This document shows, piece by piece, positions 1 to 36,923 of a stretch of DNA of 36,923 nucleotides. The notes under the pieces are model-generated. The model searched no databases. It saw nothing but the letters and a program-made list of their open reading frames with translations, and had not been told where the DNA came from. The position numbers were made by a program, and so were the translations under genes. Origin of the DNA: Candidatus Eremiobacteraceae bacterium (lineage in GTDB: Bacteria; Vulcanimicrobiota; Vulcanimicrobiia; Eremiobacterales; Eremiobacteraceae); contig DATCBN010000094.1 of the NCBI GenBank assembly GCA_036511855.1, forward strand, positions 1-36,923, written 5' to 3'. The stretch's first letter is position 1. Every line of letters starts with the position of its first letter.

Positions 1-1578
1 GAGGAACAGAGCGCGATTGTCGTTTGTTCCCAAATACGAACCCTTCGGGATCGATGTGCTCGGAACCAGCGGCTCGGGAACGTTCAGACCCCAGTTGAGG
101 TACGTGAGCCCCACTCGCAAGTTGTTGCCTACGTAGTGGTAGAGGCTGCCGTACGTCATGCGGCGGTCGTTGGCTTGCCCCGTGTAGTAGTACGTGTAGA
201 ACGGCGTGCCGTTGAGGCCGGTGTTTCCGTTGATCACCGAATTAGCTCCGGTGCCGGCATAACCCAGCTCGCCGTAGGTGTTGCCGTCGGCGGCAGCGCT
301 TTTTCCGAGCAGCCCTTGGACCCAAAGGGCGCGCCGATCCTGCCATGCCGAATTGGTCGTCGGATCGTTGCCGAAGCGCTGCAATCCTTCGATCGCCACC
401 GACGCCGACGGCGAGAACTTGTACGTCGCGGCGATGGAACCCGCGGCAAGCGGCTGGTTGAAGCTGGCAAAGGTTTTCTTCGTGGACGACCACACCTTTT
501 GCGGGAGAGCGGACTGATCGAGAATGTTGGCGCCTAGGCTGAGCTGCGGCGTGGCGGTCCAACCGACGTGCGACATCCACGCGAATTGCGTGAACGGCGT
601 GGCTCCGGCTGACGCTGTGCCCGTCGGCACGTAGGCGAACGGCGAGGTGCTGCCGAGATCGGGGCCGTTTTGTTGACCGAAGCCCACGAAACCGTTCACG
701 CGGCCCGAAGCACCGAGCTGCGCGCCGTTGAAGTAGTCATTCGAAAAGGCAAGACCCAGATCGCCGCTCGCGCCGTACTTGCCGCCTATGACGTAGAGAG
801 GCGAGTTCTTGAAGTTGTACTTCAAGTACGCGTAGTTGATGCGCAACAAGCCTTGATCGTTGTAGGAGTTCGTGGTCGGCGTGACGGTGTCTAAGCCATT
901 GACGTTGGCTTGGCCGTAATAGTTCTTGTTCTCGATACGGATGACGTAGCTCGATTGCTTGTCAAGATTTCCGGTCAGGCTCAACCGGATGACCTGCAGG
1001 CCCGTGCCGCGCGAGTTCGTACCTTCATTATATGTGGACACGCCGTCGCTGACCGCGGTGCTTCGCTTGAAGGGCGTGCCGGTCGGGCCGAAGGCGTTGA
1101 CGGTTTCTGTATACGTGCCCGGCGCGCGGACGTACGCGTAAAGATGGACCTGCGCGCGATCGAGCGTCGCGGCCATGCCGCTGACGGTCTTGTCGAGCGC
1201 GGCCTCTTTGGTTTGCAGATCTTTGATGTCCGCGCCGTATGTGTCCAGCAAGATCTTGGCGTCGGCCACCGAGCGCTGCGTGACTTTCATCGCGCCGGCC
1301 GGATTGTCCAACTGGAACTCCATCTCGCTGACGACGCGGTCGACGAGTATCGCCATTTCGTAGCGCGTGATGGGCCGGCTGCCGTGGAAGTAGCCGTCGG
1401 GATATCCCTGCAGATAGCCCGCGTCGTGGAGTCTGACGATAGCCTGAAATGCCGGATCCGAGGGAGATACGTCGGTGAATGGATTGCTCGCGTCCCCGGC
1501 TGCGGCTGCCGGTATGGCGCGGCCGATCGAGATCACGCAAAGCAATATCGCCATCGCGTATCGTATCCAGTGTTTCAC
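1..1578 (-). CDS. SLH-domain outer-membrane porin (3' end beyond window)
   Basis: The gene reads leftward and is still open at base 1, so 526 codons are visible and the C-terminus is missing. It starts at a GTG preceded by AAGGAAG about 10 bases upstream. The N-terminus is a signal peptide (VKHWIRYAMAILL, ending near AAAAG). An S-layer-homology domain follows at about residues 30-75 (NPFTDV, GYLQGYPDG, ITRYEMA). A predicted helical coiled-coil linker covers about 85-135. The remainder is rich in Tyr, Asn, Gly and alternating hydrophobic residues, as in a beta barrel. This is the layout of SLH-anchored porins such as cyanobacterial SomA, Veillonella OmpM and Deinococcus SlpA, where SLH binds peptidoglycan and the barrel forms outer-membrane pores. 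It lies downstream of the muropeptide recycling genes on the same strand but 278 bases away, so it is probably transcribed separately. The porin assignment is by architecture, not by close sequence recognition. Confidence 0.8.
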   Translation of the reverse strand, partial: MKHWIRYAMAILLCVISIGRAIPAAAAGDASNPFTDVSPSDPAFQAIVRLHDAGYLQGYPDGYFHGSRPITRYEMAILVDRVVSEMEFQLDNPAGAMKVTQRSVADAKILLDTYGADIKDLQTKEAALDKTVSGMAATLDRAQVHLYAYVRAPGTYTETVNAFGPTGTPFKRSTAVSDGVSTYNEGTNSRGTGLQVIRLSLTGNLDKQSSYVIRIENKNYYGQANVNGLDTVTPTTNSYNDQGLLRINYAYLKYNFKNSPLYVIGGKYGASGDLGLAFSNDYFNGAQLGASGRVNGFVGFGQQNGPDLGSTSPFAYVPTGTASAGATPFTQFAWMSHVGWTATPQLSLGANILDQSALPQKVWSSTKKTFASFNQPLAAGSIAATYKFSPSASVAIEGLQRFGNDPTTNSAWQDRRALWVQGLLGKSAAADGNTYGELGYAGTGANSVINGNTGLNGTPFYTYYYTGQANDRRMTYGSLYHYVGNNLRVGLTYLNWGLNVPEPLVPSTSIPKGSYLGTNDNRALFL

Positions 1579-1856
1579 GATTGATATCTTCCTTTATTTA
1601 ACGCAAGTGCGTAGAGCGGTAGGGGCCGGGACGTTTCCTTGCGGTTAACGAGTCCGGTTCCTGTTACGCGGCGCACACCTTAATATGGAGTTAAGCGCCG
1701 GATAATGTTGCAGACGTTTTCTTAACCCTGTATCGAAACGGCGAGCGTTCTCTAGTAACTCTACTAACTTCATAGACAATAGCGGAATTCCTGGGGCCGA
1801 ACAAGCCCAAAAGGTCCCAAAAGCAGGGCTATTCGTCGTCCCGAGATGCTATCGGA
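1579..1856. other. intergenic region upstream of the SLH porin
   Basis: This 278-base gap separates the anmK stop from the porin start. It holds the porin ribosome binding site (AAGGAAG, about 1589-1595) and presumably its promoter. I cannot pick a convincing -35/-10 pair. A short inverted repeat, CTTAA-N7-TTAAG, lies at about 1679-1695. The region is more AT-rich than the coding sequence. I see no clear rho-independent terminator after anmK and no RNA gene. Confidence 0.4.
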
Positions 1857-3071
1857 TTAGAGCCCTGCCGGTTCATATATCATCTTGACAAGCTCACTAA
1901 AGTTATCGCCCAGCACGATTTTGCCGAGGATGACCGGCCGCCGTGCACCGGTCGCGCCGGGCGCGTTGCCGGGGCGTCCAAGAACAGTCTCGCGCGCGAG
2001 CATCGCAAAGGCCATCGCTTCTTTTGCGTCGGCGGGCATGCCGAATTCATCGGAGAGCGAGACGACCGGCGGCGAGGGAAAACGCTCTGCGAGCGCTGAG
2101 CGCAGGTTCGCCATCAGGGCATCGTTGGAAGCGCCCCCGCCGCTCGCGATGACCCTGTCGGTGGACGCAGGCACCGATTTTGCGATCTGCGCTGCAGCAC
2201 AGGCCGTCAGCGAAGCGATTGTCTGATCGCCGGTCGCGCCGAAGCCGCGCGCCGCATCGAGAATCTTTCTGAAGTACGCTGCGCCGAATGTTTCGCGGCC
2301 CGTCGTCTTCGGAGAACTGCGCGCGAAATATGGATGGCTCTGCAGCCAATCGAGCAGAGGCGGCCAGACCGCAGAGCTCGCGGCGATAGCGCCCCGGTCG
2401 TCGTAACGTTTGGCGCCGCCCGTGAAATGCGCGACCGCCAGATCGATGAGCACGTTGCCGGGTCCGATATCGAACGCGCGAATCCCATCCAGGCCGGCGC
2501 CCGCCGGCAGCACCGTGAGATTTGCGATGCCGCCGACGTTCAGCGCGACGCGATCTTCCGTCGCATCGCGCAACAGAAGAAAATCCGCATACGAAACCAG
2601 CGGCGCGCCCTGTCCCCCCGCGGCGATGTCGGCGACGCGGAAGTCGGCGACGCACGTGATGCCGGTCCGGGCGGCGATGACTGCCGGCTCTCCGACTTGA
2701 AGCGTCGAACGGACAAAGCCGGACACACCATCGTCGTCGGGAAGGTGATAAACGGTCTGACCGTGCGACCCGATGAGATCGACCGAACCGAGCTTGTCGC
2801 CCGCAATGCTGAGTGCGGCTGCCGCGAACGCTTCGCCGATCGCGAAGTTCAACGCGCACAAGTCGCGCACGACGAGATGCGGCGCCTTCGCGGAACTATC
2901 GCTCGCGATCAGTGCCTCAAGCGACGATCGCATATCGCGCGGATATGGCGTGGTCGCAAATGCCTCGAGATCGACCGCGACACTGCCGGCGTGCTTGCCC
3001 GCGCCGATCTTCACGATCGCGGCGTCGATGCCGTCCATCGACGTGCCGGACATCAAACCCAAGACGCGCAT
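1857..3071 (-). CDS. anmK: anhydro-N-acetylmuramic acid kinase AnmK
   Basis: The 404-residue product starts MRVLGLMSGTSMDGID, the hallmark N-terminus of AnmK with its GTSMDG nucleotide-binding loop. Further along are VADFRVADIAAGGQGAPLV, which carries the catalytic Asp and Gly-rich loop, NVGGIANLT, AFDIGPGN and the C-terminal ASGGGASN. AnmK hydrolyses the 1,6-anhydro ring of anhydroMurNAc and phosphorylates it to MurNAc-6-phosphate in the cytoplasm, recycling products of lytic transglycosylases. The start is ATG with AGAGG about six bases upstream, inside the end of the preceding gene's spacer. Only nine bases separate it from the serine hydrolase, so nagZ, the hydrolase and anmK probably form one operon. 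The protein is somewhat longer than the roughly 370-residue enterobacterial enzyme. No murQ etherase, the next pathway step, is visible in this window. Confidence 0.95.
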   Translation of the reverse strand: MRVLGLMSGTSMDGIDAAIVKIGAGKHAGSVAVDLEAFATTPYPRDMRSSLEALIASDSSAKAPHLVVRDLCALNFAIGEAFAAAALSIAGDKLGSVDLIGSHGQTVYHLPDDDGVSGFVRSTLQVGEPAVIAARTGITCVADFRVADIAAGGQGAPLVSYADFLLLRDATEDRVALNVGGIANLTVLPAGAGLDGIRAFDIGPGNVLIDLAVAHFTGGAKRYDDRGAIAASSAVWPPLLDWLQSHPYFARSSPKTTGRETFGAAYFRKILDAARGFGATGDQTIASLTACAAAQIAKSVPASTDRVIASGGGASNDALMANLRSALAERFPSPPVVSLSDEFGMPADAKEAMAFAMLARETVLGRPGNAPGATGARRPVILGKIVLGDNFSELVKMIYEPAGL

Positions 3072-3080
3072 GTGTGGCCT

Positions 3081-4175
3081 CTACCGGGAGATGCGGTCGA
3101 CGCTGTCCGCGATCGCGTCGTGAAGCCGGCCGCGCGCGCGCAGTATCGAGGCGCCGTCGCGCGTCAAGTGAACGCGATTCGTCAAGAAAGCGACGGTGAG
3201 CTCGCGATCCGGATCGACCCAAAGCGACGTGCCGGTGTAACCGGTATGGCCGAACGATGACGCCGAGAATCGCTGGCCGCACGAGTGGGCGTCGTCCGCC
3301 TTCAGAGCCCAGCCGAGTCCGCGCCGTTCGTGGTCGCCGGCGGCGTGTTCGCGCACGGCGAGCATCGCGATCGCGCGCGAGATCACGCGGCCGGCCGCAG
3401 ATTCGCCATGCGTGCGATACACTTCGCCAAGCGCCGCGACGTCTGCCGCCGGCCCGAACAGCCCGGCATGACCGGCGACGCCGCCCATCGCCCAGCAGTT
3501 CTCATCGTGGACTTCGCCGCGCAATAGGCGGCCGCGCCAAAGATCGTCCTCTGTGCAGACGATTCGTGCGCTCGCATCCGCATCGGGAAGATAACGCGTT
3601 TCGCGCGCGCCCAGCGGTCCGGTGACCAGTGTCGAGATCGCGGCGTGCAGTGGCAGGCCGCTCACACGGGCCACGATGTCTCCTGCCAGCATGAATCCGA
3701 GATCGCTGTACAAGACGGCATCGCCCGGCGCTGCGATCAGCGGCGTCGCGCAGACGCGGGCGATCACGGCCGCAGCGCCGACCTCGTCACGAAAATTGAC
3801 GTGCGCCGGCAAGCCGGATGCGTGCGTGAGCAAATGACGAATCGTCATTTTCCGCCGCCTGACGTCGGGCCCGTCGAGATCCGGACAGATCGAAACGACC
3901 GGGTCGTCGAGGGCAAGCGCGCGGCGATCGTTGAGCACGAGCAACGCCGTGCCGGTGTAGAGTTTCGTCAGCGATGCGAGATCGAAAATGGCCCCCGCGT
4001 CGATGACCGGTTCGCCCGGCGCGAACAAACCGATCGACGCCTCGACGACGACCTGGCCTCCGAGCCGCACGTGGAGCACCGCAGCGCTGTACGTCTCACC
4101 GAGACCCTCCCTCAGGATGTCGAGGGCGCGCGAAAAACGCGCGTCTTCGGACTTGATCTCGGGCACGGGCTTCAC
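3081..4175 (-). CDS. serine hydrolase of the beta-lactamase/AmiE family
   Basis: The chosen start is a GTG (4175-4173) that overlaps the nagZ stop as GTGA and gives 364 residues. The open frame extends further upstream, but that part lies inside nagZ and is not family-like. The catalytic SxxK is S68-L-T-K71 (DLASLTK). The second motif is YSD in VLYSDLGFML and the third is HTG in FGHTGYTG, matching SxxK/YxN/KTG of class C beta-lactamase-fold enzymes. No signal peptide is visible, so it is likely cytoplasmic. In Bacillus subtilis the nagZ neighbour amiE (ybbE) belongs to this fold and cleaves the peptide from MurNAc-peptide. Position between nagZ and anmK makes the same role likely here. That function is inferred from context; a generic esterase or peptidase cannot be excluded. 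Confidence 0.8.
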   Translation of the reverse strand: MKPVPEIKSEDARFSRALDILREGLGETYSAAVLHVRLGGQVVVEASIGLFAPGEPVIDAGAIFDLASLTKLYTGTALLVLNDRRALALDDPVVSICPDLDGPDVRRRKMTIRHLLTHASGLPAHVNFRDEVGAAAVIARVCATPLIAAPGDAVLYSDLGFMLAGDIVARVSGLPLHAAISTLVTGPLGARETRYLPDADASARIVCTEDDLWRGRLLRGEVHDENCWAMGGVAGHAGLFGPAADVAALGEVYRTHGESAAGRVISRAIAMLAVREHAAGDHERRGLGWALKADDAHSCGQRFSASSFGHTGYTGTSLWVDPDRELTVAFLTNRVHLTRDGASILRARGRLHDAIADSVDRISR

Positions 4176-5749
4176 GAGCGCGCATCCGCAAATGTCGCAG
4201 GCTGTTGGCCGCCCGGCTGCGCGCGGCCGAGCAGCACATCTCCGACGGCAGACATCGTCGATTCGTCGTCGCCGAACGCAGCGATGACCGATGCCTCGGC
4301 GGGGAGCACATCGATATCGTACGGCTCGCGCGCCATGACGACGATCACCGGCTTCCCGAACAGGACGAGATCGGCGACGGCGCGCGCCTGCAGCGGGTGC
4401 ATCGCTGCACGATACGTCACGCACACGATCTCGGTCGCCGTTCCGGCCGCCATCAGCAACTGCTTGTATTCATGGCCTGCGGGATCGACGCCGCGGACTT
4501 GCTCGTGGATGCGCGCCGGCCCGGCCGAGAGCGCCGCACCAAGCGTGCTCGTGCTCTGCGGCGTATGCTCCGCCTGCGTCGCCGCGCCGCCGGAAAAGTG
4601 TACGAGCATGATCCGCTGGCCCGCGGCGGCTCGCAGCGGCACAAGCTGTTGCGGATCGCGAACGATTGTGATCCCACGCAGCGAAGCCTCACGCGCTGCC
4701 GCGCGGTGCGCAGATGAGCCGATCCGTTCAAGTGCGGCCGGATCGGCGGCGCGGACATGGACGGCGCGTCGAGCGGCATCGATGCGCCCAAGGCTTCGTT
4801 CGATCTGCTTCTCATCGAGCGTGCCGTCGAGCACCGCGCCACGTAGCGCTGCGTGCGCGGCCTTCGCTTCTTCGAGCGAACTCGAAAACACGACCAGGTC
4901 GGCGCCCGCGGCGACTGCTCGAACGGCGGCCATGCCAGGCGGCCCGTCCGTTGGAACCGCTTTCATCTGCATGCAGTCCGTGCACACGATGCCATCGTAG
5001 CCAAGCTCTTCGCGCAGCAACCCGGTGATGACGACGCGCGAAAACGTGGCCGGCGCGTTCGTTGGATCGAGAGACGGATAGACGGCGTGCGCGATCATCA
5101 CGGCGTCGACGCCGGCGGCGACGGCTGCGCGAAACGGCGCCAACGCAACCGCCCGCAACGCATCGGCGTCGCGCCCGATGACCGGAAGGTCGAAATGGGA
5201 ATCGACGGCCGTGTCGCCATGACCTGGAAAATGCTTTACTGCGGACGCCACGTTCGTCCCGTGTAATCCTCGGATCGCCGCCGCGACATGCTGACCGACG
5301 AACTCCGGCTGCGCGCCGAACGACCGGATTCCGATCACCGTGTTGCGGCGGTCGCCGATCACATCGGCGACGGGCGCAATATCCAGGTTGATCCCAAGCG
5401 TTGCGAGTTCTTCGCCGATAAGGCCATAGATCGATTCGGTGAGGTTTGGATCGCCGCTCGCGCCAAGAGCCATCGCCGACGGCGTCGGCGTTCCGAACGG
5501 ACGAATTCGCGACACCGATCCGCCTTCTTGGTCGACCGCGACAAGCAATGGCGGCGAACCTGAATGCCGGGCTGCCTGGAGCCCGTCGACGAGCGCCCGC
5601 GATTGCACCGCATCGCACAAATTGCGCTGGAAAAGGATGGTGCCGCTAAGGCCCGCAATAAAATCGGTTGGCGCTTCATGTATCGCTGTGCCGTCGAAGC
5701 CGATCATGAGCATTCCGCCCACGCGGTCCGCCAGCGACGTGTTCACCAC
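4172..5749 (-). CDS. nagZ: beta-N-acetylhexosaminidase NagZ, two-domain form
   Basis: This is a 525-residue family GH3 enzyme. The N-terminal TIM barrel carries VAVDQEGG, NLDIAPVADV and the NagZ signature KHFPGHGDTAVDSH, whose Asp-His pair is the acid/base dyad. The nucleophile is the Asp in VCTDCMQMKAV. About 190 residues follow the barrel, corresponding to the extra C-terminal domain of Bacillus NagZ (YbbD) rather than the single-domain Gram-negative enzyme. NagZ releases GlcNAc from GlcNAc-(anhydro)MurNAc-peptides. No signal peptide is seen. Two tandem GTG codons (5749 and 5746) are possible starts, with no strong ribosome site for either. It is the first gene of the recycling operon, overlaps the next gene by four bases (translational coupling), and diverges from the M16 peptidase genes across 82 bases. 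Confidence 0.93.
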   Translation of the reverse strand: MVNTSLADRVGGMLMIGFDGTAIHEAPTDFIAGLSGTILFQRNLCDAVQSRALVDGLQAARHSGSPPLLVAVDQEGGSVSRIRPFGTPTPSAMALGASGDPNLTESIYGLIGEELATLGINLDIAPVADVIGDRRNTVIGIRSFGAQPEFVGQHVAAAIRGLHGTNVASAVKHFPGHGDTAVDSHFDLPVIGRDADALRAVALAPFRAAVAAGVDAVMIAHAVYPSLDPTNAPATFSRVVITGLLREELGYDGIVCTDCMQMKAVPTDGPPGMAAVRAVAAGADLVVFSSSLEEAKAAHAALRGAVLDGTLDEKQIERSLGRIDAARRAVHVRAADPAALERIGSSAHRAAAREASLRGITIVRDPQQLVPLRAAAGQRIMLVHFSGGAATQAEHTPQSTSTLGAALSAGPARIHEQVRGVDPAGHEYKQLLMAAGTATEIVCVTYRAAMHPLQARAVADLVLFGKPVIVVMAREPYDIDVLPAEASVIAAFGDDESTMSAVGDVLLGRAQPGGQQPATFADARS

Positions 5750-5831
5750 GATGCTGGCCTACAAGAATCGCGCGAAGCGTCCCTTCTCACGAATATCGAT
5801 GGCGCGCTTGCGCGGTCTCCGAGGAGCATCC

Positions 5832-8498
5832 ATGAACCTTCGTCCTTTGTCGTTCGCTACCGCCTTCGCGGTGATCCTGTCGTGCTTCTTCGCACCAAGC
5901 GCCGCATTCGCCGAGACCGGCGTCACGCGAGCGACGTTGGCGAACGGCCTGCGCGTCATCGTCGTGCAGAATTCGCTCGCGCCCGTCGTCACGGTCATGG
6001 ACAACTATCAGGTCGGCGCCGATGAGACTCCCGCCGGTTTCCCCGGCATGGCGCACGCGCAGGAGCACATGGCCTTCCGCGGATGCGCCGGCATCACGGC
6101 CGACCAGACCGCCGCCATCTTCGCACAATTGGGCGGCGACGGCGATGCCGACACGCAGCAGAATGTCACACAGTACTTCGAGACCGTTCCCGCGCAAGAT
6201 CTCGGCGTCGCGCTCCACGTCGATTCGGCATGTATGCGCGACATCGTCGACGCGCAGGATCAATGGAATGAGGAAAGCGGTCCGATCCAGCAAGAGGTCG
6301 CCCAAGATCTCTCAAACCCGATCTACAAGTTTCTCACGCGGCTCAACGCGGATATGTTCGCGGGCACGCCGTACGCGCACGACGCGCTCGGCACGCGGCC
6401 GTCGTTCAACGCGACCACCGGCACGCTGCTCAAAAAGTTTTTCCGTCAATGGTACGGACCCAACAATGCCATACTCGTCATCGCAGGCGACGTCGATCCG
6501 CAAAGCACTCTCGCGATGGTTCGTTCGATGTACGGCGACATTCCGCGACGCGCCACGCCGGCGCGGCCCACGGTCACCCTTTCAGCGGTCAAAGCAGACA
6601 CATTCGACCTGGACAGCGACCTCCCGGTCAAGCTCAGCGTCATCAGTTATCGCTTTCCGGGGACGTCGAGCCGGGATTACGCCGCAGCGCGAATACTTTC
6701 CGACGTTCTCGGCAGCCAGCGGGCCGACATCTACGCGCTCGGTCCGAGCGGCAAGGCGCTCAACGCCGGATTTCAGATGTTCGAATCCTATCCGAAGGCT
6801 TCGATCGGTGCCGCCGTCGCGGTGCTGGCGCCCGATGCGGATGCGAAGCCCATTGACGACCAGATCAAGTCGATCATCGCGCAATACGTGAAGGGCGGCC
6901 TGCCGCCGGAGCTCGTCGACGCCGCTAAGCGAAACGAGATCGCGAGCGCCGAATTCAACCGCACATCCATCGATGGCTTGGCCGGCGCGTGGTCGCAAGC
7001 CGTGGCCGCGGAAGGCCGGACGTCGCCCGACGAGGGCGTCGCCGCACTCGCCGCCGTCACATCGGCCGACGTCAACCGCGTTGCGCGCGTCTACCTCAAG
7101 GGTGCGGTCGTGGCGGCAAGTTTGAATCCAACACGATCGGGCGCCGCCACCGCACAATCTGGATTTGGCGGCAAGGAGATCACAACGGTCGCGCCGTCCA
7201 AACCCGTGGTGTTGCCCGATTGGGCGACGAACGCGCTTTCGTCACTTTCGGTCCCGCCGTCAACCTTGCATCCGTACGATACCACGTTGCCTAACGGCAT
7301 TCGTCTCATCGTGCAGCAAGAAACCGTCAGCTCCACCGTGAGCATCGTCGGCGAGGTCCGTCAAGAGCCCGCGCTCCAAGTGCCGGCTGCTAAAGAAGGC
7401 GTGGATCAAGTGCTTGAAGGGTTGTTCCAATACGGCACCACCACGCTCGATCGCCTCGCGTACCAAAAGGCGCTGGATGACATCGCCGCTCAGGAGTCCG
7501 CGGGCGCATCGTTCAGTTTGGACGTGCTTACGGAGCATTTCGATCGCGGCGTGCAACTGCTCGCCGACAACGAAGTGAACCCCGCGCTGCCGGCGGCGGC
7601 GTTCCCAATCGCGCGCGATCAGGCGGCACAGGCCATCAAAGGTCAGCTCGACAGTCCGGGCTACAAACAATCGCGTGCCATCGACACGGCGCTGCTGCCG
7701 CCCGGCGACCCAGCGTTGCGAGAATCGACGCCGGCGACCGTCGGCGCGCTCTCGTTGGATGACGTGAAGAGCTACTACGGCGCCGCGTTCCGGCCCGACA
7801 TGACCACCATCGTGGTCATCGGTGACGTCACCCCGGCGCAAGCCGAGGCGTCGGTCGGCAAGTGGTTCGGAAGTTGGACCGCGCAGGGCCCCAAGCCGGA
7901 CATCGTATTGCCGGCCGTGCCGCTTAACGCTTCGTCTTCCTCCGTCGTGCCCGATGCGAGCCGCGTCCAAGACGCCGCCACGCTCGTCGAGAATATCGCC
8001 GTGACGCGGTCGAATCCCGACTACTACGCTTTGCAAGTGGGCAACAACGTTCTCGGCGGCGGCTTCTACGCCACGCGGCTCTATCACGATCTGCGCGAAA
8101 AGGCCGGGCTCGTCTACAACGTCGACAATTCGTTCGCGGTCGGCAAGACGCGCTCGACGTTCAGCATCACGTTCGCCTGCGACCCGCCGAAGGTCTCGCA
8201 AGCTCGTGCGATGATCGTTCGCGACGTGACCGCGATGCAGACCGCGCCGGTCACCGACGCGGAACTGCAGCAAGCCAAAGCGTTGCTGTTGCGCAAGCTG
8301 CCTCTCGCGGAAGCCAGTGAAGACGCCGTGGCAAACGGTCTGATCGCTCGCGTCGGCGCCGGCCTTCCGCTTGACGAGCCCACGCGTGCCGCCAACCTTT
8401 ATCTTGCGATGACGGCGGCCCAGGTGCAAGCCGCATTTGTCAAATGGGTCCGGCTCGACGGCTTCGTCCAAGTGGTGCTCGGGCCGCAGCCCGACTAG
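5832..8498 (+). CDS. secreted M16 zinc metallopeptidase, copy 1
   Basis: The 888-residue protein starts at the ATG with GAGGAG five bases upstream. The frame is open further upstream, but that stretch overlaps nagZ and lacks a signal peptide, whereas this start gives one (NLRPLSFATAFAVILSC, cleaved near AFA). The active first half carries the inverted zinc motif H75-A-Q-E78-H79 with the distal ligand E155 (IQQEV), the classic HxxEH-x75-E spacing. A second M16-like half begins near residue 480 (TLPNGIRLIVQQE) and lacks HxxEH, so it is the non-catalytic partner. FYATRLYHDLREKAGLVY is the conserved C-terminal R/Y substrate-binding block. The protein is thus a single chain holding both halves of an M16 clamshell, like pitrilysin or the fused PqqL/YmxG types. 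The substrate is unknown. Export implies periplasmic or extracellular peptide clearance. Confidence 0.9.
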   Translation: MNLRPLSFATAFAVILSCFFAPSAAFAETGVTRATLANGLRVIVVQNSLAPVVTVMDNYQVGADETPAGFPGMAHAQEHMAFRGCAGITADQTAAIFAQLGGDGDADTQQNVTQYFETVPAQDLGVALHVDSACMRDIVDAQDQWNEESGPIQQEVAQDLSNPIYKFLTRLNADMFAGTPYAHDALGTRPSFNATTGTLLKKFFRQWYGPNNAILVIAGDVDPQSTLAMVRSMYGDIPRRATPARPTVTLSAVKADTFDLDSDLPVKLSVISYRFPGTSSRDYAAARILSDVLGSQRADIYALGPSGKALNAGFQMFESYPKASIGAAVAVLAPDADAKPIDDQIKSIIAQYVKGGLPPELVDAAKRNEIASAEFNRTSIDGLAGAWSQAVAAEGRTSPDEGVAALAAVTSADVNRVARVYLKGAVVAASLNPTRSGAATAQSGFGGKEITTVAPSKPVVLPDWATNALSSLSVPPSTLHPYDTTLPNGIRLIVQQETVSSTVSIVGEVRQEPALQVPAAKEGVDQVLEGLFQYGTTTLDRLAYQKALDDIAAQESAGASFSLDVLTEHFDRGVQLLADNEVNPALPAAAFPIARDQAAQAIKGQLDSPGYKQSRAIDTALLPPGDPALRESTPATVGALSLDDVKSYYGAAFRPDMTTIVVIGDVTPAQAEASVGKWFGSWTAQGPKPDIVLPAVPLNASSSSVVPDASRVQDAATLVENIAVTRSNPDYYALQVGNNVLGGGFYATRLYHDLREKAGLVYNVDNSFAVGKTRSTFSITFACDPPKVSQARAMIVRDVTAMQTAPVTDAELQQAKALLLRKLPLAEASEDAVANGLIARVGAGLPLDEPTRAANLYLAMTAAQVQAAFVKWVRLDGFVQVVLGPQPD

Positions 8499-8531
8499 TT
8501 CGCTAAAAGCTCCGCACGCACAGAGGAAGTC

Positions 8532-11192
8532 ATGCTTCGTCGCCTAGTCGCTGTCGTCAGCGTCGCCGTCATTTTCGTCGCTGTGGCGCAGACCGCGGCG
8601 CGGGCCGGGTCCGCGATGCTCGCGCGAGCGACCTTGCCGAACGGTCTCCGCATCATCGCCGTGCGTGACTCGCTCGCTCCGGTCGTCGCCGTCGAGATGA
8701 ACTATCTCGTCGGATCGCAGGACGATCCACCGGACGTGCCCGGAATGGCGCACGCGCAAGAACACATGATGTTCCGGGGCAGCACCGGCGTTTCGGGAGC
8801 GCAACTTGCGAGCATCGCCGCGGCGATGGGCGGCGATCTCAATGGCATGACCCAGGCCACTGCGACCCAATACATATTCACGGTTCCCGCAAACGCCCTC
8901 GACATCGTCTTGCACGTCGAAGCGGACCGGATGCGCGGCGTCATCGATTCGCAATCCGACTGGGTCAAGGAGCGCGGCGCGATCGAACAAGAAGTTTCGT
9001 CAGACGTCTCCAACCCGATCTACCGCGCTCGCCAAGCACTGCTCGGCAACATGTTCGCCGGTACGCCGTACGCGCAACCCGGTGTGGGAACGCGCAAAGC
9101 CTTTGATGCGCTCACGAGTGCCGGCCTGAAGAGTTACTACGACACATGGTATCGCCCGAACAATGCGGTGCTCGTCGTCGTCGGCGACGTCGACCCGGAC
9201 TCGGTCGTGGCGGACGCGACCACGCTGTTCGCGGGCATCCGGCCGGCCCCGGTTCCGCCCCATCCATCGTTTGCTCTGCCCGCTCCCAAGCTCGCAGACG
9301 TCGCCTTCGACACCGATCTGCCATACGGCATCGCGCTCGTCGCCTATCGTTTCCCGGGCAGCGACAGTCCGGACTTTGCCGCCGCTCGCGTGCTCGCCGA
9401 CGTCATCTCCGACGAACGCTCGCCGTTCTTCTCCGGCCTGCCGTTCGACAAAGTGTACAACGCATCGTTTCTGATCGACGACATGCCAAAGGCCAGCTTG
9501 GGCATCGCTGAAGGGCTCGCGCTGCAGCCGAAGGATGTGCCGGACGTCGAACGCGCCGTGGTCACCAATCTCGGCGCCGCGACGCGCGCCGGCTTCAACG
9601 CGGAATTGGTCGACGATGCGAAGCTCAAAGAGATATCGCACGATCTTTTCCGGCGCTCGTCGATTCAAGGTTTGGCCGAAGTTTGGAGTGAGGCGGTCGC
9701 CATCGAAGGGCGCAATTCTCCCGACGAGGACATAGCGGCGATCAAAGCGGTGAACGCGGACGACGTGAACCGCGTGGCCGCGAAGTACTTGAACGCGAGC
9801 ACGGAAATATCGGCGGACCTCACGCCGAAGCAATCCGGCGCACCGGTACCGGCAGACGCATTCGGCGCCAACGAATCGTTCGCGCCCAAAGCGGCCAAGC
9901 CGCTCCCACCGCCGCCCTGGGCTGCCGCTGTCGTGAACTCCACCGACGTGCCGCCTTCAACGCTTAGTCCGGTCGACTCCACGTTGGACAACGGCATGCG
10001 CGTGATCGTGCAGGCGGTACCGGGCAGCGGCTCGGTGATCGTCCGCGGTGAAGTGCAAAACGATCCCGACATAGAGGCGCCGCTCGGCAAAGAAGGCGTC
10101 TCGCTGATGCTCGATCAGCTCTTCACAGCCGGACCATCGAACGAATCCACGTATAATTTCTTCACGGATATCGGGCAGATCGGCGCCGACGAACATGCGG
10201 GCTCGTCGTTCTCACTCCAAGTGCCCGCCGTCAGCTTCGATCGGGGCATGGCGCTTCTCGCGAGCAACGAGCTGCAGCCGTCGCTGCCTTCAGCGCGCTT
10301 CGCGCTCGTGCGCACTGCGGTCGCCGATCGCGTCCTGGGCCTGAGCCAGACGCCCGAGTTCCTTGCCGAACAATCTCTGTACTCCGCGCTCTATCCCAAA
10401 GACGATGTCGTGCAGCGCACCGCCTCGCCGGCGAGCGTCCAAGATCTTTCGCTCAGCGACGTCCGCGCCTACTTCAACGCCACGATCCGACCCGATCTCA
10501 CCACGATCGTCGTCGTCGGCGACGTCGATCCCGGGCACGCGCTCGACTTTATCAAGCAGCATTTCAGCAAATGGAAGGCGAGCGGTCCGGTGCCGGCCAC
10601 CACACTGCCGCCCGTGCCGCCCAATAAGCCGTCGGCGATGTCGGTGCCGGCATTGGGAAGCGTTCAGGACAGCGTCACGTTCGCGGAAACCTTAGCCGTG
10701 GTGAACGGCACGCCCGATTACGATGCGCTAACGCTCGGCGACCAGATGCTTGCGTCGGAATTCTACGCTAGCCGTCTGTATCGCGATCTGCGCGAGCAAT
10801 CGGGACTCGTCTACTACGTCTCGACGGCATTCGAACAGGATGGCGGGCGTTATACGTACCGCGTGCGCTGGGGTTGCGATCCGCAGAACGTGTCGAAGGT
10901 CGCCGGAATCGTGCAGCGCGACTTGCAGGCCATGCAGTCGGCGCCGCCGACCGCCGACGAACTGCTGCGCGCCAAGGCTTTAGCCATACGCGAACTGCCG
11001 CTGCGTGAAGCCAGCCAGGCGGGGATCGCAGCGATTCTATTGGAGCGCGCCGGTTACGGTTTGCCGCTCGACGATGCGGCGGCGGAAAAACGGTACCTGC
11101 TCGTGACCGCGCCGCAGATCGCTGCCGCGTTCGGCAAGTGGATCCGGCCCGGCGGATTCGTGCAAGTCGTTCAGGGGCCGCCTCCCCTCTAG
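8532..11192 (+). CDS. secreted M16 zinc metallopeptidase, copy 2
   Basis: This 886-residue tandem paralogue lies 33 bases after copy 1 on the same strand, with GAGGAAG just before its ATG. The signal peptide is LRRLVAVVSVAVIFVAVA, with cleavage near ARA. Zinc ligands are H74-A-Q-E77-H78 and E154 (IEQEV). The second half again lacks the zinc motif but keeps FYASRLYRDLREQSGLVYYV. Similarity to copy 1 runs along the whole length (for example PGMAHAQEHM, YGPNNAI against YRPNNAV, KEGV, LREKAGLVY against LREQSGLVY), so the pair arose by duplication. Co-transcription is likely. Whether the two act as separate enzymes or as a heteromer cannot be told from sequence. No terminator is obvious in the 12 bases before the convergent gene. 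Confidence 0.9.
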   Translation: MLRRLVAVVSVAVIFVAVAQTAARAGSAMLARATLPNGLRIIAVRDSLAPVVAVEMNYLVGSQDDPPDVPGMAHAQEHMMFRGSTGVSGAQLASIAAAMGGDLNGMTQATATQYIFTVPANALDIVLHVEADRMRGVIDSQSDWVKERGAIEQEVSSDVSNPIYRARQALLGNMFAGTPYAQPGVGTRKAFDALTSAGLKSYYDTWYRPNNAVLVVVGDVDPDSVVADATTLFAGIRPAPVPPHPSFALPAPKLADVAFDTDLPYGIALVAYRFPGSDSPDFAAARVLADVISDERSPFFSGLPFDKVYNASFLIDDMPKASLGIAEGLALQPKDVPDVERAVVTNLGAATRAGFNAELVDDAKLKEISHDLFRRSSIQGLAEVWSEAVAIEGRNSPDEDIAAIKAVNADDVNRVAAKYLNASTEISADLTPKQSGAPVPADAFGANESFAPKAAKPLPPPPWAAAVVNSTDVPPSTLSPVDSTLDNGMRVIVQAVPGSGSVIVRGEVQNDPDIEAPLGKEGVSLMLDQLFTAGPSNESTYNFFTDIGQIGADEHAGSSFSLQVPAVSFDRGMALLASNELQPSLPSARFALVRTAVADRVLGLSQTPEFLAEQSLYSALYPKDDVVQRTASPASVQDLSLSDVRAYFNATIRPDLTTIVVVGDVDPGHALDFIKQHFSKWKASGPVPATTLPPVPPNKPSAMSVPALGSVQDSVTFAETLAVVNGTPDYDALTLGDQMLASEFYASRLYRDLREQSGLVYYVSTAFEQDGGRYTYRVRWGCDPQNVSKVAGIVQRDLQAMQSAPPTADELLRAKALAIRELPLREASQAGIAAILLERAGYGLPLDDAAAEKRYLLVTAPQIAAAFGKWIRPGGFVQVVQGPPPL

Positions 11193-11204
11193 AGACGCGG
11201 CCGG

Positions 11205-11576
11205 TTAGTGGCTTTTACGCTTTGCCGCGCCGTGGATCGCGATAGTCTGCGCGATGTAGATGCCTTTGCGGATGACGCCCTCTGCATGGATTTCGACGCC
11301 GGGCCGGATGTCGCTGACGCTGCCCGGTTCGCCTGCGACGTCGATCGCCGTCGTGGGTTCCAAGGCTATGGAGACGCGACGGCCGTTTGCGTTCATCTCA
11401 ACGACGTTCGCCGCGTAGTTCACTTTTGAGACGGTGCCATTGAACGAAAAGGATTCTTTTTCCGCAGACGCCGCAGGTTTTGGACTAGGCGACGCCATCG
11501 CCGGCGGCGCGCTTGCCAGCACCGAGCCTGCGAAGCAGAGAATTATGGTTGCGGCGATTCTCAGGTGAAACATCAT
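11205..11576 (-). CDS. small secreted beta-rich protein (DUF5666-like)
   Basis: The 123-residue product starts at the first of two adjacent ATG codons; an upstream in-frame TTG (11603) is possible but precedes the signal peptide. The signal peptide is MMFHLRIAATIILCFAGSVLASA. A short Pro/Ala/Ser linker follows, then a compact domain (FSFNGTVSKVNYAANVVEM, ISIALEP-like strands, DIRPGVEIHAEGVI, YIAQTIAI). The pattern of a short strand, a metal- or ligand-neutral hydrophobic core and 'G.V..V' strands recalls OB-like DUF5666 domains. This is resemblance only and the function is unknown. No strong ribosome site is visible. It follows the RAM-domain gene by 63 bases on the same strand and converges on the M16 pair. 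Confidence 0.65.
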   Translation of the reverse strand: MMFHLRIAATIILCFAGSVLASAPPAMASPSPKPAASAEKESFSFNGTVSKVNYAANVVEMNANGRRVSIALEPTTAIDVAGEPGSVSDIRPGVEIHAEGVIRKGIYIAQTIAIHGAAKRKSH

Positions 11577-11639
11577 AGATATAACGAGGGCGCCGGCGCG
11601 CAAGTTTCGGTTTGCCCTTGCGCCAAGTCGGATTGTGAT

Positions 11640-11918
11640 TCAGTCAAGCCCGATGTCCCACATGGCTTGCACGTCCTTGCGCGAATACGCCCGGAATGCA
11701 ACAAGTGTTCGAGTGGCATCGATTTGTAGAATCGCCGCAAGCCGGCCTGTGACCAGCCCGTCTAGATCTTCGTGACGCTTCACGCGCGCGATCGCGACGA
11801 GGTCCCATTCCCCCGCAACGCTATATACCTCGCCGATTCCGTCGATTTCTAAGAGCGCCTCGGCCGTCGCCGCCACGCCGCCGCGCAAAACCCGAACGAG
11901 TATGATCGCGGTTACCAT
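11640..11918 (-). CDS. stand-alone RAM (Lrp/AsnC ligand-binding) domain protein
   Basis: The start is the ATG at 11918, with AGAGG eight bases upstream; a GTG at 11942 would add eight residues. The 92-residue product is a complete Lrp/AsnC effector-binding (RAM) domain with no helix-turn-helix: MVTAIILVRVLRGG, ALLEIDGIGEVYSVAGEWDLVAIARV, and the C-terminal IDATRTLVAFRAYS. Such proteins form dimers or decamers, bind amino acids or other small ligands at subunit interfaces, and may modulate full-length Lrp proteins or enzymes. The ligand is unknown. The gene is divergent from the glycine-rich exported protein, with 134 bases between them that would hold both promoters. Confidence 0.85.
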   Translation of the reverse strand: MVTAIILVRVLRGGVAATAEALLEIDGIGEVYSVAGEWDLVAIARVKRHEDLDGLVTGRLAAILQIDATRTLVAFRAYSRKDVQAMWDIGLD

Positions 11919-12052
11919 ATGAACGTCCTCTTGCTTGTTCACACGTATCTATAGTGCTCCGCCGCTGTTCAAAAGGTACGCACGGAAAAATTCGATAGCA
12001 TTTTCTTGTGGACCGAAGAGTATCCAGTCGGCGTGTCGAATTGTGAAGTGTG

Positions 12053-12808
12053 ATGGCGGTCACTAGACACTTACTTCGAGGCCTCTCAATCACGCTCATC
12101 GCGGCGGTATTGGCTTCGCCATGTCTAGCCGCGCCCACGGTCATCGCCGAGCTCGGCTCGTATCCGCTGCTCGGTTCAAACAAGACGTTGACCGATCTGC
12201 AGATCAGCATCGCTCATAATGAAGACCGCTTAGCGACGGCCGCAAAACTCGTCGGCATGAGCCCGGCCGAGTATCGGGCGTTTCGCATCGCAACGCAGAC
12301 GCAAAGACCGGAATGGGGACGAGTGCCTCTGCGGCTGGACGCGATGGCGTGGTATTCCTTCGGTCAAGTCCGAGTGATCCATAACGTCGAGATCCCGCGC
12401 GCGACGTACGGCTTCGAGTATGACGAAGCGGGTCCGACCGAGCGGCTTCGCATTTTCTTGCCGGTGGCCTGCGGCAACTTGTCGATTTTGCGCGAACGCA
12501 TCATGCGGGCGGCGGCCGTCAAACCGCCGGCCGCGGTTTCTGCGATTCCGCAGTATGTCGCAGCTCCGTTGGCGATCGCGAAAGCTGCACCCGCTTCGTC
12601 GACAGAAGCGCCACCCCCGCCGATGCCCGCGGCCGCGCCCACACCGCTGCCCACGATCAACTTAGGCTCGCGGTCTTCCAGGGGTTTCTTTCCGTTCATC
12701 GGCATGTTGTTGGGCTTCTTGACCGTGGGCGGCGGCAGTGGCGGCCATAATGGCGGCGGCATCGGCGGCGGCGGCGGCGGCGGATGCGGCTGCACGATAA
12801 ACCACTAA
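12053..12808 (+). CDS. exported protein with Pro/Ala linker and Gly-rich Cys tail
   Basis: I do not recognise this 251-residue protein. The ATG at 12053 is chosen; a GTG directly before it is equally possible. A signal peptide spans HLLRGLSITLIAAVLASPCLA. The central region (about 30-150) has a helix LQISIAHNEDRLATAAKLVGMSPAEYRAFR followed by a beta segment around WGRVPLRLDAMAWYSFGQV. Then come an Ala/Pro-rich linker, a hydrophobic stretch FFPFIGMLLGFLTVGGG that could insert in a membrane, a run of glycines, and a terminal GCGCTINH. The last turn, with two cysteines in a glycine tract, is unusual and could be a metal or sorting site. The gene stands alone between a divergent neighbour and a repeat-containing convergent end. 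Confidence 0.6.
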   Translation: MAVTRHLLRGLSITLIAAVLASPCLAAPTVIAELGSYPLLGSNKTLTDLQISIAHNEDRLATAAKLVGMSPAEYRAFRIATQTQRPEWGRVPLRLDAMAWYSFGQVRVIHNVEIPRATYGFEYDEAGPTERLRIFLPVACGNLSILRERIMRAAAVKPPAAVSAIPQYVAAPLAIAKAAPASSTEAPPPPMPAAAPTPLPTINLGSRSSRGFFPFIGMLLGFLTVGGGSGGHNGGGIGGGGGGGCGCTINH

Positions 12809-12810
12809 AG

Positions 12811-12883
12811 CCGTACTACGGCAATCCGTACTAGGGCAAGCATCGCTTGCCCCGTTTTTTTAGGGCAAGCGTTGCTTGCCCTA
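12811..12883. repeat. REP-like palindromes, locus A, doubling as terminator
   Basis: This lies between two convergent gene ends. A near-perfect tandem 15-mer (12811-12825 and 12826-12840, starting CCGTACTA) leads into palindrome A1: GGGCAAGC (12834-12841), ATC, GCTTGCCC (12845-12852), followed by a run of seven T residues. Palindrome A2 is TAGGGCAAGC (12861-12870), GTT, GCTTGCCCTA (12874-12883). A1 plus its T-tract would work as a rho-independent terminator for the plus-strand gene. A2 could serve the minus strand less well. The same unit recurs at 36334-36450 and, in a variant form, at 31832-31850. Confidence 0.85.
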
Positions 12884-12900
12884 ATACTTATCTGAGGTGA

Positions 12901-13734
12901 TCAGTCGACGAAGTCGATAACGCCGACCGGCGGTATAATGCCGGCGGCCGCGCCGCGTTCCAAGAACAACCGGATGCTGCGCCGACCTTCTTCTCCCATG
13001 TCGACGGTGCGCCTATTCACGTACATGCCGACGAACGTGTCGGCTGTTTTTTGCTCGAGGCCGCGCGCGTACTGCATGGCCCACGCGAGCGCGTCACTGC
13101 GGTGCGCAAGTCCGAATTCGATGCTCGCGCGAAGTTGGCGCGATGCCATCGCCTTCACTTCGTCCGGCAGATCCCGCCGGATGGTGTTGACGCCGAGCGG
13201 CAGCGGCAGACCGGTTTCTTCATGCCACCATGCACCGAGATTGACGACCGTGTGCAAGCCGAGCGCCGCGTGCGTGAGTTGACCTTCGTGGATGAGCAAT
13301 CCGTACTCGGCTTCACCGCCGGCGACCGCCTCCATGATCGTGTCAAAGGGCATCACGATGGGCGTGAAATCGCCGACCCGCAAGCGGAGCGCGAGGTAGG
13401 CGCTTGTCATCAGACCCGGCACGGCGACCGTTGCGCCTTTCAGCGCTTCCCAGCCGGCGGCTTGCCGCGCGACCACGATCGGTCCGTAGTCTTTTTCCCC
13501 CATCGACGCGCCGTGCGTGAGGATTGCGTACTTGTCGGCGACGTACGCGTAGGCGTGCACGCTGATGGCGGTGGTGTCGAGTTTGCCCGTCTTTGCCCAC
13601 TCGTTGAGCGTCTGAATGTCGCGCAAGATGTGATCGTAAGACAGACCGTCGGTGGGAACGCGTCCACTGGCAAGTCCGTAAAACATGAACGCATCGTCGG
13701 AGTCGGGTGAGTGGCCGAGCGTCAACGTTCGCAT
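12901..13734 (-). CDS. mqnD: 1,4-dihydroxy-6-naphthoate synthase MqnD
   Basis: The 277-residue product starts MRTLTLGHSPDSDDAFMFYGLASG. The frame is open about 180 codons further upstream, but that part overlaps the divergent genes and is not family-like. MqnD features are the SPD-x-DDAFMFYGL opening, the TLN-W-TGKLDTTAIS block, GLLIHEGQLT with its His, and NLGAWWHEETGLPLPLG, which closely resembles Thermus MqnD. The enzyme converts cyclic dehypoxanthinylfutalosine to 1,4-dihydroxy-6-naphthoate in the futalosine route to menaquinone. The fold is that of periplasmic binding proteins, but no signal peptide is present, so it is cytoplasmic. No other mqn gene is in the window. A related MqnA-type or uncharacterised SBP-family enzyme is the main alternative. 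Confidence 0.82.
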   Translation of the reverse strand: MRTLTLGHSPDSDDAFMFYGLASGRVPTDGLSYDHILRDIQTLNEWAKTGKLDTTAISVHAYAYVADKYAILTHGASMGEKDYGPIVVARQAAGWEALKGATVAVPGLMTSAYLALRLRVGDFTPIVMPFDTIMEAVAGGEAEYGLLIHEGQLTHAALGLHTVVNLGAWWHEETGLPLPLGVNTIRRDLPDEVKAMASRQLRASIEFGLAHRSDALAWAMQYARGLEQKTADTFVGMYVNRRTVDMGEEGRRSIRLFLERGAAAGIIPPVGVIDFVD

Positions 13735-13791
13735 GGCTGTTTCTTTTCGCGCAGGAAGAAGTTTTCTCCGCCCGCAACTATGGTAGTAACC

Positions 13792-14148
13792 ATGGAAATC
13801 GAAAACACAGCCGGCGCGAGCACCTCCGTCGAACAAATCTCCGCAGTATCCGAAGACGCGATACGCGAAGAGTTGAAGAACGTCGTCGATCCCGAAATCG
13901 GTCTCGATGTCGTCAGCCTCGGCCTGATCTACGATGTCAAGATCGACGGCAGCCACGTCGATGTGGTCATGACGCTCACGTCGCCGGGGTGCCCGGTCGC
14001 CGGTCAGTTCATGGCAAGCGTGCAGTCTGCGGTGGCGCAGATACCGGGCGTCACCGATTGTCACGTCGATCTCACGTTCTCGCCGCCGTGGGATCCCCGC
14101 ACCATGGCAAGCGATGAAGCCAAGATGATGATGGGGTTCTACTATTAG
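13792..14148 (+). CDS. MIP18/DUF59 family protein, SufT/PaaD-like
   Basis: The 118-residue product begins at MEIENT (13792); an in-frame ATG at 13780 would add four residues, and neither has a strong ribosome site. After a short acidic leader come the family motifs: ELKNVVDPEIGLDVVSLGLIY, MTLTSPGCPVAGQ with its conserved Cys, and GVTDCHVDLTFSPPWDP. MIP18 proteins act in iron-sulfur cluster assembly (SufT) or maturation of specific enzymes (PaaD in phenylacetyl-CoA oxygenase). With no suf or paa genes here the partner is unknown. The gene ends in the overlap with the ABC ATPase gene that follows, so the three plus-strand genes to 15638 look co-transcribed. It is divergent from mqnD across 57 bases. 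Confidence 0.85.
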   Translation: MEIENTAGASTSVEQISAVSEDAIREELKNVVDPEIGLDVVSLGLIYDVKIDGSHVDVVMTLTSPGCPVAGQFMASVQSAVAQIPGVTDCHVDLTFSPPWDPRTMASDEAKMMMGFYY

Positions 14149-14881
14149 CGAGGCCGTTTCCATACGGCGCCTCACCAAGCGATACGGCTCGATGACTGCG
14201 GTCGACGAACTGTCGCTCGATGTGGCACAGGGCGAGTTCTTCGGCTTTCTCGGTCCCAACGGCGCCGGCAAGACCACCACGATCAATGCTATCGTCGGCC
14301 TCGCGACGATTCAGGGCGGCACCATCGAGGTCTTCGGACACGATGTGGTGCGCGAGTTCCGCGAAGCGCGCCGCCTCATCGGCCTATCGCCGCAGGAATA
14401 CAATTTCGACCGCTTCCTCACCATCGAAGAGATCCTCATCTTCCAGGCGGGTTACTACGGCGTGCCCGCTCGCGAAGCCAAAAAGCGCACTGCCGAACTG
14501 CTCGATCGATTCGAGCTCACCGACAAGCGCCGCTCCACCCCGCTGCAACTGTCCGGCGGCATGAAGCGCAGACTCACGCTCGCGCGCGCGCTCGTCCATC
14601 GCCCTACACTGCTGATACTCGACGAACCAACAGCCGGCATGGACGTGGAGCTGCGGCTTGAGTTGTGGGATTTCTTGCGCTCCATAAATGCCGACGGCAT
14701 GACCATCCTCATGACGTCGCACTATCTCGAAGAAGTGGAGATGCTCTGCCAACGCGTCGGCATCATCAACGAAGGCCGGCTCGTCGCGCTCGAAGATAAG
14801 GTTGCCCTGATGGCGAGCCACGGCTCGGCTTCGCTCCAAGACATCTTCCTCAGCCTTGTCGGGAGGCGCACGCGTGGTTAA
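14144..14881 (+). CDS. ABC transporter ATP-binding subunit (probable ATT start)
   Basis: The nucleotide-binding domain is complete: Walker A GPNGAGKTT, Q-loop SPQEYN, signature LSGGMKRR, Walker B LLILDEP, and the H-loop in TSHYLEE. The first ATG (14192) would drop the first conserved strand, which is present in frame upstream (SEAVSIRRLTKRYGSMTAVDEL). An in-frame stop sits at 14129-14131, and the only start-like codon between is ATT at 14144, overlapping the previous gene's TAG as ATTAG. I therefore annotate about 245 residues from 14144, by termination-reinitiation. The conservative alternative is the 229-residue form from 14192. The protein is of the ABC-2 exporter type (CcmA/NatA class) and pairs with the permease that follows, overlapping it by eight bases. 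The substrate is unknown. Confidence 0.85.
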   Translation: MSEAVSIRRLTKRYGSMTAVDELSLDVAQGEFFGFLGPNGAGKTTTINAIVGLATIQGGTIEVFGHDVVREFREARRLIGLSPQEYNFDRFLTIEEILIFQAGYYGVPAREAKKRTAELLDRFELTDKRRSTPLQLSGGMKRRLTLARALVHRPTLLILDEPTAGMDVELRLELWDFLRSINADGMTILMTSHYLEEVEMLCQRVGIINEGRLVALEDKVALMASHGSASLQDIFLSLVGRRTRG

Positions 14882-15638
14882 TACGATCGGTCTCTTCACG
14901 CTCGTCCGCCGCGAGTTGAAGCGGACGTTGATGGTGATCAATCAGGTCATTTGGCCGCCCATCATCATGACGCTCTTGTTCCTCTTCATTTTCGGGCTTT
15001 CGCTCGGATCGCGCATCAAGTCGCTCGGCGGCGTCTCGTATGTCGAATTCTTGATGCCGGGGCTCGTCATGCTCAACGTGATCTCCTCGAGCTATGACGA
15101 AGCATCGTCTTCGATCTTCCAGCATCGCTTCATGAATTCGATACAGGAGCTGCTGATCGCGCCGCTGTCGTACGTCGAGATCCTCGTGGGATTTCTGACC
15201 GGCAGCATGTTGCGCGGGGTCGTGATCGGCACGCTCGTCATGCTCATCGGCGCGCTCGTCGTGCACGTCGCACCCACGAATCCGCTCATCTACATCTACT
15301 TCATCGTCGTGACGTCGCTTCTGTTCTCAGCGGTGGGCATGATCGGCGGGCTGCTCGCGAAGACGTGGGACAATCTCGCGATCGTCAATACGTTTATCAT
15401 CACGCCGCTCACGTACGTCGGAGGGGTCTTCACAAGCCTCGCGATGCTGCCGCAGGTCGTGCAGCGCTTCGCGTTGGCGAATCCGATGCAGTACATGGTG
15501 GACGGTTTCCGCTTCTCGTACACGGGCGCCGTGGATATCAGCCTCGCGGCGGATGCGCTCGTCGTCGCGGCCTTGGCAGCGATCGCGCTTGCCGTCGCAT
15601 TCGACTTGACCAGGCGCGGCGTGAATCTCCGGGTGTAG
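14874..15638 (+). CDS. ABC-2 type transporter permease
   Basis: The GTG at 14874 has GGGAGG seven bases upstream and gives 254 residues; a TTG at 14856 is a weaker option. Six membrane segments are visible: IIMTLLFLFIFGLSL, the region around MPGLVMLNVI, ILVGFLTGSMLRGVVIGTLVMLIGALVV, LIYIYFIVVTSLLFSAVGMI, TFIITPLTYVGGVF, and LVVAALAAIALAVAF. The YVEFLMPGLVMLN block and NPMQYMVDGFRFS near the end are typical of ABC-2 permeases of the DrrB/NodJ/YadH type. It forms an exporter with the preceding ATPase, probably for a lipid, glycan or drug. Its stop codon abuts the stop of the convergent J-domain gene with no base between. Confidence 0.9.
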   Translation: MVNTIGLFTLVRRELKRTLMVINQVIWPPIIMTLLFLFIFGLSLGSRIKSLGGVSYVEFLMPGLVMLNVISSSYDEASSSIFQHRFMNSIQELLIAPLSYVEILVGFLTGSMLRGVVIGTLVMLIGALVVHVAPTNPLIYIYFIVVTSLLFSAVGMIGGLLAKTWDNLAIVNTFIITPLTYVGGVFTSLAMLPQVVQRFALANPMQYMVDGFRFSYTGAVDISLAADALVVAALAAIALAVAFDLTRRGVNLRV

Positions 15639-17228
15639 TCAGTCTATGCGCACGGCGTGCGCCGTGAGCGGCCCATGCGCGAGCGTGGCGTACACCGTGC
15701 CGCTTGCCAAGCGGATGCACACGGTGACCCGCTCGCTCAAGGACCAGCCGGCCACGATCGTGCGGCCGGGAACGCTGTCGATGCGGTAGGTGTGGCCGTC
15801 GTTGAACACTACCTGCGATCCGTCATCGGCGAGTCTTGAGACCAGGCGCACGACGCATAACGTAGGCGCCCGAGCGGCAGCGGCGACCGACTGGCTCCGC
15901 GAGGCGTTCACCGTCACACCGCTGCGCGCGACGGTATACGCGGTAGCGCCGCGTTTCGGCGTGGCGCAGACCGACACCGCATCGCCGACCAGCCACGAAG
16001 CGGCCGTCACGTGCCCGGCAATATCCACAGCATATGCGTGGCCGTCCGAAAGTCCGACGCCGTATCCATCGTCTGAGACGTCGGTGATGGAGGCATCCGC
16101 GCAGGCTTCTCCCGGCGCGGCGCTGGAGAGCGTGGAGACCGTACTCGCGACGATGGCAGCAGACTGTGTGCGAACAGTGTACCCGTTCACGTCGAGAGAA
16201 GCCGGCCGCTTTAGCCCGGCCGGCCACGCGCACTTCGCGACCGCGGTGCCGGTCGCCCAACCTTCCGCTTGTGCTCGATCGACCGGATCGGTGAGCTGAT
16301 AGCGGCTGCCGTCGCTGAGATCGACCGTCGAGCCGTCGCGCGTGACCGTGGCGATCGCGACGGTCTTGCATGCGTACGATGGTCGCGGGATGGCGCTGCG
16401 ATGCGGCGGCACGCCGGTTTTGGCGACGACCTGTGTTCTTGTCAATGCAGGCGAGCTGACCGGGGGCGAAGATGCCGCACTCGTCGCCTGTCTCTCCGGC
16501 GCCGATGTATTGGAGCTCCCGAGGGCGTGCGCGAGCGCCGTGGCGATCAGCCCCGGCAGGGGTGAATTCTTATGCATTGCGCGGCCTGCCGCCGGGAGAG
16601 GCGCTGCTGCATTGGTTGCGCCGGCCACCGGTGCGGATGTTCGGTTGCTCGCCGGCGCTGCGTTATACCGTCCGATGAGGCCGCGCGCCAAAACACCCGC
16701 CGCGATGAGCACCACTAGGACGGCCGCTACGGCTAGCCACCGCAGTGGCCCCGCCGCAGTATCGCTCGCCGGCGGTGTTTTCGCAGCCGCCGCACGCACC
16801 AACGCTTCGCGCGCCAGATCCGCCGCATTCTTGGTCGCAACCGCAGCCGAATAATCTTCCTCGAGCTGTTTGCGCTCGGCTTGCAGTTCGTATGCGGCCT
16901 GACGGTCCGATTGGGCCCGTCGCACTTGTTGGTCGAACCACTTGTTGCGCTCTTCTATGTAGGTGGACTGCTGGCTTCGCTTCCATATCTCGCCGTAGGC
17001 CGCGGTCCCGCGCAGGCCCTCGTCGTACACATGGCGCTTGTCCTCGTCGCCGAGCGTCTCCCACGCCTCTTTCACGGCCGCGGCGAGTCTGATCGTGCTC
17101 GCCGAGTCGTGAGCGACGTTGGGCCGGATGCGGACGATCAACGAGTTGTAGGCAGCGCAGATCTCATCGTGGGAAGCGTCGGGTTTCAGGCCAAGCAGAT
17201 CGTAGTATGAGAGTTCGGTTCCCGGCAT
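15639..17228 (-). CDS. membrane protein: degenerate J domain plus three Cys-bracketed repeats
   Basis: This is a 529-residue protein. Residues 5-72 form a J domain (YYDLLGL, EICAAYN, VKEAWETLGDEDKRHVYDEG), but the HPD motif is R35-P36-N37, so Hsp70 stimulation is not expected. A charged helical, probably coiled-coil stretch runs about 90-145. One membrane segment lies at 163-182 (LRWLAVAAVLVVLIAAGVL). An Ala/Pro/Ser-rich linker follows to about 285. Then come three homologous modules, each opening and closing with Cys 45-46 residues apart: C287-C333, C376-C421, C458-C504. Each contains a DG...L/F-x-DG-(S/H)-x-Y hairpin and a W about ten residues before the last Cys. The topology implied is N-terminus inside, modules outside with intra-module disulfides. 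The start is three bases after the thioesterase stop. Function unknown. Confidence 0.75.
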   Translation of the reverse strand: MPGTELSYYDLLGLKPDASHDEICAAYNSLIVRIRPNVAHDSASTIRLAAAVKEAWETLGDEDKRHVYDEGLRGTAAYGEIWKRSQQSTYIEERNKWFDQQVRRAQSDRQAAYELQAERKQLEEDYSAAVATKNAADLAREALVRAAAAKTPPASDTAAGPLRWLAVAAVLVVLIAAGVLARGLIGRYNAAPASNRTSAPVAGATNAAAPLPAAGRAMHKNSPLPGLIATALAHALGSSNTSAPERQATSAASSPPVSSPALTRTQVVAKTGVPPHRSAIPRPSYACKTVAIATVTRDGSTVDLSDGSRYQLTDPVDRAQAEGWATGTAVAKCAWPAGLKRPASLDVNGYTVRTQSAAIVASTVSTLSSAAPGEACADASITDVSDDGYGVGLSDGHAYAVDIAGHVTAASWLVGDAVSVCATPKRGATAYTVARSGVTVNASRSQSVAAAARAPTLCVVRLVSRLADDGSQVVFNDGHTYRIDSVPGRTIVAGWSLSERVTVCIRLASGTVYATLAHGPLTAHAVRID

Positions 17229-17231
17229 GCG

Positions 17232-17687
17232 CTAGCTCAGTGTTCGGCTCTTGGATGTGAGCACCGTCAGCGAGCGCCCTTCGTAGGCTTCGATCTGCAG
17301 CCGGCGTTGATCGGTCATCGGCACCGATTTGCCGCTCGTGGTGTCGAACATGACCTGCGCCGAATGAACCTCGGCGATCAGCGTGCCGTTCTCCGAATTG
17401 CGGATCTCGTGCTCGATGAGGAAGCTGGAGCGGCGCAGCTCCGTGACGCGGCATCCGACGGTGAGCTTGTCGCCGAGGTGCGCGGGCGCGTGATAGCGCG
17501 CCGTGAGCTCGGCCAGTACGAAATCGAAATCCTCGACGCGTTTGATGCCGGTCATCACCATCCAATACTCGTTGCGCACCGTCTCGCAGTACGTGAGGTA
17601 TTGGGCATGGTTGACGTGCCGCATCCCGTCGACATCGCGAAACGCGACGACGATCGGGCGTATGAATTTGAAGCGAGTGTCAGACAC
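17232..17687 (-). CDS. acyl-CoA thioesterase, 4HBT (YbgC/FadM-like)
   Basis: The 151-residue hotdog-fold protein carries the 4-hydroxybenzoyl-CoA thioesterase signature FRDVDGMRHVNHAQYLTYCE, including the catalytic-type Asp followed by HVNH, and continues ARYHAPAHLGDKLTVGCRV, matching YbgC and FadM. It would hydrolyse acyl-CoA thioesters in the cytoplasm; chain length cannot be inferred. The start is a GTG with GAGGAG about 12 bases upstream, slightly far. It lies 17 bases after the M1 peptidase gene and three bases before the J-domain gene, so these are likely co-transcribed, although no functional link is evident. Confidence 0.88.
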   Translation of the reverse strand: MSDTRFKFIRPIVVAFRDVDGMRHVNHAQYLTYCETVRNEYWMVMTGIKRVEDFDFVLAELTARYHAPAHLGDKLTVGCRVTELRRSSFLIEHEIRNSENGTLIAEVHSAQVMFDTTSGKSVPMTDQRRLQIEAYEGRSLTVLTSKSRTLS

Positions 17688-17704
17688 GCTTATACGTTGC
17701 TCCT

Positions 17705-20215
17705 CTAGTGTCGGGAAGCGTTCCCGCGTGAATTCGACGCCTTGGCGATTGCATCCGCTGCCGCGAGCGCTCGATCGCGCAAGCGCTCATCTTCGGTGCT
17801 ACCTGCGAGGTCGCGGATAGGTTTGAGCGCCGCCGGGTCGTCGAGCGACGTCAACGCGCGCAGAATCGTGAAATTGGTGACGAGATCGGGATCGCCGAGC
17901 AGGCCGCCGAGAAACGCCGTGACCTGCGGGTCGCCTTTGCCGATACTGCCGAGAGCGAGGATCGCGGCACCGCGCGAGTCGAGCGGTGCCCCATATCGCG
18001 CGTAGCTCCGTTCGAGCGGAATCGCCGCGTTGCCCTGAACGATGGCGTATCCGCTCAGCGCCGCCGACGCTATCTCCGCGTTGTTCGATGGCTCGACCAA
18101 TGCCCGCGCAAGCAATCGTTCGATGCCCGGCGCATGCCAATGGGCGAGCGTTTGCACCGCAGCGGCGATCGCGCGGTACGATTCGTCATGTGCGGCGATG
18201 TCCTGCAGCTTCTTTGTCGCCTGTGCGTCGGCCGGAAAATCGGCGAGCGCATCGGCGGCAGCCCGCCGCACGTGCGCGCTGGGATCGCGAAGCGCCGACT
18301 GCAGCGCTCTCGCGTATTGCGCCGATCGCGGGCCAGGGCTTAGTTCGCCCGCGACTCGCGCGCGCGCGTCGGCCACCGGCTCGGTGATCACGAATGATGT
18401 GAGCGCCGTGGTCACGGCCTGTGACGGAGCGTTGCGATCGGACAAGGCGTCGAACGCGGCTAGCCGGTCGAGGACGCTTGCAGCGTGCTCAAGTTGGTAG
18501 ATCCATTCCTCGTCGCTTTTCTTGAAGGTCGTCTTCGCCAAGATATTGCGTCCGGGGTCCCACAGCACCATCACCGGCCGCGACTGCACGGTGAAGTGAA
18601 ACACTTGATGCCGCAGGTCGTTGCGAACTTTGAAGGTCGTGCGAGAGCCATCGGGCGTCGTCACCTGCACGTCGACCGGCATGGTGAAGACCGACGGCGT
18701 GTTCCACTTGGTGCTCTGAGTCTGATCGACAGTGAGACGCACATCCTTTGCGGCGGCATCGTAGATGTACGATAGCGAGTATTCGGGAAAGCCCGCCCGG
18801 TAGAGCCACTCATCGGCAAAACCGCTTATGTCCACGCCCGTGGATCGCGTGACGGCCTGCACCCACTGCGCCGTGTTCGCGCTGCGTTCGCCGAAGATAT
18901 TCAAGAACGCAGCCTCGCCGACGCGGTACATCTCGTTGCCGGAGATGGTCCGCAGCATATGCAAGACGCATCCGCCCTTGGAGTACGAGTCGCCGTCGAA
19001 CATGTCGATCGGCTTCGCGTACGTCTCCGTCACGATGGGGCGTCGATATATCTCGTCCTGGGCGAAGACGTCGTCCATCATGGAAAGCCGGTCCATCGCG
19101 AACGCATCTTCGCCATGGGCGTGCTCGTCGTAGAGCGCCGTGTAATACGTGGCGAAGCCCTCGTTCAGCCACGCGTTGCCCCAGTCGGAGAGGGTCTCGT
19201 AGTCTCCGAACCATTGATGGGAAAGCTCGTGCGCGATGACTCCCTCGCTCGTCGCGTCGAGTTCGGCGCGCGGATCGTGCAGCGTTCTGCTGGTGATCGT
19301 CGTCGCTGAGATGTTCTCCATGCCGCCGTACGTGAAGTCGACGACTGCCGCCAGCGCGTATTTCGGATATGGATACGGCACGGCGTTGAATTTCGAAAAG
19401 AAGTCGATCATCTTCGGGGTGGCCCGGAAATCATACGTAGCGGTGCCGGAATACTGAGGCGGCGCCCAATACTGTACGGGCAGTCCGCCGTCGCGCACGG
19501 TTTGATCCGCAAACGTACCGGCAACGATCGAGTTCAGATATGTCGAGTGCGGCACGACCATGATCCAATCCCAGGTGGACGTGCGGCGGCCGCGGTCGTG
19601 CGTGACCGACTTTAGCGAGCCGTTGCTGAGCACGTGCTGTCCTTCGGGGACGGTCACGATCGTCTCGCTGCTCGCTTTCTCATCCGGGAAGTCGTACGTG
19701 GGATACCAAAAGCGCCCATCCTCCATTTCCGATTGCGACCATACTTCCCACGGCCTGGCAGGGTAAGACGCATCCGGGCGCACGAAATACAGACCCTTCG
19801 TCGGGTGCGCCGAGAAGCGCGTTTCGACTGCGAACGCTTTGCCCGGCGATGCGGCGGACGGCAAGAATACGCGCAAAGTGTGCCCGAAGGTCCGGTAGCG
19901 CAGCGCCGGTCCGCTTGCTAAGCCAACCCAAGTGTAGCGCAGATCCGCGGAATCGAAGTCGAGCCATTGCGTCTGTGGCTGCAGGACGACGACCGAGTTG
20001 GTGACGTCGCCGAATTCGTCGCCTTTACGTTCGTCGAACGACAGAACGAGCTTGACGTGCGTCAGCCAATATTCGTGAAAACGCGGGTGGTGCAGATACG
20101 CCTTGCCGCCGCCGAACTGCACGCGCGAATCGGTTTCGGCGGCGCGAACGCTTGTTGCTAGTGTGAGCGCGAGAACAGCGAATGCGAGCGCGGTCGCAAG
20201 ACGGCGTGCGATCAG
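17705..20215 (-). CDS. secreted M1 aminopeptidase with HEAT-like C-terminus (probable CTG start)
   Basis: A GTG at 20122 would give 805 residues and no signal peptide. The frame is open 31 codons further up and encodes a clear one (IARRLATALAFAVLALTLA, ending VRAAE). It follows GGAAGGAG at ideal distance from a CTG (20215), with no ATG, GTG or TTG before the in-frame stop near 20275. I therefore start at CTG, 836 residues. The M1 exopeptidase motif GGMEN is at about 297-301. Zinc site H-E-L-S-H is at 329-333, with the third ligand E352 in LNEGFATYY. The last 250 residues form short helical repeats (VRRAAADALADF, RGAAILALGSIG), as in the HEAT/ERAP1-like domain. It would trim N-terminal residues from peptides outside the cytoplasm. 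Confidence 0.9.
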   Translation of the reverse strand: MIARRLATALAFAVLALTLATSVRAAETDSRVQFGGGKAYLHHPRFHEYWLTHVKLVLSFDERKGDEFGDVTNSVVVLQPQTQWLDFDSADLRYTWVGLASGPALRYRTFGHTLRVFLPSAASPGKAFAVETRFSAHPTKGLYFVRPDASYPARPWEVWSQSEMEDGRFWYPTYDFPDEKASSETIVTVPEGQHVLSNGSLKSVTHDRGRRTSTWDWIMVVPHSTYLNSIVAGTFADQTVRDGGLPVQYWAPPQYSGTATYDFRATPKMIDFFSKFNAVPYPYPKYALAAVVDFTYGGMENISATTITSRTLHDPRAELDATSEGVIAHELSHQWFGDYETLSDWGNAWLNEGFATYYTALYDEHAHGEDAFAMDRLSMMDDVFAQDEIYRRPIVTETYAKPIDMFDGDSYSKGGCVLHMLRTISGNEMYRVGEAAFLNIFGERSANTAQWVQAVTRSTGVDISGFADEWLYRAGFPEYSLSYIYDAAAKDVRLTVDQTQSTKWNTPSVFTMPVDVQVTTPDGSRTTFKVRNDLRHQVFHFTVQSRPVMVLWDPGRNILAKTTFKKSDEEWIYQLEHAASVLDRLAAFDALSDRNAPSQAVTTALTSFVITEPVADARARVAGELSPGPRSAQYARALQSALRDPSAHVRRAAADALADFPADAQATKKLQDIAAHDESYRAIAAAVQTLAHWHAPGIERLLARALVEPSNNAEIASAALSGYAIVQGNAAIPLERSYARYGAPLDSRGAAILALGSIGKGDPQVTAFLGGLLGDPDLVTNFTILRALTSLDDPAALKPIRDLAGSTEDERLRDRALAAADAIAKASNSRGNASRH

Positions 20216-20292
20216 AACGGATACTCCTTCCAGGGTACGTCGCCTGACGTGTTCGCAACGCGCCGGCGATTCTCATCCGGGGCAGGAGCGGA

Positions 20293-21186
20293 CTACTCTT
20301 GAGTGGCTTGCGTCGATCCCCGGTCGAAGAATTCGAAATCGTCGAATTGGTCGAGAAAATGATAGTGGCCGAGCGTATAGGTCAATCCGTGAAATGTCGC
20401 CGCGCCCCAACCGAAGAGGCCGCCTCCGTCGCGAACGTCTTCGCTCGTGGTCTCCTCGCGCAGAACCCACTGGCCGTGGAAATTCATGTAGCGGACATCC
20501 CACTGCACTTTCGAGGCGGCGCAGCCATTGAAGATGCCGGCGACGGTGAGGCGAGCCGGTTGAAACGTATCCTCATCCACCCACATGGCGCGAACCCGGT
20601 ACTCGCCGGGATCTTCGACCGGCTCGAGCGCCAAGTGCCAACACGGTCCGGTATCGCACTGCTCTTCACCGACGAGCGTCGCATTGTAGTAGCGCGCTGT
20701 GACCGTCACCGTGCCGAGCACGCTCGCATCCGACGTGCTGCCGGGAACCGGATGCGGATGGAAGTCAACGGCCGACTGCGGCACGAAGCCGAATGAGTAA
20801 TACGGGGAGATCCGGGGGACTCCGAATGGCGTGTTCACGCCGGTGCTCGGATCGATGGTCCACGTGAATATCTGAAACTTGGTGCCGTAGGGATTCGACA
20901 TTTGATTCGACGAGTAGAGCGGCGCTTGCGTTGTGATGACGAAATCGTCCATCGTACGGACCCACGCCTGGAATCCTTCGGCGTAAAGCCGGCCCTTCAC
21001 GTGAGCGCGGACGTCGATGAGATATCGCATGTACGGCGGATAGGTCCGGTCGCGCCAGACCTGCAGAGCGCGGTCGAGAATGTCGTTCGCGCTTCGGGTC
21101 GTCGTGGTGCTCGGCGCGGACTGGTCGGCCGCCAAAGGCGCGGCCGCCGTTACGGCGAGGATGAGCGCGGCCAAGAACATCGGCAT
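20293..21186 (-). CDS. secreted protein of unknown function
   Basis: This is a 297-residue exported protein with signal peptide PMFLAALILAVTAAAPLAA. I do not recognise the family. The mature part starts with a helix containing ANDILDRALQVWRDRTYPPYMRY, then alternates short strands (YLIDVRAHVKGRLYAEGF, DFVITTQAPLYS, VRAMWVDEDTFQPARLTVAG, VQWDVRYMNF). That pattern is similar to LolA/RseB-like or outer-membrane lipoprotein-sorting folds, where a concave sheet binds lipid. Four cysteines lie in the central part, including EEQCDTGPCWHL. It precedes the M1 peptidase gene by 77 bases on the same strand and may be in the same transcript. No strong ribosome site is seen before the ATG. The LolA-like fold is a guess from strand pattern only. 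Confidence 0.65.
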   Translation of the reverse strand: MPMFLAALILAVTAAAPLAADQSAPSTTTTRSANDILDRALQVWRDRTYPPYMRYLIDVRAHVKGRLYAEGFQAWVRTMDDFVITTQAPLYSSNQMSNPYGTKFQIFTWTIDPSTGVNTPFGVPRISPYYSFGFVPQSAVDFHPHPVPGSTSDASVLGTVTVTARYYNATLVGEEQCDTGPCWHLALEPVEDPGEYRVRAMWVDEDTFQPARLTVAGIFNGCAASKVQWDVRYMNFHGQWVLREETTSEDVRDGGGLFGWGAATFHGLTYTLGHYHFLDQFDDFEFFDRGSTQATQE

Positions 21187-21274
21187 TATCTTATTTTATC
21201 GCACGATCAGCATATTTGATTCGCAAAGCATTCGCGCCGCGAAAGCCCCCTCCCGCCGGACCGGCTTTCACGTA

Positions 21275-21303
21275 TTATTCACAGTCCACACGTTTTATAC
21301 ACG
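21275..21303 (+). promoter_or_regulatory. DnaA-box-like 9-mers in divergent intergenic region
   Basis: Within the 165-base gap between two divergent secreted-protein genes there is a perfect match to the TTATNCACA consensus (TTATTCACA, 21275-21283). TTATACACG (21295-21303) has one mismatch, and TCCACA lies between them. The gap should also contain two promoters. This may be DnaA binding or chance in an AT-richer stretch. Confidence 0.3.
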
Positions 21304-21351
21304 TCCAACCTGGGAAAGCGAATAGATGTTGGCGATGAACGGACGCGATAC

Positions 21352-21816
21352 ATGATTCGAGGCGCCTTGGCGGCCGTCGTTTGGTCGGCCGCATTTTTAT
21401 TCAGCGGACTCTGCGCGCGTGCCGACGCGTGCTCGGACACCTGGTTTTACTCCGCGCTGGCCGCGACCGGTGAAAGAGATCTCAGTCAGTATATGGGCGA
21501 GGGTGGCACCCAAACGGCGAAATCCGACTTTGACATCGTCGCGCGCAACATGGACCTTGCCGGCCGGACGGTCGATGCGTGCAAACAAGCCGATACGATC
21601 GCGAAATTCGCGTTCACCGACGCTGATCGCTGGCAGATCGGCTTCGACCGGGGATGGATTCCTGCGCCGGACGCCGCGCGCCACGTCCACGGCGCGCTCA
21701 CGCGATTGAAAGCGATACATTTCGATAGCCGCGATCCGAAAGAATACAATAGCGTGCAGATCCACGATAAAGCGCTGTTCAAGGCAGCCGGCCTTGCGTG
21801 GGAAGCTGTCCGCTGA
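21352..21816 (+). CDS. small secreted protein of unknown function
   Basis: The 154-residue product starts at the ATG at 21352 without a clear ribosome site. It has a signal peptide (IRGALAAVVWSAAFLFSGLCARA). The mature domain contains CSDTWFYSALAATGERDLSQYM, a Cys in VDACKQADTI and a helical C-terminal part (RHVHGALTRLKAI). The two cysteines could pair outside the cytoplasm. No family is recognised. Codon use and base composition match its neighbours. It converges on the small Cys-rich gene. Confidence 0.6.
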   Translation: MIRGALAAVVWSAAFLFSGLCARADACSDTWFYSALAATGERDLSQYMGEGGTQTAKSDFDIVARNMDLAGRTVDACKQADTIAKFAFTDADRWQIGFDRGWIPAPDAARHVHGALTRLKAIHFDSRDPKEYNSVQIHDKALFKAAGLAWEAVR

Positions 21817-21837
21817 CACTCCGGCGCTAGCACTCGT

Positions 21838-22056
21838 TCACGGCGTGAGCCGTTGTGCGCACAGATTGCAAAAGAATAGAGACCGGTCGTCCGGCGGCTG
21901 GGTGTGAATGGCCACCCAACCCTGAGTCTTCACCGCATCGCCAATATCTTTGGTCACCCGCGAACACCGGCCGGCCCTGATCTCGTCGACGCTGTGGCTG
22001 CCAAACTCGCAGCCGAGGCACGCACACTCGGCGTCAACCGGATTTTCGGATCCCAT
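21838..22056 (-). CDS. 72-residue Cys-rich protein, probable zinc binder
   Basis: The ATG at 22056 has AGGTAGG just upstream, which decides it over the longer form from 22095. The 72-residue product contains CACLGC near the N-terminus, a single Cys in AGRCSRV, and FFCNLCAQRL at the C-terminus. CxxC pairs at both ends suggest a small zinc ribbon, and the final CxxC-x-x-R/L resembles rubredoxin-like or treble-clef knuckles. No signal peptide is present. The role is unknown. Confidence 0.55.
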   Translation of the reverse strand: MGSENPVDAECACLGCEFGSHSVDEIRAGRCSRVTKDIGDAVKTQGWVAIHTQPPDDRSLFFCNLCAQRLTP

Positions 22057-22406
22057 AAGCCTACCTTTGTCTCGTGCCGTGGGATATGAATGCACTTAGT
22101 CGTACCGCTAGGGTATATTCCATCCCGGAGTTCTCCACATTGTCCACATATGGCCTGTTCATAACTCGTATTAGCGAGATACTTCGGGCCAATTGGCGGT
22201 CATCCACAGTTTCCACAGGGACGGTGGGTAAAAAGTATTACGTACGAAACCGACCAAGCGTTACTTTCGCCCCAATGGGTTGCGCGTTCATACTCTGAAT
22301 GCGGACGCTACGTTTCTGGCTGTTGCCCTCAGCTAAAACCGCTCGAAGCGTCGCAAACAGATCACCTCACAAAGGTCAGTAGCGTGAAGTCGAGGAGAAA
22401 ATCCAC
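22057..22406. other. 350-base non-coding region with paired TCCACA boxes
   Basis: The region upstream of the first lipoprotein holds no convincing gene; a 74-codon frame at 22074-22298 lacks coding character. Four 9-mers ending TCCACA occur on the plus strand as two head-to-tail pairs: TTCTCCACA (22131-22139) with TTGTCCACA (22140-22148), and TCATCCACA (22200-22208) with GTTTCCACA (22209-22217). Three of the four are one base from TTATCCACA. Between and after them the sequence is AT-richer (GTTCATAACTCGTATTAG, GTAAAAAGTATTACG). The 3' end carries the lipoprotein ribosome site GTCGAGGAGA. It could be a regulatory region, DnaA target or origin-like element. No hairpin terminator was seen. Confidence 0.4.
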
Positions 22407-23417
22407 ATGCGTACATCTTCCACCATCAAAGTTCTGGGCGCTGCAGCGGCGATAGCGTTGCTCGCCGGCTGCTCCAGTAATAGTTCCACGTTGCCCGCCG
22501 GCAGGGTCGCGGATCAGTCGCACGCGCGCGCAGAAAACATGCGTGCGCTCACGGGAGTCGCGCCTCAGTTCCTGCAGAGCATCAACTTTGGGCATCCCTA
22601 CGTGCACATAAATCCGAACACACCTGGACCGAAGGACCTCGCGGTGTCCGACTTTGCGGGCACGGTCGAGATTTTAAACCGCACCTATGCCCCGGAACGA
22701 ATCGTCACCGACCCCACCGGCTGTCCGGACGGGGACTTCTACGACGTACGGGGCCGCCTGTACGACGCCGACTACTGCGGAGCCGCAGTCACGGAATACA
22801 CGCCGAACGGCACATTGATGTTCACCTACAGCGCCTCCGGGTTGGGTAATCCCGTCGGCGTCACAACCGATGCGGCCAATAATGTCTATGCCGTCGACTT
22901 CGGAGGCGGCAGCCCAAGCATCGTCGTCGAGTTCCCACAGGGGAACACCGCACCGTCGGCGTCATGCGCTACGGGGCTCGCGAACGAAGGCGTTGCAGTC
23001 GATTCGACCGGCGCCGTCTTTGTGGACGGCGACGATCCGAATACCGGCTTGGGCGTCATCCTTGAATACCAGAACGGTCTGGCCGGTTGCCCGACTCCGA
23101 CGCATCTCGGCGTCTCGCTCGGCTTCCCCGGTGGGATGCAGATCGACAATGCCCACAATCTGCTCGTCTGCGACCAGGGCGCCGGCGTCGACATCATCCC
23201 GCCGCCGTACAATTCAATCTCGTCGACCATCACGGGCGCTTCAGATACTTTCCACGTCGCCATCAACAGGAAGAACGGAAAGATCTTCATCGCCGATCCC
23301 TCTAATGCCGACGTCCTCGTCGACTTGTATCCGAGCGGTACGTCCTTCGCGGTGCTGAACAGCGCCAACGGGCTCTCCGATCCCGCTGGTGTCGCGACAA
23401 ATCCGTATCCACAGTAA
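22407..23417 (+). CDS. NHL-like beta-propeller lipoprotein, copy 1
   Basis: The 336-residue product has a lipoprotein signal peptide with lipobox LLAGC (Cys about residue 22). A beta-propeller-like series of strands follows, with repeats such as PVGVTTDAANNVYAVDFG, EGVAVDSTGAVFVDGDD, GMQIDNAHNLLVCDQG and FHVAINRKNGKIFIADP, resembling NHL/SMP-30-type blades. GCPDGDFYDVRGRLYDADYC contains a Cys pair conserved in the duplicate. The start has GTCGAGGAGA nine bases upstream. Such lipoproteins are likely anchored to the outer or inner membrane and face the periplasm or exterior. The ligand is unknown. About four fifths of residues match copy 2 by eye. Confidence 0.8.
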   Translation: MRTSSTIKVLGAAAAIALLAGCSSNSSTLPAGRVADQSHARAENMRALTGVAPQFLQSINFGHPYVHINPNTPGPKDLAVSDFAGTVEILNRTYAPERIVTDPTGCPDGDFYDVRGRLYDADYCGAAVTEYTPNGTLMFTYSASGLGNPVGVTTDAANNVYAVDFGGGSPSIVVEFPQGNTAPSASCATGLANEGVAVDSTGAVFVDGDDPNTGLGVILEYQNGLAGCPTPTHLGVSLGFPGGMQIDNAHNLLVCDQGAGVDIIPPPYNSISSTITGASDTFHVAINRKNGKIFIADPSNADVLVDLYPSGTSFAVLNSANGLSDPAGVATNPYPQ

Positions 23418-23440
23418 ACCCGACTCATCCAGATATGTGG

Positions 23441-23471
23441 GGGGACGCGTCGCTCGGCGGCGCGTCCCCCT
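23441..23471 (+). terminator. strong GC hairpin between duplicated lipoprotein genes
   Basis: The stem is ten base pairs, GGGGGACGCG pairing with CGCGTCCCCC, around an 11-base loop. It sits 24 bases after the copy 1 stop and 25 before the copy 2 start. No T-run follows (TTACTGC), so it may be a partial terminator or a 3' stabiliser rather than a full rho-independent terminator. It could set different expression of the two copies. Confidence 0.6.
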
Positions 23472-23496
23472 TACTGCAGTCGAGGAGAGAATCCAC

Positions 23497-24501
23497 ATGC
23501 GAATTTCTGCAACCAGCAAAGTTCTTGGCGCGGTGGCGGCGTTAGCGTTGCTCGCCGGTTGCTCCAGTAGTAGTTCCATCGTGCCCGCAGCCAGAGTCGC
23601 GGATCTGTCGCACGAGCGCGCGGAACATTCGCGTGCGCTCACCGGCGTTGCACCTCAGTTCCTGCAGAGCATTGACTTTGCACATCCCGTCGCGCACGTG
23701 AATCCGGACACCCCTGGACCAAGAGATCTCGCTGTGTCCGACTTCGTGGGCACGGTCGAGATTCTGAATCGCACCTTCGCTCCAAAACGAATCGTCGCCG
23801 ACCCCACCGGTTGTCCGGACGGCGACTTCTACGACATACGGGGCCGCCTATACGATGCCGACTACTGCGCCGGTGAAGTCACGGAATACACGCCGAACGG
23901 CACTCTGATGTTCACGTACACCGCCTCCGGGATGGCTAATCCGGTCAGCGTCACAACCGACGCAGCGAACAATGTCTATGCCGTCGACTTCCGCGGCACC
24001 AGCGCAAGCATCGTCGTCGAGTTCCCGCAGGGCAACTCCACACCGACGGCGTCGTGCTTTACGGGGCTCGAAAACGAAGGCGTCGCAGTCGATTCGACCG
24101 GCGCAGTCTTTGTGGACGGCGCTGATCCGAATACCGATTTGGGTGTCATTCTCGAATACCCGAATGGTCTCGCCGGTTGCCCGACTCCAACGACGCTCCC
24201 GGTCTCGCTCGGCTTCCCCGGTGGCATGCAGATCGACAATGCCCACAATCTGGTCGTCTGCGACCAGAGCGCCGGCATCGACTTCATCCCGCCGCCGTAC
24301 AATTCAATCTTAACCATGCCGGGCGCTAAAGACAATTTCCACGTCGCCATCAACCGGAGGAACGGAAAGATGTTCATCGCCGATCCGGTCAACGCCCAGG
24401 TCCTCGTCGAACTGTATCCGGGCGGTGCTCTCGTGGGCGTTTTGTTCGGCCCCAACGGGCTTACCGATCCCGCTGGTGTCGCGACGAATCCATATCCATA
24501 G
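23497..24501 (+). CDS. NHL-like beta-propeller lipoprotein, copy 2
   Basis: This is a 334-residue paralogue of the preceding gene in the same orientation. The ATG at 23497 is chosen because the 19 bases before it match the copy 1 leader except at one position; upstream in-frame starts lie in copy 1 or the hairpin. The lipobox is LLAGC, followed by a serine run. Blades match copy 1 (PVSVTTDAANNVYAVDF, EGVAVDSTGAVFVDG, GMQIDNAHNLVVCDQS). Differences cluster in the mature N-terminus and last blade, as expected for a fairly recent tandem duplication under selection. Function unknown; see copy 1. Confidence 0.8.
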   Translation: MRISATSKVLGAVAALALLAGCSSSSSIVPAARVADLSHERAEHSRALTGVAPQFLQSIDFAHPVAHVNPDTPGPRDLAVSDFVGTVEILNRTFAPKRIVADPTGCPDGDFYDIRGRLYDADYCAGEVTEYTPNGTLMFTYTASGMANPVSVTTDAANNVYAVDFRGTSASIVVEFPQGNSTPTASCFTGLENEGVAVDSTGAVFVDGADPNTDLGVILEYPNGLAGCPTPTTLPVSLGFPGGMQIDNAHNLVVCDQSAGIDFIPPPYNSILTMPGAKDNFHVAINRRNGKMFIADPVNAQVLVELYPGGALVGVLFGPNGLTDPAGVATNPYP

Positions 24502-24517
24502 TGTCCGGAAAACTAAG

Positions 24518-24549
24518 AAACCCGCAAAGCTTTTAGGCCATGCGGGTTT
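24518..24549. terminator. bidirectional terminator between lipoprotein copy 2 and tRNA-Asn
   Basis: AAACCCGCA (24518-24526) pairs perfectly with TGCGGGTTT (24541-24549) around a 14-base loop. On the minus strand the hairpin follows the tRNA directly and is trailed by CTTAGTTTT. On the plus strand it follows the lipoprotein stop by 16 bases and the stem itself ends in TTT. It probably ends transcription from both sides. Confidence 0.75.
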
Positions 24550-24553
24550 CGAT

Positions 24554-24629
24554 TGGCTCCCCGACGTGGACTCGAACCACGGACATTCTGATTAACAGTC
24601 AGACGCTCTACCAGCTGAGCTATCGGGGA
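24554..24629 (-). tRNA. tRNA-Asn (anticodon GTT)
   Basis: The 76-base cloverleaf is read on the minus strand. The acceptor stem TCCCCGA pairs with TCGGGGA, the D-arm is GCTC-AGCTGGTAGA-GAGC-like, the anticodon loop is CTGTTAA with GTT at the centre, and the T-arm has GGTTCGAGTCC. The discriminator base is G, followed by an encoded CCA (24556-24554). It starts 33 bases after the hemY stop on the same strand, so it may be processed from the heme operon transcript or have its own promoter in that gap. Confidence 0.96.
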
Positions 24630-24662
24630 ATGCGGAACTCTGAGGTGCAGGGAAACTGAAGT

Positions 24663-26045
24663 TTACGCGTCGCGGTGCCGCGCCCCTGCACTGCCGGCGC
24701 CGGTGAGCCGCAACGCGACTTCGCGCGCTTGGCGCACGCAATCGCCCACCGAAATGCCGCGCAGAAAATTACCGCACAGAGCGATCTCCGGCAAGCGCGC
24801 GAGCGACGCTTCGATGGACCGAAGCCGCACTTCGTGTCCTATGTTGTATTGCGGAATGCCCGTATCCCATCGGAATACGGCAGCCAAACGCGGCTTCGCG
24901 CCCGAGATCTTCATCGCACGGCGAAGATCGGCGTGCGCGATCGTGAGGAGTTCGTCATCTGCTTCGATCGCCGCCGTCGGGTCGAGAGCGCCGCCAAAAA
25001 ATGCGGTCACGAGCGCGTCGCCTTCGGCGCAGTGTTTCGGATACGCGACGGAGTTCCACACCGCACCTAAAACGCGAACGCCCGAATCCTTTGTTGCTAG
25101 GAAGCCGAAGCCGTCGAGCGGTACGCCGATCGCATCGCGCCGGTAGACGAAAGCCAGTTGCACGACCGGCGCGTAGTCGATTGCGTTGAGCTCGCGTGCG
25201 GCCTCCGGCGCGATTGGTGCGAGCAACTCCGCTGCTGCGCCCGCCGGCACCGCGATAACAACGCGCTTCGCCCGCACTTCTTCCGGTCGCTCGCCGCCGA
25301 CGCTTAATGTCGCGCCTTCCGGCGTGATGACGAAGCGGTCCACCGGGGCCCCGAGCTTCACCGATTTTCCGAGCAATGCCGTCAATGCAAGCGGCAGCGT
25401 ATCGTTGCCCTGCGCGAAACTGAATGATGCCGGCCGCCTTTTTGGCGCTTTTGTCGTCCGGAGCGCTCGCAAAAGGCTGCCGTGATCGTGCTCCATTCGC
25501 TCGAGCGCCGGAAAGGCGCTGCGCATCGATATCGTCTCCGGATCGCCGGCGTTGACGCCGGCAAGGAACGGAGCGGCGACCACGTCCGCGATCTCGCGTC
25601 CGGCGCGGCGTCGCACGAACGACGCGACGGACTCGTCGTCGTCGCTGCTGCGGCGCTTCACGAACGGCTCGCACAACAATTGCCACTTCGCGCCTGCGGA
25701 AAGCAGCGGCGAGAACAACAGCGATTGCGGAGAGCTCGGCACGGCGATCAAGCCGCGGCGCGTCAATATATACCGGCGTTTCGCCGCCGCCGCCGGCGCG
25801 ACGACTTTGTTCCGCAACCCGAGCGCGTCGACCAGGTCGTCGAGCGCGGGCGCTGACAAATACGATTGCGGACCTCCTTCGACGATGCAGCCCTCGGGCC
25901 GAAGGGTCTTTATGCATCCCCCGGAATCCGTCGCCTCCTCGAAGACCGCAACGCGCTTCCCGAGCGTTTGGCACGCGAACGCGCAGGCGAGGCCCGAGAT
26001 GCCGGCACCGATAACGGCGACGTCGACCTGAACGTCGTCCGTCAC
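24663..26045 (-). CDS. hemY: protoporphyrinogen/coproporphyrinogen oxidase (HemY type)
   Basis: The 460-residue FAD protein starts at a GTG one base past the hemH stop. The N-terminal dinucleotide-binding motif is VAVIGAGISGLACA, followed by GGCIKTLRPEGCIVEGGPQSYLS, a HemY hallmark. The C-terminal FAD motif includes IALCGNFLRGISVGDCVRQARE. It oxidises protoporphyrinogen IX or, in Bacillus-type pathways, coproporphyrinogen III to coproporphyrin III, using oxygen. The gene order hemE-hemH-hemY is that of Bacillus hemEHY, which favours the coproporphyrin-dependent route. Which substrate is used cannot be told without seeing hemQ or hemN elsewhere. The frame upstream of the GTG is open but lies inside hemH. 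Confidence 0.92.
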   Translation of the reverse strand: MTDDVQVDVAVIGAGISGLACAFACQTLGKRVAVFEEATDSGGCIKTLRPEGCIVEGGPQSYLSAPALDDLVDALGLRNKVVAPAAAAKRRYILTRRGLIAVPSSPQSLLFSPLLSAGAKWQLLCEPFVKRRSSDDDESVASFVRRRAGREIADVVAAPFLAGVNAGDPETISMRSAFPALERMEHDHGSLLRALRTTKAPKRRPASFSFAQGNDTLPLALTALLGKSVKLGAPVDRFVITPEGATLSVGGERPEEVRAKRVVIAVPAGAAAELLAPIAPEAARELNAIDYAPVVQLAFVYRRDAIGVPLDGFGFLATKDSGVRVLGAVWNSVAYPKHCAEGDALVTAFFGGALDPTAAIEADDELLTIAHADLRRAMKISGAKPRLAAVFRWDTGIPQYNIGHEVRLRSIEASLARLPEIALCGNFLRGISVGDCVRQAREVALRLTGAGSAGARHRDA

Positions 26046-26046
26046 A

Positions 26047-27057
26047 TCAGTTCGCCTCGGCGGCCGCGTTGGTGGTTGCGCCGACGTCGGCACGGCGCAG
26101 CGCACCTTCCGCTTGATCGGCCAGACATCGGACGAAAGACGGGTGGCATTTCACCGCGCACGCGCGGCCGAATTCCGCGATGCCTGAAGCACGCGCGATC
26201 TCGCCATATTGGATGTCGATCTCGTTGAGCGTTTCGACGTGTTCGCTGACGAACGCGATGGGAACGACGCACACTGCGCGGGCTCCGGCTAGTCCTAGTT
26301 CGCAGATCAACACGTCCGATGCCGGCTGCAGCCACTTCTCCGGGCCAAGCCGGCTCTGAAACGAAAGATGGACGGGTCCCTTGTGCTGCAGCTTCGCGAC
26401 CGCAGCCGCCATCGACCGTTTGACGTGCTCGAGATACGGATCGCCGCGGTCGATGTATTTCACCGGAAGCCCATGCGCCGAGAAGATGAGGTGCACGTCT
26501 GTCGCGGGGGCGGCGAACGAGGCCAATGCGAGCCGGGTGACCGCGACGACTGCGTCTATGTACGAAGCATCTTCGCAGTACTCTTCGACGACAAGCAGCT
26601 CGTATTTCGCGCGCAGTTCCGACGTGACGCGCCGCAGCTCGTTGAGACTCGAACGCGTCGTGCTATACGAGTATTGGGGGTAGAGCGGCAGGAACACGAG
26701 ATGCGTCACGCCGTCGGCCATCGCTTGTCGGACGGCGACGTCCGTCAGCGGATGCCAATTGCGCATCGCGACGTAGACCGGCATCGGCCGGCCGCGGCGC
26801 TTGAGTTCGTCGCGGAGCGCCTGCGCTTGTGCGGCGGTCTGCGCGCGCAGCGGCGAGCCGCCGCCGATCGAGGCGTAAAGGCTCTGCGAGTACCGATAGC
26901 GTGCGGTGGCCATAGCCCATGCTAACGGGCGCACGAAAACGCCAGGCACCGGAATATTGTCGGGGATGAGGTCGACGAAGAAATTATACAGGAACGGGCG
27001 CACGTCGGCCAAGCTCTCCGGTCCGCCGAGTTGGGCTAAGACGACTGCCGGCTTCAT
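26047..27057 (-). CDS. hemH: ferrochelatase HemH
   Basis: The 336-residue product starts MKPAVVLAQLGGPES, the standard ferrochelatase opening. A GTG at 27066 overlapping the hemE stop as GTGA is an alternative that adds three residues. The catalytic His lies in LIFSAHGLPVKYIDRGDPY and the conserved Glu in FVSEHVETLNEID. LPLYPQYSYSTT is the usual central motif. The enzyme inserts Fe2+ into protoporphyrin IX, or into coproporphyrin III in the Gram-positive pathway (CpfC). No iron-sulfur ligand cysteines cluster at the C-terminus. It sits between hemE and hemY with gaps of five bases and one base. Confidence 0.95.
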   Translation of the reverse strand: MKPAVVLAQLGGPESLADVRPFLYNFFVDLIPDNIPVPGVFVRPLAWAMATARYRYSQSLYASIGGGSPLRAQTAAQAQALRDELKRRGRPMPVYVAMRNWHPLTDVAVRQAMADGVTHLVFLPLYPQYSYSTTRSSLNELRRVTSELRAKYELLVVEEYCEDASYIDAVVAVTRLALASFAAPATDVHLIFSAHGLPVKYIDRGDPYLEHVKRSMAAAVAKLQHKGPVHLSFQSRLGPEKWLQPASDVLICELGLAGARAVCVVPIAFVSEHVETLNEIDIQYGEIARASGIAEFGRACAVKCHPSFVRCLADQAEGALRRADVGATTNAAAEAN

Positions 27058-27062
27058 CGCGT

Positions 27063-28082
27063 TCACGGCGATTTCGGTGCGTCGACAAACGCTTGCGCGC
27101 ATTCGAGCGGCGTCGCGGGCATGACGCCGTGTCCGAGATTCAAGATGTGGCCCAGCGGTCCGGCCGAAATCATCGCCGCGCGTGCCGAGCTTGTGACCGC
27201 GTCCGGCGTGGCCAATAGTACGCACGGGTCGACGTTGCCTTGTAGCGCGACGCCGTCGCCGACCTGCTTTCGCACGGCGGCTAGCTCCACGCGCCAGTCG
27301 ATGCTCAATACATCGGGGCCCGCACGCATCATGGCGTGGAGCTTCCCCGCGCAGCCGTTGACGAAGAGGATCACCGGAACGCCCGCCCGCTTCGCTCGCG
27401 CGATGACTTCGGCTTGATACGGAACGGCGAACTCCTCGTAAGCCTCTGGTGACAACTCGCCGGCCCACGTGTCGAACACCTGGATCGCCTGCGCGCCCGC
27501 TTCGACTTGCGCGGCGGCGAAGCCGGCGATGGTTTGTGCGAGCTTCGCAAGCAGCGCGTGCATCGACGCGGGCTCGGAGTAGAGCAACTGCTTCGTGTTC
27601 GCGTACGTCTTCGACCCGCCGCCTTCAATCAAATACGAAGCGAGTGTGAACGGGCCGCCGACGAAGCCCACGAGTGCCGCGCGGTCTGCCAGCGCGGTGC
27701 GCGCTAGGCGCAACGCGTCGAGCGTGAACGGCATGCTCTCCACTGGATCCGGCACGCGCAGTCGCTCGACGTCGGCGAGCGTGCGAACCGGGCGGTCCAA
27801 TTTCGGGCCGGCGTCGCCGAACGAAACCGGCGCGCCCATCGCTTCCACCGGAATGAGGATATCGGAGAAAATCACGCAGCCGTCCATGCCGAACCGTTCG
27901 ATCGGCTGCAGCGCGACTTCAGCCGCGAGATCCGGGGTCTTGCACAGCGTGAGAAAGTCGACGTTCGCGCGCATCGCGCGATACTCCGGAAGATAACGGC
28001 CCGCCTGGCGCATCATCCAGACGGGCGTTCGATCTACCGGCTTCCGCGCGCACGCGGCGAGAAACCGCTCCGAACCGTTCAA
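27063..28082 (-). CDS. hemE: uroporphyrinogen decarboxylase HemE
   Basis: The TTG at 28082 gives a 339-residue protein beginning (M)NGSERFLAACARKPVDRTP, which matches the usual HemE length and N-terminus; upstream codons lie in metK. Family signatures are RTPVWMMRQAGRYLPEYR (substrate-binding Arg), CVIFSDILIPVEAMG (the catalytic Asp), GFVGGPFTLASYLIEG, and the C-terminal LNLGHGVMPATPLE. It decarboxylates uroporphyrinogen III to coproporphyrinogen III. The metK stop is 11 bases upstream and the hemH start five bases downstream. The ribosome site is weak, so coupling to metK translation is likely. Confidence 0.95.
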   Translation of the reverse strand: MNGSERFLAACARKPVDRTPVWMMRQAGRYLPEYRAMRANVDFLTLCKTPDLAAEVALQPIERFGMDGCVIFSDILIPVEAMGAPVSFGDAGPKLDRPVRTLADVERLRVPDPVESMPFTLDALRLARTALADRAALVGFVGGPFTLASYLIEGGGSKTYANTKQLLYSEPASMHALLAKLAQTIAGFAAAQVEAGAQAIQVFDTWAGELSPEAYEEFAVPYQAEVIARAKRAGVPVILFVNGCAGKLHAMMRAGPDVLSIDWRVELAAVRKQVGDGVALQGNVDPCVLLATPDAVTSSARAAMISAGPLGHILNLGHGVMPATPLECAQAFVDAPKSP

Positions 28083-28093
28083 CGATCGTCGTT

Positions 28094-29323
28094 CTATTTC
28101 AGGATGGGAAGCGGGAACTTTTCTTCGTCGAGCTTGATGCCTGCCGCCGCGCGTAGCGTGGCCGCCATGTCCAGCCGCTCCCATGGCAGATCGAGCTCCG
28201 GCCTGCCGAAGTGTCCGTAGACCGCCGTCTGTTTGTAGATGGGCCGGCGCAAGTTCAGCTTTTGTATGATGGCGCCTGGCCGAAGGTCGAAGTGGTCGGC
28301 CACCAGTTGGGCGATGCGCGATTCTTCGATGCGGTTCGTGCCGAAACACTCGACGAATACGGACACCGGCTTCGCGACGCCGATGGCATACGCGACTTGG
28401 ATCTCACAGCGGTCGGCCAATCCTGACGCGACGATGTTCTTGGCCACGTATCGCGCCGCGTATGCGCCGGATCGATCGACTTTGGTGGGATCCTTGCCCG
28501 AAAACGCGCCGCCGCCGTGGCGCGCCATGCCGCCGTACGTGTCGGCGATGATCTTGCGGCCGGTCAATCCGGCATCGCCAAGCGGACCGCCGATGACGAA
28601 GCGCCCGGTAGGGTTGATGAAGATGTTCGTCTTCTCGTCGATCGAGAGATAGCCGTCCACCGCGGGCCGGACGACATGTTTGAGCACGTTGTCGTGGATG
28701 ACGCCGTGGTCGTAGCCGTCTGCATGCTGCGTGGAGACGACCACCGTGTCGATTCGCACCGGTTTGTGGCCATCGTACTCGACCGTGACTTGGGCCTTGC
28801 CGTCGGGCCGCAAGAAATCGACGACTTCATTCTTCCGCGCGGCCGCAAGGGTGTGCGCGATGCGGTGAGCGATCACGATCGGAATCGGCATCAGCTCTTT
28901 GGTCTCGCGGCAAGCGAATCCGAACATCATTCCTTGGTCGCCGGCACCGACGGCGGACATCGCTTCCGAGGAGCCTTCTTTCATCTCCAATGCTTGATCG
29001 ACGCCGAGCGCGATGTCCGATGATTGTTCGTCGATAGAGATCGAGACGCCGCAGGTGTCGGCGTCGAAGCCGAAGCGAGAGTCGGTGTATCCGATCTTGC
29101 GCACCGTGTCGCGGACGATTTGCGGGATGTCGACATAGCACGAGGTGGAGATCTCGCCGGCCACGTGCACCTGGCCGGTGATCACAAACGTCTCGCACGC
29201 CACGCGGCCCTGCGGATCCTTGGCTAACACGGCGTCGAGCACGGCGTCTGAGATCTGATCGGCGATCTTGTCCGGGTGCCCTTCGGTGACGCTCTCCGAT
29301 GTGAACGAACGCTTGTATGCCAT
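28094..29323 (-). CDS. metK: S-adenosylmethionine synthetase MetK
   Basis: The 409-residue product starts [19 protein letters not shown], with GAGGG about nine bases before the ATG. All MAT signatures are present: [28 protein letters not shown] (the GYA/GFA-type loop), and [19 protein letters not shown]. It makes SAM from ATP and methionine. It follows ahcY with a gap of two bases, so SAM production and SAH removal are transcribed together. The protein is slightly longer than the 384-residue E. coli enzyme, in keeping with other deep-branching bacteria. I saw no SAM riboswitch in the short region upstream of ahcY. Confidence 0.97.
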
Positions 29324-29325
29324 TT

Positions 29326-30660
<1,335 letters not shown>

Positions 30661-30730
30661 CTATACACTCCACTTTGTTGTCCCGCGCGCGGAATCCTCG
30701 GAGATTCTGTTCGCTGTTGCGAGGTACGTA

Positions 30731-31771
30731 ATGTACAAGTCTTCACTGATCCGGGTCGCTCTCGCGAGCGCGCTGCTGATAGCGGCGTCGAATCCACCGG
30801 CACCCGCCGCAGCCGCTGTCACCATCGTGGTCAACGGCGCAACCGTGTCGTTCGATCAACCACCGATCGAACGTTCGGGCCGAGTTTTTGTGCCGCTTCG
30901 CGGTGTGTTCGAGCGCATGGGCGCGACCGTCGTCTACGATAACGGTTTGATAAACGCCACCGGCAACGGCCGGAACATCTCACTGAGGATAGGTTCGACT
31001 GCCGCGACGATCAACGGACAGAACTACACGAGCGACGTGGCGCCGTTCTTGGTTGGTGCGCGCACTCTTGTGCCGCTGCGATTCATCTCCGAAGCGCTTG
31101 GGGCCGCGGTCAATTACGACTCGGGCAATCAGACCGTCAGCATTTCGACAAACGGCGGTTCTTCGGGATCGGGTTCGTCGCAGCCGGTCGCGCTCACCAA
31201 TCTCAGCCCGCCCGATCAAGGCGTCGTTCAATCCAGCGAGCCTGCGGTCTCGGCCACCTTTTCGCAAACCGTCGATCCGAATTCCGTGAAAGTTACCATA
31301 GACTCTCGCGATGTGACCAGCGCGACCGCCATCTCGCCGACCGACTTCCTCTTCACGCCGCCGTACGCGCTTTCGACCGCCTCGCACACTGTGCGCGTCG
31401 TCGGCACGTCCTCGACCGGCTCATCGTTCGACTCCAGTTGGTCGTTCACGTCGGGCACGAGCACTAATGACAACTACCTCCACGATCTTCAGCCTTCGAG
31501 CGGCTCGATGGTCGGCGGTTCGTTTACGGTTTCCGGAACCGCTCTGCCGAATTCTCGCGTGCACATCGTTGCGGCCAGCGTGGCGATTGTCAACGGCGTC
31601 TTCCGGATGCCGGCCGGCAGCTATAATGCCGATGTCATCGCGGACGCCAACGGCTCTTTCTCACAAGTAGTCACGATCAACGTTGTGAGCGGCGGGAATG
31701 TCACCGTTCGCCTCACGGCGAGCAAGCCGACATCGAACTCCGCGACCATCACCCTGCATCTCAAGAGCTGA
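30731..31771 (+). CDS. secreted copper-amine-oxidase-N (stalk) domain protein with Ig-like modules
   Basis: The 346-residue product has a signal peptide (KSSLIRVALASALLIAAS) and GAGG eight bases before its ATG. Residues about 30-145 form the stalk domain named after copper amine oxidase N1, with its two half-repeats VPLRGVFERMGATVVYDN and VPLRFISEALGAAVNYDSG. No catalytic oxidase domain follows. A Gly/Ser linker leads to a Big-like or fibronectin-like module (about 155-245: LSPPDQGVVQSSEPAVSATFS) and a second Ig-like module (about 250-346: GSMVGGSFTVSGTALPNS). Such proteins are cell-surface or periplasmic and abundant in Eremiobacterota and Firmicutes. The function is probably structural or adhesive, by inference. 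Confidence 0.82.
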   Translation: MYKSSLIRVALASALLIAASNPPAPAAAAVTIVVNGATVSFDQPPIERSGRVFVPLRGVFERMGATVVYDNGLINATGNGRNISLRIGSTAATINGQNYTSDVAPFLVGARTLVPLRFISEALGAAVNYDSGNQTVSISTNGGSSGSGSSQPVALTNLSPPDQGVVQSSEPAVSATFSQTVDPNSVKVTIDSRDVTSATAISPTDFLFTPPYALSTASHTVRVVGTSSTGSSFDSSWSFTSGTSTNDNYLHDLQPSSGSMVGGSFTVSGTALPNSRVHIVAASVAIVNGVFRMPAGSYNADVIADANGSFSQVVTINVVSGGNVTVRLTASKPTSNSATITLHLKS

Positions 31772-31795
31772 CCAACGCCCACCCGCGTGATTGTA

Positions 31796-31850
31796 GGGGC
31801 CGACATTTATGGTCGGCCCCGCTTGCCCACGGGGCGAGCGATGCTCGCCC
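31796..31850. repeat. REP-like palindromes, locus C (variant units)
   Basis: Two perfect palindromes follow the stalk-protein gene. The first is GGGGCCGAC (31796-31804), a seven-base loop, GTCGGCCCC (31812-31820). The second is GGGCGAGC (31832-31839), GAT, GCTCGCCC (31843-31850). The second has the same layout as the units at 12834-12883 and 36368-36450, with both stem positions 4 and 5 changed so that pairing is kept. Neither has a T-run. They lie in the leader of fchA and could affect its expression. Confidence 0.75.
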
Positions 31851-31931
31851 GAGTACAGACGAGACAAGACGACAAGGTACACGACGTCCTGCCGCAAAAC
31901 GGCTGGACGTCGTCATTTGGGGAGAAAACAT

Positions 31932-32570
31932 TTGACTCTCGCTTCTATGTCGGTGAGCGAATACGCGCATAGACTCGCATCGGCCGACCCAACGCCCGGC
32001 GGCGGAAGTGCAGCGGCAGCGGTTGGGGCATTCGCCGCCGGTCTTGTTCGCATGGTCGCGCAACTCACATCGAACTCGCCAAAATTCGCCGATGTGGCCG
32101 ATCGCGCGACAATGCTCGGCGCATCGGCTGCGGAGATCGTGGACGAATTCGTGACCTGCATCGACGATGACGTCGTCGCGTTCGACCGCGTGAGTGTAGC
32201 CTACAAGCTCCCGAAGAGCACAGACGAGGAAAAAGGCGCGCGCAGCGCCGCCATACAGCAGGCGCTCGCGGGCGCCGCAGAGCCGCCATTGCGCGTCGTG
32301 GAGCTGGCCCATCGCACATGCGCACTCGCGGCCGAACTCGTGAACTTCGGCAATCCAAGCGCGGTGAGCGACATCGGGTGTGCCGCAGCGTTCGCACAGG
32401 GCGCGGCAAAAGGAGCCGCGCTCAACGTCGAGATCAACGTCAAGACGCTCAAGGACCGGGGTGCGGCCGACGCACTGACTTCGCGCCTGCATGCGGCCAT
32501 GGCTCAAGTGAACGTCCAGTCGGAGGTCGTGCTTGGGAAAGTAAATGCGCTGCTCAAAGGCGGCGCATGA
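31932..32570 (+). CDS. fchA: methenyltetrahydrofolate cyclohydrolase FchA (FTCD-C family)
   Basis: The TTG at 31932 follows GGGGAG by seven bases and gives 212 residues; an ATG 15 bases later is possible. The family motif SADPTPGGGSAAAAVGAFAAGLVRMV is the folate-binding start of the formiminotransferase-cyclodeaminase C-terminal domain. The helical remainder (AIQQALAGAAEPPLRVVELAH, NPSAVSDIGCAAAFAQGA) fits FchA. Stand-alone members with no formiminotransferase domain act as 5,10-methenyl-THF cyclohydrolase in acetogens and methylotrophs. The formimino-THF cyclodeaminase role would need histidine-degradation genes, which are not seen here. It overlaps folD by four bases (ATGA), a strong sign of shared function. 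Confidence 0.9.
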   Translation: MTLASMSVSEYAHRLASADPTPGGGSAAAAVGAFAAGLVRMVAQLTSNSPKFADVADRATMLGASAAEIVDEFVTCIDDDVVAFDRVSVAYKLPKSTDEEKGARSAAIQQALAGAAEPPLRVVELAHRTCALAAELVNFGNPSAVSDIGCAAAFAQGAAKGAALNVEINVKTLKDRGAADALTSRLHAAMAQVNVQSEVVLGKVNALLKGGA

Positions 32571-33424
32571 TGGCGGCGACGCGCCTCGAAGGCCGCCCGC
32601 TCGCGCTGAGAATCCGTGAAGAAGTCAAGCAGCGCGCGGCCGTGCTCCGCGCGCGCGGCATCGCGCCGAAATGCGTCGCGATCGTCGTCGACGGCGACGG
32701 ACCAGGCCTGCTCTACGCCCAGACTGCGCGTCGCATCGGCGCCGATGCCGGCGTGAATATCGAAATCGTTCCGATCGGCGCGTCCGCGGATACCTCAGGT
32801 GCGCTCGCCATCGTCCTACGCATAGTCGACGAGCCCACCGTCCACGGTTTGATCATCCAACGCCCGCTGCCGGCGAAGTTGGACGAACAACGCATCGTCG
32901 AAGCCATCGATCCGGCCAAGGACGTCGACGGCGCTCATCCTTACAATCAAGGTCTGCTCGCGCTTGGAAAGCCGCAGTTCGTGCCGTCGACCGCGAGCGC
33001 GGTGCTGGAAATCTTGAGCCTGCCGCCGACGCCGCCCTTGCGCGGCGCGCGCGTCGCGGTCGTGGGGCGCTCGGCCGTCGTGGGACGGCCCGCCGCTGCA
33101 CTTCTCACCGCGGCGGATGCCACAGTCACTGTTTGCCACTCGCGAACGAAAGATTTAGCCGCCATCACGTTCGCGTCGGATATCGTCGTCTTGGCGGTGG
33201 GTAAGCCCGGATTTCTCACGGGAGATATGGTGGCGCCCGGCGCGATCGTCGTCGATGTGGGCACGACGGTGGTGGACGGCCGGCTCGTCGGCGATGCCGA
33301 TCCCATCAGCGTGTCCGCGGTCGCGGGAGCCCTGACGCCGGTGCCGGGGGGCGTCGGTCCGATAACGACCTCGATCTTGCTTCGAAATATCGTGAGCGCC
33401 GCCGAGGCGCTAAATCAGTCCTGA
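32567..33424 (+). CDS. folD: FolD-family methylene-THF dehydrogenase lacking the cyclohydrolase lysine
   Basis: The 285-residue product starts at the ATG overlapping the fchA stop. It retains the FolD core: IIQRPLP (the Gln of the active site), KDVDGAHPYNQG (the Asp), the Rossmann stretch VVGRSAVVGRPAAALL, TVCHSRT, and PGGVGPITTSILLRN. Y50 is kept in LLYAQTARR, but the position of the catalytic Lys (E. coli K54, YVxxK) is Ala, A54, followed by two Arg. The usual PCTPxG is PSTASA. Mutation of this Lys in characterised enzymes abolishes cyclohydrolase activity while dehydrogenase activity can persist. The likely result is a dehydrogenase-only FolD that hands methenyl-THF to FchA. Whether it uses NADP or NAD is not clear. 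Confidence 0.93.
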   Translation: MMAATRLEGRPLALRIREEVKQRAAVLRARGIAPKCVAIVVDGDGPGLLYAQTARRIGADAGVNIEIVPIGASADTSGALAIVLRIVDEPTVHGLIIQRPLPAKLDEQRIVEAIDPAKDVDGAHPYNQGLLALGKPQFVPSTASAVLEILSLPPTPPLRGARVAVVGRSAVVGRPAAALLTAADATVTVCHSRTKDLAAITFASDIVVLAVGKPGFLTGDMVAPGAIVVDVGTTVVDGRLVGDADPISVSAVAGALTPVPGGVGPITTSILLRNIVSAAEALNQS

Positions 33425-33954
33425 CTTCCCGCGCGCCCGCCATGGGCAAAACACACGAGCACGCGGCGCTCGTCGCGAAATCCCACCAGACTCTTCTTCT
33501 GCTTACCACGCCGCAGCGCGTCGAACGCGTTTCCGACCATCTCTTCTTGCGCCGCCGGATCGTCGTCGCCGTCGGCCGGCGGATTGGCTGCGACCCGGTC
33601 GCCAAACGCGTCGACGAGCAACGCGATGACCACTGCAAGCTCTTCGCGCGCGACCGTGCGCGTGTCGCGCCGCACTTCAACGATCGTGATCCCGTTCACG
33701 GCTTCCATCTCGATCGATACTCTGATTCCGGAGCGCCGGTCGAGATCGTGAAACGCTTGCATGTGCTCGTGGACCGCGCGCGTGAACGCGGCGCGTTCGG
33801 CTTTGCCGATGGCTCCGCGCACGATGAAATAAAACGATATGGAGCGCGCCTTGGAATCGATGGCGATGCGAGAAAGCTCGGAGTGCCGGACGAGAAGCGA
33901 GACTATGAGGCGAACCGTTTCATTTGGGTCGTCGGGCAGACGGCGTTCGATCAA
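33415..33954 (-). CDS. conserved-looking protein of unknown function
   Basis: The 179-residue product starts at a TTG with GGAG eight bases upstream. It overlaps the convergent folD end by ten bases. There is no signal peptide or membrane segment. The N-terminal 120 residues alternate helices and strands (ETVRLIVSLLVRHSELSRIAID, ARSISFYFIVRG, VSIEMEAVNGITIVEVRRD), then a helix and an acidic Asp/Ala/Pro stretch, then a basic part (RRGKQKKSLVGFRDERRVLVCFA). I do not recognise the family. A coding role is supported by the ribosome site, length and the lack of a better frame, but it remains unassigned. Confidence 0.6.
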   Translation of the reverse strand: MIERRLPDDPNETVRLIVSLLVRHSELSRIAIDSKARSISFYFIVRGAIGKAERAAFTRAVHEHMQAFHDLDRRSGIRVSIEMEAVNGITIVEVRRDTRTVAREELAVVIALLVDAFGDRVAANPPADGDDDPAAQEEMVGNAFDALRRGKQKKSLVGFRDERRVLVCFAHGGRAGSQD

Positions 33955-34088
33955 TGAATATCTCCGGAAAACGCTGGAATCGGTGCGATGAAAAAACTGC
34001 CTTGGTGTTTGATTTACCCGGTCTTTCGGAGCGGTCCTGCCGGCAACGGCAAGGTATTGAGCAAGGCCGACGACAAAGACCGAACGCG

Positions 34089-34664
34089 ATGACTGCGCGT
34101 CCGCGCTCCCCCATCACCGCGCCCTCCTCCGAGCAGATCGCGTTCGTCGAGCACGCTATGGCGACATACGGTCGCCAAACCTACAATTACGCGTATCGCC
34201 TGACAGGCAACGAATCCGACGCGCGCGATCTCACGCAAGAAGCGTTCATCCGCGTTTTCCGTGCCTGGCAAAGTTTTCGCGAGGGCACTTCGTTCCTCTC
34301 GTGGATCTACCGGATCGTCACGAACCTTCATCGTGACGAGCTGCGCAAGCGGAAAGGCGTGTTCGTCGAGCCGCTGCCGGAAGACAATCAGCCGCAATCA
34401 CGCCCCGCGCTCGACGCATCACACGACCCCATCGCGAATCTCCACGAACGCCAGTTGTCGCCGGTGATGGAGCGCGCCCTCAAAGCGATGTCGTACGATC
34501 AGCGCGTCGTCGTCGTTCTTGCCGACATCGAGGAGTATTCATATCAAGAGATCGCCGACATCGTCAGCTGCTCGATCGGCACGGTCCGATCGCGTCTGCA
34601 CCGGTCGCGCGAGCAACTGCGCCGGCTCGTGATTTCCGAACGGGAAAAGGAGCCGCAAGGATGA
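34089..34664 (+). CDS. ECF RNA polymerase sigma factor
   Basis: The ATG at 34089 gives 191 residues; the frame extends upstream but that part overlaps the divergent gene and is not sigma-like. Region 2 is clear: YNYAYRLTGNESDARDLTQEAFIRVFRAW, then SFLSWIYRIVTNLHRDELRKRK. A Pro/Asn-rich linker follows, then region 4: ALKAMSYDQRVVVVLADIEEYSYQEIADIVSCSIGTVRSRLHRSREQLRRLV. This is an RpoE/SigW-type ECF sigma factor. The downstream anti-sigma and RseB-like genes complete an envelope-stress circuit. Autoregulation is likely; see the candidate promoter after this gene. The ribosome site is weak. Confidence 0.93.
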   Translation: MTARPRSPITAPSSEQIAFVEHAMATYGRQTYNYAYRLTGNESDARDLTQEAFIRVFRAWQSFREGTSFLSWIYRIVTNLHRDELRKRKGVFVEPLPEDNQPQSRPALDASHDPIANLHERQLSPVMERALKAMSYDQRVVVVLADIEEYSYQEIADIVSCSIGTVRSRLHRSREQLRRLVISEREKEPQG

Positions 34665-34685
34665 TTTGTCCCGCATTTCAGTTAG

Positions 34686-34713
34686 TGAAACTCCGGGTCG
34701 AGTTCTTGCGTTA
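34686..34713 (+). promoter_or_regulatory. candidate ECF-type promoter upstream of the anti-sigma gene
   Basis: TGAAAC (34686-34691) and CGTTA (34709-34713), 17 bases apart, resemble the SigW/RpoE-type consensus (TGAAAC, N16-17, CGTA/CGTC). The site lies in the 128-base gap between the sigma and anti-sigma genes and could give extra expression of anti-sigma and RseB-like proteins. One site only; unsupported by other evidence. Confidence 0.35.
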
Positions 34714-34792
34714 TACATATTCGAAGGGTGCAGCGCGCTCCACCGTTCGGCGCTTCTCCACGCTAGACGCAATAATCTAAGGACCAATTGTC

Positions 34793-35272
34793 ATGACTTG
34801 CACCGATTGCCGCCCGCTGATCGTCGACTACGTCCATCGTCAACTCGACGATGTCTCGGATGCCGCCGTCTTCACCCACATCCACGAGTGCGCCGAATGC
34901 ATGCGTGCCCATCGCGACGAGCTTGCGCTCGTCGAAGCGCTGCGCGCCGCCTTCAGCCCGGATCGGGCTTTGCCGACGTCCGTCATCGCGGGCGTGCGCA
35001 TGTCGATGCACGCGGGCGAACGTCCGTCGCTGATCACGCAAGTGCGCGCCTTTCTACGTCCGCAACTCGCGGTGCCACTCGCGGTCCTGCTCATGATCGG
35101 CGGGGCCGGCGTGCTTCGCCACGACCATACGATGGCGACGCCTCCCCAGTTCTCCACGAACTACTACTTGCGCGAACACGTCGCTCAGACCATGAGCTCG
35201 CCTGCGAACGATCGCGCCTGGTCCGATTACGTCTTGACATCCGCCAATGCCGATGCGCAAGCACCGCGCTGA
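34793..35272 (+). CDS. zinc-binding anti-sigma factor, membrane-anchored
   Basis: The 159-residue product starts MTCTDCRPLIVDYVHRQLDD. It has the ZAS motif H29-x3-C33-x2-C36 (THIHECAEC), with C3/C6 as a further pair. A helix-rich sigma-binding region runs to about 80. One membrane segment lies at about 88-107 (QLAVPLAVLLMIGGAGVL), leaving about 50 residues outside. ZAS proteins hold the cognate ECF sigma at the membrane until a signal triggers release or proteolysis. No site-1 or site-2 protease gene is in the window. It overlaps the RseB-like gene by 26 bases. Confidence 0.9.
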   Translation: MTCTDCRPLIVDYVHRQLDDVSDAAVFTHIHECAECMRAHRDELALVEALRAAFSPDRALPTSVIAGVRMSMHAGERPSLITQVRAFLRPQLAVPLAVLLMIGGAGVLRHDHTMATPPQFSTNYYLREHVAQTMSSPANDRAWSDYVLTSANADAQAPR

Positions 35273-36332
35273 TCTCACGCCCATAGGCCGCGAGCGGCCG
35301 GCACACGCGCGCCGTCTGAGCGCCGCCATCGTATCGATCGCCGCTCTTTCACTGTGCGCTTCGCCGGCGGCTTCATCGCCCGCAGGCAACGCGCTGTTGG
35401 CGCGCTCGGTCCTAGCCGACGACGCCACGTCCTACACCGGCACTCTGACCTCGGTGGTCTACACAAGCGACCGCGCTGAGTCGACGGTCGTGAACATCGA
35501 CCATCTCGCGCCGTCACAGTGGCGCATTTGGTACGTCGCGCCGGCGGACGCGTACGGCCGGCTGATCATCAGCAACGAAACCGTCACCTATCAATACGAA
35601 CCTAGCGCGAACAAAGTCTACGCAAATGATTGGTCTTCGAACGAGATCGCACTTGGCGACGCGCTCGATACGAGCCGCATCGAAAAGAATTACACGGTCG
35701 ATGTGGGCGCGGCGACCAGCGTGGCGGGGCGCGCCGCGCACAATCTTGTGATGACGTCGAAACATACTGGGACGCTCGTCGAGCGCCTGTGGGTTGACGA
35801 TCAGACGAGCCTGATCCTCAGACGGGAGATCTATCACGCCGACGGCACGATCGCGTCGAAGACGAGCTTCGACAACGTGCGGGCGGTCAAGTCGTTGCCG
35901 AAGGATCTTTTCGATCTTTCCATCCCTGCCGGCATGACGCTCGTGCCGGGCGCGACATATGCGACCAAATCCGCCACCGATGTGGCGGCCGCGGCGGCTC
36001 TTTCGTTCACTGTGGTGCGGCCAAAATTCTTGCCGGATGGCTTTCTATTGACCCACGAGTCGGTCGGCATGCACGATGCGGTGCAAACATTGCAGCTCGT
36101 CTACGACGACGGCTTGCGCGATTTCTCACTATTCGAGAACGCCACCGGCCGGCTCCCGAAGTTCGAAAACGGCTCGCCGCACGCGATCTCTGTCGGAGAC
36201 AACGACGGCAAGTATGCGGAGGTCGGCAGTGAAACGATCCTCTCGTGGAATTCCAACGGCCTGAATCTCACGCTCGTCGGCGACCTGTCGGCCAAAGAAC
36301 TTAGCGCCATCGGCGCAAGCCTAAAACCCTAA
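35247..36332 (+). CDS. RseB/MucB-like sigma-factor regulatory protein
   Basis: The 361-residue exported protein starts at either of two in-frame ATGs (35247 or 35253) inside the end of the anti-sigma gene. The signal peptide is HARRLSAAIVSIAALSLCASPAASS-like. The N-terminal domain (about 50-225) has the LolA/LppX-like half-barrel pattern of MucB/RseB (NALLARSVLADDATSYTGTL, MTSKHTGTLVERLWVDDQTSLILRRE, DLFDLSIPAGM). The C-terminal domain includes PDGFLLTHESVG and LVYDDGLRDFSLFEN, matching RseB's second domain. RseB binds the periplasmic part of RseA and shields it from proteolysis until lipopolysaccharide or misfolded outer-membrane proteins displace it. The same role here is inferred from domain and gene order. 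Confidence 0.85.
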   Translation: MPMRKHRADLTPIGRERPAHARRLSAAIVSIAALSLCASPAASSPAGNALLARSVLADDATSYTGTLTSVVYTSDRAESTVVNIDHLAPSQWRIWYVAPADAYGRLIISNETVTYQYEPSANKVYANDWSSNEIALGDALDTSRIEKNYTVDVGAATSVAGRAAHNLVMTSKHTGTLVERLWVDDQTSLILRREIYHADGTIASKTSFDNVRAVKSLPKDLFDLSIPAGMTLVPGATYATKSATDVAAAAALSFTVVRPKFLPDGFLLTHESVGMHDAVQTLQLVYDDGLRDFSLFENATGRLPKFENGSPHAISVGDNDGKYAEVGSETILSWNSNGLNLTLVGDLSAKELSAIGASLKP

Positions 36333-36333
36333 C

Positions 36334-36450
36334 GTATTAGCGCAACTGTATTAGGGCAACTGTACTAGGGCAAGCATCGCTTGCCCCGTTTTTTCTACGC
36401 ACGTACTAGGGCAAGCATCGCTTGCCCAATTGGGTGAGCGTTGCTCACCC
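36334..36450. repeat. REP-like palindromes, locus B (three units plus tandem 14-mers)
   Basis: Between two convergent genes, three imperfect 14-mers start at 36334, 36348 and 36362 (GTATTAGCGCAACT, GTATTAGGGCAACT, GTACTAGGGCAAGC), and the last runs into palindrome B1 (GGGCAAGC 36368-36375, ATC, GCTTGCCC to 36386), followed by a T-run at 36389-36394. B2 repeats the same sequence at 36409-36427. B3 is GGGTGAGC (36432-36439), GTT, GCTCACCC (36443-36450), with paired changes relative to B1/B2. B1 with its T-run would terminate the plus-strand gene. Confidence 0.88.
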
Positions 36451-36481
36451 TAGTACGGGTTACTTGCCCTCCTGCAGGTCG

Positions 36482-36923
36482 CTAGAACCACTTGAGCGTC
36501 TCGGTCACGATGTCGCGAAGGTGCGGTGAAGATGGAAGCGCCGACACCGGCACCTGCACCTCGCCGGACGCGCAGCCGAAATCGCGTGCGAGCGCTAACC
36601 CGCTCGCGGTCATATTCTCAATCGAGTATCCGCCTTCGAGCACGAAACACAACGACGCGCCGCACTCATCGGCCACCTGTCCGAACAGACCGCACAAAGA
36701 ATCCACCGCTCGCCCCGCGACCGGCAGTCCCGCGATCGGATCGCCCATCAGAAAATCGAACCCGGCCGACACGATTATGGTCGCCGGCCGAAAGCTGCTC
36801 GCGATGACTGGCAAGAGCGTTGCCCACACCGCTATGAAATCATCGGTTATCGTGGTGAGCGGCACCGGCACGTCGACCACGAATCCGCCGTCGGCCACGC
36901 GCGACTCTGCGAATGCGCCCGTG
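36482..36923 (-). CDS. histone-deacetylase-family protein (5' end beyond window)
   Basis: The frame is open to the right edge, so the N-terminal part of the gene lies outside the window and 146 codons are visible. The C-terminal features of the HDAC/AcuC/acetylpolyamine amidohydrolase family are present: TGAFAESR leading to VDVPVPLTTITDDFI, then ATIIVSAGFDFLMGDPIAGL, where the Asp is a zinc ligand, and FVLEGGYSIENM. The usual AGFDAHxxDPL is AGFDFLMGDPI here. Bacterial members deacetylate acetylated lysines (AcuC), polyamines or small amides; the catalytic His pair is off the window, so substrate cannot be judged. It converges on the RseB-like gene across the repeats. Confidence 0.85.
   Translation of the reverse strand, partial: TGAFAESRVADGGFVVDVPVPLTTITDDFIAVWATLLPVIASSFRPATIIVSAGFDFLMGDPIAGLPVAGRAVDSLCGLFGQVADECGASLCFVLEGGYSIENMTASGLALARDFGCASGEVQVPVSALPSSPHLRDIVTETLKWF

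Follow-up and report, generated by a model that had tools for sequence, protein, structure and literature searches.

The FolD of Clostridium perfringens is reportedly monofunctional, a description attributed to Aluri et al. 2016. Some microorganisms employ a separate FchA, according to the passage of PMC7219735 in which Aluri et al. 2016 (doi 10.1099/mic.0.000209) is cited on C. perfringens. Passages of two further articles cite a monofunctional enzyme of P. productus (PMC6443876) and a bifunctional FchA-MtdA enzyme (PMC12844395). In C. autoethanogenum, fhs, fchA and folD bear consecutive locus tags, and M. extorquens uses two enzymes, MtdA and Fch, encoded by neighbouring genes (PMC9618320). 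The separate dehydrogenase/cyclohydrolase pair is prior art in Clostridium and Methylobacterium.

We analyzed a 36,923-nucleotide stretch of DNA from a Candidatus Eremiobacteraceae bacterium (hereafter the window), in which fchA is followed by folD. As in clostridia and acetogens (C. perfringens, C. autoethanogenum), a separate FchA stands beside a FolD-family dehydrogenase; however, those organisms possess Fhs, whereas Eremiobacteria are mostly without it. M. extorquens also divides the steps between two enzymes, and the window FchA is closest to its Fch (7vg4) in both fold and sequence, but the dehydrogenase of M. extorquens is MtdA and the partner in the window is a FolD (PF00763 and PF02882). 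The bifunctional FolDs of E. coli (1b0a, 5o28) and human MTHFD1 share with the window FolD the domains, the fold, Tyr50, Gln98, Asp121 and the NADP motif, although they have the catalytic Lys54 that the window FolD lacks. Finally, bifunctional FTCD (1tt9) shares with the window FchA the FTCD_C fold and family and the metabolic node. FTCD is a fused protein, whereas the window FchA is unfused and linked to folD rather than to hut, and the formimidoyltransferase is separate in the window genome.

The fchA-folD pair of the window

The host genome comprises 3.07 Mb in 112 contigs and is 96.4% complete; the window is its contig C94, and Candidatus Eremiobacterota are its closest relatives with a name. 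It holds the following features.

31932..32570, + strand: fchA, standalone FTCD_C (PF04961) protein of 212 aa (profile search and AlphaFold2 model)
32567..33424, + strand: folD, 285 aa, catalytic Lys54 replaced by A54 (profile search, alignment and AlphaFold2 model)
32567..32570, + strand: ATGA, overlap of the fchA stop and the folD start (overlap or very short gap in 13/13 sampled family members)
32714..32728, + strand: folD codons 50-54, YAQTA, with Tyr50 kept and Lys54 changed to Ala (sequence and alignment)
32984..33001, + strand: folD codons 140-145, PSTASA in place of PCTPxG (sequence and alignment)
29326..30615, - strand: ahcY, S-adenosylhomocysteine hydrolase, divergent neighbour
28094-29344: metK, beyond ahcY and followed by hemE

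The gene coordinates and the ATGA overlap at 32567-32570 given in the original prediction, which was made from the sequence alone, were borne out. The start codon of fchA is TTG 31932, with GGGAG at 31920-31924, 7 nt 5' of the TTG, and its stop codon is TGA 32570; an ATG lies within the gene at 31947. FolD translation starts at ATG 32567 or ATG 32570 and stops at TGA 33424. Translational coupling of fchA and folD through the ATGA overlap is likely. On the upstream side of fchA, the order ahcY, metK, hemE on the opposite strand is kept wherever the flanks of the family members reach that far. The SAM-cycle genes metK and ahcY (28094-30615) are divergent from fchA-folD, and folate and SAM one-carbon genes thereby lie side by side. 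Three strong inverted repeats were observed immediately 5' of fchA (31796-31820, 31832-31850 and 31881-31913); the corresponding region of G073, a genome of the same genus, shows none of them. An Rfam search of the sequence 5' of fchA matched no known RNA, THF riboswitches included, and no sigma-70-like promoter was found near the gene.

FolD residues were counted from ATG 32567. The protein belongs to the FolD family, with matches above the Pfam cut-offs for PF00763 (77.0 bits) and PF02882 (180.5 bits). As had been read from the sequence, it keeps Y50, the active-site Gln and Asp (Q98 and D121) and the Rossmann motif, and carries A54. Among the hallmarks of a bifunctional FolD, Tyr50, Asp121, GRSxxVGxP and PGGVGPxT are conserved, with GRSxVVGxP (GRSAVVGRP) and PGGVGPIT intact, and the catalytic Lys of YxxxK is absent. 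The NCBIfam matches of the protein nevertheless bear a bifunctional name. The AlphaFold2 model (pLDDT 96.5) superimposes on solved FolD structures with a TM of about 0.93; such closeness indicates that the fold is intact and that only the active site is altered. The claim that this Lys is needed for cyclohydrolase activity agrees with E. coli FolD K54N, which has about 19% of the dehydrogenase activity left and undetectable cyclohydrolase (PMC5688156). Judged by its residues, the window FolD is predicted to be a methylene-THF dehydrogenase only. The change of PCTPxG to PSTASA at 140-145 was read correctly, but it is not diagnostic. We rejected it as a marker of cyclohydrolase loss since Lys-bearing FolDs vary at this position too, with PATPxG and PATPRA among them. 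The profile search, a check suggested along with the original prediction, found a single FolD and no second complete folD in the host genome. The other PF02882 match, on contig C30, was rejected as a second folD; it is a different, acyl-ACP-reductase-like Rossmann protein.

Lys54 loss and PF04961 in the class Eremiobacteria

The survey aligned the FolD loci of a sample of the phylum, together with 21 further loci from the class. In this alignment Lys54 was absent from 104/105 class FolDs, its place being taken by Leu (78), Ile (15), Met (6), Ala (4) or Thr (1). With non-Lys residues also in 13/13 sampled members of the window's family, we rejected a chance substitution or sequencing error as the source of A54. 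Every one of the 104 Lys-less FolDs kept Y50 and D121, and 99 kept Q98. The NADP motif GRS..VGxP, H191 and PGGVGP are also conserved in class FolDs, and R or K is usually retained at position 56. The arginine column of GINR (position 235 of the window FolD) holds Arg in 52/65 Lys-bearing FolDs, whereas it is mostly V, L, F, I or M in the class. The conservation of Y50, D121 and the NADP motif without Lys54 suggests that FolD is under selection while the cyclohydrolase residue has been released. The Lys state changes just twice on the FolD tree of 109 rows, on which an independent-pair test has no power. Lys54 loss in the class is one ancient, class-wide event.

Other substitutions at the active site were observed as well. 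FolDs of family f3 (L147, L152, L188 and L276) combine K54L with Q98H. Those of phylum families f12 and f15 (L202, L205, L209, L214, L215 and L221) keep Lys54 together with Q98E and D121E. The latter occur mostly in genomes with PF04961, and their substitutions are perhaps another route to cyclohydrolase loss.

The original prediction had tied Lys loss to an adjacent fchA. The survey upheld the association in part: of the 104 class genomes whose FolD is Lys-less, 97 encode a PF04961 protein, but adjacency is restricted to the window's family, in which fchA lies directly 5' of folD in 13/13 sampled genomes. Genome incompleteness by itself would predict 10.3 absences, against the 7 observed, and among the genomes that are at least 90% complete PF04961 is present in 69/70. 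In the other two class families, the folD flanks of 1.5-2 kb contained no PF04961 gene; the gene lies elsewhere in the genome. Adjacency was rejected as a predictor of Lys loss, since in the class a Lys-less FolD is in most cases encoded away from fchA. A raw Fisher test (p about 1e-16) overstates the association because of the two changes on the tree, and a single ancient loss in the class leaves little independent replication. Outside the class, a Lys-less FolD occurs together with PF04961 in an Atopobiaceae genome (fchA adjacent) and in a Synergistaceae genome, and without PF04961 in genome G020. Families f9 and f10, further Lys-less lineages, have PF04961 as well. The association is consistent and rests on few independent events.

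PF04961 was undetected in 5/9 sampled genomes of genus g22, including G076, which is 90% complete. In the four g22 genomes with PF04961, G052 and G095 among them, no more than a few kb separate the gene from one end of its contig, and an assembly break is likely behind the absences. In the genus of the window, the 95% complete genome G056 contains neither folD nor PF04961, as expected if the pair fell in one assembly gap.

Two single genomes depart from the class pattern. The sole Lys-bearing FolD in the class is that of G061. On the tree it groups with FolDs from other bacteria, and its gene adjoins fhs; it appears to be a foreign-type replacement, an apparent reversal. Genome searches found no PF04961 protein in G061, which retains hutU and the formimidoyltransferase. 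We also observed that the Lys-bearing folD of G061 lies in a panB-folD-fhs-folD2 block (L229:6594-10988), and that the second FolD-like protein apparently is without both the Tyr and the Lys of YxxxK. G140, with 7% contamination, is without hutU and the formimidoyltransferase, yet PF04961 and a Lys-less FolD are present.

FchA and the demand for 10-formyl-THF

The window FchA matches PF04961 with 191 bits and has the fold of the FTCD_C superfamily. Its only NCBIfam match, NF045657, is nearly full-length and, at 165.4 bits, falls below the equivalog cut-off of 275. The AlphaFold2 model (pLDDT 96.8) has M. extorquens FchA (7vg4) as its best match, with a TM of 0.92-0.96 and 37% identity; FTCD 1tt9 and TM1560 1o5h ranked after it. 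FchA is a standalone protein of 212 aa without the formiminotransferase domain of bifunctional FTCD. It is the sole PF04961 protein in the host genome, and the single FolD thus has its partner in the same genome. In an FTCD_C tree of 54 rows, the class standalone proteins group together and apart from fused FTCD, but the decisive branch point is weakly supported. Genomes G124, G013, G047 and G049 encode a separate standalone FTCD_C protein in addition to a fused or long-frame FTCD. We found no residues in the published literature that distinguish FchA from a cyclodeaminase. FchA is predicted to be a methenyl-THF cyclohydrolase and very probably carries out this step.

PurN, PurH and Fmt use 10-formyl-THF. 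All three are encoded by the host genome, from which Fhs (formate-THF ligase) is absent; in the class, Fhs was found in 3/111 genomes. Given this need and the lack of Fhs, 10-formyl-THF must come from methenyl-THF, and a cyclohydrolase is expected. The host genome also encodes hutH, hutU, hutI and, as a separate gene, a standalone glutamate formimidoyltransferase (TIGR02024, 332.8 bits, cut-off 221). Across the class, hutU is present in 100/111 genomes and the formimidoyltransferase in 101/111. Since histidine degradation needs a formimino-THF cyclodeaminase and FchA is the only FTCD_C protein, we infer that FchA probably serves as this cyclodeaminase as well and fills both roles.

Proposed roles of the two enzymes and their significance

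The best explanation, to which we give a probability of roughly 75%, is a split pair of a dehydrogenase-only FolD and a separate FchA-type cyclohydrolase. FolD, with its folate and NADP sites kept, would interconvert methylene-THF and methenyl-THF by oxidation or reduction, and without Lys54 it would have no useful cyclohydrolase activity. FchA would interconvert methenyl-THF and 10-formyl-THF and so supply PurN, PurH and Fmt. It would probably also deaminate formimino-THF to methenyl-THF, closing histidine degradation. The sequence changes, single copies, class pattern, missing Fhs, Hut and purine genes and folds were observed directly, and from them we infer the activities, the direction of flux and the dual role of FchA. 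The original prediction, that the two steps are divided between the proteins, fits the survey and the presence of only one FolD and only one PF04961 protein. It has to be widened in that the Lys loss is class-wide and FchA is probably a cyclodeaminase too, or conceivably nothing else, and the split itself was already known. We propose more tentatively, at somewhat under even odds, that one FTCD_C enzyme with cyclohydrolase and cyclodeaminase activities allowed the single FolD Lys loss in the class ancestor.

The main rival holds that FchA is solely a formimino-THF cyclodeaminase and that 10-formyl-THF arises from residual FolD activity or spontaneous hydrolysis. Methenyl-THF can hydrolyse spontaneously, and E. 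coli remains viable when its FolD has no cyclohydrolase activity (PMC5688156); a cyclohydrolase role of FchA is thus not compelled. The complete hut set and standalone formimidoyltransferase in the same genome, the prevalence of hutU and the formimidoyltransferase in the class and the score of FchA under the NF045657 cut-off are all in keeping with a cyclodeaminase alone. However, G061 keeps hutU and the formimidoyltransferase and is without PF04961 exactly where FolD has its Lys, and G140 has PF04961 in spite of lacking both Hut markers. The extra standalone FTCD_C proteins beside fused or long-frame FTCD in the four genomes named above, the joining of fchA to folD rather than hut in the window's family, and a cyclohydrolase (7vg4) as the nearest solved structure also argue against this rival, which we consider unlikely. 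That FolD is still bifunctional via another active-site group would be in line with the retention of Q98 and Y50 and the usual R or K at 56, but we regard it as quite improbable: E. coli K54N is without detectable cyclohydrolase, the GINR arginine column indicates that the site has changed further, and no new conserved Lys was found among the listed positions around the site.

A further proposal concerns the cause of the Lys loss and not how the pair works. Lys54 loss may have been selected as resistance to a FolD-targeting product, for example carolacton, a product of a soil myxobacterium, and tolerated through an existing FchA. K54 is lost class-wide, with Q98H in addition in family f3, and the carolacton-resistant mutants of E. 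coli alter the same residues (K54N or Q98H; PMC5688156). However, Q98 is retained in 99/104 Lys-less FolDs, and neutral release after FchA gain fits an ancient, fixed loss equally well; we hold selection by such a product to be highly improbable, the least probable of the proposals considered here.

Under the split-pair reading, what is new here is that Eremiobacteria, most of which have no Fhs, have naturally lost the catalytic Lys throughout the class, with one apparent reversal. New too is an FchA that is likely shared with histidine degradation. FolD is routinely annotated as bifunctional, and metabolic models of the class could therefore err at the main route to 10-formyl-THF. It is predicted that carolacton-type FolD inhibitors, which require K54, would not act on the FolDs of the class. 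With about 100 natural Lys-less FolDs and the reversal in G061, the class offers material for studying how the active site of a bifunctional enzyme comes to be divided between two enzymes.
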